This document shows, one piece after another, positions 1 to 64,000 of a stretch of DNA of 64,000 nucleotides. Origin of the DNA: Pseudomonas poae (GTDB lineage Bacteria; Pseudomonadota; Gammaproteobacteria; Pseudomonadales; Pseudomonadaceae); the NCBI GenBank assembly GCA_004000515.1, contig CP034537.1, positions 5,780,001-5,844,000 of the forward strand, written 5' to 3'. Position numbers and translations under genes: made by a program. The notes below the pieces were generated by a model that was not told where the DNA came from, did not search any database, and saw nothing but the letters and a program-made list of their open reading frames with translations. Positions within the stretch are counted from its first letter, which is position 1. The number at the start of each line of letters is the position of its first letter.

Positions 1-484
1 GCCCCGAATTGGGCAGGTCGGTGGTCAGGCAGACCACCGGGATGCCATGGCGGCACAAGGCGCGGATTGCCCGGTTGATCGCCGGATGTTCACGGGACAC
101 CACGATCACGCCATCCGCCGAGGCACCCTCTGCCTGCACCTGGTCGGCAAAGGCCGCCGGGTCGACCTGATTGGTGGGCACATAGTGACCGTGTACGACC
201 ACGCCGGGGGTGGAACTGTTGATCGCCGCCTCTGCGCTGGCCAACGTGGCGTTGAAGGTCTCGCCCGAATCGCAGAACAACTTGATGTGCAAGGTGGCGG
301 TGCCATTGGCCTGGTCCTGCTTGAGCTTGTCCAGCGCCGCCAGCACTTTGAGCCGGGTGTTTTCGCGCACATTCGAACGGTTGTTGAGCACACGGTCCAC
401 CGTGGCAACGCCCACCCTGGCGACCTTGGCGATCTGCTCGACGGTGGGACCTTTCCAAAGTTGCGCAGGGGTTTTAGTGGCCAT
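1..484 (-). CDS. LacI-family transcriptional regulator, C-terminus beyond the window
   Basis: Only the N-terminal 161 codons lie in the window; the gene runs off the left edge. The protein starts MATKTPAQLWKGPTVEQIAK and has a LacI-type helix-turn-helix (about residues 14-35, with VARVGVATVDRVLNN) and hinge, followed by the start of a sugar-binding periplasmic-binding-like domain (HIKLFCDSGETF onward). LacI regulators normally repress sugar or polyol catabolism until a ligand binds the C-terminal domain. It diverges from an inositol-like dehydrogenase, a sugar isomerase and a sugar porter, which are its likely targets. A 17-bp palindrome at 568-584 in the shared promoter region is the likely operator. 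The family is clear; the ligand is inferred from the neighbours. Confidence 0.87.
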   Translation of the reverse strand, partial: MATKTPAQLWKGPTVEQIAKVARVGVATVDRVLNNRSNVRENTRLKVLAALDKLKQDQANGTATLHIKLFCDSGETFNATLASAEAAINSSTPGVVVHGHYVPTNQVDPAAFADQVQAEGASADGVIVVSREHPAINRAIRALCRHGIPVVCLTTDLPNSG

Positions 485-567
485 GAAGGGCGCCTTGCCA
501 GTGATAGGAATACCATCAGTTATAAAGGGTAATTCCCGACTTATCGACGCCTGCGCCGCGCATTATT

Positions 568-584
568 TGATGGAATTTCCATCA
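568..584. promoter_or_regulatory. Palindromic operator candidate for the LacI regulator
   Basis: TGATGGAA-T-TTCCATCA is a perfect 8+1+8 palindrome midway between the divergent LacI gene and the dehydrogenase gene. Its size, symmetry and position suit a LacI-family operator. Regulation is inferred. Confidence 0.6.
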
Positions 585-674
585 TATTTAGCCCTTGCTC
601 GTCCTTGAACGAAGATTTGGCGCCGCCAATAATCGCTCCATAACAACCACAACAATTCGTCAGGACACCCCACC

Positions 675-1691
675 ATGACCCTCCGAATCGCCGTCATCGG
701 CGCCGGCATCATGGGCGAAGACCACGCCCGCATCATTGCCCAGGACTTGCCGGGCACCACGCTCCAAGTGATCTGCGACGCCAACCCCGAGCGTGCCAAG
801 GAAGTCGCCCAGCGCTACGGCGCGGCGCATGTCGCCACCGATCCGCTGGCCACGCTGGCCCGCAGCGACGTGGACGCCGTGATCATCGCCAGCCCCGACG
901 CCACCCATGCCGCGCTGTGCCTGGCAGCCATCGACCTGGGCAAGCCAGTGCTGTGCGAGAAGCCGCTGTCGCCCAGTTCCGAGGAATGCCTGGCGGTGAT
1001 CGACCGCGAGATCTCAGTGGGGCGCCAGTTCATCCAACTGGGCTTCATGCGCCGTTTCGACCCCTCCTACCGCGAGATGAAGCACGCTCTGCAAAGCGGC
1101 GCGATCGGCAGCGCAGTGATGATGCATAACTTCCACCGCAACGTCGAAGCACCGGCCAACTTCAGCGGGCAAATGGCGATCAGCAATTCGGCGCCCCATG
1201 AGTTCGATGTGGCGCGCCATGTGCTTGACACCGAATACAGCGCCATTTCGGTATTCCAGCCGGCAGGCGGCATCGGCGCGCCGGTGTTCATGGTGCTGGA
1301 AACCCGCGACGGGCACCTGGTGAACATCGAGGTGAACAACAACGCCCACTACGGCTATGACGTGCGCGGTGAGCTGGTGGGCAAACAGGGTTCGGTGCAA
1401 CTCGCAGCTCCCGTTCACGCCCACTACAACAGCGGCCTGCAGGCGGTACAGCGTTACGCCGCCGACTGGCGCCCGCGCTTTGCGGAGGCCTACCGCTTGC
1501 AGGACAAGGCGTTTGTCGAGTTCGTGCGCAACGGCCAGTTCCCAGCCCACGCCGCCACCGCCTGGGATGGTTATTGCGCCACGTTGATGGCCGAAGCCGG
1601 CGTGCAGGCGCTCACCGAAGGCCGCCGCATCACCCTGCGCCACCTGGACACCCCCTCACTCTACCTGCCACGCGAAGGAGCCTCGCTATGA
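675..1691 (+). CDS. Gfo/Idh/MocA-family oxidoreductase, probable inositol-type dehydrogenase
   Basis: A 338-residue NAD(P)-dependent sugar or polyol dehydrogenase. The Rossmann motif GAGIMG is at residues 9-14 and an acidic D35 follows strand 2, which usually means NAD preference. The family EKP motif is at 95-97. D178 and H182 have the four-residue spacing of the catalytic Asp/His of inositol 2-dehydrogenase (IolG), with K96 as the third catalytic residue. It is the first gene of a LacI-controlled catabolic operon, and the next gene overlaps its stop by ATGA. Myo-inositol or a related cyclitol is the best guess for the substrate. Gfo/Idh/MocA enzymes vary widely, so the specificity is not proven. 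Confidence 0.88.
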   Translation: MTLRIAVIGAGIMGEDHARIIAQDLPGTTLQVICDANPERAKEVAQRYGAAHVATDPLATLARSDVDAVIIASPDATHAALCLAAIDLGKPVLCEKPLSPSSEECLAVIDREISVGRQFIQLGFMRRFDPSYREMKHALQSGAIGSAVMMHNFHRNVEAPANFSGQMAISNSAPHEFDVARHVLDTEYSAISVFQPAGGIGAPVFMVLETRDGHLVNIEVNNNAHYGYDVRGELVGKQGSVQLAAPVHAHYNSGLQAVQRYAADWRPRFAEAYRLQDKAFVEFVRNGQFPAHAATAWDGYCATLMAEAGVQALTEGRRITLRHLDTPSLYLPREGASL

Positions 1692-2647
1692 AGCTGGGAT
1701 TTGTCACCGATACCCTGGGCAACCTGCCGTTGGGCGATGTACTCAAGCATGCTGAACGCATGGGCCTGTCGGGCCTGGAAGTGAACACCGGCGGCTGGTC
1801 CACCGCGCCGCACTTCAACCTCAAGCAGATGCTCGAGAGCAACGCCGCACGCCGGGATTTCACCCACAGCTTCGAACAGCACAACCTGGAGATCATCGCC
1901 CTCAACGCTAACGGCAACCCGCTGCACCCGACGCAGCCGGAACAGGCGCAGTGCCTTAAAGACACCATTCGCCTGGCCGGCGAATTGGGGGTCAAGACCG
2001 TGTGCACCATGTCCGGCTTGCCCGAAGGCCAGGCGGGCGACCGCATGCCCAACTGGGTGGTTGCCTCGTGGCCGCCAGAAACCCAGACCATCCTGCGCTA
2101 TCAGTGGGAGGAACGCCTGCTGCCGTTCTGGAGCGAAATCGCCGACTTGGCCAAGGTCAATGGCGTGGAGCGCATCGCCCTGGAACTGCACGGCAGCCAA
2201 TGCGTGTACAACGTGCGCTCGCTGCTCAAACTACGCGGAGCCGTTGGCCCGGTGATCGGCGCCAACCTCGACCCGTCCCACCTGTTCTGGATGGGCGCCG
2301 ACCCGCTGGCCGCCGCCGACGCCCTGGGCGACGCGCTGTACCACGTGCACGCCAAGGACACGATGCTCAACACGCCAGTACAAGCGGTGGACTCGTTACT
2401 GGAAAACGGCTCGCTGATGGATGTGTCGGCGCGCAGTTGGTCCTACATCACCCTCGGTTTTGGCCATGGTGAAGAGTGGTGGCGCCAGTTCTGCTACCGC
2501 CTGAAAATGGCCGGCTACGACGGCTGGCTGTCCATCGAGCACGAAGACGTACTGCTTAACAGCCTGGAAGGCCTGGAGAAATCTGTCGCACTGCTCAAAG
2601 GCGTGATGCCCGTCGCGGCCAGCGACTTCAAACCCCAGGCGATCTAG
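1688..2647 (+). CDS. Sugar phosphate isomerase/epimerase (TIM-barrel)
   Basis: 319 residues of the AP-endonuclease-2/xylose isomerase-like TIM-barrel family, which isomerises, epimerises or dehydrates sugars and cyclitols with a divalent metal. Visible features are GLEVNTGGW near the N-terminus, an LELHGSQ strand, and NLDPSHLFWMG and YHVHAKD, which carry typical metal-ligand acidic and His residues. The start is ATG at 1688, which overlaps the preceding stop as ATGA and so indicates translational coupling. Together with the dehydrogenase it forms a catabolic pair of the kind common in inositol and rare-sugar operons. The exact reaction cannot be read from the sequence. Confidence 0.82.
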   Translation: MKLGFVTDTLGNLPLGDVLKHAERMGLSGLEVNTGGWSTAPHFNLKQMLESNAARRDFTHSFEQHNLEIIALNANGNPLHPTQPEQAQCLKDTIRLAGELGVKTVCTMSGLPEGQAGDRMPNWVVASWPPETQTILRYQWEERLLPFWSEIADLAKVNGVERIALELHGSQCVYNVRSLLKLRGAVGPVIGANLDPSHLFWMGADPLAAADALGDALYHVHAKDTMLNTPVQAVDSLLENGSLMDVSARSWSYITLGFGHGEEWWRQFCYRLKMAGYDGWLSIEHEDVLLNSLEGLEKSVALLKGVMPVAASDFKPQAI

Positions 2648-2659
2648 CGCCGCGCAAAA

Positions 2660-2687
2660 GCACTCAGCCCAACCTGTGGCTGAGTGC
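2660..2687 (+). terminator. Hairpin between isomerase and transporter genes
   Basis: GCACTCAGCC and GGCTGAGTGC form a perfect 10-bp stem with an 8-nt loop just after the isomerase stop. CCCTTCGTTT follows, so there is only a weak T stretch. It may partly terminate or stabilise the mRNA before the transporter gene. Confidence 0.5.
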
Positions 2688-2713
2688 CCCTTCGTTTCAG
2701 TCGGAATACCACA

Positions 2714-4131
2714 ATGACAATTAATTCCTACGGAAATACGGCACAAGACGCCACGCCCTACCTCAATACAGAAAAACGCCAGGCCCGGCGCTACCTGCAA
2801 AAAATCACCTCGATCGCCACCTTTGGCGGCCTGCTGTTCGGCTTCGACACTGGCGTGATCAACGGCGCCCTGCTGTACATGAAAGACGACCTGGGGCTCA
2901 CCCCCATGACCGAAGGGCTGGTAACCAGCTCACTGTTGATTGGCGCCATGCTCGGTGCGCTGGTCGGCGGACGGGTGTCCGACCTGCAGGGCCGGCGCCG
3001 TAACATCCTCTACCTGGCCGTGGTGTTCTTTATTGGCGCCCTGGCCTGCGCCCTGGCGCCGAACTTCAATGTAATGGTCACTGCGCGTTTCATCCTCGGA
3101 CTGGCGGTTGGCGGCGCATCGGTGGTGGTCCCGGCCTATCTGGCGGAGATGTCGCCGTCCAATATTCGTGGGCGGATTATCACGCGCAACGAGCTGATGA
3201 TTGTCACCGGCCAGTTCCTCGCATTCACCACCAATGCGCTGCTGGGCAACCTGTTTGGCGACCTCGACGGCGTGTGGCGCTGGATGCTCGCCCTGGCCAC
3301 CTTGCCGGCGGTGGCGCTGTGGTTCGGCATGTTGTACATGCCCGAAAGCCCGCGCTGGCTGGCAACCAAGGGCCGTTTCAAGGAAGCGCTGGACGTGCTC
3401 AAGTTGGTGCGTGAGGAGTATTACGCCAAGGAAGAAATCGCCGCGATCACCCGGCAGATCAGCAACGAGAAATTCGTCAAAAGCGGCGGCTGGCGCGACC
3501 TGTCGAAAAAAGGTGCGCGCCGCGTACTGCTGATCGGTATCGGCATCGCCGTGACGTCGCAACTGACCGGCGTCAACTCCATCATGTACTTCGGCACGCA
3601 GATCCTCACCGAAGCCGGCCTGGCCCAAAGCAGCGCGTTGATCGCCAACGTGGTCAACGGCGTGATCTCCATCGCCGCGACCTTTATTGGCATCTACCTG
3701 CTGGACCGCGTTGGCCGCCGGCCGATGATGCTGTTCGGCTTTGCCGGCACCACCTTGTCGTTGCTGATGATCGGCCTGGTATCCACCTGGTTCGAGCCCT
3801 CGGTGACCCGCGCCATGCTGATCCTGGGCGCCATGGCGCTTTTCCTGGCGTCGATGCAAGGGCTGATCGGCCCGTCGTTGTGGGTGATGCTGGCGGAGAT
3901 TTTCCCGATGCGCATTCGGGGCGGCTGCATGGGCATGGCGATCGCCGGGCTGTGGCTGACCAACGTGATGATCGGCCTGTTCTTCCCCACGCTGGTGGCA
4001 ACCATCGGTATCGGCCAGACCTTCTTTGTGTTCGCGGCTGCGGGTGTGCTGTCGCTGATCTTCGTAGCGATCTGCGTGCCGGGACGCGGGGCAGTACGCT
4101 GGAGGAAATCGAACACCGTCTCTACGACTGA
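2714..4131 (+). CDS. MFS sugar porter (inositol/sugar:H+ symporter type), frameshift near C-terminus
   Basis: A 12-TM sugar-porter-family MFS transporter starting MTINSYGNTA. The sugar-porter signatures are present: GFDTGVINGALLYM in TM1, GRVSDLQGRRRN in loop 2-3, PESPRWL before the central loop, and LDRVGRRPMM. The last conserved motif should read PETRGSTLEEIEHRLYD. In this sequence one base is missing near 4080-4088, so the literal frame reads VPGRGAVRWRKS and runs on to 4177. The correct C-terminus is in the next frame and ends with TGA at 4131. The gene probably encodes the uptake system for the substrate of the two preceding enzymes. The first ATG upstream (2684) is less likely because family proteins begin near the chosen Met. 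Confidence 0.88.
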
Positions 4132-4175
4132 CCTGCCCGTGGCGCGATGGCGAAAAAAGCCATCTCGCCGCTATT

Positions 4176-4195
4176 AACAATCATTCTCGTTTGTT
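4176..4195. promoter_or_regulatory. Fur box candidate upstream of the first ECF sigma gene
   Basis: AACAATCATTCTCGTTTGTT resembles Pseudomonas Fur sites (reverse strand AACAAACGAGAATGATTGTT) and lies 41 bp before the sigma-factor start codon. Iron-starvation sigma genes are typically Fur-repressed. Confidence 0.6.
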
Positions 4196-4236
4196 ATATT
4201 GCGCCGCGCTTGCTTCCATGGCTGTCAGGTAGCTTT

Positions 4237-4734
4237 ATGTCCGGCTCAGATCTCAAGGCGCTTTACCTCGCCCATCGTGGTGAAATCCAGGCTTACCTGG
4301 ACCGCCGTCTACGCTGCAAGGAAACCGCAGCCGACCTGACGCAGGACGCGTTCATCCGCCTCTCGGAGCAGATGGGCCGCACCCGTATCGAAAACTTCCG
4401 CGCCTACCTGTTCTCGGCCGCACGTAACCTGTTCATCGACCACACCCGCCGCCAGGAACACCGCAAGGGCGAGCCGCTGGACATGCAGGAGCCCGGCTCC
4501 CTCGAACAGCCGAGCCCCACCCTGGAACAAGCCGCCATCGCCAACCAGCAGCTGGCGGCTCTCAATGACGTGCTGCAGCACATGCCCGAACCCTGCCGCG
4601 ACGTATTTTTGCTGGTGCGGGTCGAAGGCCTGACCTATGTGGAGATCGGCGAACACCTGGGCATTTCGCCCAAGACCGCGTACAGCCGCATGGTGCGTGC
4701 ACTGGACTTGTTGAAGCAGGGCATGCCCGAGTGA
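4237..4734 (+). CDS. ECF sigma factor, FecI-type (iron starvation)
   Basis: A 165-residue extracytoplasmic-function sigma-70 factor. Region 2 includes AADLTQDAFIRLSEQ, and region 4 includes VEGLTYVEIGEHLGISPKTA, a helix-turn-helix. The next genes are a FecR-type anti-sigma factor and a TonB receptor with a signalling domain, which is the standard cell-surface signalling trio: ligand at the receptor releases the sigma factor to transcribe the receptor gene. The start at 4237 was chosen over an upstream in-frame ATG at 4147 because the family begins near MSGSDLKALY and because the Fur box lies between the two. Confidence 0.92.
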   Translation: MSGSDLKALYLAHRGEIQAYLDRRLRCKETAADLTQDAFIRLSEQMGRTRIENFRAYLFSAARNLFIDHTRRQEHRKGEPLDMQEPGSLEQPSPTLEQAAIANQQLAALNDVLQHMPEPCRDVFLLVRVEGLTYVEIGEHLGISPKTAYSRMVRALDLLKQGMPE

Positions 4735-4787
4735 ACGCCTTCACTTATACTCGCCGCCTGACCGGTTTTTGTTGAATTGATTAGCCC

Positions 4788-5748
4788 ATGAGTGTTGAAC
4801 CGCCGCGCCACGCCACGCCCCTCGCCCGCCCCGATGACGCCAGCCACCGGGCCAGTGAGTGGTTTGCCTTGGTCCATGGCGGCACACCGACCCCAGCCGA
4901 GCGCGATGAGCTGGCCCAATGGCTGGCCGCCGACCCGCGCAATGCCCAGGCCTATGCCCATCTGGAAAAAGTGTGGGCGGCGACGGCGCTGCTGGCGCCA
5001 CCGGTCATGCAAGCACCCAAGCTATCGCGGCGGCGCTTTGTCGGTTTTCGCCGCAGCCGCCAGTGTGGCGGTGGTTGCCACCAGCGCAAGCACCCTGTGG
5101 CTCAAAGGCGTCAGCTCACCCTTTGCCGATGTGCGCACGGCCGTTGGCGAGCGGCGCAGCGTGCAATTGTCCGATGGCTCGACGGTAGAACTGGCAGGCA
5201 ATAGCGCACTCAACCTGAACTTTTCCCCGACCCAGCGCGCCGTAGAGCTGCTGCAAGGCGAAGCGTTTTTCAGCATCGTGCCCAAGGCTGCCGGTGAGTT
5301 TTCGGTGCAGACCCAGGCCGGTCGTGTGTTAACCAACGAAGCCGACTTCTGCCTGTCCTGTGACGGTGCCAACGCGCAGTTGAGCGTCAGCCGCAACACG
5401 GTGCGGGTGATGACACCCAGCCAGCAAACCGACCTGGGCGAAGGCCTCTCGCTGCATTTCAGCGCCACCAAGACCGGCGCCATCCAACGCGCCGAACTGG
5501 AACAGGTATTGGCCTGGCGCAACGGCCGCCTGGTGTTCTTCGACACACCGCTGCTCACCGTGGTCAACCAACTGCAACGCTGGCGTGAAGGCAAGATCTT
5601 CATTCCCGACCCACAACTGGCGGCGCGCCGGGTCAGCCTGATCCTCAACCTCAACCGCCCGGACCAGATGCTCGACGTATTGTCCAAGGCCCTGGCCGTG
5701 CGGATGACGCGTTACACCGACCTGGTTACGCTGATCCAACCGGCCTAA
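4788..5748 (+). CDS. FecR-type anti-sigma regulator, one frameshift
   Basis: An inner-membrane anti-sigma factor that relays the TonB-receptor signal. The N-terminal cytoplasmic domain (DUF4880-like; ASEWFALVHGG and LAQWLAADPRNAQAYAHLEK) binds the sigma factor. A single TM segment (SVFAAAASVAVVATSAST) and the periplasmic FecR domain follow (VGERRSVQLSDGSTVELAGNS, AVELLQGEAFF, LAWRNGRLVFFDTPLL). The reading frame breaks near 5028-5045, just before the TM segment; both halves align well with the family, so this is probably a sequence error. The gene lies 53 bp after the sigma gene and 89 bp before the receptor gene. Confidence 0.88.
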
Positions 5749-5837
5749 TTGCAAATAATTCACATCGCCATCAGGTATCGCCGCGCTTCATCCGTCCTAG
5801 AGGGACTGATAGCGCGACCTCATAGGGAAACACCTGA

Positions 5838-8222
5838 ATGGCAAAGCATCCTCAACCCACCCAGCACTGGCGCGCCGCCACCCTCGCCTGCAGCCTGCTC
5901 ATGGGCGCAGTGCCGGCGTATGCGGCACCGGCCCCGGGCACCTCGGTCGATAAGCTGTCGCTGAACATCCCGGCCCAACAACTGCGCCAGGCCTTGTTGG
6001 TGTTCAGCCAGCAATCCGGGCAAAACGTGCTGCTGGACGGCAACCTCGACAGCGCCCTGCGCAGCTCGACGGTGGCGGGTGTGTATTCGCCGGAACAGGC
6101 CCTGGCCGAATTGCTCAAAGGCAGCGGCTACAGCTTTTCGCGTACCGATGCGGTAACCCTGTACCTGGTGCCGTTGCCTAAGCAAGCGGACAACATGACC
6201 TTGCCGGCCATCCACATTCAGGACTATGCCGGGCAGGACGGTGGCCCAAGCGTCGGCTACCAGGGCAAGCCGAAGTCCACCACCACCAAGCTCGGCCTCA
6301 CCGACCAGCAAACCCCGCAAGCCGTCACCGTGGTAACCCGCGAGCAAATGGACGACTTCAAGCTCAACAGCGTGAAAGAAGCCCTGCGCAGCGCTCCTTC
6401 GGTGACCGTGGAGCAATTCGAAACCGACCGCACCGCCTTCACTTCCCGTGGCTTCAAGATCGAAAATTTCGAGTTCGACGGCATGGGCTTGCCCTTCTCC
6501 GGCGGCGTGCTGGTGGGCGAGCAGGACATGACCGAGTTCGAACAGGTCGACGTGTTGCACGGCGCCAACGGCTTGATGAGCGGTGCCGGCGACCCCTCGG
6601 CCACCGTCAACCTGGTGCGCAAGCGCCCCACCGACACCTTCCAGGCCCGCATCGATGCCAGCGGCGGCTCCTGGGATAACCGGCGCCTGGCCCTGGACGT
6701 ATCCGGCCCGCTGACCGACAGCGGCAACGTGCGCGGGCGCTTTATCACCTCCACGACAAGGGCAATTCCTACCTCGACAACTACAGCCACGAAGTCAACG
6801 TGATGGCGGGTTTGTTGGCCTTCGACCTGTCCGATGCCGACACCCTCACCGTGGGCTTTTCCCAGCAGGACAGCTATTCCAACGGCAGCACCTGGGGCGG
6901 CCTGCCGATTGCCGACTACGCTGGCAACCGCATCCACTACAGCGACCGTAGCGCCAGCGTCGGCCAGCCGTGGACCTACTGGAATATCCAGACCCAACGC
7001 GCCTTCGCCGAACTGGTCCATGCCTTCGACAACGGTTGGACCAGCACCCTCACCGTGTCCGGCATGAGCCAGCACTCCGACACCAAAATGCTCTACGCCA
7101 TACCGATCAGCGCCAGCACCGTCGCCGCGTACATCAACCGCACCACCAGCACCGAGCATCAAGTGGCAGCCGAAGGGCAACTGTCCGGGCCTTTCAACTT
7201 CCTGGGCCGTGAACATCAACTGACCCTCGGCGCCAACTACGGCCGCCTGCACCACACTGAACGAGGCCACTACAACTCCGCAGCGGGCAACCAGGTGGAA
7301 AGCCTCGCCGATGTACTGGCCGGCAATGTGGTGGAGCCAGCGATGAACTACACCGACGACCTCAACACCCAACTGTTCACCGACCGCCAGAAAAGCCTGT
7401 TCGCCGGCGCGCGTTTCAGCCTCACCGACGACCTGCACTGGATCGCCGGTGCGCGCATGCTCAGCGCTGATGGCGAAGGCATGGGCTACGGCTCGCCCCA
7501 CAACACCCGGGTGCACGGCAAAGTCACGCCGTACACGGGCCTGGTCTATGACCTAACCCCGCAGTGGAGTCTTTACACCAGCTGGACCGAGATCTTCAAA
7601 CCGCAATACCTGCGCAGCACTGCCGGCGGCATTATCGAGCCACTGGAAGGCAAGAGCATGGAAGTCGGCGTGAAAGGTCGCCTGCTGGATGAGCGCCTGG
7701 GCGTCACCGCCGCCGTGTTCAAGACCGAGCAACAGAACGTCGCCGAGGCCACCGGGGCCATCGTCAACGGCCAATACGTGTATCGCGGCGTGGATTACAA
7801 AAGCCGTGGCGTGGAGCTGGAAGCCAACGGTGAAGTCCTGCCCGGCGTGTCCCTGGCCGGCGGCTACACCTACGTGCACATCGAAGACAACAATGGCGAA
7901 AAAAGCCCGCCAGTACGTGCCCACTCACAGCGTGCGCGCCAGCCTGACCTACCGCCTGCCCGGCGTGCCCCAAGCCAAGATCGGCAGCCGTGTGCAATGG
8001 CAAAGCCACACCGAGGTCGACAGCAACAGCCGCGTGTATCAAAGCGCCTACGCCCTGGTGGACCTGATGGGCAGCTACGACTTCGACGAGCACTGGAGCA
8101 CCTCGCTGAACCTGAACAACGTCACCGACCAAAAGTACCTGCTGTCGCTGTACCAGGCTGCCGGCTCGACCAATTACGGCGCGCCGCGCAACCTTACCGC
8201 GTCAGTGACCTGGAAATACTGA
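5838..8222 (+). CDS. TonB-dependent siderophore receptor with STN signalling domain, two frameshifts
   Basis: An outer-membrane ferric-siderophore transducer. After a signal peptide (ACSLLMGAVPAYA) comes an STN domain (LSLNIPAQQLRQALLVFSQQ to about residue 110), a plug domain (TPQAVTVVTREQMDDFKLNS; DVLHGANGLMSG) and a 22-strand barrel ending in a C-terminal aromatic (SVTWKY). The frame breaks twice: near 6750-6757 (one base lost; the next segment reads HDKGNSYLDNYSHEVNVM) and at the A-run 7899-7904 (six A where five restore the frame). The STN domain and the sigma/FecR genes just upstream mark it as the receptor of that signalling system. The siderophore is unknown. Confidence 0.9.
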
Positions 8223-8353
8223 GCATGACTTTTTTGCACAACCCATCGGTGTTTTTGGGCGTTCATCTCTAGATTTATGCGTGCCTATACTCGGTTCAGC
8301 CACCCGGCTGAGCCGGGGGTCAGTCCCTACAACAATAATCAAGGACACCGACC

Positions 8354-10053
8354 ATGACGCACCCCTTCCTGGCCGCCCGGGATTTTCTGCTCGCCCACCG
8401 CACCGACTACGCCACCGCCGTACGGGATTTCCGCTGGCCGCAACTGGGCGCGTTCAACTGGGCGCTGGACTACTTCGACGTCATGGCCGAGGGCAACTCG
8501 GCCAATGCGCTGTGGATCGTCGAAGAAGACGGCAGCGAACAACGCTACAGCTTCCAGCAACTGGCCACGCGCTCCAATCAGGTGGCCAATCACTTGCGCT
8601 CGCTGGGCGTGCGGCGTGGTGATCGGGTGCTGTTGATGCTGGGCAACGACGTGGCGTTGTGGGACACCATGCTCGCCGCGTTCAAGTTGGGCGCCGTGGT
8701 CATTCCCGCCACTGCCCTGCTGAATCCGGATGATTTGCGCGACCGTATCGAACGCGGCCAAGTGCGTCATCTGGTAGTCGGCGAGGCGCATGTCGGCAAG
8801 TTTGCCGGCCTGGCGGACGGTTGCAGTCGCGTCTGTGTCGGCGAAGCACCCGCCGGCTGGGTCGCCCACAACGCCGCGTTTGAACACCCCGAACACTTTG
8901 AAGCCGAAGGACAGACCCAAGCCACTGACCCGATGCTGCTGTATTTCACCTCCGGCACCACCTCCAAACCGAAGATGGTGCTGCACAGTCACCAGAGCTA
9001 CCCGGTGGGCCACTTGTCGACGATGTACTGGATCGGCCTGCAACCGGGCGACCTGCACCTGAATATCTCATCCCCTGGCTGGGCCAAACACGCCTGGAGT
9101 TGCCTGTTCGCGCCGTGGAATGCCGGGGCTTGCATCTTTATCCATAACGTCGCGCGGTTCAGCGCACCGGCGTTGCTCAACGCGTTGGAACGCTACGGCG
9201 TGATCAGCCTGTGCGCGCCGCCCACGGTGTGGCGCATGTTGATCCAGGAAGACCTGGCCAGCTATAAACCGCGCCTGAGCCTGCGTGAACTGGTGGGCGC
9301 CGGCGAGCCACTGAACCCGGAGATCATCGAGCAAATCCAGCACGCCTGGGGCTTGCCACTGCGCGATGGTTTCGGCCAATCGGAAACCACCGCGCTGGTG
9401 GGCAATACGCCGGGGCAGTTGCTCAAGCCGGGGTCCATGGGCCGTCCGTTGCCGGGTTATCAGGTGGCGTTGCTTGATCCGGATGGCATCCCCAGCACCG
9501 AAGGCGAAGTCGCCCTGCCCTTGGCTGTACGGCCACTCGGCCTGATGCTGTGCTATGAAGACAGCCCGGAAAAACCGCCGAAGTAATGCGCGACGGCTAC
9601 TACCGCACCGGCGATACCGCGCAGATCGACGCCGACGGCTATATCACCTTTGTCGGGCGTGCCGACGATGTGTTCAAGGCTTCCGACTACCGCATCAGCC
9701 CGTTCGAACTGGAAAGTGCGCTGATCGAGCACCCGGCGGTGATGGAAGTGGCCGTGGTACCCAGCCCCGATCCGTTACGCCTGGCCGTGCCGAAAGCCTT
9801 CCTGATCCTGGCCCACGACGCCCCCCGGCAGCGATGAACTGGCGCGCCATATTCTGGCCTTTGCCCGTGAAAACCTGGCGCCGTACAAGCGTGTACGGCG
9901 CATTGAGTTTGTGAGCGAGTTGCCCAAGACCATCTCCGGCAAAATCCGTCGCGTGGAGCTGCGGCAGATGGAGGTGGTACGGCGCCAGAGTGAAACGCGG
10001 GGGGAGCAGGAATACTTCGAAGAGGACTTCGCGGTGACCACCCCACGGTTTAA
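8354..10053 (+). CDS. AMP-binding acyl-CoA synthetase, three frameshifts
   Basis: An ATP-dependent acyl-CoA ligase of the acetyl-/medium-chain synthetase type, about 566 residues when read through. The AMP-binding P-loop motif is YFTSGTTSKPKMVLHSH. The adenylation motif GDGFGQSETT appears as LRDGFGQSETTALVG, followed by YYRTGDTAQIDADGYITFVGRADD and the C-terminal lysine motif LPKTISGKIRRVELR. Frame breaks are at the A-run 9570-9574 (one A short), the C-run 9821-9826 (one C extra) and near 10030 (one base short). With these corrected the gene ends EEDFRGDHPTV with TAA at 10051-10053. It starts 131 bp after the receptor gene; a link to siderophore metabolism is possible but not shown. Confidence 0.87.
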
Positions 10054-10070
10054 CTTCCTTGCGCGGTTCA

Positions 10071-10165
10071 AAATGTGGGAGCGGGCTTGCTCGCGAAGGC
10101 GGTGTGTCAGTCAGAGATGTTCTAACTGAACGACCGCATTCGCGAGCAAGCCCGCTCCCACATTT
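10071..10165. repeat. REPIN (GTGGGAGCGGGCTTGC type)
   Basis: Two inverted REP arms (AAATGTGGGAGCGGGCTTGC at the left, GCAAGCCCGCTCCCACATTT at the right) enclose about 50 bp. It lies between the convergent acyl-CoA synthetase and TonB receptor genes. Such repeats in Pseudomonas are moved by RAYT transposases and can act as transcript ends. Confidence 0.9.
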
Positions 10166-10193
10166 GGATTGGGTTGTGTCAGTCATTCCCTGC

Positions 10194-12336
10194 TTAGAAA
10201 TCGACAGTGGCCGACAGCTGCAACGTGCGCGGATACCCCGGCGAAAACGCGCCATACGAGGCCACGCCCGACCAGTATTCCCGGTCAAACACGTTCTGCA
10301 CCGTGGCGCGGAATGTGGTTGGCCGCCCTTCGATCTTCGTCGCATAACGCGCGCCAGCGTCGATGCGCGTCCATGAATCGAGTGCCTGGGTATTGGCCTG
10401 GTTCACATACTGGCTGTCGGTGTAGATCGCGCCGCCGGTCAGGGTGAAACCTTCCAGCCACGGCGTATCCCACTCGGCCCACAGGTTGGCCTGGATATCC
10501 GGCACGCCCACCGGCTTGTTGCCACGGTTGGCAGCAGTGGCGGATTGGGTCAGTTCGCCATCGAGGAAGGTCACGCCGCCCATCAAGCGGGTGCCCGGCG
10601 CCACTTCGCCGAACACGCTCAACTCAACGCCACGGTTACGCTGTTCAGCCTGCACCGAATACACACCATCGGCGCCCACTTCGCCACTGGGCTTGGTGAT
10701 CTGGAACAACGCCACACTGGTCATGAAGGTGCCGTGTTCATACTTCACGCCGAGTTCGTGTTGCTTGGATTCATAAGGCGCGAACGTCTCACCGGCATTG
10801 CTCGCCGTCCCCGGCGCCGCATCGCCTTTGCTCAAGCCCTCGACATAGTTGTAGTACAGCGACACGTCGTCCCAGGGCTTGATGACCACGCCCAGCAACG
10901 GTGTATTGGCACTGGCGTCATACCGCGAGCTGACCCCGCCGGTGCTGTTGTAGTTACGCGACTCAATCGATTGGTGGCGCATGCTCCAGGGTCAGTTGCA
11001 GGCGATCATCCAGAAAGCCCAGGGTGTCGGTGAGCGCTACGCCTGACAGCTCCGTCTCGGAAATGCGCAATACCTTCGGCGCGTTGATGGACTGTTTGGG
11101 CGTGTCCACCGGGTGGTAGATATTCGACAGAATCGTCGTGCCATTGTTGATGCCCCGGGATAACTCATCCTCGTACCGGGTCGCCATCAGCGTGGTCATA
11201 TGGGTCACCGGGCCGGTGGCAAACAAACCGCGCAGGCCCACATCGGCAGTGGAACGGTCGACGTTGAACTTGTAGTAGCCGGGAATATTGCTGGTATCGC
11301 CAGCGTCATTGAGGATGCGCGGCACCTGGTCGGACATGCGCTTCACATCCGACCGGCCTCCACCGGCATGCGCGAACGCGGTGAGGTTGTCATTCAGGTC
11401 GTATTCACCACCGAGCAACAGTGATTGCTCCTTGGTGTCCGACCAACCCCACTTCTGCGGCAGGCTGGTGCGGCCATTGGGAGCAGACGGCACCTGCACG
11501 TTCGGCGCAATAGTGAACGGCCGTGAAGCGCCGTCATAGCTTTCTTTCTGGCTGATGTAATCGAGGTTCAGGCGCAGCCGCTCGCCACGATAATCCAGGG
11601 CAATGGCGCCGATGCCCACGTCGCGGTGCTGGTCATCCACGGCGGTGTCGCCGCCCTGCAGGCTGCCATTGAAGCGCACGCCAAACTGGTTTTCATCACC
11701 GAAACGACGGCTGATATCGAGGTGGCCGCCGACTTGGCTGTCCGACGCATAGCTGCCGGTGAAACGGGTCAGGTCCTGATCCAGTGGGCGCTTGGGCACG
11801 ATGTTGATCACACCCCCTACGCCGCTGTTAGGCGAGATGCCGTACATCAGTGCGCCCGGCCCCTTGAGCACTTCGACGCGCTCAGCGTACTCGGTGAACG
11901 CCCGGTAGTTGGGCGCCACGCCGTACACGCCGTCATAAGCGAGCTCGCCGAGGTTGCCTTCGCCAATCGCAAAACCACGGATGAAAAACGAGTCGACGAT
12001 GCCACCGGTTTGCCCGGTAGAGCGCACCGACGGGTCACGCTCCAGCGCGTCGGCCACGGTGACGGTCTGCAGGTCGGCAAGGGTCTTGGCGGTGTAGCTG
12101 GTGACACTGAACGGCGTGTCCATCACGTCCTTGTTGCCCAGCATGCCCAGGCGTGCGCCACGGGCCACTTGGCCGCCGGCGAGCACGTCGGGCAAATCCG
12201 TGGGGCCGTTGTACACGGCGTTGACGTTGGTTTCACCGAGCGTCAAAGGCTCATCGGCGGCCCAGGCAGTGGTGCTGGCGGCGGCCAATAACAAGGCAGT
12301 TCGAATGGCGAGGGTTAACCGGCTGGCAACAAGCAT
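10194..12336 (-). CDS. TonB-dependent siderophore receptor without STN domain, one frameshift
   Basis: An outer-membrane ferric-siderophore receptor. A signal peptide (TALLLAAASTTAWA) is followed directly by the plug region (VARGARLGMLGNKDVMDTPF; GIVDSFFIRGFAIGEGNLGE; KGPGALMYGISPNSGVGGVI) and a barrel ending LSATVDF. There is no N-terminal signalling domain. The frame shifts once near 10982, where one extra base separates LQLTL from MRHQSIESRNYN. The protein is a close paralogue of the receptor at 14423-16775; long stretches such as the last 60 residues are nearly identical. The gene diverges from the second ECF sigma gene and may be under that sigma factor's control. Confidence 0.9.
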
Positions 12337-12473
12337 GGCGTCGGGGGTCCTTTCATCGGGAGAAGGTGGAATTACTCCTGATGCCAGCCGGCGCGCGAAA
12401 AAGTATCAGCCTGCGGTAAGTTTTTTCCTTGGCTGCGACGTTGCGCTGTCGATGGGTTGTCACTTAGCATTGG

Positions 12474-12491
12474 GAATACTTCTCAATTGCA
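12474..12491. promoter_or_regulatory. Fur box candidate upstream of the second ECF sigma gene
   Basis: GAATACTTCTCAATTGCA (reverse TGCAATTGAGAAGTATTC) matches the TGCAAnTGAGAAnnATTC pattern of Pseudomonas Fur sites. It ends 12 bp before the sigma start codon in the divergent promoter region. Confidence 0.6.
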
Positions 12492-12503
12492 CAGACCTGC
12501 GCC

Positions 12504-13010
12504 ATGAGCGAAACCCATAACAATCCGCACCTGAGCGCGATCGAAGCCCTGTACAGCGGGCATCACGGCTGGCTGTACGCCACGCTCAAACGCAAACTCG
12601 GCAACGCCATGGATGCAGCGGACCTGGCCCAGGACACCTTCACCCGCATCCTCGCTTCCCAGGTCACGGTGATCGACCAGCCACGGGCCTACCTGACCTG
12701 TGTGGCCAAGGGCATCCTGGTCAACTGGTACCAGCGCAAGGCCCTGGAACGCGCGTATCTGGAAGCCCTGGCTTGCGTACCGGTTCATGAGGTGCCGTCG
12801 CCGGAAGCGCACTTCGTGGTGCTGGAAACCCTGCATGAAATCGACGCGATGCTCGATTCGCTGCCGCCGCTGGTGAAGCGCGCGTTCCTGCTCTCGCAGC
12901 TCAACGGCCTTAAATACCAGGACATCGCCGATCAATTGGAGGTGTCGCTGATCACCGTCAAACGCTACATGAAACAGGCATTTGTGCAGTGCCTGATGCT
13001 GGTGGAATAG
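12504..13010 (+). CDS. ECF sigma factor, FecI/FpvI-type
   Basis: A 168-residue iron-starvation sigma factor. Region 2 carries AMDAADLAQDTFTRILAS, and region 4 carries LNGLKYQDIADQLEVSLITVKRYMKQ, a helix-turn-helix. Its stop codon directly abuts the start of the next gene (fecR-type), so the two are translationally linked. It sits between two paralogous TonB receptors, the right-hand one with a signalling domain, and probably drives expression of one or both. A Fur-box-like site precedes it. Confidence 0.92.
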   Translation: MSETHNNPHLSAIEALYSGHHGWLYATLKRKLGNAMDAADLAQDTFTRILASQVTVIDQPRAYLTCVAKGILVNWYQRKALERAYLEALACVPVHEVPSPEAHFVVLETLHEIDAMLDSLPPLVKRAFLLSQLNGLKYQDIADQLEVSLITVKRYMKQAFVQCLMLVE

Positions 13011-13959
13011 ATGCCCGCCCTGTCTCCCAAAGCACTCGAGGAAGCCGCCGAATGGCTGATGCGCCTCAGCGAAGGCGACCTCAATGACAGCGAGCGCGCC
13101 GAATGGGAACACTGGAAACTCAGCAGCCCTGAACGCGACCGCGCCTGGGCCCGCGCGCAGTTGCTGCAAAGCAAGTTGGGCGGCCTGCCGCCGTCGCTGG
13201 CGATGTCGGCGCTGGACCGTCCTGCGAGCCCAGAGCGTCGCGCAGCCTTGGGCAAACTGGCGCTGCTGTTGGCGGTGATGCCGGTGGGCTGGGGCAGTTG
13301 GAAGCTGGCGCAAAACCAGCAATGGACGGCGGACTACAGCACTCGCGTGGGCGAACGCCGCGAGCTTGTGTTGGCCGATGGTTCGCGCATAACGCTCAAT
13401 ACCGAGACCGCCATCGACGTGCGGTTCGACAGCCAGCAGCGCCTGGTGCACCTGCGCGAAGGCGAAATACTGGTGCAGACCGCGCATGAGGCCACCCGCC
13501 CGTTTTTGGTCAGCACCGCCAGGGGCGCATGCAGGCCCTGGGCACACGTTTACCGTGCGCGAACTGAACGCGCGGACTCATGTGGCGGTGTTGGAAGGTG
13601 CCGTCAAGGTGATGCTGGCCGAGAATAGCCAAACGGCGCCACTGATCGTTAATGCCGGGCAGCGTACGGATTTTTCTGCGCAGACGTTTGGTGCGCTGGG
13701 TACGGCTGACGGCAATGTGGATGCCTGGACCCGGGGTATGTTGATGGCCGACAAGATGCGCTTGGCGGATTTTGTGGCTGAGCTGTTGCGCTATCGTAGG
13801 GGGTTTGTGCGGTGTGATCCGGCGATTGCCGATTTGCGGATTTCCGGGGCGTTTCCGGTCGGTGATAGCCAGCGGGCGTTGGGTATGTTGGTGCAGACGT
13901 ATCCGGTGCGGGTGAGTGGGCATTTGAATGGGTATTGGGTGACGTTGTCGCCTGCCTGA
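13011..13959 (+). CDS. FecR-type anti-sigma regulator, two frameshifts
   Basis: The anti-sigma factor for the preceding ECF sigma. The N-terminal DUF4880-like segment reads KALEEAAEWLMRLSEGDLND, a single TM follows (ALLLAVMPVGWGSWKLA), then the FecR domain (RVGERRELVLADGSRITLNT; QRLVHLREGEILVQT) and the C-terminal signalling region (RTDFSAQTFGALG to GYWVTLSPA). Two single-base losses, near 13519-13525 and at the T-run 13549-13551, break the frame; with them restored the text reads about GRMQALGTRFTVRELNAR. The next receptor gene starts 463 bp downstream. Confidence 0.88.
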
Positions 13960-14000
13960 ACCTACCAGGCCACCGCGTTTTATCATCTATGAAGAGATTC

Positions 14001-14020
14001 AAATGTGGGAGCGGGCTTGT
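14001..14020 (+). repeat. Single REP, half of a REPIN
   Basis: AAATGTGGGAGCGGGCTTGT matches one arm of the REPINs elsewhere in the window. No inverted partner follows, so this is a solitary or truncated copy. Confidence 0.75.
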
Positions 14021-14240
14021 CGGGTCGCCGCATCGCTGCGATAGCTATGTGTTGGGCGCTAGAAGGTTTGGGTCGGAGTACATATCCGTTATTTGGGTGA
14101 AGGCTGATATGGGTTCCGCTCTTACAGCGGCTCACTTTTGAAAAGCGCAAAAGTAAGCAAAACGCTTCGCCCCACCACTCGGCACCTCGCCTAGGCTCGG
14201 TGTGCCCTCTCTCCGGCTAGCGTGGTTTAACGGGGCGCCT

Positions 14241-14309
14241 AAGATCAAGATCAAGATCCAAAGCAAAGCAAAGCAAAGCAAAGCAAAGCAAAGCAAAGCA
14301 AAGCAAAGC
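14241..14309 (+). repeat. Simple tandem repeats: (AAGATC)3 then about ten copies of CAAAG
   Basis: Three AAGATC hexamers lead directly into an uninterrupted run of the pentamer CAAAG (14259-14309). The run lies about 110 bp upstream of the start codon of the STN-containing TonB receptor. A pentamer changes length in steps that alter spacing, not reading frame, so it could modulate the promoter. Confidence 0.9.
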
Positions 14310-14422
14310 TGCGTCTGACGTAGTGGGCGCGAAAATAAAATGGCAGTTGGCTGATACTTTTTCCAATCTCAACTGGCAAACCTTGGAACTCCTTTACCTC
14401 TCGTCCAAAGGCTCCCCCTTTC

Positions 14423-16775
14423 ATGCTTGTGATTCGCAGCGTGTTGTTCAGTCTGGTATTGAGCGGTGCCACGATGGCTGCGCAGCTAGATGCGGTTGCG
14501 CTGCACGCTTATCAGATCGCTCCGGGCCCGCTCGGCGCTACGCTGTCGCGCTTTGCGGTGGACGCAGGTATTGCATTGTCGTTTGTACCGGCCCTGACCG
14601 AAGGCCTGACCAGCCCCGGGCTGTCCGGGATGTATTCGACCCAGGAAGCGGTCAACCTGCTGCTGGCCGGCAGTGGTCTGGCGATGGTGATGCGCAGCGA
14701 CGGCACCTACACCCTGGTGCAGCGCCGGGTCACTCTGGACAACATCGAGGTCAGTGGCGTCGAGCAACGGGCCGATAGCCTGCCGCCGGTATATTCCGGC
14801 GGCCAGGTGGCAGTAGGTGGGCGCCTGGGCATGCTGGGCAATACCGATGTAATGGACGCACCATTCAGCGTCAGCACCTACACCGCCGCGTTGATCAAGG
14901 ACCAACAGGCCACCACCGTCGGCGATTTGCTGGAGCGTGACTCTTCAGTGCGCTCCACCGGGCAGACCGGGGGTATTGTCGACTCGTTTTTCATCCGCGG
15001 CTTCCCGGTGGGCGAAGGTAACCTCGGCGAGTTGGCGTTCGACGGGGTATACGGCGTGGCCTCCAATTACCGGGTGTTCACCGAGTACGCCGAACGCGTC
15101 GAAGTGGTCAGGGGCCGGGCGCCCTGCTCTACGGCATGTCGCCCAACAGCGCGGTCGGTGGCGTGATCAACGTGGTGCCCAAGCGCTCCCTGGAAGAAGA
15201 CCTCACTCGCTACACCGCCAGCTACGCCCAAGATGCGCATTTGGGAAACCGCATCGATATCAGTCGGCGCTTTGGCGAGGAGCGCCGCTTCGGTGTGCGT
15301 TTCAACGGCGGTGTACAGCAAGGCGATACGGTGATCGAGCACCAGGACCGGGCCGTCGATATCGGCGCGCTGTCCCTGGATTATCAGGGCGAGCGCCTGC
15401 GCACCAGCCTGGACCTGATCGCCCAGGAGGAAACCTTCGACGGCGCCTCGCGGCCGTTCCTGATCGCCGCCGGCGTAAAGATCCCCGACGCCGCCAATGG
15501 TCGCACCAACGTTAGCCAGGACTGGGGCTGGTCGAAAACGCGGGACAAATCCGCCTTGCTCACCGGCGAATATGACCTCACCGACCACCTGACCGTGTTC
15601 GGCCACGCCGGCGGCGGCCGGTCGGCGGTGGCGCGCCTGTCCGATCAGACGCCGAGCATCGTCAACAGCGCCGGTGACACCTCGTCAATCCCAGGTTATT
15701 ACCGCTTCGAAGTACAGCGCTACACCGTCGACGCCGGCGCGCGCCTGCGCTTTGATACCGGGCCGATCAGCCACAGCAGTACCGTGCAGGTCACGCGTTA
15801 TCGCGATGAGCTGTCGCGGGGATTATTTCCGGCGCACCGGTGCTGTCGAATATCTACCACCCCAGCGAAAGCCCCAAGCCGTCGATCCCCAAACCGGACG
15901 CCCCCAAGGTCTCCGCCAGCGAACTGACCGGCGTGGCCATCGCCGACACCTTGTCGGTGCTGGACCAACGTGTGCAGGTCACCCTGGGCCTGCGTAAACA
16001 GACCATCGAGTCCAACAACTACAACGCGGCAGGCACCGTGACCAGCACCTACGACGACGGCAAGACCACACCGCTGTTCGGCGTGGTGCTCAAGCCTTGG
16101 GCGCATGTGGCGTTCTACTACAACTACCTCGAAGGCCTGAGCAAGGGCGATGTCGCGCCGTCCAATGCGTCCAACGCCGGCGAGGTGTTTGCCCCCTATG
16201 TCTCCAAGCAGCACGAAGTCGGCGTCAAGTTCGACTACGCCACCTTCATGTCCACCCTGGCGCTGTTCCAGATCCAGAAGCCCAGCGGCGAACTGGCCGG
16301 CGGGCGGTTTGCCGTACAGGGCGAACAGCGCAACCGAGGCCTGGAATTGAATGTGTTCGGCGAAATCGCCCCGGGCATCCGCCTGCTCGGCGGTGTCACC
16401 CTGCTGGATGCAACGTTGACCCGCACCGGCATCGCCGCCAACCAGGGCAATACCCCCGTCGGCGTGCCCAAGGCGCAGGCCAACCTGTGGGCCGAATGGG
16501 ACACGCCCTGGGTCGAAGGCCTGACGCTGACCAGCGGCGCGATCTACACCGCCAGCCAGTACATCGACCAGGCCAACACCCAACAACTGGCCCCTTGGAC
16601 GCGCTTCGACATAGGCGCACGCTACACCACGCGCATCGTCGAGCGACCGACGACGTTCCGCGCCACGGTGCAGAACGTGTTTGACCGCGAATACTGGTCC
16701 GGTGTGGCGTCCTACGGGGCGTTTTCACAAGGCTCGCCACGCACCCTGCTGCTGTCGGCCACAGTCGACTTCTAA
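14423..16775 (+). CDS. TonB-dependent siderophore receptor with STN signalling domain, two frameshifts
   Basis: An outer-membrane siderophore transducer. The signal peptide (SVLFSLVLSGATMAAQ) is followed by an STN domain (HAYQIAPGPLGATLSRFAVD through TYTLVQRRVT). A plug follows (VAVGGRLGMLGNTDVMDAPF; GIVDSFFIRGFPVGEGNLGE) and a barrel ending LSATVDF. Frame breaks: near 15111 one A is missing (KGPGALLYGMSPNSAVGG is expected), and the G-run 15818-15821 is one G short (SRGIISGAPVLSNIYHP is expected). It is a close paralogue of the receptor at 10194-12336 with the signalling domain added. With the preceding sigma/FecR pair it makes a complete surface-signalling system. Confidence 0.9.
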
Positions 16776-16935
16776 TACCGGCTGTCTCGCCTAATCCTGT
16801 TGAATACTTGCCTGATCCTCCGACTTATCGACTAGCGGATAACTGTCGCCTTGCGCCGTGGACTAGAGTTCAACCATAAGCGGCCATCACGTCTTCATAA
16901 AAAGGCCGCACCTACCGTCGATCAGCAGGTGAGCC

Positions 16936-17391
16936 ATGGAATTACGGATTAATCAAAAGACCTATCAGGTTGATGCAGACGCCGATACGCCATTGTTATG
17001 GGTCATCCGCGATGACCTGGGGCTGACCGGCACCAAGTACGGCTGCGGCCTGGCCCAGTGCGGCGCGTGTTCAGTGTTGGTGGACGGTAACGTGGTGCGC
17101 AGTTGCGTCACGCCGGTGGCTGGGGTGGTGGGGCGTGAAATCACCACCATCGAAGCGGTTGAAGAGGACGCAGTGGGCAAACGCGTGGTGGCGGCCTGGG
17201 TCGAACATCAGGTGGCGCAGTGCGGTTACTGCCAGTCCGGGCAGGTCATGGCGGCCACCGCGTTGCTCAAGCACACTCCTGCCCCAAATGATGCGCAGAT
17301 CGAAGCGGCGATGATCAACCTGTGCCGCTGCGGTACTTACAACGCTATCCGCACTGCTGTGCAGGACCTGGCCAAGCCGGAGCGTGCCTGA
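16936..17391 (+). CDS. (2Fe-2S)-binding subunit of a molybdenum hydroxylase (IorA/NicA-like)
   Basis: A 151-residue small subunit of the xanthine dehydrogenase/isoquinoline 1-oxidoreductase family. The N-terminal plant-type [2Fe-2S] site is in the segment around CGLAQCGACSVLVDGNVVRSC (residues about 37-60). The second cluster site is CGYCQSGQV plus NLCRCGTYNAIRTAV. It passes electrons from the Mo subunit encoded by the next gene, whose ATG overlaps this stop (TGATG). It starts at ATG 16936 behind CAGGTGAGCC. The likely partners are the Mo subunit and the triheme cytochrome downstream. The substrate could be an aldehyde or an N-heterocycle. Confidence 0.92.
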   Translation: MELRINQKTYQVDADADTPLLWVIRDDLGLTGTKYGCGLAQCGACSVLVDGNVVRSCVTPVAGVVGREITTIEAVEEDAVGKRVVAAWVEHQVAQCGYCQSGQVMAATALLKHTPAPNDAQIEAAMINLCRCGTYNAIRTAVQDLAKPERA

Positions 17392-19616
17392 TGAGTGCGC
17401 ACACCGAGTTATTCGATACGCCAGTGAACCTGTCGCGCCGACGTTTTCTGGCCAGTACAGCCGTGGGTGCGCTGGTGATCGGTTTCGGCCTGCCACTGGG
17501 TTCGTCCAGGGTCCAGGCAGCCACTAGCCCGGTTGCCGAACGCGGCACCCAGGTGCCGGCCTTCCTGGAGATTCGCCCGGACGGCACAGTGCGCCTGCTC
17601 AGCCCCTTTATGGAAGGCGGCCAAGGCACTCACACCGCCATGGCACAGATTGTCGGCGAAGAGCTGGATGCCGACCCGGCCACCTTCGTGGTGGAAGCCG
17701 CCCCGCCCGGCGACGCCTATGTGGTGATGGAAAACGGCATGCGCATCACCGGCGGCAGTATGTCGGTGCGCATGAGTTACCCGGTCATGCGGCGCCTGGG
17801 CGCCCTGGCGCGCACCATGTTGCTGCAGGCCGGTGCCGAGCAACTGGGCGTGCCGATGGCCGAACTGACCACCCAGCCAGGCCGCGTGGTGCACGCCGCA
17901 TCGGGCCGGTCGCTGGGTTACGGTGAGTTGGCAGGCCGCGCGCTGGATATGCCCGTGCCTGACCCGGCCAGTGTAAAGCTGCGCGACCCAAGCCAGTTCC
18001 GCTGGATCGGCAAACCGGTGAAGCGCCTGGACGCCTACGACAAATCCACCGGCAAGGCGCTGTACAGCATCGACCAGAAGGTCGACGGCATGCTCCACGC
18101 CGCCGTGCAGCACGCGCCGCGCCTGGGCATGACCGTGGGCAGCCTGCGTAACCAGGCGCAGGTCGAAGCCATGAAAGGTGTGCATTCCGTCCACCAACTG
18201 CCCGGTGCCGTGGCGGTGGTGGCTGAGCGCTGGTGGCACGCCAAGCGGGCAGTCGAGGCGATTCAAGTCGACTGGCAGGAGCCCGGTGCCGATGCGACTG
18301 TACGGGTGATGCCGGCGGATTTCTCCAGCGATGGCTTCCGCGACTTTCTGGCGGCCCAGCAAGGCCCGGCACGTGACGACGAAAACGAAGGCGATGTAGC
18401 CGCCGCGTTGGCGGGCGCAAAGACCACAGTCGAAGCCACCTACCACAACCAATACCTGCACCACGCCCAACTGGAGCCGCCCTCGGCACTGGCGCGGTTC
18501 AACCCAGACGGTACGTTGGACGTGTGGCTGCCCAACCAGGCGCCCGACATGTTTCGCGCCGATATCGCCAAGCGGACCGGCCTGAACATCGCGCAAATCA
18601 ACCTGCACTCGCCGTTGCTCGGCGGCTTTTTCGGCCGGCATTTCCTGTATGACTCGGCCAGCCCGTACCCGCAGGCCATTGCACTGGCCAAGGCGGTGGG
18701 CCGTCCGGTCAAGCTGATCTGGAGCCGCGAGGAAGAGTTCCTGCGCGATGTGCTGCGCCCGGTGGCGGTGGTCAAGTTCCGCGCCGCGCTGGATGCCAAA
18801 GGCTTGCCGGTGGCCATCGAAGCGGTAAGCGCCACCGAAGGCCCTACCGAAGCCATCGCCGGCAAACAGGGTGAAAAACTCGACCCCACAGCCCTTGAAG
18901 GTTTGTCGGGCAAGTCTTATGCAATCCCCAGCAAACGCATCGCGCAGATCTACGTCAAAGGCCCGGCCATGCTCGGTTACTGGCGTTCGGTGGGTAACTC
19001 CCTGAATGACTTCTTCTACGAGGCGTTCCTCGATGAACTGGCGGACAAAGGCGGTCACGACCCCTACGAATTGCGCCTGCATTTGCTGCGCGACAACCCA
19101 CGGCTGACCACCCTGTTGCAAGCGGTAGGCGAGCTGTCCGGTGGTTGGAAGCGCGGCCCGTACACGGCTGAAGACGGCACTCGGCGCGCACGCGGCGTGG
19201 CCATGGCCTCGCCGTTCGGCTCCCACGCGGCGGTGATCGCCGAAGTGTCGATTGACAGTGGCCAGGTCAAGGTGCACCAGATCTGGGAAGCCATCGACCC
19301 CGGCAGTATCGTCAACCCGGCGATTGTCGAGGCGCAGGTCAATGGCGCGGTGGCCCTGGGCTTGTCCCAGGCGTTGCTGGAGGAAGCGGTGTACGTAGAC
19401 GGCAAACCACGGGCGCGCAACTACGACCTGTATCCGATTTTGCCGCCTTCGCGCATGGCGCAGGTGCATGTGCGGATTGTCGAGAGTGGCGAAAAGATGG
19501 GCGGCATTGGCGAGCCACCGTTGCCCGCCGTGGCGCCGGCCGTGGCCAATGCGGTGGCGCAGTTGACCGGCCAGCGCATCCGCAGCTTGCCGTTGAGCCG
19601 ACACACTTTCAGCTAA
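17391..19616 (+). CDS. Molybdenum-binding large subunit, aldehyde/isoquinoline oxidoreductase type, Tat-exported
   Basis: 741 residues, one Mo-molybdopterin large subunit. The N-terminus carries a twin-arginine signal (SRRRFLASTAVGALVIGFGL), so the enzyme works in the periplasm. Family features include KPVKRLDAYDKSTGKALYSID, TYHNQYLHHAQLEPPSALAR (Mo-pterin region), GGFFGRHFLYDSASPYPQA, and a C-terminal GEPPLPAVAPAVANAV holding the catalytic Glu. The size and Tat signal match IorB/AldH-type periplasmic enzymes that use an [2Fe-2S] subunit and a c-type cytochrome, both encoded next to it. The substrate is not determinable here. Confidence 0.9.
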   Translation: MSAHTELFDTPVNLSRRRFLASTAVGALVIGFGLPLGSSRVQAATSPVAERGTQVPAFLEIRPDGTVRLLSPFMEGGQGTHTAMAQIVGEELDADPATFVVEAAPPGDAYVVMENGMRITGGSMSVRMSYPVMRRLGALARTMLLQAGAEQLGVPMAELTTQPGRVVHAASGRSLGYGELAGRALDMPVPDPASVKLRDPSQFRWIGKPVKRLDAYDKSTGKALYSIDQKVDGMLHAAVQHAPRLGMTVGSLRNQAQVEAMKGVHSVHQLPGAVAVVAERWWHAKRAVEAIQVDWQEPGADATVRVMPADFSSDGFRDFLAAQQGPARDDENEGDVAAALAGAKTTVEATYHNQYLHHAQLEPPSALARFNPDGTLDVWLPNQAPDMFRADIAKRTGLNIAQINLHSPLLGGFFGRHFLYDSASPYPQAIALAKAVGRPVKLIWSREEEFLRDVLRPVAVVKFRAALDAKGLPVAIEAVSATEGPTEAIAGKQGEKLDPTALEGLSGKSYAIPSKRIAQIYVKGPAMLGYWRSVGNSLNDFFYEAFLDELADKGGHDPYELRLHLLRDNPRLTTLLQAVGELSGGWKRGPYTAEDGTRRARGVAMASPFGSHAAVIAEVSIDSGQVKVHQIWEAIDPGSIVNPAIVEAQVNGAVALGLSQALLEEAVYVDGKPRARNYDLYPILPPSRMAQVHVRIVESGEKMGGIGEPPLPAVAPAVANAVAQLTGQRIRSLPLSRHTFS

Positions 19617-19632
19617 CCGACAGAGACCGCCC

Positions 19633-20962
19633 ATGAACAACCGTCGATTCGTAAGAACCGCAGGCTGGCTGGCGCTGCCCTGCCTGGTCGCCGCAGGTGT
19701 GCTGGCCTGGTACGTCACCCGCCAGCCCGCCTCCCCCTTGAACAAGCACAAAGCGTGGATACCGCCTTGGTCACCCGCGGCGAGTACGTCGCAAGACTCA
19801 GCGACTGCGTGGCCTGCCACAGCTTGCCGGGCAAGACGCCGTTTGCCGGCGGCCTGAAATGGCCACGCCGCTGGGGGCGATTCATGCCACCAATATCACT
19901 CCGGATCGCGAACACGGCATCGGCGCCTACAGCTTGGCCGACTTTGACCGCGCAGTGCGCCACGGCGTAGCACCGGGTGGCCGCAGGCTTTACCCGGCCA
20001 TGCCCTACCCGTCCTATGTGAAGCTCAGCGACGATGATATCCGCGCGCTGTACGCGTTTTTCATGCAAGGCATGCAACCGGCCAGCGAACCGAACATCCC
20101 CAGCAGCATCCCTTGGCCGCTCAACCTGCGCTGGCCCATTGCGCTGTGGAACGGCGTGTTTGCCCCGAGCGCCCCCTACGCCGCCAAGCCCGACCAGGAC
20201 CCGTTGTGGAACCGTGGCGCCTACATCGTCCAGGGCCCCGGCCATTGCGGCAGCTGCCACACGCCACGTGGCCTGGCCTTCAACGAAAAAGCGCTGGACG
20301 AATCCGGCAAGCCCTACCTCGCCGGCGCCCTGCTGGACGGCTGGTACGCACCGAGCCTGCGCCAAGACCCCAACACCGGCCTGGGCCGCTGGACCGAGCC
20401 GCAGATCGTGCAGTTCCTCAAGACCGGGCGTAACCAACATGCGGTGGTGTTCGGCTCGATGACCGAGGCGTTCAACAACTCCACGCAGTTCATGGCCGAC
20501 GACGATCTGGCCGCCATCGCCCGCTACCTCAAGTCCCTGCCGGGTGATCCGCAGCGCGACGGCACGCCTTGGCACTATCAGACCGCCGCTGCCGACACCG
20601 GCCCGGGTGCTCACACCTACGCCACCCGTTGCGCGTCGTGCCACGGTCTGGACGGCAAGGGCCAGCCCGAGTGGATGCCGCCGTTGGCCGGTGCCACCTC
20701 GGCACTTGCGAAGGAAAGCGCCTCGGCCATTAACATCACCCTCAATGGTTCGCAGCGGGTGGTGACTGCCGGAGTACCGGACGCCTACCGCATGCCGGCG
20801 TTTCGTGAGCAGTTGTCTGACCAGGAGATTGCCGAGGTGCTGAGCTATGTGCGCAACACCTGGGGCAATAACGGGGGCGCGGTGGACGCGCAAGCGGTGG
20901 GCAAGCTGCGCGGGCATACAGACCCGGCGAGCAGCAGCCCGATTATTTTGCATATGCGTTGA
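19633..20962 (+). CDS. Membrane-anchored triheme cytochrome c subunit, two frameshifts
   Basis: A cytochrome c of the alcohol/gluconate/aldehyde dehydrogenase subunit II type with three CxxCH heme sites: CVACH, CGSCH and CASCH. An uncleaved N-terminal TM (ALPCLVAAGVLAWYV) anchors it to the periplasmic face. It would carry electrons from the Mo hydroxylase to the quinone pool or to oxidases. Frame breaks occur within 19735-19760 and at the A-run 19857-19859, one A short (GGLKMATPLGAIHATNIT is expected). All three heme motifs are intact in their frames. It starts 17 bp after the Mo subunit. Confidence 0.87.
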
Positions 20963-20987
20963 CACCTGGATGGGACTTTAGACGACC

Positions 20988-21010
20988 TGTAGTGAGCGGG
21001 CTTGCCCCGC
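20988..21010 (+). repeat. Left REP arm of an IS-split REPIN
   Basis: CTGTAGTGAGCGGGCTTGCC is one arm of the TGTAGTGAGCGGGCTTGCCCC-type REPIN. Its inverted partner is at 22339-22361, on the far side of the insertion sequence. Confidence 0.85.
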
Positions 21011-21060
21011 GCGGCGGTGTGTCAGATAAGCATGAGCCACCTGAAAAGCCGCCGCGCGGG

Positions 21061-22338
21061 TGTAGAACCGTAGACATCCTTTACATCTGAAACCGGAGAC
21101 ATCGTTTACACATTTGAAGCTTGGACGCGGCTCATTCCTCGTCCAAGCCTCCCCAGGGATAATCACACAGGTAAAGATCCCAAACATCTTCTTCAACTTC
21201 CTTGAGCGCGATCCGTTCTCCTGATAGTGCTTCGCTAACAAACACCAACTTTCCTTTCCACATGATCGAGCCGTTCTTCCTTACGCTTCGTACTTTCATT
21301 TCCGCCGCATATTCCACATCCGGCAAGCATCCTGGATAAGGTCGATTAGACGGCACATACAGCTCTCCTGGGCGCTTCATGCCGAGCGCCTCGTGGGGGC
21401 GTATGTAATTGAATTCATGTCGAAAGTGCTCTAGAAAAAGCTGCTGCTCAACCAGGTTTTTCCCGATCGGCAGCTCTAACTTCATACTGCGATGCATCCG
21501 TTCATGTCGGCCATTTTGGTCCGGTCTTCCCGGCATTGTTCGCTCCGGATATATACCCAAACGGATCCACCAAACGGCCAGTGTGGACATTCTTGCCAGG
21601 CCTGGAGACGCAAAAGGAACGCCGTTGTCAGACCGAATGACTTCAGGCATTCCGTACTCATGGAAAAGCCTCTCAAATGCTTGTTTTACAGGCTTGGTCA
21701 TGATCCTGGAGTGAGCTCTGCACGCCAAAAATCATACGAGAGGCATGGTCTGTAACAGTTAAGGGATAGCACATATGGGCGTTGAGCATCTTGAACTGCC
21801 CTTTGTAGTCAGCGCACCACGTATTGTTGGGCTCGTTGGCTTCGCGCATTTCCCTGTGACCGGTACTGTGCCGTCGTTTGAAGCGTCGTTTTTGACCAGC
21901 CCAAGACGGTCAAGCCATTGGCCTGCCGTGCTTGGAGATGGCCAGGCGACCGACGAATCATCGATTCCTAATAGCCTGACAAGCTTCTTCGGCCCCCATT
22001 CATAGTGGGCTTCTTTCATCGCCACTATGCGAGCCAAGATCTCATCGTCAGTCTTGTTTGGGCTGTTATGGGGTCGTCGAGATAGCTCTGCCAACGACTT
22101 TAAATCTCCTTCAACGTGACGGGAGATCCATTTATCTACAGTCGGTCGACTGACGCCGAAGCGCCGAGCTAACTGGCTTTTGGTGAAGTCACCAGAAAGC
22201 CAGTCGATGACCAGTTTGATTCGTTGATCCATGGGAGACTCTTGGTTCCAGGGCATGATCAGTTACCTCCTGATCATGTGTAATAACCTGTAAACCATGT
22301 CCCCGGTTAGAAATGTAAACGATGTCCCCGGTCTGTAC
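21061..22338 (-). mobile_element. IS481-like insertion sequence, about 1.28 kb, inserted in a REPIN
   Basis: Imperfect terminal inverted repeats of about 50 bp flank a transposase: the left end has ACCGTAGACATCCTTTACAT then ACCGGAGACATCGTTTACA; the right end, reversed, has ACCGGGGACATCGTTTACAT then ACCGGGGACATGGTTTACA. Each end thus carries two tandem ACCGGNGACATNGTTTACA motifs, presumed transposase-binding sites. CGGG directly flanks both ends (21057-21060 and 22339-22342), a likely 4-bp target duplication. Removing the element and one CGGG joins two inverted REP arms into a typical REPIN. Confidence 0.85.
21132..22256 (-). CDS. IS481-family transposase, two frameshifts
   Basis: A DDE transposase. 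The N-terminal helix-turn-helix reads SQLARRFGVSRPTVDKWI. The catalytic core has NNTWCADYKGQFK (first D), VIRSDNGVPF (second D) and NGRHERMHRSMK (E). The start MPWNQESPMDQRIK matches the usual IS481 N-terminus. Frame breaks: the A5 run at 21889-21893 (+ strand T) is one short (KKRRFKRRHSTGHREMREAN is expected), and the A5 run at 21727-21731 (+ strand) is one too long. With both repaired the enzyme appears complete, so the element may still be active. Confidence 0.85.
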
Positions 22339-22361
22339 CGGGGCAAGCCCGCTCACTACAG
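22339..22361 (-). repeat. Right REP arm of the IS-split REPIN
   Basis: GGGGCAAGCCCGCTCACTAC is the inverted partner of the arm at 20988-21010. It also carries the CGGG copy that flanks the insertion sequence. Confidence 0.85.
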
Positions 22362-22363
22362 GG

Positions 22364-22450
22364 TTATTCCAATGCCCTTTGAGTGACAACAGGCGCTGCC
22401 TTGCGCCGCCGCTCAAACCACAGGTACACCACCGGCGTGGTGTACAGCGT
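22364..22450 (-). pseudogene. C-terminal remnant of an RND efflux transporter
   Basis: The minus strand encodes TLYTTPVVYLWFERRRKAAP plus VVTQRALE and a stop. This is the typical C-terminal end of MdtB/MdtC/MuxC-type RND pumps (last TM and basic tail). Only about 28 codons remain; the upstream 1,000 residues are absent. It directly abuts a sensor-kinase fragment on the other strand, so a large deletion joined them. Confidence 0.7.
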
Positions 22451-22679
22451 CGAAGACTATGCCGCCAGCGTCGACGCGGCGCTGAACGAAGCCAAGGGTT
22501 TACTGCTGACCTTCAAGGCGCTGCTGCGCCGGTTGTATCGCGCCGAAGCGAGCCGGCATACGCTGGGCAATGGGTTGGGGTTGAGCATGGTGGCGGCGGT
22601 GGCGCGGTTGCATGATCTGCAACTGACGGTCAGTGATGCGGGGCCGGGGTGTCGGGTGGAGTTGGTGGGCAAGGGGTGA
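22449..22679 (+). pseudogene. Sensor histidine kinase remnant with internal deletion
   Basis: About 76 codons. VEDYAASVDAALNEAKGLLL resembles the dimerisation helix end of a sensor kinase. It is followed immediately by RLYRAEASRHTLGNGLGLSM and VAAVARLHDLQLTVSDAGPG, the G-box end of the ATPase domain. The intervening N-box and most of the ATPase core are missing and there is no N-terminal sensor, so it cannot be functional. It ends in TGA at 22679, overlapping the 3-prime end of the convergent LysR gene. Confidence 0.65.
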
Positions 22680-23609
22680 TTTCGTTGAGTTGCGGGTATT
22701 GAACGTGCACTTTATGCGCAAATTGTTGTGCCTGACACTTGAGCCAATCAAACAGGCGAGCGATATCCGGCTCTGACTGCCTGCCATTCCGGCAAATGAT
22801 GTAGTACGCAGCGGGCGACATCATCACGGGGCCGTTTAATGCAACCAACGAACCGTCTCTCAACGCGTCGTACACCAACGCTGTGCGACCCAAGGCAATC
22901 CCCCTCCTTTTAATGCCAGGCTGATAGCCAGGCTCGAATCGGGAAAACGGGGACCATGATGATAGGGTGGCGCAGCCAGCCCTGAAACGAAAACCAGCTT
23001 TCCCATCCTGGGCACACTTGATCGTCAACCCGATGAATCAACGGGTACTCTGCGATATCCGCGAATGCGATATCGCCATTCACTGCTGAAACTGCGGCGA
23101 ACACACTGGAAATACAGCGTCGCGCATCAGCAATTCGGCGTGAAAACCCGGGCAGTCACCGTACCCCATCACAATCGCGACATCGAACTGATGAGCCCCC
23201 AGGTTGGCGCTGTTCATGTCCGCGCTGGTCAACACCAGGTCAAGGTTGAATGAAGCCTCGGTGTGAGAACCGTGCATCCTGGGAATCAGCCACGTTGAAC
23301 ACAGCGAGGACGTGCACGCGAGGTAAAGCGGTTGGGGCTTGCTGGGGTTGAGCGAATGCAACACCGCGTCCAGTGTTGTGAAGAATCCATCTGTGACCGG
23401 AAACAGCGCCTGCCCTCTGCCGTGAGCTTGACGCCACGCGAGTGCCGCTCGAAGAGTTGCACACCCCACCACTCCTCGAGACCCGAAATTTGATGGCTGA
23501 TGGCACTGGCGGTGAGGTTAAGTTCGGAGGCGGCGCGCGCAAAGCTGCCTGTTTTTGCAGCACTGACGAACGCTTGAAGCATCGGTGTCGGTGGCGGACG
23601 TTGGGCCAT
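22630..23609 (-). CDS. LysR-family transcriptional regulator, several frameshifts
   Basis: A LysR regulator of about 325 codons. The N-terminal winged helix is clear: PMLQAFVSAAKTGSFARAAS, LNLTASAISHQISGLEEWWG, VQLFERHSRGVKLTAEG. The effector domain follows in pieces in other frames (FDVAIVMGYGDCPGFHAELL, GDIAFADIAEYPLIHRVDD, FPDSSLAISLALKGGG, GIALGRTALVYDALRDGSLV). Breaks lie near 23413, 23090, 22960 and 22910, mostly one missing base in G/C runs. The start ATG at 23609 shares one base with the stop of the exporter gene (TGATG). Either a noisy but intact gene or one in decay; the general error pattern of the window favours the first. Confidence 0.75.
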
Positions 23610-24456
23610 CAGGTGCTCACTTTGATCAGAATGATCCCGCAAACAATGACGAACGCCGAAAACATCCGCCGCCAACCGAAGCGTTCATGAAAAAACAGCG
23701 CGGCAATAATGGCGCCGATGATAACACTGGTTTCCCGCAATGCTGAGACCTTGGCCACCGTGTCCAATGACAGTGCAAACAACACCAAACCGTAAGACGC
23801 CAGATAAAACACTCCCCCATCACACCCACCCGCCAGTGCTTGCCAATAGCCTGGGCGAGTGCCGCACGCTCTTTAAAATAGGCCAGCAGCGGGATCGGCA
23901 TGCTCTGAAAGAGTGTCAGGTAGATGATGTACTGTAGAACCGTCTCACTGGCTCTTACGCCTTTGGCATCCACGACCGTGTAGGACGCAATGAATGCACC
24001 GGCACACACCGCCATCAGTATTGGTTTGAACATCTGCGCCGTCATCTTGCGCACAAACGTCAGACTGATAATCCCCAGACAAATCAGCAGCACACCCGCC
24101 ATCGCCTGAAACGACAGTTGCTCATGCAGCAAACAGTAGGAAAACAACGCAACCAACACGGGCGGCACGCCCCGCATCACCGGATAAACCTGGCCAAAGT
24201 CACCGGTTTCGTAAGCCTTGATCAGAAACAACCGATAGACCGTATTGAGCACCACGGAAATCAGCACATAGCCCCACACCTCAAGACTGGGCAGCGTAAC
24301 CAGCGGCAGCGCGGCCAGGCAGATCAACAGCGCAGTGCCATCGACCATGGCCAGGGTCATGAAACGGCTGCTTCCGGCACGGACAACGGCGTTCCAAGTG
24401 GCGTGCATAAAGGCGGAGATCAGGACCAGGGTGATTGCGATGTCGGCGTTATCCAT
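23609..24456 (-). CDS. EamA/DMT-family transporter, one frameshift
   Basis: A 10-TM drug/metabolite transporter with two EamA repeats (ISAFMHATWNAVVRAGSS in the first; LRETSVIIGAIIAALFFHER in the second, the typical end motif). DMT proteins often export amino acids or small metabolites. The frame breaks at the run 23814-23818 (five C on +, six restore the frame: VGVMGGVFYLASYGLVLFAL). It starts 52 bp after the stop of the 2-oxoglutarate oxygenase gene and overlaps the LysR gene by one base, so the three probably form one operon. Confidence 0.85.
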
Positions 24457-24508
24457 GGGGCTCGGCTTTTGGTGGGTATTGGAGGTCGAACGTTATCTAC
24501 GGCAGACA

Positions 24509-25456
24509 TCATTGTTTGCGTAACCACATCCGTAGCATGTAGCGATTCAACCCACTCAAAGGTTCGGCATCATCAATATTTTCTCGCGCCGCATTCGTAT
24601 CGATGAAATGCGTTCGTGTATGAAGAAATTTATTGTCCGCTGAAATAAGCATCTGCCCAGGTTCAAGCAGCACTCGATATTGAACCGATGATTGATCGAG
24701 GGCCGTATCCAAAAAATTCAATGCCTGGGTCTGCGCTGAGGTCAACGGAACTCCGGCTTTGAGGTGAGCCGATTCAATGTAGACCCGAAAGTATCGGATC
24801 AAAGGAATACCCTCGTCGGAGAAGCTGAGAATAGGCGCTTTAAACAGCTGTTCTTCCTCTGACATACCTCGGTTCTCAAAGTAAAAGTCACACTTTAGTT
24901 CTTCAAGTATGTCGGGGAAAGCCATGAGTTCCGCGTAGACCGCGCTCGCATCGATAAGAATACTTTCGCCGCCTAAACGTGCTTTCTGACCACAAGCCAG
25001 AATCAAGTAGTCGATGGGCAGAGGATCGCTAACGCCATCGTTGTGCACGTAAGCACCTTGGCGGGTTTGATGGTATCTCGCACCTTCTTCAATGCGTCTA
25101 CTCCCACGGTCGTAAACCTCAATTACCTTATGGCCTAGATGATTTTGAATCATCGGCGCCCCCAGCAAAGAGCCAAACGTCCACACCAATGATTTGAAAC
25201 TTGCAAGGTCTTTCGTCTTGAAGCCATCCAGGATCAACACATGACGTTCATGATCAATAAGATCTCGTAGGTTCCTCAATTCTGTGCTCAACACGTGATG
25301 ACGAATCGAATCAATGCAAGCAGGCCTCATATCCAACCGTTCGTTCTGCTCTCCAACTTCTAATGCATTAGTTGCATTGAGTAGTTCATTAAAGGCTGTC
25401 TCTGAGCGCCGAACTTTAGAGACTTCCTGACGGAAACTACTTAGGTTTATGTTCAT
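24509..25456 (-). CDS. 2-oxoglutarate/Fe(II)-dependent oxygenase, TauD/clavaminate synthase-like
   Basis: An intact 315-residue protein. The iron-binding facial triad is visible: H138 and D140 in AYVHNDG, and H278 in SADNKFLHTRTHF, the DNxxxLHxRxxF pattern of clavaminate synthase and AsnO-type amino acid hydroxylases. R304 or R308 (NRYMLRMWLR) would bind 2-oxoglutarate. These enzymes commonly hydroxylate free or carrier-bound amino acids. Codon and base use is visibly AT-richer than in the surrounding genes, which suggests recent transfer. It leads a putative operon with an EamA exporter and a LysR regulator. The substrate is unknown; a modified amino acid or small metabolite that is then exported is a reasonable guess. 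Confidence 0.82.
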   Translation of the reverse strand: MNINLSSFRQEVSKVRRSETAFNELLNATNALEVGEQNERLDMRPACIDSIRHHVLSTELRNLRDLIDHERHVLILDGFKTKDLASFKSLVWTFGSLLGAPMIQNHLGHKVIEVYDRGSRRIEEGARYHQTRQGAYVHNDGVSDPLPIDYLILACGQKARLGGESILIDASAVYAELMAFPDILEELKCDFYFENRGMSEEEQLFKAPILSFSDEGIPLIRYFRVYIESAHLKAGVPLTSAQTQALNFLDTALDQSSVQYRVLLEPGQMLISADNKFLHTRTHFIDTNAARENIDDAEPLSGLNRYMLRMWLRKQ

Positions 25457-25679
25457 CGCAATCCTTTACGGTAGTTGGTTGGGACACCCATTTAACTAAG
25501 CGCCCAACACCTGAAAAAGCGAAACCTCGTCATGGCTGCCATCAAAATTTGTCATGCCAGACCATTCCTACAGATAAACACCTTTCAACTAACAGGTAGT
25601 GGCACCTGGTCATGGTTTGTAAAGGGCCAGCAAGGCGCATCGCTTTTAATTGCAGGACGTTTCCTAGACAATCCCTGCC

Positions 25680-25868
25680 GCCTTGTGCCTGCTGGAATCG
25701 GTGGCTAGTCTGCGGTCCGTCACTGCCTATTCAGTGATCGGGTTTAGTCGCCCGGAATGACACAAGGCGCATGGTCACATGAAGTTTTATGGTGGCTGTG
25801 CGCAGGGCACCTTCGGGTGCGCCGGATTTGCTTGTGGCCGGTCGACTAACCTGCGTACAGCCGCCACC
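25680..25868 (+). ncRNA. Candidate structured RNA: several nested hairpins, no clear coding role
   Basis: A dense set of complementary segments lies here. GCCTTGTG (25680-25687) pairs with CACAAGGC (25761-25768). Inside that are TCACTG-6 nt-CAGTGA (25720-25737) and CGGG-8 nt-CCCG (25739-25754). Next, GGTGG-CTGTGCGCAGG (25791-25806) pairs with CCTGCGTACAG-CC-GCCACC (25850-25868), enclosing GCACC-TTCG-GGTGC, a UUCG-capped hairpin, and CCGG-N-CCGG. It lies directly before a remnant resembling small DUF6124/DUF3077-type Pseudomonas proteins. I have the impression that similar sequence recurs before such genes but cannot check. A short open frame across it (from ATG 25789) is probably spurious. 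Confidence 0.55.
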
Positions 25869-25877
25869 CTTCGTTAA

Positions 25878-26048
25878 GACGCCCTGCTCTATACCGCCAG
25901 CTTGCTCGATAGCGCGTCGGCTACCGCGCTCGATTGTGGTGAGCAATTGGCAAGCCCCGAACGGGCGAAGATCCTGGCGGTGTGGCATTTGCTGGAAATT
26001 GCCAAGACGACAGTAGATCGCTCCATCGAATGCCTGAAACCCAGCTAA
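25878..26048 (+). pseudogene. Remnant of a DUF6124/DUF3077-like small protein gene
   Basis: DALLYTASLLDSASATALDC, GEQLASPERAKILAVWHLLE and IAKTTVDRSIECLKPS, then TAA, look like the C-terminal half of a small helical Pseudomonas protein family. An in-frame stop (TAA) immediately precedes the first codon and no start is present, so the 5-prime half is missing or frameshifted. Family assignment rests on pattern memory only; treat it as tentative. Confidence 0.5.
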
Positions 26049-26072
26049 AAACTGACACCGCCTGACGACAAT

Positions 26073-26205
26073 CTGTAGTGAGCGGGCTTGCCCCGCTGGG
26101 TGGCAAGCCGCCCTAAACCCAGGCACCTCGGTTTTTCTGAAAGCTCTCGGTGACTGGATTGGGGCGGCTTCGCCACCCAGCGCGGGGCAAGCCCGCTCAC
26201 TACAA
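26073..26205. repeat. REPIN (TGTAGTGAGCGGGCTTGCC type)
   Basis: Inverted arms CTGTAGTGAGCGGGCTTGCC and GGCAAGCCCGCTCACTACA enclose a second inverted pair (TGGGTGGCAAGCCGCCC and GGGCGGCTTCGCCACCCA), giving a long cruciform. It ends about 176 bp before the iron transporter gene. Confidence 0.9.
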
Positions 26206-26300
26206 GTGCGGTGTCCAGAAGCTTATTCCACGACGATATTTATCACGTTTCTTTGACGTTTTTTCTCATTCCCCCCTCTACATTCGCCGCGCCCAAACAT

Positions 26301-26319
26301 GCAAATGATTCCTATTGGT
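26301..26319. promoter_or_regulatory. Fur box candidate upstream of fbpA
   Basis: GCAAATGATTCCTATTGGT resembles Pseudomonas Fur boxes (GCAAATGAtnnTnATTnGc) and lies 63 bp before the start of a ferric-iron binding-protein gene, where Fur control is expected. Confidence 0.55.
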
Positions 26320-26381
26320 CTAGTCTCAATCGACCTCTCGCGGATTTCCCGTGCATTAATAAAAACCGGAGCGCTCACCGC

Positions 26382-27395
26382 ATGACCACCCGTCTTCCGT
26401 CCTTTATCAAAAAAGCCCTGCTCGCCACCGCATTGTTCAGCGCCGGGCACGTGTATGCCGCCGACTCGGTGGGCATTGTGGTGTACAACGCCCAGCACGA
26501 AAGCCTTACCAAGGCGTGGGTCGAAGGGTTTACTCAAGAAACCGGCATCCCGGTGACGATCCGCAACGGCGACGACACCGAGATGGGCAACCAGATCGTG
26601 CAGGAAGGCGCCGCCTCCCCGGCCGATGTATTCCTCACCGAAAACTCCCCGGCCATGGTGCTGGTGGACAACGCCGGGCTGTTCTCGCCGTTAGCGCCGA
26701 CCACCCTGGAACAGGTGGACGCCGCCTATCGCCCGGCCCATGGCAAGTGGATCGGCATTGCCGCGCGCTCCACGGTGTTCGTGTACAACCCGAGCACGCT
26801 CAAAGAAGCCGACCTGCCCAAGTCGCTGCTGGACCTTGCTTCGCCAAGCTGGAAAGGCCGCTGGGCCGCCTCCCCGGCCGGTGCCGACTTCCAGGCCATC
26901 GTCGCCGCCGTGCTGGAGCTGAAAGGCGAAGCCGCCACCCTCGACTGGCTCAAGGCAATGAAAGCCAACGCGACCATTTATCGCGGCAACAGCGCGGTAC
27001 TCAAGGCCGTCAACGCCGGCCAGGTGGACAGCGGCGTGATCTATCACTATTACAGCTTCGTCGACCAATCCAAGACTGGCGAAAACAGCAAGAACACCAA
27101 ACTGCACTACTTCAAACACCAGGACCCAGGCGCTTTTGTGAGCATTTCCGGGGCCGGTGTGTTGGCGTCCAGCAAGCATCAGGAACAGGCCCAGGCCTTC
27201 GTGAAGTGGATCACCGGCAAAGACGGCCAGGCCATCCTCAAGGACGGCACTTCGTTCGAGTACGCCGTGGGCCAGAACGCCCAGTCCAACCCCAAACTGA
27301 CGCCGCTGGCACAGCTGGACGCGCCGAAGGTCGATGCGTCCAAGCTCAACAGTAAGAAAGCGGTGGAGTTGATGACCCAGGCCGGACTGCTCTGA
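26382..27395 (+). CDS. fbpA: Ferric iron ABC transporter, periplasmic binding protein (FbpA/AfuA type)
   Basis: A 337-residue periplasmic Fe(III)-binding protein. The signal peptide is KKALLATALFSAGHVYA-ADS. The mature part starts VGIVVYNAQHESLTKAWVEG, as in FbpA/HitA. The iron-binding tyrosine pair is in GVIYHYYSFVD, and WKGRWAASPAGADFQAIVAA is another family block. The start at 26382 was chosen because it precedes the signal peptide, although the frame is open further upstream. The permease and ATPase genes follow, giving a complete fbpABC operon for siderophore-independent iron uptake. Confidence 0.92.
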   Translation: MTTRLPSFIKKALLATALFSAGHVYAADSVGIVVYNAQHESLTKAWVEGFTQETGIPVTIRNGDDTEMGNQIVQEGAASPADVFLTENSPAMVLVDNAGLFSPLAPTTLEQVDAAYRPAHGKWIGIAARSTVFVYNPSTLKEADLPKSLLDLASPSWKGRWAASPAGADFQAIVAAVLELKGEAATLDWLKAMKANATIYRGNSAVLKAVNAGQVDSGVIYHYYSFVDQSKTGENSKNTKLHYFKHQDPGAFVSISGAGVLASSKHQEQAQAFVKWITGKDGQAILKDGTSFEYAVGQNAQSNPKLTPLAQLDAPKVDASKLNSKKAVELMTQAGLL

Positions 27396-28988
27396 TTGTT
27401 GCCTGAAACCTCCCTCCCAGGCGTTGCACACGCAGCGCCACGCAAACGCGCCCACGGTTTGTTCAAAAGCCGTGGGGGCACGTGGGTCACCGGGTTATCG
27501 GTGCTGGTGTCGTTGCTGGCGCTGCTGCCGATTGCGTTTGTGATCGGCGTGTCCTGGCAGATCGGCTGGGCGCAGATCGAAGCGTTGGTGTGGCGCCCTC
27601 GTGTCGGCGAATTGCTGACAAACACCGTGCTGCTGGTGGTACTCACACTGCCGTTGTGCATTGTGTTGGGTGTTGCGCTGGCGTGGTTGACCGAGCGCAC
27701 CGACCTGCCGGGGCGCCGCTTCTGGTCGCTGCTGGCCGTTGCGCCACTGGCGGTGCCGGCGTTTGTGCACAGCTACGCCTGGGTCAGCCTGGTACCGTCG
27801 ATCCACGGTTTACCAGCCGGTGTGCTGGTGTCGGTGATTGCCTATTTCCCCTTTCTGTACTTGCCGGTGGCGGCGACCTTGCGCCGGCTTGATCCCGCGA
27901 TTGAAGACGTGGCCGAGTCCCTGGGCCTCAAGCCCTGGGCGGTGTTTTTCCGGGTGGTGTTGCCGCAGTTGCGCCTGGCGATCTGCGGCGGTGCGCTGTT
28001 GGTGGGCCTGCACCTGCTGGCCGAATACGGCTTGTACGCGATGATCCGCTTTGACACCTTCACCACGGCGATTTTTGATCAGTTCAAATCCACGTTTAAC
28101 GGCCCGGCAGCGAATATGCTCGCGGCCGTTCTGGCGCTGTGTTGCCTGGCGATGCTCACTGTCGAATCCGCTGCCCGTGGCCATGCGCGTTATGCACGGG
28201 TGGGTTCAGGCAGCGCCCGTGAACAGCGCATCGTTGTGCTGGGCACCGGCACCACCCTGCTCTCCCTCGGGTTGCAGATGGCAACCTGCGCACTGGCCCT
28301 GGGCGTTCCGCTGATCACCTTGGGCAAATGGCTGATCGCCGGTGGCCGAGATGTCTGGCAGTTGGGCGAACTGTTGCCGGCGCTGGAGCAAACCGTACTG
28401 CTGGGCATCGCCGGTGCCGTGTTGACCACCTGCGCGGCGGTGCCAATCGCCTGGCTGTCGATCCGTGCGCCGGGGCGGTTGCAGCGCATTCTGGAAGGCT
28501 GCAACTACATCACCAGCTCCTTGCCCGGCATCGTCGTGGCCCTGGCGTTGGTCACGGTGACCATCCATTTCGCCCGGCCGATCTACCAGACCACGATTAC
28601 CGTGCTGCTGGCCTACCTGCTGATGTTCCTGCCACGGGCGCTGGTGAGTCTGCGCGCCGGTATCGCCCAGGCGCCAGTGGAGCTGGAAAACATGGCCCGC
28701 AGCCTCGGTCGCTCGCCAGGCCGCGCGCTGTGGCTGATCACAATGCGCCTGGCCGCACCGTCTGCCGCTGCGGGCGCGGCGCTGGTGTTCCTGGCGATCA
28801 CCAATGAATTGACCGCCACCTTGCTGCTGGCGCCCAACGGCACGCGCACCTTGGCCACCGGCTTCTGGGCGATGACCAGCGAGATCGACTACGCCGCGGC
28901 GGCGCCTTACGCGCTGATCATGATCCTGCTGTCTCTGCCGTTGACCGGCCTTCTCTACCATCAATCCAAACGCACGGCAGGCCGATGA
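27396..28988 (+). CDS. fbpB: Ferric iron ABC transporter permease (FbpB type)
   Basis: A 530-residue permease with two fused halves of about six TM each, as in FbpB/SfuB. Each half has an EAA-loop motif: [20 protein letters not shown] in the first and [20 protein letters not shown] in the second. No ATG fits the start; TTG at 27396 or 27399, directly after the fbpA stop, is the probable start, so translation is likely coupled. The end overlaps fbpC by ATGA. Confidence 0.92.
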
Positions 28989-30040
28989 ACGCCCTCGAAC
29001 TGAACGCACTCTGCAAATCCTTCGGCGCCCAGCGTGCCCTGGCAGACGTCAGCCTGTCGGTGCCCACCGGCAGCCGCACGGTGATCGTCGGGCCGTCCGG
29101 CTCGGGCAAGACCACCTTGCTGCGGATGATTGCCGGCTTTGAATTCCCCGACACCGGCAGCCTCACGCTGAACGGGCAAACCCTGGTCGACAACACCCAC
29201 GCCGTGCCAGCGCACCAACGCCAGATCGGCTATGTGCCGCAGGACGGCGCGCTGTTTCCGCACATGACCGTGGCCGACAACATCGGCTTCGGCCTGGCAA
29301 CCAAGGGTGAACCGCGCCACGAACGCATCGCCGAACTGATGGACAGCGTGGCCCTCGACGCCAACATGGCGCGGCGCTGGCCCCACGAACTCTCCGGTGG
29401 CCAGCAACAACGCGTGGCGCTGGCCCGCGCATTGGCGCAACAGCCACGCCTGATGCTGCTGGATGAACCCTTCTCCGCGCTGGACACTGGCTTGCGCTCG
29501 GCCATGCGCAAGATGGTCGCGCGCCTGCTCAGTGACGCGGGCATCACCACGATCCTGGTCACCCACGATCAAAGCGAAGCGCTGTCGTTTGCCGATCAAC
29601 TGGCCGTTATGCGCCAGGGTCGACTGGTGCAATCGGGCCATCCGATGGACCTGTACCAATACCCCGTCGACGAGCAGACTGCGTTGTTCCTGGGCGAAGC
29701 CGTGGTGATGCCCGCCAGGATCGAAACCGGCTGGGCCCACTGTGGCTTGGGCCGCGTGCCGGTCGACAGCAAGCTCGACCACGCCACCACCCGGATCATG
29801 CTGCGCCCTGAACAGTTGCAGCTCAGTACCACCGACGATTCCGGTTGCCGTGGCGTGGTGACCGAGCGCGAATTCGGTGGCAATACCTGCACCCTCACCG
29901 TGGAACTGCAAGCCGACGGCCAAGCCATCCTGGTGCGCAGCTCCGGCCTGCAGGCGCCACCGCTGGGCAGCGTGGTGCACCTCACCACCGTGGGCCTGGC
30001 CCACGTCCTGAAAAAAACAGCGGCCCTCAGTCCCAGCTAA
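28985..30040 (+). CDS. fbpC: Ferric iron ABC transporter ATPase (FbpC type)
   Basis: A 351-residue ABC ATPase. Walker A is GPSGSGKT (36-43), the signature is [15 protein letters not shown], and Walker B is [12 protein letters not shown], followed by the [14 protein letters not shown] switch region. The C-terminal TOBE-like domain ([33 protein letters not shown]) is typical of FbpC. It completes the iron transporter with the two preceding genes. Confidence 0.93.
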
Positions 30041-30047
30041 GTTTCGC

Positions 30048-30099
30048 GGTTTACCTTCTCCTCTGCGCCAACCACTGCGCCGTCAAGGAGAGGTAAACC
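30048..30099 (+). promoter_or_regulatory. Long inverted repeat that includes the Shine-Dalgarno of the next gene
   Basis: GGTTTACCTTCTCCT (30048-30062) pairs with AGGAGAGGTAAACC (30086-30099): a 14-bp stem with one bulge and a 23-nt loop. The AGGAG used by the ATG at 30102 lies inside the right arm, so the folded mRNA would hide the ribosome-binding site. It could be a translational switch, or a symmetric binding site for a regulator at the DNA level. Confidence 0.6.
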
Positions 30100-30101
30100 C
30101 G

Positions 30102-30866
30102 ATGAATGCCACAGCAGCCCGTTGGCTGAACAAAGTACCCGAGGTGACACTGTCCTTCTGGGTGATCAAGATCCTGTCCACCACCGTGGGCGAAACCGGC
30201 GCGGACTACCTCGCGGTGGATGCCGGCTTCGGTGCCGGCTGGACCAGTCTCGGCATGGCTGCACTGCTGGCCATCGCCTTGTTCGGCCAACTGCGCACCA
30301 AGGCCTACACCCCGTGGATCTACTGGTTGACCGTGGTGCTGGTGAGCATCGTCGGCACGCAGATCACCGACATCCTCACCGACAAGCTCGACGTCAGCCT
30401 TTACACCAGCACGGCGATTTTCTCGGTGCTGTTGGCGCTTAATTTCATGGTCTGGTACCGCACCGAGCGCAGCCTGTCGATCCGCGACATCGTTACACCA
30501 CGCCGCGAGTGGTTCTACTGGACCACGGTGCTGTGCACCTTTGCCCTAGGCACTGCCGCCGGCGACTTGGCCACCGAGGCACTGGGCCTGGGCTTTACCC
30601 TCGGAGCAGTGATCTTCGCAGTTTTGATCGCCGTCGCGATGCTGGCCTGGAGCGTGGGCGTCAACAGCGTGCTGACCTTTTGGGTCGCCTACATCCTCAC
30701 CCGCCCGTTCGGCGCCTCCCTCGGCGACCTGCTCACCCAGGCCAAGAACTACGGCGGTCTGGGCATGGGAGCCAACTGGACCAGCGCCCTCTTCCTCTGC
30801 GTGATTGTGCTGCTGGTGGCCGTCGCGCAGCTCAACGTCGGCAACCGCAAAGCGATTACCCAATGA
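30102..30866 (+). CDS. COG4705-type uncharacterised membrane protein
   Basis: 254 residues with about seven TM segments and the internal repeat typical of COG4705: KVPEVTLSFWVIKILSTTVG, ETGADYL, GWTSLG and, later, VNSVLTFWVAYILTRPFGAS. Members are described only as membrane-anchored proteins; I know no established function. The gene sits between fbpC (61 bp upstream) and a small lipoprotein gene followed by a two-component system. Its ribosome-binding site is inside a strong inverted repeat. Confidence 0.8.
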   Translation: MNATAARWLNKVPEVTLSFWVIKILSTTVGETGADYLAVDAGFGAGWTSLGMAALLAIALFGQLRTKAYTPWIYWLTVVLVSIVGTQITDILTDKLDVSLYTSTAIFSVLLALNFMVWYRTERSLSIRDIVTPRREWFYWTTVLCTFALGTAAGDLATEALGLGFTLGAVIFAVLIAVAMLAWSVGVNSVLTFWVAYILTRPFGASLGDLLTQAKNYGGLGMGANWTSALFLCVIVLLVAVAQLNVGNRKAITQ

Positions 30867-30889
30867 TTATTCACACCAAGGAAACCCTC

Positions 30890-31312
30890 ATGCGCCCTGT
30901 TCAAAACCTGATTCGCCGCGTCGCCATCGCCTCAGCCATTCTGATGCTGGGCATCGCCACCGGCTGCTCCAAACCTGCCGACAAACCCAAGGACGCCACC
31001 GGTGCGCCGACCAGCCAACGCCAGGCATCGAAACTGGGCGACCTGTCCGAGTTCCGCAACATCGCGGTGGACGTCTCGGCGTTGGTTGCCAGCAACGACC
31101 TGGCAGGCGCCAAAGCCCGCATCAAGGACCTGGAAACAGGCTGGGACGCCGCCGAAGCCGGCATCAAGCCCCGCGCCGCCAGCGACTGGCATGTGCTGGA
31201 CAAAGCCATCGACCGCGCGCTTTCGGCATTGCGTGACGGCAACCCGAACCAGGCCGACTGCAAGGCCTCGATGGACGACCTGCTCAAGGCCTTCGACACG
31301 ATGAAAGGCTGA
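30890..31312 (+). CDS. Small predicted lipoprotein
   Basis: 140 residues starting MRPVQNLIRRVAIASAILML with lipobox GIATGC, so it is probably lipid-anchored at Cys after signal peptidase II cleavage. A low-complexity linker follows (SKPADKPKDATGAPTSQRQA), then a helical domain with heptad-like spacing (LASNDLAGAKARIKDLETGW; KAIDRALSALRDG). No known enzymatic motif was seen. It lies 23 bp after the COG4705 gene, and an 11-bp hairpin follows before the response-regulator gene. It may be a periplasmic input or output of the adjacent two-component system. Confidence 0.75.
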   Translation: MRPVQNLIRRVAIASAILMLGIATGCSKPADKPKDATGAPTSQRQASKLGDLSEFRNIAVDVSALVASNDLAGAKARIKDLETGWDAAEAGIKPRAASDWHVLDKAIDRALSALRDGNPNQADCKASMDDLLKAFDTMKG

Positions 31313-31338
31313 CGCTTGTCGGCACAGGTGCTTCACTA

Positions 31339-31367
31339 CACACGCGGCGATCACCTCGCCGCGTGTG
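31339..31367 (+). terminator. Strong hairpin between lipoprotein and response-regulator genes
   Basis: CACACGCGGCG and CGCCGCGTGTG form a perfect 11-bp stem with a 7-nt loop. CTTCTGCGG follows rather than a T tract. It probably attenuates or separates the upstream transcript from the response-regulator gene 17 bp downstream. Confidence 0.55.
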
Positions 31368-31384
31368 CTTCTGCGGAGAGTGCC

Positions 31385-32050
31385 ATGCGGATACTGCTGG
31401 TCGAAGACGACCCGATGATTGGCGATGCCATCCAACGCGCCCTCAGCGATGCGAGCTACGCCGCCGACTGGGTCAAGAACGGCCTCACGGGCCTGGCCGC
31501 CCTCGACACCCACCCCTACGACCTGGTGCTGCTGGACCTGGGCCTGCCCGGCAAGGACGGCCTCGATGTGCTGGACACCATTCGTGCGCGCAACAACCCG
31601 GTGCCCTTGCTGATCATCACCGCCCGCGACAACCTGGACGACCGCCTGCGCGGCCTCGACGGTGGCGCCGATGACTATTTGCTCAAGCCGTTCGACATCT
31701 CGGAGCTGCTCGCGCGCATCCGCGCCGTGCTGCGGCGCAAAGGCGGCAGCGCGTTGTCGATGCTGGGCAACGGCGTGGTGTCGCTGGACCTGCTGTCCAA
31801 AGAGGCCAGTACCGAGGAGCAACGCGGCGTGGCGCTGTCGGGCCGAGAGTTCGCACTGCTGCAGGCGTTGTTGATTCGCCCGGGGGCGATCCTGTCACGC
31901 AGCGAATTGGAAGACCGTTTGTATGGCTGGGGCAACGAAGTCGAGAGCAACGCCATCGAGTTCCTGATCCATGCGTTGCGGCGCAAGTTGGGCAGTCATG
32001 TGATCAAGAATGTCAGGGGCATGGGATGGATGGTTTCAAAAAGCGTTTGA
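31385..32050 (+). CDS. Response regulator, OmpR/PhoB (QseB/PmrA-like) family
   Basis: 221 residues. The receiver domain has E7/D8/D9 acidic residues, phosphoacceptor D51 (VLLDLGLPGKDG) and K101. The C-terminal winged helix carries LSGREFALLQALLIRPG, NAIEFLIHALRRKLG and the closing VRGMGWMVSKSV. The start at 31385 begins the receiver (MRILLVEDD). The downstream kinase gene overlaps it by 25 bp. Targets are unknown; the COG4705 and lipoprotein genes just upstream are the natural candidates. Confidence 0.92.
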   Translation: MRILLVEDDPMIGDAIQRALSDASYAADWVKNGLTGLAALDTHPYDLVLLDLGLPGKDGLDVLDTIRARNNPVPLLIITARDNLDDRLRGLDGGADDYLLKPFDISELLARIRAVLRRKGGSALSMLGNGVVSLDLLSKEASTEEQRGVALSGREFALLQALLIRPGAILSRSELEDRLYGWGNEVESNAIEFLIHALRRKLGSHVIKNVRGMGWMVSKSV

Positions 32051-33387
32051 ATGAGTCGGTGCAACTGCGGCTGTCGGTGACGCTGTCACTGGCAATTCTG
32101 TTGGTGGCGCTGCTGGCCAGCGTATTCGCCTTTGTCTCGGCGTTTGAAGAGGCCCACGAACAGCAGGACGACACCTTGCGCCAGGTGGCGATGCTGTTTG
32201 ACCGCCAGCAGATGACCTTGCAATACCCCCAAGGCCCGGCTATCGACGGTGACGACGAAGAGTCGCGGGTGATCATCCAATACCTGGGTGACGGCCAGCA
32301 TTCGCCGGGCACCACCGATGAGGCATTGCCCCTGCCGTTTCCGACGACGCTCGCCGATGGTCTGTCCACCGTTGAATTGGCCGGTGAGGCCTTTCGCGTA
32401 TTGGTGCGCAGCACCGCGCAGAACCAGCGGATTGCTGTGGCGCAGGAACAGGACGCCCGCGACAAGGACGCCCGCGAAAGTGCCTGGCGCAGCTTGTTGC
32501 CCTTCCTGATTCTGTTTCCGGTGCTGTTGCTGGTGGTCGGCGACCTGGTGCGCAAGCTGTTTCGCCCGATCGGCGTGCTGGCGGCAGAGATCGATCAGCG
32601 GGCCGAGCAGGAACTGCATCCAATCCAGGAGCAGCACCTGCCCACCGAAGTGCGCCCCTTTGTGGTCGCCATCAACCGCCTGCTGGCGCGGGTGGCCCAG
32701 TCCATGGAAAGCCAGCGGCGCTTCGTCGCCGATGCCGCCCATGAGTTGCGCTCGCCAATGACCGCCTTGTCATTGCAGGCCGAGCGGCTGGCGGCCACCG
32801 ATATGTCGCCTGCGACCCGCGAGCGGTTTGACCCGTTGTCACGGGGTATTGAGCGCGGCCGTAAACTGATTGATCAGCTGTTGAGCCTGGCGGCGGCGCA
32901 ATCGATATCGGAGCGTGCGCAAACGCGGCTTTCGGTGCATGAACTGTATCGACAGGTATTGGAAGACCTGCTGCCCCTGGCCGAACGCAAGCAGATCGAC
33001 ATCGGCGTCGACAGTCCCCAGGACGCGCACGTGGTCTTTAACGAGTTGGACCTGTTTACCTTGGTGAAGAACCTGGTAGACAACGCCATCCGCTATACCC
33101 CGGCGGGAGGACGCATCGACTTGTCGGTCCAAGCAACGCCCGGCGCTGTACACCTGCAAATCAAGGACTCAGGCCCAGGCATTTCCGTGGAAGAACAGGC
33201 CCGCGTGTTCGACCCGTTCTATCGCAGCCTGGGCACCGACGAAGCCGGTTCCGGGCTGGGGCTGTCGATCGTCAAGGCGATCTGCGAGCGCACCGGGGCG
33301 CGGGTTGAACTGTCATTCAGCGACCCGGCGGCACAGCGTGGGTTGTGTGTGTTGGTGTGGATTGCCCGCACCAAAAATCAAGCGTAA
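32026..33387 (+). CDS. Sensor histidine kinase (QseC-like)
   Basis: 453 residues. TM1 is about 16-38 and TM2 about 158-175, with a periplasmic domain of roughly 120 residues between. The phosphorylated His is H239 (VADAAHELRSPMTALSLQAE). The N box is LVKNLVDNAIRYTP, the G boxes are DSGPGIS and GSGLGLSIV. It pairs with the overlapping response regulator. The periplasmic domain shows no ligand motif I recognise. Confidence 0.92.
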   Translation: MDGFKKRLNESVQLRLSVTLSLAILLVALLASVFAFVSAFEEAHEQQDDTLRQVAMLFDRQQMTLQYPQGPAIDGDDEESRVIIQYLGDGQHSPGTTDEALPLPFPTTLADGLSTVELAGEAFRVLVRSTAQNQRIAVAQEQDARDKDARESAWRSLLPFLILFPVLLLVVGDLVRKLFRPIGVLAAEIDQRAEQELHPIQEQHLPTEVRPFVVAINRLLARVAQSMESQRRFVADAAHELRSPMTALSLQAERLAATDMSPATRERFDPLSRGIERGRKLIDQLLSLAAAQSISERAQTRLSVHELYRQVLEDLLPLAERKQIDIGVDSPQDAHVVFNELDLFTLVKNLVDNAIRYTPAGGRIDLSVQATPGAVHLQIKDSGPGISVEEQARVFDPFYRSLGTDEAGSGLGLSIVKAICERTGARVELSFSDPAAQRGLCVLVWIARTKNQA

Positions 33388-33395
33388 ACCGAACC

Positions 33396-33491
33396 AAATG
33401 TGGGAGCGGGCTTGCTCGCGAAGGCGGTGTATCAGTCACCGGATGAGTTGGCTGAACCACCGCTTTCGCGAGCAAGCCCGCTCCCACATTT
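33396..33491. repeat. REPIN (GTGGGAGCGGGCTTGC type)
   Basis: Inverted arms AAATGTGGGAGCGGGCTTGC and GCAAGCCCGCTCCCACATTT lie between the convergent kinase and TonB receptor genes. Confidence 0.9.
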
Positions 33492-33516
33492 GAACCTATT
33501 CAATCTAGAATCCGGG

Positions 33517-35571
33517 TTACAGGTCGTACCGCACCGCCATGCCGAACGTACGCGGTGCACCGGCATCAATGATTTCATCGTCTCGGTTGTTGGTGACGTA
33601 TTGCTTGTCGAACGCGTTTTTCACAAAGCCCGACACTGCAACGTTTTTGGTGACCTTGTACTCGCTGCTGAAGTTAGCCAGCACGTAGTTGTCGCTGCGC
33701 CGCTCCCCGGTCACCTTGCCGGCTGTGTTGAACTCATACGCCGACGGCGCTGCACTCTGGTACGTGACGTCGGTGTTCAAGGTCAGGCGCTCGTTGACAC
33801 GATAGACAGCCCCACCGATGCCTTGTACTTGGGCGCATACAGGAACGCCTCGCCGCTGCGGTCCTGGCCTCTGTCGGTGATGAAGTCCTTGTACTGGCTA
33901 TCGGTGATCGCACCACCGGCGGTCAGGGTCAGTTGCTCGCTGAGGTCTTTCTCGACGAACACTTCCAGGCCTTTGATATCACTGCGACCGGCGTTGTATA
34001 CGTTGATCACATTGCTGTTGGCCTGGCGCACGCTCACCTGCTGGTCTTTCCAGTCGGTGTAGTACAGGTTGGCGCGGGTGCGCAGGGTGTTGTCGAAGAA
34101 CGAACCGCGATACGACAGCTCGTAGTTGGTGGTGTATTCCGGGTCGTAGGCCTCGTGGCCGCTGCCGGAGCGCACGTTCACACCGCCGCCGCGATAGCCC
34201 TTCTGCACCATGAAGCCCAAGTATTGCCCGGCGGCAAGTTCGTAGTTGATGCCCACTTTGGGTAACAGGGCGGCGAACGACTTGCTGACGTTAGCGGGTC
34301 GGGACAGCTGGTCCTGCTTGATGTCGGTGTCGTTGGTCTCGTGGTCGTAACGCAGGCCCGTGATCAAGGTCCAGCGCGGGGCGAAGGTCCAGTCCACCTC
34401 ACCAAACAGCGCCTTGTTTTCAATGAGCGTGTCGCCTTTGACCGTCCTGGCGAGCACGCCATCGAACAGCAACTGATCATGGAAATTGTTGGTGTTGTGG
34501 CCGTAGTAGGCACCGACAAAACTCTTCACGGTGTCCGAGCTGTAGTTAAGGCGCAGCTCCTGGCTGAACAGGTTGCCATCCTGGCGGCGGCGGATCACTT
34601 CGTTGTCGACGGCGGTCTGGTCGAAGTCCAGGCGGTTATTGTAGTCCGAGGCGGTGTTGGCGGTCAGGCTGGTCAGCGACCATTGGTCGTCGAGGCGGTA
34701 GTCGATTTTAGCGCTGACGGTGTCCTGGATCAGGTTGTCGTAGGCCTGTGTGTCGGACGAAATCTTGTAGTAACGCACCTTGTCCTTCGTACGCATCACC
34801 GAGTTGTCGCCCTGGCGGTGCTCGTTGTGGGCGTAGGTGAGCAACACGTCAAGGTCATCGGTGGGCACGATCAGCAGCTTGCCGCGGGCATTGCTGGTGC
34901 GATGGGGTTAGCGTCCTTGCCCAGGGCGATGTTGTCGATGTAGCCGTCACCGTCCTGATAGTCCAGGGCGATGCGCCCGGCAATCTTGTCATCGACGATG
35001 GAACCACCACCGGCCACGGCCGCGCCCTTCTCACCGTAGTTACCCACGTTGGTTTGCGCCGAGAACGTCGGTTGGAAGGTCGGGTTACGGGTCTGGATCA
35101 CCACCGCGCCCGCCAGGGAGTTGCGACCCTGGGTGGTGGATTGCGGGCCGAGGAACACTTCGACCTGCTCCACATCCCACAACGTGGTTGGCGTGAGGGT
35201 CAGGGTGCGGTTGGTTGAACCGCGCCGTCGACATACACCGACACCGCGCCATTGAGGGTGGCAGGGCCCTGATCGTCAAAACCGGACACCGGTACACCAC
35301 GAATGCCCCAGTTTTCATTGCCGGCCTGGCTGTACACGCCCGGCGTACGCGCAAAGACATCCACCAGGCTGTGATCGGCCTTATCTCGCAACTGCTGTTC
35401 GGTGACCACCACCACGCTGGACTGGGTTTGCTCCAGGGTGCGGTCGATTTTTTCACCGCTGACCGTGATCGGCGCGATTTCCAAAGTTTGCGATTCGGCC
35501 GCCCAGGCTCCGCCAGACATATACGCCACCGACCCGACCGCCAACGCGATTGTATGCTTCTTGAAATTCAC
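33517..35571 (-). CDS. TonB-dependent outer-membrane receptor, three frameshifts
   Basis: About 685 residues when read through. The signal peptide is TIALAVGSVAYMSGGAWA-AES. The TonB box region and plug include ITVSGEKIDRTLEQTQSSVV, KADHSLVDVFARTPGVYSQA, WGIRGVP and FLGPQSTTQGRNSLAGAVVI. The barrel ends GAPRTFGMAVRYDL. One base is missing near each of 35215, 34901 and 33810-33813 (four C on +; GAVYRVNERLTLNTDVTYQS is expected). There is no STN domain. A Fur-box-like sequence precedes it, which suggests iron uptake, but its position beside the hpa genes leaves uptake of an aromatic compound open. Confidence 0.87.
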
Positions 35572-35678
35572 GCCCTGCTCCCCTGCCCCGGATAATTATT
35601 GTTTTTGCGGCGGACCAATGCGGCCAAACGCCAGCGGGGCGGAGTCTAAGGCAAAACAAATACGAATTAAACACTATT

Positions 35679-35697
35679 GATAAATAATCTCATTCAC
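35679..35697. promoter_or_regulatory. Weak Fur box candidate upstream of the TonB receptor gene
   Basis: GATAAATAATCTCATTCAC matches 12 of 19 positions of the Fur consensus GATAATGATAATCATTATC and lies about 110 bp before the receptor start, in the divergent region shared with the hpa operon. Confidence 0.4.
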
Positions 35698-35789
35698 GAC
35701 AAATACGCATTCACGTAACCATTTGAATACATTTCAGTAGGGCCATAAGCCTTGCAATCGCGACGCCAAAAAAATCCCGAACAGCCATT

Positions 35790-35823
35790 GTTAACATCTT
35801 AATTACAAGGTTAACATGTTAAT
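35790..35823. promoter_or_regulatory. Paired operator candidate in front of the hpa operon
   Basis: GTTAACATnTTAAT occurs twice, at 35790 and 35810, with a 20-bp period (about two helical turns). The second copy contains the perfect palindrome TTAACATGTTAA. The sites end about 28 bp before hpaG1. A MarR-type (HpaR) or other dimeric repressor would fit; no hpaR gene is in the window. Confidence 0.6.
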
Positions 35824-35850
35824 CAATCCAGCCAGATTCAGGAGTCAGAC

Positions 35851-36507
35851 ATGCGCCGCGCCGCCAGCGAAATCGCCACGGGTACCTTGTTCGGCATCGC
35901 CTTGAACTACCAGGGCCTGCTGCACAGCCGACTGGACGAATTCAACCAGCCGCCTTACCAGAAGCCGCCGCAAAAACCGGTGCTGTTCATCAAGACGCCG
36001 AACACCCGCTCCGTCGACGGCCAAGCCGTGATCGCCCCTGCTGGCGAGCGCCTGCAGCCTGGCCCGGCGCTGGGGGTAGTGATCGGCAAGACCGCAAGCC
36101 GTGTGGCCGAGCAAGACGCCCTCGCGCATGTTGCCGGCTATGTGATCGTCAACGAGTTCAGCCTGCCGGAAGACAGCTACTACCGCCCCGCCGTCAAAGC
36201 CAAATGCCGCGATGGTTTTTGTGCGCTCAGCGGCGAAGTGATCCCCGCTAGTGAAGTGCCGGATGCCCATGGGCTGGTGCTCACGCTGCGGGTCAACGGC
36301 GAAGTACGCCAGGAAAACACCACGGCCAATTTCGTGCGCAGCATTCCCCGATTGATCGCCGAACTCAGTGAATTCATGACCCTGCACGCTGGCGATGTGC
36401 TGATCACCGGCACGCCTGAAGGCCGCGTCGACGTCGTGCCCGGCGATGAAGTCGTCGTCGAGATCAGCGGCCTGGGTCGCCTGACCAACCCTATTGTGGC
36501 CGAGTGA
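35851..36507 (+). CDS. hpaG1: 4-hydroxyphenylacetate degradation decarboxylase/isomerase, N-terminal half protein
   Basis: 218 residues of the fumarylacetoacetase-like fold. HpaG catalyses decarboxylation of 5-oxopent-3-ene-1,2,5-tricarboxylate and isomerisation of 2-hydroxyhepta-2,4-diene-1,7-dioate in the homoprotocatechuate meta-cleavage pathway. In many Pseudomonas it is split into two genes, as here. The typical blocks are present: LFIKTPNTRSVDG, LGVVIGKTASRVAEQDALAH and VLITGTPEGRVDVVPGDEVV. It is the first gene of a seven-gene hpa operon behind a paired operator. The start follows AGGAGTCAGAC. Confidence 0.9.
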   Translation: MRRAASEIATGTLFGIALNYQGLLHSRLDEFNQPPYQKPPQKPVLFIKTPNTRSVDGQAVIAPAGERLQPGPALGVVIGKTASRVAEQDALAHVAGYVIVNEFSLPEDSYYRPAVKAKCRDGFCALSGEVIPASEVPDAHGLVLTLRVNGEVRQENTTANFVRSIPRLIAELSEFMTLHAGDVLITGTPEGRVDVVPGDEVVVEISGLGRLTNPIVAE

Positions 36508-36517
36508 GGAAACACCG

Positions 36518-37282
36518 ATGAAGCACGCACGCATTCGCTATCAGAACCAAATCCATGCGGTCACGGTAGAGGCCGACAACACCGTCCGCCTCGCCGATGG
36601 CCGCCTGCTTGCCGAGCAGCAAGTTGAATGGCTGCCGCCCGCCGAGGGCAGCATGTTCGCCCTGGGGCTGAACTACGCCGACCACGCCGCTGAATTGGCC
36701 TTCAATGCGCCGACCGAGCCGCTGGCCTTTATCAAATCCCCCGGCACCTACACCGGACACAACCAAACCACTTGGCGCCCCGACAACGTCAAGTACATGC
36801 ACTACGAGTGCGAGTTGGTGGCGGTGATCGGCAAGCCGGCGCGCAACGTCAAGCGTGAAGACGCGCTGAGCTATTTGGCCGGCTACACGGTGTGCAACGA
36901 CTACGCCATCCGCGACTACCTGGAAAACTACTACCGTCCCAACCTGCGGGTAAAAAACCGCGACTGCACCACCCCGGTCGGCCCGTGGATCGTCGACGCC
37001 GCCGATGTGCCCGACCCGTCAGCCCTCAAGTTGCGCACCTGGATCAATGGCGAGTTGAAACAAGAAGGCAGCACCGCCGACATGATCTTCGACATCCCTT
37101 ACCTGATCGAATATTTCTCCAGTTTCATGACCCTGCAACCCGGCGACATGATCGCCACCGGCACGCCCGAAGGCCTGGCTGACGTAGTGCCGGGCGATGA
37201 GGTGGTGGTGGAGGTCGAAGGCGTTGGCCGGCTGGTCAACCGTATTGTCAGCGAATCCGAATTCTTTGCCGCTCGCGGCTGA
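36518..37282 (+). CDS. hpaG2: 4-hydroxyphenylacetate degradation isomerase/decarboxylase, C-terminal half protein
   Basis: 254 residues, the second FAH-domain protein of the HpaG pair. Motifs are FALGLNYADHAAELAF, AFIKSPGTYTGHNQ, YECELVAVIGKPARNV, VCNDYAIRDYLENYYRPNLR and MIATGTPEGLADVVPGDEVV; the acidic residues of the E/D metal site are in YECE and nearby. The start at 36518 follows GAGGAAACACC, 10 bp after hpaG1 stops. It acts with HpaG1 downstream of HpaE, HpaD and HpaF. Confidence 0.92.
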   Translation: MKHARIRYQNQIHAVTVEADNTVRLADGRLLAEQQVEWLPPAEGSMFALGLNYADHAAELAFNAPTEPLAFIKSPGTYTGHNQTTWRPDNVKYMHYECELVAVIGKPARNVKREDALSYLAGYTVCNDYAIRDYLENYYRPNLRVKNRDCTTPVGPWIVDAADVPDPSALKLRTWINGELKQEGSTADMIFDIPYLIEYFSSFMTLQPGDMIATGTPEGLADVVPGDEVVVEVEGVGRLVNRIVSESEFFAARG

Positions 37283-37301
37283 AAACAACAGAGAGAACAG
37301 C

Positions 37302-38762
37302 ATGATCAAGCACTGGATCAACGGCCGCGAAGTCGACAGCCCCGACACCTTCACCAACTACAACCCGGCCACCAGCGAAGCCATTGGTGAAGTCGCCAGC
37401 GGTGGTGCCGATGAGGTCAACCTGGCCGTGGCTGCTGCCAAGGAAGCCTTCCCCAAGTGGGCCAACACCCCGGCCAAGGAACGCGCCCGGTTGATGCGCA
37501 AGCTCGGTGAGTTGATCGAGCGGAACGTGCCCAACCTCGCCGAACTGGAAACCCTGGACACCGGCCTGCCGATCCATCAGACCAAGAACGTGCTGATCCC
37601 CCGCGCGTCCCACAACTTCGACTTCTTCGCCGAAGTCTGCACCCGTATGGACGGCCACAGCTATCCGGTAGACGACCAGATGCTCAACTACACCCTGCGC
37701 CAGCCGGTGGGCGTGTGTGCGCTGGTGTCGCCGTGGAACGTGCCGTTCATGACCGCCACCTGGAAAACCGCGCCGGCCCTGGCGTTGGGTAATACCGCAG
37801 TGCTGAAGATGAGCGAACTGTCGCCGCTGACCGCCAATGAACTGGGGCGCCTGGCACTCGAAGCCGGTATCCCGCCCGGCGTGCTCAACGTGGTGCAAGG
37901 CTACGGCGCCACGGCCGGCGATGCGCTGGTGCGCCACCCGGATGTGCGCGCCATCTCCTTCACCGGCGGCACCGCCACCGGGCGGCGGATCATGCAGACA
38001 GCCGGCCTGAAAAAGTACTCGATGGAACTGGGCGGCAAGAGCCCGGTGCTGATCTTTGACGACGCCGACCTCGATCGCGCGCTCGATGCGGCGCTGTTCA
38101 CCATCTTCTCGCTGAACGGCGAACGCTGCACCGCCGGCAGCCGCATCTTTATCCAGGAAACCGTGTACGACCAGTTCGTCGCCGAGTTCGCAGCCCGCGC
38201 CAAGCGCTTGATTGTCGGCGACCCGCAAGACCCGAAAACCCAGGTCGGTTCGATGATCACCCAGGCCCACTACGACAAGGTCACCGGCTACATCAAGATC
38301 GGCATCGAGGAAGGCGCCAACCTGCTGGCCGGTGGCCTGGAGCGCCCGGCCAACCTGCCGGCGCACCTGTCCAAGGGCCAGTTCATCCAGCCCACCGTGT
38401 TTGCCGATGTGGACAACCGCATGCGCATCGCCCAGGAGGAAATCTTCGGCCCGGTGGTGTGCCTGATCAAGTTCAAGGACGAAGCCGAAGCCCTGCGCCT
38501 GGCCAACAACACCGAGTACGGCCTGGCCTCCTACATCTGGACCCAGGACATCGGCAAGGCCCATCGCCTGGCCTACGGCATCGAAGCCGGCATGGTGTTC
38601 ATCAACAGCCAGAACGTACGCGACCTGCGCCAGCCGTTCGGTGGCGTCAAAGGCTCGGGTACAGGCCGTGAAGGCGGCGAGTACAGCTTCGAAGTGTTCA
38701 CTGAAGCGAAGAACATCTGCATCTCCATGGGCAGCCACCACATTCCACGCTGGGGTGTGTAA
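37302..38762 (+). CDS. hpaE: 5-carboxymethyl-2-hydroxymuconate semialdehyde dehydrogenase
   Basis: 486 residues of the NAD-dependent aldehyde dehydrogenase superfamily. The active-site block is SMELGGKSPVLIFDDADLDR (Glu) and FSLNGERCTAGSRIF (catalytic Cys). The N-terminal NAD site includes VSPWNVPFMTATWKTAPALA. It oxidises the ring-cleavage product of 3,4-dihydroxyphenylacetate. The start at 37302 follows AGAGAGAACAGC; the longer upstream reading frame overlaps hpaG2 and is not used. Confidence 0.93.
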   Translation: MIKHWINGREVDSPDTFTNYNPATSEAIGEVASGGADEVNLAVAAAKEAFPKWANTPAKERARLMRKLGELIERNVPNLAELETLDTGLPIHQTKNVLIPRASHNFDFFAEVCTRMDGHSYPVDDQMLNYTLRQPVGVCALVSPWNVPFMTATWKTAPALALGNTAVLKMSELSPLTANELGRLALEAGIPPGVLNVVQGYGATAGDALVRHPDVRAISFTGGTATGRRIMQTAGLKKYSMELGGKSPVLIFDDADLDRALDAALFTIFSLNGERCTAGSRIFIQETVYDQFVAEFAARAKRLIVGDPQDPKTQVGSMITQAHYDKVTGYIKIGIEEGANLLAGGLERPANLPAHLSKGQFIQPTVFADVDNRMRIAQEEIFGPVVCLIKFKDEAEALRLANNTEYGLASYIWTQDIGKAHRLAYGIEAGMVFINSQNVRDLRQPFGGVKGSGTGREGGEYSFEVFTEAKNICISMGSHHIPRWGV

Positions 38763-38877
38763 CGATCGACTCGCAATCGTGACCCTGCCGGGTTTATAAA
38801 ACCGCATGGGTCACCGGCTACCTCGCGCAGACCATCACAAGAATACGGGCCCCCGAGGGCCCCGCCAGAGAACCGTC

Positions 38878-39800
38878 ATGGGCAAGCTTGCTCTCGCTGC
38901 CAAGATCACCCACGTTCCCTCGATGTACCTGTCGGAACTGCCCGGCCCACGCCAAGGGTTTCGCAAGGCCGCCATCGACGGCCACCTCGAAATCAGCCGG
39001 CGCTGCCGCGAACTGGGGTGGATACCCTCGTGGTGTTCGACACCCACTGGCTGGTCAACGCCAACTACCACATCAATTGCGGGCCACATTTCAAAGGCCT
39101 GTACACCAGCAACGAACTGCCGCATTTCATCAGCAACATGGAATACGAGTTCCCGGGCAACCCGGCGCTGGGCAAGATCCTCGCCGATGAATGCAACCGC
39201 CTGGGCGTGGAAACCATGGCCCACCACGCCACCACCCTCGCACCGGAATACGGCACCCTGGTGCCGATGCGCTACATGAATGCCGACCAGCATTTCAAGG
39301 TGATCTCGGTGTCGTCGCTGTGCACTTCGCACTACCTCAACGACAGTGCGCGCCTGGGCTGGGCCATGCGCAAGGCGGTGGAAGACCACTACGACGGCAC
39401 CGTGGCATTCCTCGCCAGTGGCTCGCTGTCGCACCGCTTTGCGCAGAACGGCCAGGCACCGGAGTTCGCCACTAAAATCTGGAGCCCGTTCCTCGAAACC
39501 CTCGACGAGCGCGTGGTGCAGATGTGGGAACACGCCGAGTGGGCCGAGTTCTGCGGCATGCTTCCCGAGTATGCGGCCAAGGGGCATGGCGAGGGCTTCA
39601 TGCACGACACCGCGATGCTGCTGGGGGCCATGGGCTGGTCGAACTACGACGCCGAGGTCGAGGTGCTCACGCCCTACTTCGCCGCCTCCGGCACCGGCCA
39701 GATCAACGCGGTGTTCCCGGTGACGCCACAGGACGGTTCGGCGACGCCGCCGGCCAGTGCGTCCAACCCTTCCGCCGTGGCTTCCACCAGCCGCCTTTGA
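38878..39800 (+). CDS. hpaD: 3,4-dihydroxyphenylacetate 2,3-dioxygenase, one frameshift
   Basis: A class III extradiol ring-cleavage dioxygenase, about 307 residues with one base restored. The N-terminus MGKLALAAKITHVPSMYLSE carries the first metal His. VVFDTHWLVNANYHINCGPH carries the next His, and the Glu ligand lies toward the C-terminal half (WSPFLETLDER region). The frame breaks at the G-run near 39013-39016: CRELGWIP reads through, whereas GVDTLVVFDTHW is expected. This is the ring-opening step of the pathway. The gene starts 115 bp after hpaE; GGGCCC-CCGA-GGGCCC nearby may form a hairpin. Confidence 0.9.
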
Positions 39801-39813
39801 CCAGGAGCCTTAC

Positions 39814-40217
39814 ATGCCCCATCTCGTGCTGCTCTACACCGCCCACCTGGAACACAGCGCCGATATCCCAGGCCTGTGCCGTGCACTTGCCGACACCATG
39901 CTTGAACAACAGGACGAAAGCGGCAAAGCCGTGTTCCCCAAGGGCGGCACCCGCGTGCTGGCCTACCCCGCCGCCCACAGCGCCGTGGCGGATGGCCAGG
40001 GCGATTACGGCTTTTGTACGCCAACCTGCGCATGGGCGCAGGCCGCAGCGCCACGGTGCACAAGCAAGTCGGCGACCAGTTGCTGGCGGTGTTGAACGCG
40101 CGCTTGGGCCACCTCCTGCTGGAGCGACCGATCGGCATCACCCTGCAGATCGACGAAAGCCCAGGCCAGGTCTACGACGGCAAACACAGCAGCCTGCACC
40201 CGCTGTTCAACCGCTAA
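39814..40217 (+). CDS. hpaF: 5-carboxymethyl-2-hydroxymuconate delta-isomerase, one frameshift
   Basis: A small homotrimeric isomerase of about 134 residues with the tautomerase-like N-terminal proline after the initiator ([13 protein letters not shown]). The break is at the T-run near 40011-40016: [20 protein letters not shown] is expected, and one base is missing. It converts the product of HpaE for use by HpaG. The gene starts 13 bp after hpaD. Confidence 0.9.
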
Positions 40218-40242
40218 GTTCTTCTTTGCAGAGAAACCCGCC

Positions 40243-41045
40243 ATGCTCGATTCAACGTTGATCCAACAGGCGGCTGATCGCCTGAACACCGCCGAACGCA
40301 CCCGCCAGCAGGTGCCACAGTTGTCCCTGGCCTACCCCGACATCACGATCGAAGACGCCTACGCCATCCAGCGCGCGTGGGTGGCACAGAAAATCAAGGA
40401 CGGGCGCAAGCTGGTCGGCCACAAGATCGGCCTGACCTCGCGCGCCATGCAAGTGTCATCGAACATCACCGAACCTGACTTTGGTGCCTTGCTCGACGAT
40501 ATGTTCTTCGACGAAGGCACCGACATTCCTTTCGAGCGCTTTATCGTGCCACGGGTTGAAGTGGAGCTGGCGTTCATCCTCGGCAAGCCGCTCAAGGGCC
40601 CGAACGTGTCGGTGTTCGACGTGCTGGACGCCACCGAATGGGTGATCCCGGCACTGGAAATCATCGACGCTCGTATCCAGCAGGTCGACCCGCAGACCGG
40701 CACGACCCGCAAAGTGTTCGACACCATTTCGATAACGCCGCCAACGCCGGCGTGGTGATGGGCGGCCGTCCCGTGCGCCCCACCGACATCGACCTGCGGC
40801 GCATTCCGGCGGTGCTGTACCGCAACGGCGTGATCGAGGAATCCGGTGTCAGCGCCGCCGTGCTCAACCACCCGGCCAAAGGCGTGGCATGGCTGGCCAA
40901 CAAGCTGGCGGCCTACGACGTGACTCTGGAAGCGGGCCAGATCATCCTTGGCGGCTCGTTCACCCGGCCGGTGGCGGCCAATCCGGGGGACACCTTCCAT
41001 GTCGACTACGACCAACTGGGCAGCATCGCCTGCCGCTTCGTCTGA
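40243..41045 (+). CDS. hpaH: 2-oxo-hept-4-ene-1,7-dioate hydratase, one frameshift
   Basis: About 267 residues of the MhpD/XylJ hydratase family (FAH-like fold). Blocks are [55 protein letters not shown] and [20 protein letters not shown]. The frame breaks near 40725-40730, where one base is missing ([15 protein letters not shown] is expected). It hydrates the diene from HpaG to 4-hydroxy-2-oxoheptanedioate, the substrate of HpaI encoded next. Confidence 0.9.
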
Positions 41046-41055
41046 GGGTTGAACC

Positions 41056-41851
41056 ATGCTGAAAAACGCCTTCAAGGCCCGCCTCAAGGCCGGTGAACCG
41101 CAAATCGGCCTGTGGCTGGGCCTGGCCGATGCGTACTGCGCGGAGCTGGCGGCCAACGCCGGCTTCGACTGGTTGCTGATCGACGGCGAGCACGCCCCAA
41201 CGACCTGCGCAGCCTGCTCGGCCAGTTGCAGGCGATTGCACCTTACCCGTCGCAGCCGATCATCCGCCCGGTGGTGGGCGACACGGCGCTGATCAAGCAA
41301 GTGCTGGATATTGGTGTGCAAACCCTGCTGGTGCCCATGGTTGAAAGCGCCGACCAGGCCCGCGAACTGGTGCGCGCCATCACCTACCCGCCCCACGGTG
41401 TACGCGGCGTCGGCAGTGCCCTGGCGCGGGCATCACGCTGGAACAGCGTGCCTGACTATTTGGATAAGGCCGATGAAGAAATGTGCCTGCTGGTGCAGAT
41501 CGAAAACACCGTGGGCCTTGCGAACCTGGATGAGATTGCTTCAGTGGACGGTGTGGACGGCGTGTTCATCGGGCCTGCGGACTTGTCGGCCGCCATGGGC
41601 CATCGCGGCAACCCTGGCCACCCGGACGTGCAAGCAGCTATCGAGGATGCGATTGCACGCGTGCGTAAAGCGGGCAAGGCCGTGGGTATCTTGAGTGCTG
41701 ATGAGACGTTGGCGCGCCGCTACCTGGAATTGGGCGCTACGTTTGTGGCCGTCGGCGTGGATACCACCGTGTTGATGCGCGGCCTGCAAACCCTGGCGGG
41801 TCGCTTCAAAAATATCGAACCCCTGCACCCGCATCAGGTGGGGTGTACTGA
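41056..41851 (+). CDS. hpaI: 4-hydroxy-2-oxoheptanedioate aldolase, two frameshifts
   Basis: A class II metal-dependent pyruvate aldolase of the HpcH/HpaI family, cleaving to pyruvate and succinate semialdehyde. Blocks are [31 protein letters not shown] (catalytic His region), [26 protein letters not shown] and [20 protein letters not shown]. The frame breaks at about 41196 (C-run; [10 protein letters not shown] is expected) and at the C4 run 41820-41823. Adding one C there gives the natural end [13 protein letters not shown] with TGA at 41849-41851. Without that repair the frame runs into the REP array. It is the last gene of the hpa operon. Confidence 0.9.
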
Positions 41852-41870
41852 TCCCCAAACACACCGCTCC

Positions 41871-42230
41871 CACAGGGATCAACGGTGTACCCAGTTCCCG
41901 AGCCTGACACAAATCCAAATGTGGGAGCGGGCTTGCTCGCGAAGGCGGCGTGTCAGCCAATGAATCAGTTAACTGACACACCGCTTTCGCGAGCAAGCCC
42001 GCTCCCACAGGGGATCAGCGGTGCACCCAGTTCCCGAGCCTGGCACCAATCCAAATGTGGGAGCTGGCTTGCCTGCGAAAGCGGTGGGTCAGCCAGCATT
42101 TGTATCGACTGACACGCCGCCTTCTCGGGCAAGCCCGCTCCCACAGGGGATCGGCGGTGTATCCAGTTCCCGAGCCTGGCACCAATCCAACTGTGGGAGC
42201 TGGCTTTGCCTGCGAAAGCGGTGGGTAAGA
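41871..42230 (+). repeat. Tandem array of a 136-bp REPIN-plus-spacer unit, about 2.6 copies
   Basis: Units begin CACAGGGGATCnnCGGTG at 41871, 42006 and 42142 (period 135-136 bp). Each has a shared spacer (ACCCAGTTCCCGAGCCTGGC) followed by a REPIN whose left arm is AAATGTGGGAGCnGGCTTGC. The third copy has only the left REP arm. Whole-unit duplication is clear because the spacer is repeated as well. REPINs proper are at 41917-42010 and 42053-42146. Confidence 0.9.
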
Positions 42231-42251
42231 AGTCACCTGCGCTACATTGCC

Positions 42252-42386
42252 CTGTAGTGAGCGGGCTTGCCCCGCGCTGGGGGGCGAAGCCGCCCTAACT
42301 GAGTCGCCGCGGTATTTCTTGAAGACCGAGGTGCCTGGTTTTAGGGTGGCTTCGCCCCCCAGCGCGGGGCAAGCCCGCTCACTACA
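42252..42386. repeat. REPIN (TGTAGTGAGCGGGCTTGCC type)
   Basis: CTGTAGTGAGCGGGCTTGCC and GGCAAGCCCGCTCACTACA arms enclose an inner inverted pair (GGGGGGCGAAGCCGCCCTAA and TTAGGGTGGCTTCGCCCCCC). It lies between the array above and the convergent reductase gene, only 3 bp from that gene's stop. Confidence 0.9.
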
Positions 42387-42389
42387 AGA

Positions 42390-43339
<950 letters not shown>

Positions 43340-43360
43340 TTATTATTGTTGAGAAACCCC

Positions 43361-44530
43361 TCAGACCATCGTCGGATCAGGCTCAAGCCCCATCAGCTCG
43401 CGGCCCAGGATCTGCGCGCAAACGTCGTAGTCGGTGTAGGCATGCGCACCGGTCATATGCGCGTCGCGCCACAGCCGTTGCAGCTCGTTGTTCTCCATCC
43501 ACGCGCCGCCACCGGCCGCTTCGAACAAACGGTCCACGGCCTGGATGCACATCTTCACCGCGTACGCCTGGTTGGTGCGCCAGAACGCCAGGGTTTCCTT
43601 GGACGGGTACACATGGCGTTCGCCGTGTTCGGCATGTTCCTGCCAAGTCTTTTCGAGAAACGCGCGAGCCGCCGCCACTTGGTGCGTGGACTCGGCCAGG
43701 CGCATCAGCGCCGGAGTTGCCGCGCCGACCTGGGCACCGGTGTAGGCGCGCACGCGGTTGCGGGTCTTGTCGCGGAACGCTTCCAGCATCCGCTCGGCCA
43801 CGCCGAGGCTGACGGTGGAGAAACCGCTGGCGAAATACGGGCGATACGGCGTGTAGTAGATCTTGCTGTCGGGGTACAGGCCAAACCCGGCGGATTTACC
43901 TTCCATCATGTCCTTGGCCTTTTGGATGCGATGGTTGGGCACAAACACGTTGTCCACGCTCAGCGTCTTGGTGCCGCTGCCACGCATGCCCAGTGCAAAC
44001 CAGTCATCCAGGATCTGGTAATCACTGCGTGGCAACACCGCGAAGCAGTAGTCCTGGCCTCCCTCGGCGTTGTGCCGACGGCAACCCATGATCGCCCATT
44101 CAGCGTGGTCGCTGCCGCTGCTCCAGCCCATCTGGCCGCTGAACAACACGCCACCCTCGACCTCTTCGACCTTGCCGAACGGCGCGATGCTGCTGCTGGC
44201 AGTGGCGTCGGAGTTTTCCAGCCATAACTCGTCCTGCATTTGCTTGGAAAACATCGCCAACTGGTGGCTGTGGGTGCACAACAAGCTCATCGCCCAAGCG
44301 GTGCTGGCACAGGCTCCGGCCAGCAAGGCGATGCAGTCACAGAACGCCGGCAGCGACATCTCCAGCCCACCATAGGCGCGGGGTTGGAAGGCACGGTGCA
44401 GGCCGATGCTTTTGAGCAAGGCGATGTTTTGTTCTGGCACTTTCCGATCTTTCTCGGCCTGCGCTGCATTGGCCGCGATAGTCGGCAGCAGGGCCTTGAG
44501 GTCTTCAAGCAAGGGGTTGGGCTGTTGCAT
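43361..44530 (-). CDS. 4-hydroxyphenylacetate 3-hydroxylase oxygenase component (C2 type, acyl-CoA dehydrogenase fold)
   Basis: An intact 389-residue group D flavin monooxygenase with the acyl-CoA dehydrogenase fold, unlike the E. coli HpaB type. Blocks are GLHRAFQPRAYGGLEMSLPA, LAGACASTAWAMSLLCTHSH, GGVLFSGQMGWSSGSDHAEW, ALGMRGSGTKTLSVDNVFVP and GGGAWMENNELQRLWRDAHM. It uses reduced FMN from the C1 partner to convert 4-hydroxyphenylacetate into 3,4-dihydroxyphenylacetate, the substrate of HpaD. The gene lies downstream of hpaA and upstream of the reductase gene on the same strand. Confidence 0.88.
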   Translation of the reverse strand: MQQPNPLLEDLKALLPTIAANAAQAEKDRKVPEQNIALLKSIGLHRAFQPRAYGGLEMSLPAFCDCIALLAGACASTAWAMSLLCTHSHQLAMFSKQMQDELWLENSDATASSSIAPFGKVEEVEGGVLFSGQMGWSSGSDHAEWAIMGCRRHNAEGGQDYCFAVLPRSDYQILDDWFALGMRGSGTKTLSVDNVFVPNHRIQKAKDMMEGKSAGFGLYPDSKIYYTPYRPYFASGFSTVSLGVAERMLEAFRDKTRNRVRAYTGAQVGAATPALMRLAESTHQVAAARAFLEKTWQEHAEHGERHVYPSKETLAFWRTNQAYAVKMCIQAVDRLFEAAGGGAWMENNELQRLWRDAHMTGAHAYTDYDVCAQILGRELMGLEPDPTMV

Positions 44531-44531
44531 G

Positions 44532-44561
44532 GGACACCTGTTGTTATTGGAGTTGGTGTCC
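44532..44561 (-). promoter_or_regulatory. Inverted repeat at the ribosome-binding site of the C2 oxygenase gene
   Basis: GGACACC and GGTGTCC are separated by 16 bp and end one base from the ATG. In mRNA the right arm AGGTGTCC includes the probable Shine-Dalgarno, so folding could limit translation. It could also be a regulator site. Confidence 0.4.
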
Positions 44562-44627
44562 AGTATTGCCAGCGCAGGTCAGGGGCGGAATGGATGTTCC
44601 ATGGGGACGCTTGTACTTTCCATAGGG

Positions 44628-45533
44628 CTACTTGAACCCGCCTTGGGTCGCACGGTATTCACCCGGTGCCATGTGCGCGTAACGCTGGAAAAAACGACTG
44701 AAATACGCCGGGTCCTTGAAGCCCAGGCGGTAGCAGATTTCATTCGACGAATGCCCGGTGAACAGCAGCAACCGCTTGGCTTCCTGCATCAAGCGCTCCA
44801 ACACCAGGCGCTTGGACGACAACGCCGCGACGCGTCGGCAAATATCATTCAACCGCGCTTCGCTGACTCCCAGGCTACTGGCGTATACCGCCAGCGGCAG
44901 GTGTTCCAGGTAGCGCTCTTCAATCAGCGCATTGAAGCGATAAAACACCTGCAGGTCCTCATGCCGCGCCGGACGCGCCGCCAGCGACTGCCCAGCCAAG
45001 CGGAACAGGCCCGTCATGATCAGCCGCGTCAGCGCCTCTAGCGCCGGCCCACGGCCTACGGCACGACCATCGAACTCACGGCGCAACTCATCCAGCAGAA
45101 CGCTCAGACGCTCGGCTTCGGGCTTGAACGCGGCGTCGAGCTTGTCCAGTGCCACGCATACCGGCGCCATGCTCGGTGCAGGCGCGAGGCTCGGGTCCTG
45201 TTCCAACAGGCTCCATACCAACTGCTGCTTGACCGTCAGCACATGGCCTTCGCTGTCGGGCTCGGTAGCGAATGAATGGGGGATGGTGGGTGGCGTGAGG
45301 AAAAACATCGGCCCGCGTTCGACGTATTGCTGGTCATCCAGGTACACCCGCACCGCACCGTTTTTCACGTAGTGCATCTGGAAGAACCGGTCGTGCCGAT
45401 GCACCGGCATATTGCGCCCGAAGAACCCCGCGAGGTTGCTGAGGCGGTCGTAGTGGATGTCGGCGTCACTGTAACGCTGATCATAGACTTGGCCGATATT
45501 GATGTTGGGAATCGGCGAACGCTCGATGGTCAT
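44628..45533 (-). CDS. hpaA: AraC-family activator of 4-hydroxyphenylacetate hydroxylase genes
   Basis: 301 residues. The N-terminal cupin-type sensor domain has NIGQVYDQRYSDADIHYDRL, GRNMPVHRHDRFFQMHYVKN and FFLTPPTIPHSF. The C-terminal AraC domain has VYASSLGVSEARLNDICRRV and ICYRLGFKDPAYFSRFFQRY. This matches HpaA, which activates the hydroxylase genes in response to 4-hydroxyphenylacetate. The start at 45533 (MTIERSPIPN) is preferred over a further Met upstream. It lies 97 bp before the C2 gene on the same strand and diverges from an ABC transporter operon. Confidence 0.88.
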   Translation of the reverse strand: MTIERSPIPNINIGQVYDQRYSDADIHYDRLSNLAGFFGRNMPVHRHDRFFQMHYVKNGAVRVYLDDQQYVERGPMFFLTPPTIPHSFATEPDSEGHVLTVKQQLVWSLLEQDPSLAPAPSMAPVCVALDKLDAAFKPEAERLSVLLDELRREFDGRAVGRGPALEALTRLIMTGLFRLAGQSLAARPARHEDLQVFYRFNALIEERYLEHLPLAVYASSLGVSEARLNDICRRVAALSSKRLVLERLMQEAKRLLLFTGHSSNEICYRLGFKDPAYFSRFFQRYAHMAPGEYRATQGGFK

Positions 45534-45773
45534 GGAAACTCTGCTCTTCTTGTTGTAGGCGCTGCACGGCCGCAAGGATGCACCCGCTCAAGGTATCAGC
45601 GCACCACAACAAAGCAACAGCCTCTCTTCGGTGCATATTCAGTGCCCTATCGCCCGTCCTGAATCCTCCTTCCCCCGTGAATCAAAGGCCCCGGAGGATT
45701 GGCACACTTCATGCCTCTGTATATTCATTCAAGTTACTTGAATGAAATTACCGACCTTTCAAGGGGAATGACG

Positions 45774-46622
45774 ATGATGCGATTCACGTTAAAAGCACTG
45801 TCCTTGTCGCTGGCTGCGCTGTGCAGTGTGTCCGTGGCCCACGCCGACGATCTGTTGCAGCGGATCAAGCAGAAAAACGAGATTGTGGTGGCGACGGAAG
45901 CGCGTTTCGCGCCATTCGAATCCGTTGAGAACGGCAAGATCGTAGGCTACGGCGCCGACCTGATGCACTACGTGCTCGACGCCGACCTGCCGGGGGTCAA
46001 GGTACGCCAGCTGGACCTGCCCTTCCAGGGCATCCTGCCGGGCCTGGACACCAAGAAGTTCGACTTCGTGGTCACTTCGGTCACCGTCAACAAGGCGCGC
46101 TTCGAGCAGTTCGCCTTTACCGTGCCGATTGCCGAATCCACCGTGGCCCTGCTCAAGCGCGCCGACGACGCGGGCATCAAGAGCCTGGCCGACCTCAACG
46201 GCCGTGTGATCGGATCACAAGCCGGCTCCGGCCAACTGGCGGTGTTGCAAGCCCTGGATACCAAGCTCAAGGCCGAAGGCCAGCCGGGCCTCAAGCGCAT
46301 CAAGGAATACGTCGGCTTTGACGAAGCCTATGCCGATTTGGCCAACGGTCGCCTCGACGGCGTGGCCCAATCGCTGTCCAACCTCGGCCCGCTGATGAAG
46401 GCCCGTCCGGGCGTGTTCAGTACCCTGCCTGAGATGGTCGGCCCAGTGACCTACTTCGGTTGGGTCGGCCGCAAAGACGCCGACAGCGCCAGCCTGGTCA
46501 AACTGTTCAGCGACGGCATCGCCCGTGCTTCCAAGGACGGCACCCTGAAGACCCTGCAAGACAAATGGTTCGGCTTCACCATGCAACTGCCAACCGACGC
46601 CATGCCGGTGCCGAGCATCTGA
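45774..46622 (+). CDS. ABC transporter substrate-binding protein, polar amino acid type
   Basis: 282 residues, SBP family 3 (His/Glu-type). The signal peptide is LKALSLSLAALCSVSVAHA-DD. The ligand fold begins ALKRIKQ-like (LLQRIKQKNEIVVATEARFA) and continues with FAPFESVENGKIVGYGADLM, DFVVTSVTVNKARFEQFAFT, GSQAGSGQLAVLQAL and YFGWVGRKDADSA. The Shine-Dalgarno AAGGGG at 45761 favours Met at 45774 over 45768. The two permeases, the ATPase and two catabolic genes follow without gaps. A ureido or N-carbamoyl compound, or an amino acid derivative, is the likely ligand, judged by those enzymes. Confidence 0.88.
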   Translation: MMRFTLKALSLSLAALCSVSVAHADDLLQRIKQKNEIVVATEARFAPFESVENGKIVGYGADLMHYVLDADLPGVKVRQLDLPFQGILPGLDTKKFDFVVTSVTVNKARFEQFAFTVPIAESTVALLKRADDAGIKSLADLNGRVIGSQAGSGQLAVLQALDTKLKAEGQPGLKRIKEYVGFDEAYADLANGRLDGVAQSLSNLGPLMKARPGVFSTLPEMVGPVTYFGWVGRKDADSASLVKLFSDGIARASKDGTLKTLQDKWFGFTMQLPTDAMPVPSI

Positions 46623-47277
46623 TGAACGATTTCAGCAGCCGTTTCGCCCTGTATTGGCCGGCCTTGCTCGAGGGCGCATGGACCACCCTGTGGCTGTGCA
46701 GCATCGGCATGCTGCTGGGTTTTGTGCTGGGGTGCTCATTCACCTGTTGGCCAACGGCCGCAGCCGGGTGGGCGTGGCGTTTACCCGGGTCTACGTGAGT
46801 TTCTTTCGCGGCACGCCAATGCTGGCGCAACTGCTGTTGCTGTTTTACCTGCCGTCGGCCTTGGGCCTGGACATTCCACCCATGGTCGCCGCAGCCGCGG
46901 CGCTGGCCTTGAACACGGCGGCGTACCAGTCGCAAATCCTCAGCAGCGGTTTTGCAGCGATACCCCGTGGGCAACTGGAAGCGGCATCGATCTTTGCCCT
47001 GGGCAAGTACAACACCCTGGTGCACATCCAGTTGCCCCAGGTGCTGCGCCTGACCTTGCCGGCGCTGATCTCCGAGCTGATCGATGTGATCAAGGTGTCG
47101 GCGGTGGTCTCGGTGATTTCCATCACCGACCTGATGCGCGTCAGCCAACAGCTGGTGTCGCAAACCTATCGCCCGCTTGAGGTGTACCTGGTGGCAGCGC
47201 TGTTCTACCTGGTGCTGACCAGCCTGCTGAGCGTGCTCGGCAGCCTGTTGGAACGCCGCTGGAAGGAGCGCACCTGA
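46622..47277 (+). CDS. ABC transporter permease, His/Glu/Gln type, one frameshift
   Basis: About 218 residues with five TM. The EAA motif region is IPRGQLEAASIFALGKYNTL, followed by QLPQVLRLTLPALISELIDV. The N-terminal part MNDFSSRFALYWPALLEGAW is separated from the rest by one missing base at the G-run near 46731-46734 (GVLIHLLANGRSRVGVAFTR is expected after it). The start overlaps the SBP stop (TGATG). Confidence 0.9.
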
Positions 47278-47924
47278 TGCACGAAGTCTTGAGTTACCTG
47301 CCGGATTTTGCCGACGCACTGCTGGTGACCCTGGGCATCAGCCTGGCTGCCGCCGTGATCGGTTTGGCCGCAGGCTTCGGCCTGAACGCCCTGCGCCTGC
47401 GGGTGCCGGGGTTTGCCCTGGTGTACCGCGTGTATGTGTGGCTGATCCGTGGCACGCCGTTTTTGGCGCAGCTGGCGGTGATCTATTTCGGCCTGCCGGT
47501 GATCGGCCTGCGCCTGGAGGCTGTAGAGGCCAGCATCCTTGCACTAGCGCTGTACAGCGCGGCGTATTTCGCCGAGTTGTTCCGCTCGGCGTGGGCCAGC
47601 GTGCCCCACGGCCAGGTGGAAGCGGCGCGAGTGCATGGCCTGTCGCAACGCCAGGTGTTCTGGCATGTGCAGGCGCCCCAGGCGCTGGCCTTCGCCCTGC
47701 CCTTGCTGGGCAACCAAGTGATCTTGACCATCAAGGAAAGCGCCGTGACCTCGATCATCACCGTGCCGGAACTGACCCTGACCGCCGGGCGCATCGTGTC
47801 CACCACCTTTTCCTATGTCATGCCCTACGCCCTGCTGGTGTTGAGCTACTGGCTGCTGACCACCACGGTCGCGGCGGTAGCCCGCAGCCTGGCGCGGCGC
47901 ATGACCCGTCATCTACGAGGCTGA
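47277..47924 (+). CDS. ABC transporter permease, His/Glu/Gln type
   Basis: An intact 215-residue second permease. TM segments and the RGTPFLAQLAVIYFGLPVIG block are typical, and the EAA loop is VPHGQVEAARVHGLSQRQVF. It overlaps the first permease by one base (TGATG) and ends 4 bp before the ATPase gene. Confidence 0.93.
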   Translation: MHEVLSYLPDFADALLVTLGISLAAAVIGLAAGFGLNALRLRVPGFALVYRVYVWLIRGTPFLAQLAVIYFGLPVIGLRLEAVEASILALALYSAAYFAELFRSAWASVPHGQVEAARVHGLSQRQVFWHVQAPQALAFALPLLGNQVILTIKESAVTSIITVPELTLTAGRIVSTTFSYVMPYALLVLSYWLLTTTVAAVARSLARRMTRHLRG

Positions 47925-47928
47925 CCGG

Positions 47929-48723
47929 ATGAGCAACCTACCGCTTCTTGAACTACGCGGCGTCGGCAAGTCCTATGGCGCCAACCGCGTACTGCGCGGC
48001 TTTGACCTGCAGGTGCAGGCCGGTGAAATCGTCTCGCTGATCGGGCCGTCAGGCTCCGGCAAGACCACCGCCCTGCGCTGCATGAACTTCCTGGAACGCT
48101 ACGACGAAGGCGAAGTGTGGATCGACGGCCAACTGCTGGGCTACAGCGGCCCTGGCCGGCAAGTCAGCGATTGCGACAGCGAAGCCAAGGTCGATGAAGT
48201 GCGCAACCCGCTGTCGATGGTGTTCCAGCAATTCAACCTGTGGCCGCACATGAGCGTGCGCGAAAACGTCATGGCCCCGCTGGTACTGGGCAAGCGCATG
48301 GCCAAGTCCGAAGCACGCACCTTGGCCGATCATGCACTGGCCCGCGTCGGCCTGGCCGCCAAGGCCGATGCTTACCCGGCGCGGCTGTCGGGCGGCCAGC
48401 AGCAACGCGTCGGCATTGCCCGCGCACTGGCGGTGAAACCACGCCTGATGCTGCTGGACGAGCCCACCTCGGCCCTCGACCCGGAGCTGGTGGAAGAAGT
48501 GCTGCAAGTGATCCGCAGCCTCGCCGACGATGGCATGACCATGGTCATGGTCACCCACGAGATGAGCTTCGCCGCGCAGATTTCCGATGTGGTGGTGTTT
48601 ATGGAAGCCGGGCAGATCATCGAGACCGGCGCGCCCCAAGGCCTGTTCAATGCGCCGAAGACCGAACGCCTGCAACAGTTCCTCAAACCCTGGTTCAACC
48701 GCAGCCTGCAGGTGACGTCATGA
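47929..48723 (+). CDS. ABC transporter ATPase, polar amino acid (GlnQ/HisP) type
   Basis: 264 residues. Walker A is [19 protein letters not shown], the signature [15 protein letters not shown], Walker B LMLLDEPTSALDPELVEEV and the switch His MVTHEMSFA. An insert (LGYSGPGRQVSDCDSEAKVD) sits between Walker A and the Q-loop VFQQFNLWPHM, as in HisP-like proteins. The stop overlaps the start of the hydrolase gene (ATGA). Confidence 0.93.
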   Translation: MSNLPLLELRGVGKSYGANRVLRGFDLQVQAGEIVSLIGPSGSGKTTALRCMNFLERYDEGEVWIDGQLLGYSGPGRQVSDCDSEAKVDEVRNPLSMVFQQFNLWPHMSVRENVMAPLVLGKRMAKSEARTLADHALARVGLAAKADAYPARLSGGQQQRVGIARALAVKPRLMLLDEPTSALDPELVEEVLQVIRSLADDGMTMVMVTHEMSFAAQISDVVVFMEAGQIIETGAPQGLFNAPKTERLQQFLKPWFNRSLQVTS

Positions 48724-49940
48724 CCGCACTCGCCGTTTCATCCACGCGCCTGCTAGGCCTGCTGGATACCCTGGCCACCTTCGGCCCCGGCACTAATGGC
48801 GGCATGAACCGCCAGGCATTGTCGGAAGAAGATCTCCAAGCCCGTGCCTGGCTGATCGACGAAGCGCGCAAGCTCGGCTGCACCGTCTGGACCGACGCTT
48901 GCGCCAACCTGTTTTTGCGCCGTGACGGCCGTGAAGACCTGCCGCCGGTGATGACCGGCAGCCATATCGACACCCAACCCACCGGCGGCACGCTGGATGG
49001 TTGTTACGGCGTTATGGCTGGCCTCGAATGTTTGCATGCCATGCACGACGCCAACCTGCGTACGCGCCGCCCTATCGAAGTGGTGGTGTGGACCAATGAA
49101 GAAGGCAGCCGTTTCAGCCCGGGTGCCATGGGGTCCAGCGCCTACGTCGAGCCGGCGCGGCTGGCTGCCTATCGCAACAATTTGGACAAGGACGGCTTGT
49201 CGGTGGGCCAGGCACTGGACGCCCACGCCCTGCGTTTTGCCGACATCCCGTTGCGCGACAAGATCCAAACCCATGCCTTCGTCGAACTGCATATCGAACA
49301 GGGCCCGGTACTGGAACAGGCCAATATTCCCCTGGGCGTGGTCTCGGGCATCCAAGGCGTGCGCTGGTACCAGGTGCGCTGCACAGGCGCCTCAGCCCAT
49401 GCCGGCACCACGCCGCACCCGATGCGCAACGACGCCATGCTGCTGGCCATGGACGCCGTCAAGCGCATCGACGCACTGGCCGACACGCTGGCTGGCGACG
49501 ACAAGCGCCTGACCTTCGGCCGCTGGAACGTGCACCCCAACGCCATCAATACGATCGCAGGGGAAGTGACCTTCAGCATCGACTTCCGTCACGCCGACCC
49601 GACCGTGCTTGCAGCGTTCGACGCGCAGTTAAGCGACTGCCTGCCCGCCAGCGCCGAACACACCTGCCTGTTCAGTCACGCCCCCACGGCGTTCGACCCC
49701 AACGTGATCGACGTACTCGAACAGGCCTGCAACGCCACCGGGCTGCCCTGGCAAACCCTGCGTTCCGGCGCGTTCCACGACGCCATGTACCTGGCCGACC
49801 ACTGCCCCACCGCCATGCTGTTCGTGCCCAGCCGCGACGGCATCAGCCACAACCCGCTGGAATTCACCGAACCCACGCAACTGCTGGCGGGCGCCCAGGC
49901 TCTGGCCTGGAGCCTGGTTGCACTTGCCGAACAACCCTGA
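48720..49940 (+). CDS. M20-family hydrolase, N-carbamoyl-L-amino acid hydrolase/allantoate amidohydrolase type
   Basis: 406 residues of the Zn-dependent hydantoinase/carbamoylase family. Metal-site motifs are VMTGSHIDTQPTGGTLDGCY (His, Asp), VVWTNEEGSRFSPGAMGSSA (Glu pair) and FVELHIEQGPVLEQANIPLG (His), with GASAHAGTTPHPMRNDAMLL in the dimerisation domain. These enzymes hydrolyse N-carbamoyl amino acids, ureidopropionate or allantoate with release of ammonia and CO2. The start at ATG 48720 overlaps the ATPase stop. It probably processes the compound imported by the adjacent transporter. Confidence 0.88.
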   Translation: MTALAVSSTRLLGLLDTLATFGPGTNGGMNRQALSEEDLQARAWLIDEARKLGCTVWTDACANLFLRRDGREDLPPVMTGSHIDTQPTGGTLDGCYGVMAGLECLHAMHDANLRTRRPIEVVVWTNEEGSRFSPGAMGSSAYVEPARLAAYRNNLDKDGLSVGQALDAHALRFADIPLRDKIQTHAFVELHIEQGPVLEQANIPLGVVSGIQGVRWYQVRCTGASAHAGTTPHPMRNDAMLLAMDAVKRIDALADTLAGDDKRLTFGRWNVHPNAINTIAGEVTFSIDFRHADPTVLAAFDAQLSDCLPASAEHTCLFSHAPTAFDPNVIDVLEQACNATGLPWQTLRSGAFHDAMYLADHCPTAMLFVPSRDGISHNPLEFTEPTQLLAGAQALAWSLVALAEQP

Positions 49941-49956
49941 ACCCATAGGAATCTTT

Positions 49957-50666
49957 ATGAGCCACGCGACCCACAGCCACGACTACCCAGCCTGCTGCCA
50001 GCCGGACAACGGCGACTCCCTGGGCATCAACGCCACTCTCAAGGAACCGATCTCCCTGGACGGTACCCCCGTGCTCGGCGAAACCTACACCGTACCCGCC
50101 CGCTGCGGCCGCGCCGTGCGCCTCAAGGCCGGTGAAGTGATCAAGATCGTCAACACCACGGCACCCAGGTGTGCGACACCTGGCTGTTCAACAGTGAAGA
50201 CCTGAGCGAGTTCCTCTCCATGGAACACGCCCGCGCCCACTGCAACAGCATCATCCCCAAAGCCGGCGATGAGCTGTTCAGCAACCGCCGCCGCAGCATC
50301 GGCACCCTGCTCACCGACACCTCGCCGGGCATCCACGACACCCTGATGGCCGCCTGCGACCTGCATCGCTACACCAACCTGGGCGTGGTGGGTTACCACG
50401 ACAGCTGCGCCGACAACATGCGCCTGGCCCTGGCCGCCATCGGCCTGCGCTCGCATGAAGTGCCGCAGCCGTTCAACCTGTGGATGAACATTCCGGTCAA
50501 GCCGGACTACAGCGTCGAGTGGCTGCCACCGGTGTCCAAGGCGGGCGACTACGTGGAGATCCGCGCCGAGATGGACGTGGTGGTGGTGATGTCGGCCTGC
50601 CCGCAGGACATCGTGCCGATCAACGACCTGAACCCGGTAGAAGTGACCTTCTCGGTTCACGCCTGA
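49957..50666 (+). CDS. DUF1989 (urea carboxylase-associated) protein, one frameshift
   Basis: About 236 residues. The N-terminal half includes PACCQPDNGDSLGINATLKE and YTVPARCGRAVRLKAGEVIK; after a missing base near 50155-50158 (IVNTHGTQVCDTWLFN is expected) come SMEHARAHCNSIIPKAGDEL, LTDTSPGIHDTLMAACD, DNMRLALAAIGL, FNLWMNIPV and VVVMSACPQDIVPINDLNPV. The conserved Cys and His suggest a metal-binding or enzymatic role. Relatives stand beside urea carboxylase genes; the function is not firmly established. It starts 16 bp after the hydrolase, in the same operon. Confidence 0.85.
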
Positions 50667-50671
50667 CTAGA

Positions 50672-50704
50672 CGACAGGCATCCGTGACCCTAGGATGCCT
50701 GTCG
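50672..50704 (+). terminator. Perfect 12-bp hairpin after the DUF1989 gene
   Basis: CGACAGGCATCC and GGATGCCTGTCG form a perfect stem with a 9-nt loop, 5 bp after the stop codon. CACCATTGAATGCCCCTTTT follows, so the T tract is distant. It could be a terminator, or a symmetric site for the XRE regulator encoded 35 bp downstream. Confidence 0.55.
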
Positions 50705-50738
50705 CACCATTGAATGCCCCTTTTCACCCGAGGCCTGC

Positions 50739-51344
50739 ATGTCCACACCCAGCAAACCGCCCGTCGCCAAACCCCTGCATTCCGATGGTTTGCCCAGCCT
50801 GAGCGTGCGCCTGCGCCATGCGCGCAAAGTGGCCGGGCTGACCCTCAAGCAAGTGGCAGTGGCCGCCGGTTGCTCCGAAAGCCTGATCTCCAAGCTGGAA
50901 AACGACGCCGCCTCGCCGTCCCTGGCCATGCTGCACCGCCTGGCCATCGCACTGGGCAGCAACGTGTCCGAGCTGACGTCTGAGGAGTGGGTATCGGAAG
51001 AGCCGGTACTGCGCGCCGGTGCCCGGCAAGTCAACCGCTTTGCCAATGGCGCGAAGAAAGGCTACATCGACCTGGAGCGCATCACCCACCTGCAAAAAGG
51101 CGGGTTGTTGCAGGGTGATATCCATATCGTGTCGCCCGGCATGGTCAGTGAGATGATCGAGCATGCCGGTGAAGAAATGGGCTACGTGATCGAGGGAAGC
51201 CTGGAGCTGACGTTGGGTGAAACCACATACACGTTGAACGCTGGAGATTCGTTCCACTTTCCGAGCAATGTGCCCCATGGTTATCGCAATGGGACCACCA
51301 ATGTTGTGCGCATTCTGTGGATCAACACCCCTGCTACCTTCTAA
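50739..51344 (+). CDS. XRE-family regulator with C-terminal cupin sensor domain
   Basis: 201 residues. The N-terminal helix-turn-helix is VRLRHARKVAGLTLKQVAVA to SLISKLENDAASPSLAMLHR. The C-terminal cupin_2 domain has EMIEHAGEEMGYVIEGSLEL and LNAGDSFHFPSNVPHGYRNG. Regulators of this form (PuuR-like) usually control nitrogen-compound or polyamine catabolism and sense a small ligand through the cupin. It sits just after the ABC transporter/hydrolase/DUF1989 operon and probably controls it. Confidence 0.9.
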   Translation: MSTPSKPPVAKPLHSDGLPSLSVRLRHARKVAGLTLKQVAVAAGCSESLISKLENDAASPSLAMLHRLAIALGSNVSELTSEEWVSEEPVLRAGARQVNRFANGAKKGYIDLERITHLQKGGLLQGDIHIVSPGMVSEMIEHAGEEMGYVIEGSLELTLGETTYTLNAGDSFHFPSNVPHGYRNGTTNVVRILWINTPATF

Positions 51345-51530
51345 CAAACGCGCACCTCAAACGTGCGTCGTTTCTACCCAGGTGACAGTTTTAAGGGCGT
51401 CGCTACCGCCGCAAAAACCAGGTTTTCCCTTTAGAAACATAAACATAAGGTTTATGGCCTGAAGCTTGCTTTTGAAACAGCGCCGCGCCTTGCGGTACTC
51501 GTTTCCCCCATCCCCTTGCGATGGGCGACC

Positions 51531-51599
51531 CAGCCTCAACGATGCGGCTGATGTCTCCAAGCGAAACGACTCACACATTCAGCCGACAGCGTCGTCGGT
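51531..51599 (+). promoter_or_regulatory. Candidate ANTAR-responsive leader RNA (two hexaloop hairpins)
   Basis: P1 (51531-51550): CAGCC and GGCTG arms, one U/C mismatch, then a C-G pair closing the hexaloop AACGAT. P2 (51582-51599): arms CCGAC and GTCGG plus an outer G-T pair close the hexaloop AGCGTC. Both loops have A at position 1 and G at position 4, the signature of RNA bound by ANTAR antiterminators. It lies 118 bp before the first transporter gene of an operon that encodes an AmiR-type ANTAR protein. A weak stem (CAGGC/GCCTG, 51609-51630) followed by CATTTCTT may be the controlled terminator. Control by AmiR is inferred. Confidence 0.6.
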
Positions 51600-51665
51600 A
51601 TGTGAAATCAGGCCCTCCTTCCCCTGCCTGCATTTCTTCCCAGACCTTTCCTCTTCCAGCGCACC

Positions 51666-51695
51666 GGCCCAAAGGCTGCGGTGGACGTTTGGGCC
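51666..51695 (+). promoter_or_regulatory. Leader hairpin just before the transporter operon ribosome-binding site
   Basis: GGCCCAAA and TTTGGGCC form a perfect 8-bp stem over a 14-nt loop, ending 7 bp before the Shine-Dalgarno CCAGGAG. There is no U tract after it, so it is probably not an intrinsic terminator by itself. The remaining leader from 51345 shows no gene. Confidence 0.5.
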
Positions 51696-51716
51696 TGGGT
51701 TCCAGGAGTCTTCCGA

Positions 51717-52954
51717 ATGGCTATGAATCGTCGTGCTTTCCTGCGTACGTCCGCTATTTCTGCTGCTGCATTGTCCACCTTGAGCTTGAAGAGCTTTTCG
51801 GCGTTTGCGGCCGATGACGCGATCAACATCGCCTCGCTCTACGACAACTCCGGTGGCCTGGACATTTATGGCAAGCCCATCGTCGACGCCCTCACCTTCG
51901 CCGTCGAAGAACTCAACGGCGCTGGCGGCCTGCTCGGTCGGCCGCTCAACCTGATCAAATACGACACCCAGTCGAACATGCAGCTCTACGCCCAATACGC
52001 CCAGCAGGCGGCCTCAAGGACCGCGCGGCGGTGGTGCATGCCGGTATTACCTCGGCATCGCGGGAAGTGGTGCGCCCGGTGCTCGACCGCTACAAGACCC
52101 TGTATTTCTACAACAACCAGTACGAAGGCGGCGTGTGTGACCGCAACGTGTTCGCCACCGGCGTCACCCCAGGCCAGACCGTGGAGAAGCTGGTGTCCCA
52201 TGTCACCAAAAAGTGGGGCAAGAAGGTCTACATCGTCGCGGCCGACTACAACTACGGGCAGATCGTCACCGCCTGGGTGAAGAAGTACGTCGAGCAAGCC
52301 GGTGGCGAAAGCGTGGGCATCGAGTTCTTCCCGCTGGACGTGACCAACTTCGGCGCCACCATCTCGAAGATCCAGGAGGCCAAGCCGGACTTCGTCTGGT
52401 CCGCCTTGGTGGGTGGCGCGCACATGTCGTTCTACCGCCAATGGAAAGCCGCAGGCATGACCGGCAAGTTGCCAATTGCCTCCACTACCTTCGCCGGTGG
52501 CAACGAGCACATCGTGCTCTCGCCAGAGGAATGCAACGGCATCCTGATCTGCCAGAACTATGTGCAGGAACTGGCCACGCCGCAGAACCGGGCGTTCGTC
52601 GAGCGTTTCCACAAACGCTTTGGCGCCGACTACCCCTACATCACCGAACTGGCCATGGGTGCCTACCAAGGCATGATGCTGTGGGCCGAAGGTGTGCGCC
52701 AAGCTGGCACGGTGGAACGCATGGCCGTGACCCAGGCCCTGGAAAAAGGCATCAGCCTGGACCTGCCCAGCGGCAAGGTCAGCGTTGACCCGGCCACCCA
52801 CCACTGCGTGCTCGACGTGCACATCGCCGAGGTGCGCGACCGCCGCCTGGAGGTGGTCGAGAGCTTCGCCCAGCAAGCGCCTTCGGACACCGCCGCCGTG
52901 TGCGACTTGGTGAAGAACCCGCGCGACGCCAAACAATACAGCATCGCGCTGTAA
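51717..52954 (+). CDS. Urea/amide ABC transporter substrate-binding protein, Tat-type signal, one frameshift
   Basis: About 413 residues of the Peripla_BP_5 family (UrtA/FmdD/AmiC-like). The N-terminus MAMNRRAFLRTSAISAAALS is a Tat signal, then NIASLYDNSGGLDIYGKPIV, GLLGRPLNLIKYDTQSNMQL, VVHAGITSASREVVRPVLDR, KTLYFYNNQYEGGVCDRNVF, HMSFYRQWKAAGMTGKLPIA and VKNPRDAKQYSIAL. One base is missing near 52010-52015 (QAALKDRAAVVHAG is expected). The start at 51717 fits AGGAG at 51704. It is the ligand receptor of the five-gene transporter; urea or a short-chain amide is likely, given the amidase gene downstream. Confidence 0.88.
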
Positions 52955-52964
52955 GGAGGCCGAC

Positions 52965-53833
52965 ATGGATTGGGCTGCCATTTTTCCCTGCAAATCGTGG
53001 GCGCCATCGCCACGCTGGTGCTGTTGAGCATCGGCCTGGCGGTGGTATTCGGGATGATGAAGATCATCAACCTGGCCCACGGTGAATTCATGATGCTCGG
53101 CGGTTACGTCGCCGTGCTCGCCACCCACCATCTGCATGTGCCCATCTGGATCTCGATCCTGGTGCTGGCGCCTTTGACCGTGGGGTTGTTCGGCATGCTG
53201 GTGGAGCGCCTGCTGGTGCGCCACCTGTACGGCCGCATGATCGACACCATGCTCGCCACCTGGGGCCTGAGCCTGGCCCTGACCGGCGCGGCCACCATGT
53301 TGTTTGGCAATACCACGGTGGGCATCAGCTCGCCGCTGCCAGGTATCAGCATCGGCGCGTATCAAACCAGCGGCTACGGCCTGTTTGTGATCGGCGTGGC
53401 CGTGGCCGTACTGCTGGGCATGTGGGCGCTGCTGCGCTTTACCCACTTTGGCCTATGTGCCCGCGCCACCATGCAAAACGCCAAGATGGCGGCGGCGTTG
53501 GGGGCCAATCCGGGGCGCATCTACAGCCTCACGTTTGGCCTGGGCGCGGCGCTGGCCGGCCTGGGTGGTGCGGTGTTGGCGCCGCTTACCGGGGTAATTC
53601 CGACCCTCGGCGCCAGTTATATCGCCAAGGCGTTTATCACCGTGATCGGCGGTGGCAGCGCCGTGATTACCGGCACCCTGACTGCTGCGAGTGGCTTTGG
53701 GGTGATCAGCCAGGTGGTGACGTTCTTCAGCACCCCGGTGTTCGGTGAAGTGGCATTGCTGCTGGCGGCCATTGTGTTGATCCGGGTTCTGCCCCAGGGC
53801 ATTACCGGTCGTTTCTTTCGGAGGGCGTTCTGA
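52965..53833 (+). CDS. Branched-chain/urea-type ABC permease (UrtB-like), one frameshift
   Basis: About 290 residues of the LivH/UrtB family. After MDWAAIF, one T is missing in the T5 run 52981-52985; then SLQIVGAIATLVLLSIGLAV, VFGMMKIINLAHGEFMMLGG (typical LivH motif), GATM-like TM segments and AALGANPGRIYSLTFGLGAA, GVIPTLGASYIAKAFITVIG. The ribosome-binding site AAGGAGG lies just upstream of ATG 52965. It overlaps the next permease by one base (TGATG). Confidence 0.9.
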
Positions 53834-54856
53834 TGCCTGTTGATACCCGCACCCTGCTACCGGTGCTCGGCTGCGTCCTGGCCGCCGTACTGGTGGCGGT
53901 CCTGCCGCAGTGGCTGGACCTGTTTACCTTATTGTCCCTGACCATCTACCTGGTGATGGCGCTGTTGGCCCTGAGCCTGGCGTTTATCTGGGGGTTCGGC
54001 GGCATCCTGTGCTTTGGCCAGGCGGCGTTTTTCGGCCTGGGGGCCTACGCCTATGCCATCGGTGTGCTGAATATCGGCGACAGCACCTGGCCGGTGTTAC
54101 TGGCCATCGCCGTACCGGCGCTGGTGGCGGCGGCCATGGGTTACTTCATGTTCTACGGCGGCATCAGTGACGTGTACCTGGGGGTGATTACCCTCGCGGT
54201 CACCTTGATTTTGTTCAATGTGATGAACTCCACGTCCGGCTCCGAGTACCACATCGGCAATGCCTTGCTCGGTGGCTTCAACGGCATCCCCGCGATTCCC
54301 ACGTTGAATGTGCCGTTCAACCCGGACCGTGTGCTGGAGCCGGAAACCCTGTTCCAGGTGATCGGCGGCGCGTTGATCCTCTGCTACCTGGGCCTGCGCG
54401 GGCTGCTCGCCAGTCGTTTCGGCAAGGTGGTGGTGGCGATTCGTGAAAACGAACAGCGCGCCGGTCTGCTGGGTTATGACACGCGCCTGCACAAGTTGAT
54501 CGTGTTCAGCCTCGGCGGCGGCATTGCCGGGTTGGCCGGCTGCCTGTTCGCCAACTGGGGGCTTTTGTCAGCCCTGGCGTGTTTGGCCTGGCGCAGTCGG
54601 CGCAGATCATCATCTGGGTGATTGTCGGCGGGCGCGGCACTTTGTTCGGGCCGATCCTGGCGTGCATCGGCATCCAGGCGCTGATGGCGCGGCTGGGAGA
54701 ACAGCAGCATGTGGACAGCGGCTTTGTACTGGGCCTGATCCTGCTGGTGTTTGTGATGCTGTTGCCACGGGGTTTGCTACCCACCCTAAGCAGCGGTGTA
54801 GCTCGAGTGTTCCAACGTCGCCCCATCCGTTGCCTACCCAGGAGCGTGCGCTATGA
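53833..54856 (+). CDS. Branched-chain/urea-type ABC permease (UrtC-like), two frameshifts
   Basis: About 341 residues of the LivM/UrtC family. Motifs are MALLALSLAFIWGFGGILCF, GQAAFFGLGAYAYAIGVLNI, SDVYLGVITLAVTLILFNVM and VVVAIRENEQRAGLLGYDTR. The G5 run 54557-54561 is one G short (NWGAFVSPGVFGLAQSAQII is expected). A second loss in the C4 run near 54820-54825 hides the natural end PHPLPTQERAL, whose TGA overlaps the start of the ATPase gene (ATGA at 54853). Confidence 0.88.
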
Positions 54857-55575
54857 GCCTGTTGCAAACCCAAGGCCTGGGCGTGAGCTTCGGCGGCGTG
54901 CATGCGGTTAAGGAGGTGGATTTCACCCTGGAAAGTGGCGAGCTGCGCTGCCTGATCGGGCCCAATGGTGCCGGTAAAAGCACGTTTTTCAAGATGCTCA
55001 GCGGCCAGCTCAAACCCACCCGTGGCGTGTGCCACTTCAAGGGCCAGCGTATTTCCGGGCTGGCGCCGCACAAAGTCGCCCAGCTCGGCATTGGGATCAA
55101 GACCCAAGCCCCCAGCGTGTTCGACGGTCTGGATGTGCTGGAAAACCTGCGCCTGGCCGCCAGTCGCCGACAATCACCTGGCGAGGCACGCGCCACCGCC
55201 GAAGAGACCCTGCAACGCATCGGCCTGAGCGAATTGCGCACGCGCCTGGTGGGCGACCTGGCCCACGGCCAACGCCAATGGGTGGAGCTGGGCATGATCC
55301 TCGCCTCACGCCCGGAGCTGGTATTGCTGGACGAACCGGCGGCCGGCATGACCTACCAGGAAGTGCGCAAGACCGCCGCGCTGATCAAGGAGATCAACGC
55401 CCACAGCACCGTGGTGGTGGTAGAGCACGACATGGAGTTCATCCGCTTGATCGCCGGCACCGTCACCGTGTTCAACCAAGGCGCGATCCTGGCCCAAGGC
55501 AGTTTTGCCGAAGTCACCCAAGACCCCGCCGTGCGCGAAGCCTACCTGGGCAAGCAGGAGATCAAACATGCTTGA
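54853..55575 (+). CDS. Branched-chain/urea-type ABC ATPase (UrtD/LivG-like)
   Basis: An intact 240-residue ATPase. Walker A is IGPNGAGKSTFFKMLSGQ, the LivG-type block is KTQAPSVFDGLDVLENLRLA, the signature is LAHGQRQWVELGMILASR, Walker B is LVLLDEPAAGMT and the switch VVVVEHDMEFIRLIAG. It overlaps both neighbouring genes by 4-8 bp, so the transporter genes are tightly coupled. Confidence 0.92.
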   Translation: MSLLQTQGLGVSFGGVHAVKEVDFTLESGELRCLIGPNGAGKSTFFKMLSGQLKPTRGVCHFKGQRISGLAPHKVAQLGIGIKTQAPSVFDGLDVLENLRLAASRRQSPGEARATAEETLQRIGLSELRTRLVGDLAHGQRQWVELGMILASRPELVLLDEPAAGMTYQEVRKTAALIKEINAHSTVVVVEHDMEFIRLIAGTVTVFNQGAILAQGSFAEVTQDPAVREAYLGKQEIKHA

Positions 55576-56271
55576 AGTCATCGGTTTATCCGCCGGTTAT
55601 GGCCGTATCCCTGTGTTGCGCGACATTCGCTTGAGCTGCGCTGCCAATACCTGCGTGGGCGTGCTGGGACGCAATGGCATGGGCAAGACCACCTTGCTGC
55701 GTGCGCTGATGGGGAAATTCCCGCCATGGCCGGCAGCCTGCATTTCGATGGCGAGGACTTGAGCCGCGCCGCCGCCCACCAGCGCGCCCGCGCCGGTATC
55801 GGCTACGTGCCCCAAGGTCGGCAGATTTTCCCGTTCCTGAGCGTGCGTGAAAACCTGCGCATGGGCTGCGTGAAGGACTTTGCCAAGGCCGACGCCACCA
55901 TCGAACGCATCCTCGCCTACTTCCCGCGCCTGCAACGCCTGCTCGACCAACCCGGTGGCGCGCTGTCCGGTGGTGAACAGCAACTGTTGGCCCTGGCTCG
56001 CTGCCTGTGCGGCGAGCCGAACATCATCCTGCTGGACGAGCCCACCGAAGGCATCCAGCCCTCGATCTGCGACGAAATCATCGAAACCCTGCAGCGCCTA
56101 CGAGTGGAACAAAACCTGGCGGTGATCCTGGTGGAACAGGACATTGAATTCTTGAGTGCCTTGTCCGACCGCATCCTGATCATCGAGAACGGCCAACTGG
56201 TGGACGAGGTCGACCCGGCCCACACCAGCGCCGAAGCCATCGCTGAGCGCTTCATGGGCTTTCATGCATAA
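55568..56271 (+). CDS. Branched-chain/urea-type ABC ATPase (UrtE/LivF-like), one frameshift
   Basis: About 234 residues. Walker A is LGRNGMGKTTLLRALMGKFP, then after one missing C near 55712-55714 MAGSLHFDGEDLSR, GIGYVPQGRQIFPFLSVREN (LivF-type motif), signature LSGGEQQLLALARCLCG, Walker B IILLDEPTEGIQPSICDEI and LVEQDIEFLSALSDRILIIE. It overlaps the preceding ATPase by 8 bp and ends 10 bp before the amidase gene. Confidence 0.9.
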
Positions 56272-56281
56272 GGAACCTGCT

Positions 56282-57796
56282 ATGTCGATTCAACGCCCTA
56301 CCCTGGCCGACCTCACCCAAGTCGGCCGCAGCCTTGGCCTGGAACTGGCCGAGCCGCTGCTGAATGAGTACGCACACATCCTCGAAGCCGTGTGGCAGGA
56401 CTACGACCGCCTCGACGCCATCGCCACCCCGCCCGCACCCCCACGCTACCCACGCGGCCCGGGCCAGGTGCCGACGGACAATCGCTACAACGCATGGTAC
56501 GTGCGCACGGATATCCAGGGCGCCGCCAGCGGCAACTGGCCGGCAAGCGCGTGGCGCTCAAGGACAATATCTGCCTGGCCGGTGTACCGATGATGAACGG
56601 CTCATCAACCTTGCACGGCTACGTGCCAGACATTGATGCCACCGTCGCCAGCCGCGTGCTGGACGCTGCTGGGCAAATCCTCGGCAAGGCCCATTGCGAG
56701 TTTTTTCTGTGTGTCGGGCAGCAGCCATACCAACGCCACCGGCGCGGTGCACAACCCGCGTAATCCGGGGCATTCCACCGGCGGTTCGTCGTCGGGCTGC
56801 GCCGCGTTGATTGCCGCCGGTGAAGTGGACCTGGGTATCGGCACCGACCAAGGCGGCTCGGTGCGCATCCCGGCGGCCTACTCCGGCATCTACGGCATGA
56901 AGCCGACCCACGGTTTGATCCCCTACACCGGCATCATGCCGATCGAAATGACCCTGGACCACGCCGGGATCATGAGCGCCAACCTGGCCGATAACGCCCT
57001 GTTGCTGGAGGTGCTGGCTGGCGCCGACGGGCTCGACCCACGCCAGGATCGCGTAGTACCGACCGAGGCCTACACCCAGGCGTTGGGCAAGGGCTGCAAG
57101 GGCTTGCGAATCGGGGTGGTGCGCGAAGGCTTCAGCCACGCCAACTCCGAGGCGGATGTGGATGCGGCGGTGCGGCGTGCTGCGGCGGTGTTCGAAGGCC
57201 TCGGCGCCAGGGTCGAGGAGATCTCGATTCCGCTGCACGCCCTGGGCCACGCGATCTGGACCCCCATTGCCGTGGAAGGCACCACCCAATTGCTGCGCGG
57301 CTACAATTACGGCTCGAACTGGAAAGGCCTGTATGTGGAAAGCCTGATGCGCGCCCAACAGGACTGGCAGAGCAAGGCCGGGCAATTTCCCCACGACCTT
57401 AAAACCTGCCTGCTGGCCGGCGGGTATGCCTACCAGCGCTTTGGCGGCCAGTACTACGCCAAGGCCCAGAACGCCGCCCGGCAACTGCGTGCGGCTTACG
57501 ACCAGCACTTGCAGGATTTCGACGTGTTGCTGATGCCCACCGTGCCGCTCAAGGCGCCCAAACTGCCCACAGCAGACGCTTCGCCCAGCGAGTGGGTGCA
57601 ACGGGCCCTGGAAATGAACGCCAACACCGCGCCGTTCGACGTGACCGGCCACCCTGCGCTGTCGATCCCCTGCGGGCTTGCCAGTGGCCTGCCAGTAGGC
57701 ATGATGCTGGTGGCGCGGGATTACGATGAAGCCATGCTGTACCAAGTGGCGCACGCGTTTGAACAACATATCGACTGGGAAAGCCTGACGTCATGA
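56282..57796 (+). CDS. Amidase (amidase-signature family), two frameshifts
   Basis: About 504 residues. The Ser-cisSer-Lys triad is visible: the Lys in [20 protein letters not shown], and the two Ser in [20 protein letters not shown] and [20 protein letters not shown]. It hydrolyses amides to acid plus ammonia. The frame breaks near 56525-56535 (one base short) and at the T6 run 56701-56706 (one T too many; [16 protein letters not shown] is expected). It lies between the transporter genes and amiC/amiR. The classical AmiE of P. aeruginosa is a nitrilase-family enzyme, so here the same regulators appear with an unrelated amidase. Confidence 0.9.
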
Positions 57797-58917
57797 GCAC
57801 CCCTGACTACAAAGTCGGCCTGCTGTTTTCCCAGAGCAGCCTCACCGCTGCCTCGGAAACCACCCAGGCCAATGCCACTCACCTGGCTATCGCCGAGGTC
57901 AACGACGCGGGCGGCATCCATGGCCGGTTGCTGGTGCCGGTAGATGGCCACCCCGGCGCCGAGCCTGCGGACTATCGCGACAGCGCCGTGCGCCTGTGTG
58001 ACGAACACCAGGTGCAAGTGCTGTTCGGTACTCATATGTCGAGCACGCGCAAAACCGTGCTGCCGGTGGTCGAGAGCCGTCGCCGCCTGCTGTTCTACCC
58101 CACGCTCTATGAAGGGTTTGAATACTCGCCGTGGTGTTATTACACCGGCTCGGCACCGAACCAGAACTCGGTGCAACTGGCGCGCTATGTACTGGAACAC
58201 TTCGGCAACCGCGTGCTGTTTGTTGGCGGTTCCTACGTGTACCCGTTCGAGTCCAACCGCATCATGCGCGAGCTGTTCGAACAGGCCGGCGGCGAAGTGG
58301 TGGACGAGATCTACCTACCGTTCCACGCCACCGCCGAAGACTTCGAACGGGTGATGCAACAGGCGCGGGCCACGGCACCGGATGCGATCTACTCGACCAT
58401 CGTCGGCAGCGATATCCCGGCGCTGCACCGGGCCTATCGCCAGGCTGGTTTCGATCCGGCGCGCATGCCCATCGTCAGCCTGGCCACCAACGAGGTGGAT
58501 GTATTGCGCATGAGCGCTGAAGAAGCCGAAGGGCATGTGTCGGCGGCGCCGTGGTTTTCCACCTTGCAGACGCCCGCCAGCCAAGCCTTCTTGGCGCGTT
58601 ATCGGGCGCGTTTTGGTGATGAAGCACCGCTGACAGCGGGGGCCGAAGCCGCGTATTTTCAGGTGCATCTGTTCGCCGAAGCAGCGCGGCGCGCAGAGGG
58701 TGGGTCTATCGAAGCACTGCGCCAGGCGTTGGCCGGTGCGCAGTTCGACGCGCCCCAGGGCCGCGTGCAGATCGACGCTGACACCCAACACACCTGGCTG
58801 TGGCCACGCATTGCCCGCCTGGACCACCAGCGCCGTTTCGAGCTGGTGGTGCACAGCGAGCAACCGGTCAAACCCAGCCCCTATATGGTCGACTACCAAC
58901 TGGAAGCGCAGCCATGA
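57793..58917 (+). CDS. amiC: AmiC-type amide-binding negative regulator
   Basis: An intact 374-residue protein of the Peripla_BP_5 family without a signal peptide (starts [20 protein letters not shown]), so it is cytoplasmic like AmiC of P. aeruginosa. Blocks are EPADYRDSAVRLCDEHQVQV, LFGTHMSSTRKTVLPVVESR, RLLFYPTLYEGFEYSPWCYY and VGGSYVYPFESNRIMRELFE. AmiC sequesters AmiR until an amide binds. It overlaps the amidase stop by ATGA and the amiR start by ATGA. Confidence 0.88.
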   Translation: MSTPDYKVGLLFSQSSLTAASETTQANATHLAIAEVNDAGGIHGRLLVPVDGHPGAEPADYRDSAVRLCDEHQVQVLFGTHMSSTRKTVLPVVESRRRLLFYPTLYEGFEYSPWCYYTGSAPNQNSVQLARYVLEHFGNRVLFVGGSYVYPFESNRIMRELFEQAGGEVVDEIYLPFHATAEDFERVMQQARATAPDAIYSTIVGSDIPALHRAYRQAGFDPARMPIVSLATNEVDVLRMSAEEAEGHVSAAPWFSTLQTPASQAFLARYRARFGDEAPLTAGAEAAYFQVHLFAEAARRAEGGSIEALRQALAGAQFDAPQGRVQIDADTQHTWLWPRIARLDHQRRFELVVHSEQPVKPSPYMVDYQLEAQP

Positions 58918-59521
58918 GCGGCAGCAGCGCACCTTCATTGCTGCGCGAACTCAAGGGCCTGCGCGTGCTGGTAATCCACCCGGTGGACGCCGAAGCCTGC
59001 GTGGTACTGGACCAGTTGCAGCGCATCGGCTGCATCGTCGAGCAATGCTGGCCGGTGCCTGCGCACTTGCCAGAGCACACCGACGTGGTGCTGCTGGCCG
59101 TGGAACTCAGCCAGCGCCTGAACACCCAGGCGTTGGTGGAAGGCCTCAGCGAACAGGCGCCGCCGATCATCGCCGTGGTCGGCTATGAGAACCCTTCGAT
59201 GCTGCAACTGGTACTGGAAACCCAGCCGGCCGCGGTCATCGAGCGCCCACTGCGGCCGTTCGGCCTGTTGACCCAACTGTTGATGGCCCGTGCCGCCTGG
59301 CGTGCGCGCATCGACATGCTGGCGCAACTGCGCAAGTTGCAGACCCGGCAACCGGCAGTCTCGAAGATTTCCATGGCCAAGGCCTTACTCATGGCGCGCC
59401 ACCGCATCGGTGAAAACGACGCCCACCGGCGCCTACAACGGGATGCCATGGCCAGCCGCACCAGCATGGAGGCGGTCGCGCAAACCATCATTGACGCGGG
59501 CCTGCCCCTCAACCTGAATAA
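58914..59521 (+). CDS. amiR: AmiR-type antitermination regulator with ANTAR domain, frameshift at its end
   Basis: About 200 residues. The N-terminus is a degenerate receiver (LKGLRVLVIHPVDAEACVVL; VIERPLRPFGLLTQLLMARA) without a clear phosphoacceptor. A coiled-coil linker follows, then the C-terminal ANTAR RNA-binding domain (KISMAKALLMARHRIGENDA, HRRLQRDAMASRTSMEAVAQ, TIIDAGLP). In the literal sequence the frame stays open into the dehydrogenase gene. Adding one C to the C4 run near 59504-59508 gives GLPPQPE and TAA at 59519-59521, with AGAGG before the next ATG, which looks natural. AmiR is expected to bind leader RNA; candidate sites are at 51531-51599. Confidence 0.85.
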
Positions 59522-59534
59522 GCAGAGGTTTTTC

Positions 59535-60685
59535 ATGCAAGCTTTCAATTTCAGCACCACCGCCCACCTGATCTGCGCCAGCGGCGCTGCCGCCCAACTG
59601 GCCGAACATTGCGCCGCCCGAGGCGCCCGTAACGTGCTGCTGGTGACCGACGCCGGCATCCTGCGCCATAAGCTGCTGGATTCGGTGTTGCCCGGCTTTG
59701 CCGCTGCCGATATCCATTTGCAGGTGTACAGCGACGTGCTCGCAGACCCCGCCGAAGAGCTGGTGCTAGCCGCCACTGAACAAGCGCGGGCCATGGGCGC
59801 CGACCTGATCGTCGGTTTCGGCGGCGGCAGCTCCATGGACACCGCCAAGCTGGTCGCTTACCTCGCCCACCCAATGCAGCGCCAGCGCTTGAGCGACATC
59901 TACGGCGTCAACCAGGCCAATGGCGCGCGCCTGCCACTGATCCAGGTACCCACCACCGCCGGCACAGGTTCGGAAGTCACGCCGATTTCCATCGTGACCA
60001 CCGCCACCGGCAAATCCGGCGTGGTGTCCCAGCAGTTGCTGCCGGACCTGGCGATTCTCGACGCGCAACTGACCGTCGGCCTACCCGGCCCGGTCACCGC
60101 CGCCACCGGCATCGACGCGATGGTGCACGCCATCGAGGCCTACACCAGCAAGTTGCGCAAAACCCGATCTCCGACCTGCTGGCCCGTGAAGCCTTGCGCC
60201 TGCTCAGCGCCAACCTGGAGCTGGCGGTACGCGAGCCACAGAACCTGGCGGCACGCCAAGCCATGTTGCTGGGCGCGTGCCTGGCCGGTCAGGCCTTCGC
60301 CAACGCGCCGGTGGCGGCGGTGCATGCGCTGGCGTATCCGTTGGGGATTACTTTCCACTTGCCCCATGGGCTGTCCAACGCGCTGGTGCTCAACCCGGTG
60401 CTGGCGTTCAACCTGTCCCACGCCAACGCGCTTTACGCGGAACTAGCGCCGTGTGTGCTGAGTGAGCGATTGGAAGAGGGAGATGGCGCGGCGCAGTTCA
60501 TTGCCGAGATGCAGCGCATCCACGTCGCAGTGGGTTTGCCGCTGCGCTTGAGAGATGCAGGCGTGACCCTGGAAAGCCTGCCAGAGTTGGCCCGCAGTGC
60601 GATGCAGCAACAGCGGCTACTGGTGAATAACCCGCGTGAGGTAAGTGAGGAGGATGCTTTGGCGATCTATACGGCGGCGTACTAG
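59535..60685 (+). CDS. Iron-containing alcohol dehydrogenase, one frameshift
   Basis: About 384 residues of the group III (Fe-ADH) family. It starts MQAFNFSTTAHLICASGAAA. The NAD site is ADLIVGFGGGSSMDTAKLVA and the metal site is TGIDAMVHAIEAYTS plus AVHALAYPLGITFHLPHGLS (His ligands). Other blocks are LPLIQVPTTAGTGSEVTPIS. The A4 run 60159-60162 is one A short (KLRKNPISDLLAREALRLLS is expected). It is the last gene of the amide operon. It may oxidise or reduce an alcohol/aldehyde formed from the amide or its acid, but no pathway is evident. Confidence 0.87.
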
Positions 60686-60718
60686 ACGACCTCGTTTCAT
60701 TAGGTATGAACACGTTTG

Positions 60719-60811
60719 AATGTGGGAGCGGGCTTGCTCGCGAATGCAGAGTGTCAGCCAACCTATTCGTCAGCTGACCCACCGCTTTCGCGAGCAAGCC
60801 CGCTCCCACAG
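60719..60811. repeat. REPIN (GTGGGAGCGGGCTTGC type)
   Basis: Inverted arms TGTGGGAGCGGGCTTGCTCG and CGAGCAAGCCCGCTCCCACA lie between the convergent dehydrogenase and GlxA-type regulator genes. Confidence 0.9.
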
Positions 60812-60867
60812 GGGACTGGCGGTGGCATTTTCCAGTGCCGGGCACAAATCCAATAGGCCGCACGGGT

Positions 60868-61944
60868 TCAAGACTTCAACCGCTTCACGCTGGCAAACGT
60901 CGACTCCCCACGCGCCTGCTCCAAGGGGTTCATCGGCATCGGAACGTGCTGACGATGAATGATCGGCTTCACCACAATAGACCGCTCACTGTCCGTCGCC
61001 GAACGCTCATCACTGGGCGGTACGCCGAAGTACTCGCGGTAGCATTTGGAGAAGTGCGGCGTGGACACAAAACCACACAACACCGCCAATTCGACGATTG
61101 AAATGGGCGTCTGCTTGAGCAACTGCCGCGCCCGAATCAGCCGCAGCCGCAGGTAGTAGCGTGAAGGCGAACAGTGCAGGTATTTCTGGAACATGCGCTC
61201 CAGCTGCCGGCGCGACAAGGCGACATAGGTGGCCAGTTCGTCCAGGTTGATCGGCTCTTCAAGATTGGCCTCCATCAACGCGACGATTTCCTGCAGCTTG
61301 GGCTGCTGGGTGCCCAGCATGTGCTTGAGCGGCACGCGCTGGTGGTCCTGTTCGTTGCGGATGCGCTCGTACACGAACATGTCGGAGATCGCCGCAGACA
61401 GTTCATGCCCTCGATCGCGGCCAATCAGGTGCAGCATCATGTCCAGCGGCGCGGTGCCGCCGGAACTGGTGAGGCGGTCGCGGTCGAGGGTGAACAGGCT
61501 GGAACTGACACTCACCCGTGGAAAGGCTTCCTGCATGGCCGCCAACCATTCCCAGTGCACGCTGCACTCAAAACCGTCGAGCAGCCCGGCCCGGGCCAGT
61601 ACCCAGCTGCCGGTGCAGATGCCGCCCAGGCGCTTGGAATAACGCGCCTGGCTGCGAAGCCACTTGACCAGTTCGCCGGTGACTGTGCCTTGGATACCAA
61701 TACCACCGCACACAATCACGGTGTCCGCAGACGGCACAGCGGTGATCGAGCCGTCAGGGGTGACCGGCACGCCGTCGCTGGCCCACACCGGGTTACCGTC
61801 CAGGCTTGCGGTGTGCCAACGGTACAGTTCCTGGCCCGACAGTTGGTTGGCCATGCGCAACGGCTCCAACGCAGACGCCAGCGAGATCAGGGTGAACTGG
61901 TCCAGCAGCAAGAACACCAGGCTGCTGACAGGCCTCGCAGTCAT
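60868..61944 (-). CDS. GlxA-type AraC regulator (DJ-1/PfpI-like sensor domain)
   Basis: 358 residues, intact. The N-terminal DJ-1/PfpI-like amidotransferase-type domain has SLVFLLLDQFTLISLASALE, ADTVIVCGGIGIQ and RLGGICTGSWVLARAGLLDG (nucleophile-elbow Cys). The C-terminal AraC domain has LDELATYVALSRRQLERMFQ and AVLCGFVSTPHFSKCYREYF. Regulators of this class (ArgR, GbdR, CdhR in Pseudomonas) control amino acid or quaternary-amine catabolism. Its ATG overlaps the permease stop by 4 bp, so the two are co-transcribed and it probably regulates uptake of the permease substrate. Confidence 0.9.
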   Translation of the reverse strand: MTARPVSSLVFLLLDQFTLISLASALEPLRMANQLSGQELYRWHTASLDGNPVWASDGVPVTPDGSITAVPSADTVIVCGGIGIQGTVTGELVKWLRSQARYSKRLGGICTGSWVLARAGLLDGFECSVHWEWLAAMQEAFPRVSVSSSLFTLDRDRLTSSGGTAPLDMMLHLIGRDRGHELSAAISDMFVYERIRNEQDHQRVPLKHMLGTQQPKLQEIVALMEANLEEPINLDELATYVALSRRQLERMFQKYLHCSPSRYYLRLRLIRARQLLKQTPISIVELAVLCGFVSTPHFSKCYREYFGVPPSDERSATDSERSIVVKPIIHRQHVPMPMNPLEQARGESTFASVKRLKS

Positions 61945-63348
61945 GGCTGCGAGGCTACGGGAACCGACTTCGGTGCGCGCTCGGGTTGCCGCGCGGTGAT
62001 CAACCCGATCAACGAAATCATCAAGGCCAGGCCAATGGTCGAGGACACTTCGAAGCGATGCTCGGGTGTCACTAGCATCACCGTCAACGCGGTGCAGATG
62101 AAGGCGATGACGACCCAGGTCAGCCACGGAAACAGCCACATCTTGAAGGTCAACTCGACGTTGCGGCGCAGCAGGATCTTGCGCATGCGCAGTTGCGACA
62201 CGGCGATCACCAGGTACACCAGCAAGGCGATGGCGCCAGAACTGGCGAGCAAGAACTGGAACAACCCGGCGGGCATGAAGTAACTCAACAACGTCACCCC
62301 TGCCCCAAGAATCGTGCTGGCAATCACCGCCGCCCTCGGCACACTGGCCGCCGAGGTTTTCTTCAGCATCGCCGGGGCGTCGCCGCGCTTGCCCAGGGAG
62401 AACAGCATGCGCGAGGCGATGTAGATAGAGGAGTTCATGCAACTGGCCACGGCGATCAATACCACCACGTCCACCAGCAACTTGGCGTGGGGAATGTTCA
62501 TCAGCTCCAGTGCCCGCTGATAAGAGCCGACCGACGCCAGCAGCGGGTCATCCCATGGCACCACGGAAATCACCACGAAGATCGACAGCACGTAAAACAC
62601 ACCGATGCGCCACATCACGGAGCGCGTGGCACGGGCGATATTCTGCGCCGGGTTGCTGGACTCGGCCGCCGCGATGGTCACAGCCTCAGTGCCGATAAAA
62701 CTGAACATGATGGTGATGAACGCACCCACCACCGCCGACAACCCATTGGGTGCAAAACCACCATGGTCCTGCATCAACTGGCTGAGCCCACTGGCCTCTC
62801 GCTCGGGCACCCAACCCATCAACACCGCGAAGCCCACGCCGATAAAGCCGATGATCGCCACCACCTTGGCCATGGCAAACCAGAACTCGAACTCGCCGTA
62901 TTTGGAAACGCTGAACAGATTGGTGACCACCAACAAAAGATCGACAACAAGGCAAACAGCCAAGCGTCGATCTGCGGGAACCACTGGTTGAGGATATGCC
63001 CGGCGGCCAGGGCCTCGATGGGAATCACCAGCACCCAGAACCACCAGTACAACCAGCCGATGGTGAACCCGGCCCAGCGACCGATGGCCTGGTCGGCATA
63101 GGTCGAGAACGACCCCGTGTCGGGGTTGGCCACCGCCATCTCCCCGAGCATGCGCATCACCAGCACCACCAACAGGCCGGAGAAAAATACGCCAGCAACA
63201 CCGCCGGCCCAGCCGCTGCAATCGCATGCCCGGAGCCGACAAACAACCCCGCACCGATGATGCCGGCGATGGACAGCATGGTGACATGGCGCGGCTTGAA
63301 GCCCTGCGCCAACTGGGCGTTGGAGTGGTTCGGGGTCGGGCTATTCAT
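61941..63348 (-). CDS. APC-family amino acid permease, two frameshifts
   Basis: About 470 residues with 12 TM, AAT/GABA-permease-like. It begins MNSPTPNHSNAQLAQGFKPR, then HVTMLSIAGIIGAGLFVGSG (family signature in TM1), GEMAVANPDTGSFSTYADQA and FSFIGTEAVTIAAAESSNPA. Breaks are at about 63175-63190 (T-run, one short) and near 62940-62950; both sides align well. An amino acid or related amine is the expected substrate. The regulator gene downstream overlaps it, and a class II aldolase gene precedes it. Confidence 0.9.
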
Positions 63349-63404
63349 TGTTTTCTTATTCTCGGTGATCGACGTAAGGCCTACTGACTGAAGAGTCAGG
63401 CGAT

Positions 63405-63421
63405 CATCATTTTTAATGATG
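63405..63421. promoter_or_regulatory. Palindromic site upstream of the permease gene
   Basis: CATCATT-TTT-AATGATG is a perfect 7+3+7 palindrome 57 bp before the permease start. A second inverted repeat, CTGACT-GAAG-AGTCAG, is at 63384-63399. Operator function is inferred from position only. Confidence 0.4.
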
Positions 63422-63559
63422 GGGTCACCTTACGCGGCCTGCGTCGTCCGAAAATAGCCTGGGAGCGTCATACTTTGGTCTGATATCGTCATCAAAACCG
63501 ACCAATGCGTGACCGCTATCAACACATTGCGATGTGCGACACGCTGCGTCTGTGTGCCC

Positions 63560-64000
63560 TCAGGCTTCTTGCCCGACCAGTTTGCGTCCTTCTTCCCACA
63601 ACCCGGTCATGCGCCACTGCTGTTCCAGTACACCCTCGCCGAATGGCCGCACACCGCCCAGGTTTTCCCCCAGCGCCTGGAAGTAGGCACCTTCTTCAAA
63701 CAACAGGATCCACTCGGCCGATTGCAGCAAGTCGGGCCCGAAGAATGTAGCGCCGCCATTGGCCTCCAGCACCGCCGGTGTATGCGGGTTGGCGGCAAGT
63801 ACATCCAGAATGAACTCGGACTCCGGCTGGCGCCGGTCGATGTATACAGGTAGTTCCCGCGCCAGCGTCACCCGTTGCGCGGCGGCGTAGTTGAGCGGAA
63901 ACACCCGATGCGCCGCCGCCCAACCGCCCAGGTAAGGGGTATGCACGTGAATCACCACATTCACTTGCGGCGCGCCACGAAAGGTCGCCGCGTAACGCCG
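63560..64000 (-). CDS. Class II aldolase/adducin-family protein, N-terminus beyond the window
   Basis: Only the C-terminal 147 codons are present. The metal-binding motif is VVIHVHTPYLGGWAAAH, with a third His outside the visible pattern. Then come LNYAAAQRVTLARELPVYID, TPAVLEANGGATFFGPDLLQ and a C-terminal helix region ending RKLVGQEA. Members are sugar-phosphate aldolases or dehydratases, or unassigned enzymes. The 211-bp gap to the permease gene holds two palindromes. The specific reaction is unknown. Confidence 0.8.
   Translation of the reverse strand, partial: RRYAATFRGAPQVNVVIHVHTPYLGGWAAAHRVFPLNYAAAQRVTLARELPVYIDRRQPESEFILDVLAANPHTPAVLEANGGATFFGPDLLQSAEWILLFEEGAYFQALGENLGGVRPFGEGVLEQQWRMTGLWEEGRKLVGQEA

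Follow-up and report, generated by a model that had tools for sequence, protein, structure and literature searches.

Conserved dual-hexaloop RNA, probably an AmiR-type ANTAR target, in the leader of a transporter/amidase operon of Pseudomonas poae

The leader of a Urt-like transporter/amidase operon of P. poae harbors two hexaloop hairpins, P1 and P2, which, judged from sequence comparison, very probably constitute an ANTAR target RNA of the AmiR type. Among homologous leaders, the compared sequences point to a conserved RNA structure, a tie to AmiR, a C-rich stretch behind the hairpins and no recognisable intrinsic terminator that overlaps P2 and is common to the relatives. In textbook ANTAR control an antiterminator is stabilised and excludes an intrinsic terminator. 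Since the usual terminator was not found here, a route other than the textbook one is probable.

Results

Two hexaloop hairpins precede an operon encoding AmiC and AmiR relatives

In the window, i.e. the whole stretch of 64,000 nucleotides that was analysed, the leader spans positions 51345 to 51717 and contains P1 and P2; the leader and operon features described below are on the plus strand. The core of P1 (51531-51550) reads CAGCC-U-C(AACGAU)G-C-GGCUG, with the hexaloop at 51538-51543 and a pyrimidine-pyrimidine (U-C) mismatch just below the closing C-G pair. The hairpin is longer than this core, as GAC/GUC extends the stem outward to 51527-51555. P2 (51582-51599) reads GCCGAC(AGCGUC)GUCGGU and carries its loop at 51588-51593. 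Both stem-loops contain at least three pairs, and with two such elements the leader has the make-up of an ANTAR target RNA. The initial annotation had described two hairpins with paired stems, six-base loops and A and G at loop positions 1 and 4 (A1/G4), all of which was confirmed at these positions, the P1 mismatch and the outward extension being additions. Folding of the window predicted P1 and P2 with a probability of 0.95 or more each. The 31-nt linker between them, which places the loop starts 50 nt apart, had been regarded as long; for AmiR it is not odd, as similarly long spacings (loop starts 44-45 nt apart) were found in two amiE-type leaders. An Rfam search of the leader gave no match, either at the gathering score or with E as high as 5; elsewhere in the window, a C4 antisense RNA was recognized at 25785-25871 (RF01695, 83.8 bits).

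Downstream of a Shine-Dalgarno region (CCAGGAGT, 51702-51709), the operon starts with a UrtA-like substrate-binding protein gene (51717-52954; PF13433/PF13458), followed by two UrtB/UrtC-like permeases (52970-54621; PF02653), two UrtD/UrtE-like ABC ATPases (54853-56271; PF00005), an amidase (56264-57796; PF01425), an amiC-like ligand sensor (57793-58917), amiR (58914-59534, the end being approximate because its frame continues into the following gene) and an iron-containing alcohol dehydrogenase (59535-60685; PF00465). The AmiR_N and ANTAR domains of AmiR pass the Pfam cut-offs, and the solved P. aeruginosa AmiC and AmiR chains were matched at E 1.5e-90 (1pea_A) and E 7.4e-25 (1qo0_D), respectively. 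An AmiC/AmiR regulator pair, with AmiR_N plus ANTAR domains in one protein and an AmiC relative in the same operon, is thus present. amiR starts 7383 bases after P1, in agreement with the annotated position of amiC and an ANTAR-bearing AmiR about 7.4 kb downstream; the dehydrogenase gene comes after amiR. Frames of the substrate-binding protein, a permease, an ATPase, the amidase and the alcohol dehydrogenase are broken within 51717-60685, either by assembly errors or by decay, and all are intact in the related locus L001. The relative's intact operon encodes UrtABCDE-like proteins (below curated cut-offs; the substrate-binding protein resembles UrtA models), an amidase above cut-off (NF005565), AmiC, AmiR and an iron-type alcohol dehydrogenase. 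Between the predicted transcription start and the first gene no gap relative to L001 was found.

The hairpin pair co-occurs with AmiR

Homologous loci were collected in one scan with the substrate-binding protein, from which the best 80 of 189 were surveyed. In these 80, the dual motif was detected upstream of the first gene in 36 loci (17 Pseudomonas, 6 Burkholderiales and 13 Enterobacterales), and an AmiR relative was encoded downstream in the same direction in 39. The motif was present in 35/39 loci with AmiR downstream versus 0/40 without (Fisher p 2.5e-18, kinship ignored), several of the 40 lying on short contigs. The motif-bearing locus L009 was excluded from this table, as its contig ends before amiR could appear. 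Two loci counted as lacking AmiR, L055 and L056, encode a relative upstream instead, and the exceptions with AmiR downstream but no hairpin pair are L023, L042, L054 (P2 only) and L078. Read by eye, a loop AACTGG in L078, from Hoeflea, is similar to the amiE-type P2 loop. In the Enterobacterales locus L040 an AmiR_N-ANTAR protein directly follows the ATPases, and in the remaining 13 Enterobacterales loci tblastn located an AmiR relative at roughly that distance. A separate AmiC match was found by tblastn in none of the 14 (L036, L038-L041, L043, L047-L050, L053, L054, L057, L061); AmiC-like matches in six such genomes were 27-35% identical, which is the order seen for transporter proteins.

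A covariance-model search had been suggested as a check, and a model of P1-P2 gave a single strong match in its own genome, namely this leader, at 59.7 bits with the next match at 19.6 (150 of 5445 first-look candidates scored). Among 199 genomes of the same genus, 22 of which have an above-cut-off AmiR_N match, seven matches above 40 bits were obtained, all in genomes of this AmiR_N-positive group. This test is not independent, as the window, L011 and L138 were among the sequences used to build the model and four of the seven matches are records of L007, L011, L013 and L016; the only new one lies in genome G051 (L113, 43.6 bits). The noise level is set by a 30.6-bit match inside an unrelated gene in G045.

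From position 7994 onward, L113 carries a dual hexaloop with a C-C mismatch directly before amiC-amiR, without transporter genes and with a short U run after P2. Other Pseudomonas amiC-amiR operons (L114-L120) may have a related leader, with a CAGGC/GCCTG-like hairpin after P2 seen by eye, the 3' arm of which might double as the beginning of a terminator hairpin (CTGAG..CTCAG with a U-rich tail).

Stems are maintained by paired substitutions

For the detection of hairpin pairs, A1, G4, a closing C-G pair and at least 9 pairs in all were demanded (the real pair has 12), and one mismatch at no fixed position was tolerated. Pairs that satisfied this rule arose in 5/3000 dinucleotide shuffles of the window leader and in 5, 0 and 17 of 3000 shuffles of three other leaders. 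A hand-made table was compiled from 26 P1 and 21 P2 rows picked by eye against repeats. Own arms paired in 124/156 P1 cells and 119/126 P2 cells, and 0/5000 swaps did as well. A1 and G4 occurred in all 26 P1 and all 21 P2 rows, although the scan itself required them. The second pair of P1 opposes two pyrimidines in 24/26 rows (C-C 11, C-U 9, U-C 4) with neighbouring pairs kept; in P2 such a mismatch was seen in 4/21 rows. In nas and amiE-type leaders P1 is paired at this place. We tentatively propose the conserved P1 mismatch as a mark of this leader class; in the available part of the ANTAR paper PMC8164766 the word 'mismatch' does not occur.

RNAalifold of 15 Pseudomonas leaders yielded five helices, P0, Pa, P1, P2 and P3. 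The set was drawn from 20 leaders after removal of the near-duplicates L001, L002, L012, L016 and L139, the last being a record of L012. Pair by pair, 97.2% of 565 cells were paired and both sides had changed at 12/38 pairs, which was reached by 0/500 shuffles. As the leaders are related, shuffle counts in this study are not to be read as probabilities. P0 is a long-range helix between UCGUUUC (51499-51505) and GAAACGA (51563-51569) that encloses Pa and P1 (99.0% of cells paired, double changes at 2/7 pairs). The Pa hairpin lies at 51507-51525 (91.0%, double changes at 3/6 pairs), and P3, GAAAUCAGGC/GCCUG-c-AUUUC at 51604-51636, follows directly after P2 (98.7%, double changes at 3/10 pairs). 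A further hairpin was predicted by minimum free energy at the 5' end of the RNA (51483-51495) and was also seen by eye, with different letters, in L011 and L138.

P2 is near-invariant within Pseudomonas, so that covariation there speaks neither for nor against it. When 22 leaders representing three orders were compared, P1 and P2 together showed 37 double-change cells versus 11.8 in shuffles, and 0/500 shuffles were as high; weaker measures on the same leaders gave 8 pairs with double changes (reached by 19/500 shuffles) and 16 further pair types (46/500). The paired substitutions that the initial annotation had asked for in aligned leaders were therefore found, with stems covarying across Pseudomonas, Burkholderiales and Enterobacterales. 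Three further pairings were considered and rejected. A third hexaloop between P1 and P2, GUGA(AGCGAC)UCAC-like, overlaps P0, and its stem is, by eye, not kept elsewhere, which argues against a general part; a similar sequence was found in 6/17 Pseudomonas loci (L004, L006, L009, L010, L013, L030). Pairing of the P1 and P2 arms with each other is feasible in the window, but was unconserved by eye, as was the P2 extension CACAU/AUGUG.

A sigma-54-type promoter is predicted upstream of P1

Promoter patterns were counted in 38 leaders, comprising the window, 36 loci and L138. The window has TGGCCTGAAGCTTGCT at 51455-51470 (-24/-12), which places the predicted start near 51481, and a GCAC-N7-GTGC palindrome at 51352-51366. 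They correspond to two patterns: TGG[CT]-N7-[TC]TGC, which we take to be of the sigma-54 type, and GCAC-N7-GTGC, presumably an NtrC-like site. The former was found within 220 nt upstream of P1 in 32/38 leaders against 0.07 expected per 220 nt, and was not found in that interval in L011, L012, L018, L019, L021 and L022; in L017 and L020 it sits elsewhere and may be due to chance. The palindrome occurred within 420 nt upstream of P1 in 24/38 leaders. Relative to P1, the sigma-54-type pattern lies at -73 to -80 in Pseudomonas and at -26 to -30 in Enterobacterales, so that transcription is expected to start about 50 nt or 0-4 nt, respectively, before the P1 core, and P1 would be inside the transcript in both. 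In the available part of a published survey (PMC12316311), 66 sigma-54 promoters are predicted for genes of the ANTAR-domain COG, which fits this pattern. The sequences suggest nitrogen control on top of an AmiR switch.

No common intrinsic terminator overlapping P2 was found

Hairpins followed by a U tail were searched for with a simple scan in 30 leaders. An intrinsic terminator overlapping P2 and common to the relatives was not found in them, and 16/30, including the window, had no terminator-like candidate at all. The other 14 had scattered candidates: those reaching P2 (L008, L036, L039, L048) were weaker than the controls and not common to relatives, a weak one just before the Shine-Dalgarno sequence is shared by four Pseudomonas leaders (L004, L006, L010, L030), L020 and L022 share one between P1 and P2, and L039, L048 and L057 share one at the start of the coding region. 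In L020 and L022, both from Achromobacter, a U run follows a possible hairpin involving P1 and could be a terminator at another place. As positive controls, P2-overlapping terminators were recovered in the nas leader of the same genome (-34.6 kcal/mol; tail threshold lowered from 2.2 to 2.0) and two amiE-type leaders (-28.9 and -25.6 kcal/mol). The AmiR proteins that belong to these two amiE-type leaders share 88% and 77% identity with the P. aeruginosa chain.

CAGGC/GCCTG, which had been annotated as a weak terminator, proved to be the top of the longer, covarying hairpin P3 and is not recognisable as a terminator. Pairing in P3 is kept through changes in its G-C and A-U parts, while the U-run is not conserved (e.g. 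CAUUCCCC in L015). Among the 30 leaders, only two passed the terminator search at P3: L009, and L008 with a longer form of the hairpin. In most other leaders a hairpin is found near the place of P3 (mean z -1.8; 17/26 below -1), which is weak or different in L047, L049 and L053.

Predicted folding, the numbers of which depend on the stretch that is folded, gave a P2 probability of 0.00 in the three control leaders, as there the terminator wins. Over 27 leaders of the group, the third pair of P2 had a mean probability of 0.82 and reached at least 0.90 in 21; six (L011, L017, L018, L039, L061, L138) were below 0.6. When folding extended as far as the coding region, the cost of forming P1 and P2 was at most 0.5 kcal/mol in 18/19 Pseudomonas leaders and 1.7 in L015. 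With both hairpins preformed at such low cost, AmiR need not refold P2 in Pseudomonas. In Burkholderiales and many Enterobacterales, P1 was often not formed alone and the cost was higher. Together with the six low P2 values, this means that some leaders of the group may switch between folds, and in Burkholderiales and many Enterobacterales a switch at P1 appears possible from these models.

A C-rich, G-poor stretch follows P2

The 60 nt after P2 (51605-51664) contain 27 C and 7 G, and only 0.1% of 60-nt segments in the 64 kb are as C-skewed. The skew after P2 ranks among the highest 5% of its locus in 32/38 leaders versus 6/43 comparison regions, which were taken before the same gene in 43 of 44 loci without the motif and lie in many cases within upstream coding sequence. 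Burkholderiales and some Enterobacterales are less C-rich here, and the skew is absent from the three leaders with intrinsic terminators (nas and two amiE-type). Rho prefers C-rich, G-poor RNA, and it is from this stretch that a Rho loading region is proposed; P3 falls within it, and composition alone is no proof of Rho loading.

Discussion

Taken together, the explanation that we favor, with roughly even odds in our view, combines an AmiR-type target RNA with a mechanism that differs from the known one and has Rho as its likely last step. The initial annotation had proposed amide-controlled antitermination of the whole operon and had allowed for a deviating mechanism. Of this proposal, the ANTAR-type target before a Urt-like transporter/amidase operon encoding AmiC and AmiR stands, while the intrinsic terminator at CAGGC/GCCTG does not. 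Neither an overlapping terminator exclusive with P2 nor a short, eut-like linker of 5-12 nt, as known from ANTAR intrinsic-terminator attenuators, was found in this leader. That AmiR binds, that amide is the signal, that Rho takes part and in which direction control runs is what we infer from the comparison.

Relief of Rho-dependent termination by bound AmiR is our leading guess for the mechanism, at somewhat less than even odds. Nitrogen shortage would start transcription from the sigma-54 promoter near 51455, and the new RNA would fold unaided into P0/Pa/P1, P2 and P3. When amide is missing, AmiC would hold AmiR and the transcript would end early in the C-rich leader, most likely via Rho. 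When amide is present, freed AmiR would bind the loops of P1 and P2 and form a protein obstacle to Rho, and polymerase would then read through the transporter, amidase, amiC and amiR genes, resulting in positive feedback. The full form of this proposal, in which preformed hexaloops dock AmiR without any RNA fold being switched, the Rho loading region is shielded and the whole operon is gated by amide and nitrogen in three orders, is slightly more tentative. A link between ANTAR proteins and Rho-dependent termination is not mentioned in the available part of the review PMC4347634.

Classical antitermination would instead require that P3 is a weak intrinsic terminator, the folding of which is hindered by AmiR on P1 and P2. 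P3 starts 5 nt after the last P2 base, its stem is conserved, a U-containing tail is present in the window (GAAAUCAGGC/GCCUGcAUUUC, then UUCC) and P3 passed the search in L009 and, as a longer hairpin, L008. However, L015 and L011 have lost the U-run but preserve the stem through double changes, P3 has no arm in common with P2, 28/30 leaders including the window fail the search, and nearby hairpins in Achromobacter (L020, L022) and in Enterobacterales such as L036 lack a U tail, so that we regard this reading as rather unlikely. Quite improbable, in our estimate, is translational control, in which bound AmiR would make the start region of the first gene more or less accessible. Forcing P1 and P2 raised the predicted access of the Shine-Dalgarno site by at least 0.1 in only 2/37 leaders (L018, L036) and lowered it in one (L015), the site not being found in L017 among the 38, and in the window about 118 nt separate P2 from the start codon. 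In its favor, a stretch following P1 in L036 is able to pair with the Shine-Dalgarno sequence, and access rose there from 0.00 to 0.26; L038 and L040 show similar pairing, and in all three the site could be sequestered when P1 is unformed. The available text of PMC8164766 reports actinobacterial ANTAR targets that overlap start regions. A possible long-range helix P4 near the Shine-Dalgarno sequence in Pseudomonas (permutation p 0.015, 17 leaders) gave a mixed picture.

Preformed hairpins near the predicted 5' end would also suit an action of bound AmiR on decay or another process, such as transcript stability or sequestration of AmiR by the RNA. This would leave the C-rich stretch after P2 unexplained, and we give it a slim chance. 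That the hairpins arose by chance and have no function is hardly credible: the small size of the motif is all that speaks for it, and covariation, co-occurrence with AmiR and the single strong genome match contradict it.

The leader resembles several known systems. The amiE leader of the P. aeruginosa amidase operon resembles it in its AmiR and AmiC relatives and two upstream hairpins. The two amiE-type leaders differ from the window in a strong terminator whose 5' arm is the 3' arm of P2, and they lack the C-rich stretch. The loops of amiE are generally given as A1/G4; by eye, the P2 loop of the amiE-type leaders L152 and L134 is AAATGG, with G at position 5 in the register read. A textbook dual hexaloop is present in the nas leader of this genome (L124, G000:C1:3211000-3224000, around 7676 on the reverse strand). 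Such nas leaders, associated with NasT/NasR, share dual A1/G4 hexaloops and, by eye, a sigma-54-like sequence with the window, whereas the loop starts of L124 are only 23 nt apart and the terminator described above overlaps P2. Enterococcus EutV targets likewise have dual A1/G4 hexaloops with sequence-conserved closing pairs; unlike the window, they have linkers of 5-12 nt and overlapping terminators, and a linker of 14 nt strongly reduced induction, while an additional 20 nt abolished antitermination in vitro (PMC3369931, PMC8934654, as far as these texts were available).

That ANTAR targets have dual hexaloops with A1/G4 and overlapping terminators is documented in the accessible portions of PMC3369931, PMC3369936 and PMC8934654. 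According to the available part of PMC3369931, a genome search of 2012 had ANTAR target matches in Pseudomonas and Burkholderia, and a wider second run, also screened for terminators, gave matches upstream of urea transporters, as in the window. In its first search, a P2-overlapping terminator accompanied about 30% of the matches from ANTAR-encoding organisms, and many predicted targets lacked such a terminator (same portion of PMC3369931). The available text of PMC13209695 describes a plasmid on which an amidase operon also encodes AmiC, AmiR and an ABC transporter.

The operon described here offers a clean test case: it encodes the protein itself, its RNA is maintained across three orders, and the genome supplies an internal control in its classical nas leader. 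Should Rho be involved, ANTAR proteins would thereby possess a second means of controlling transcription.
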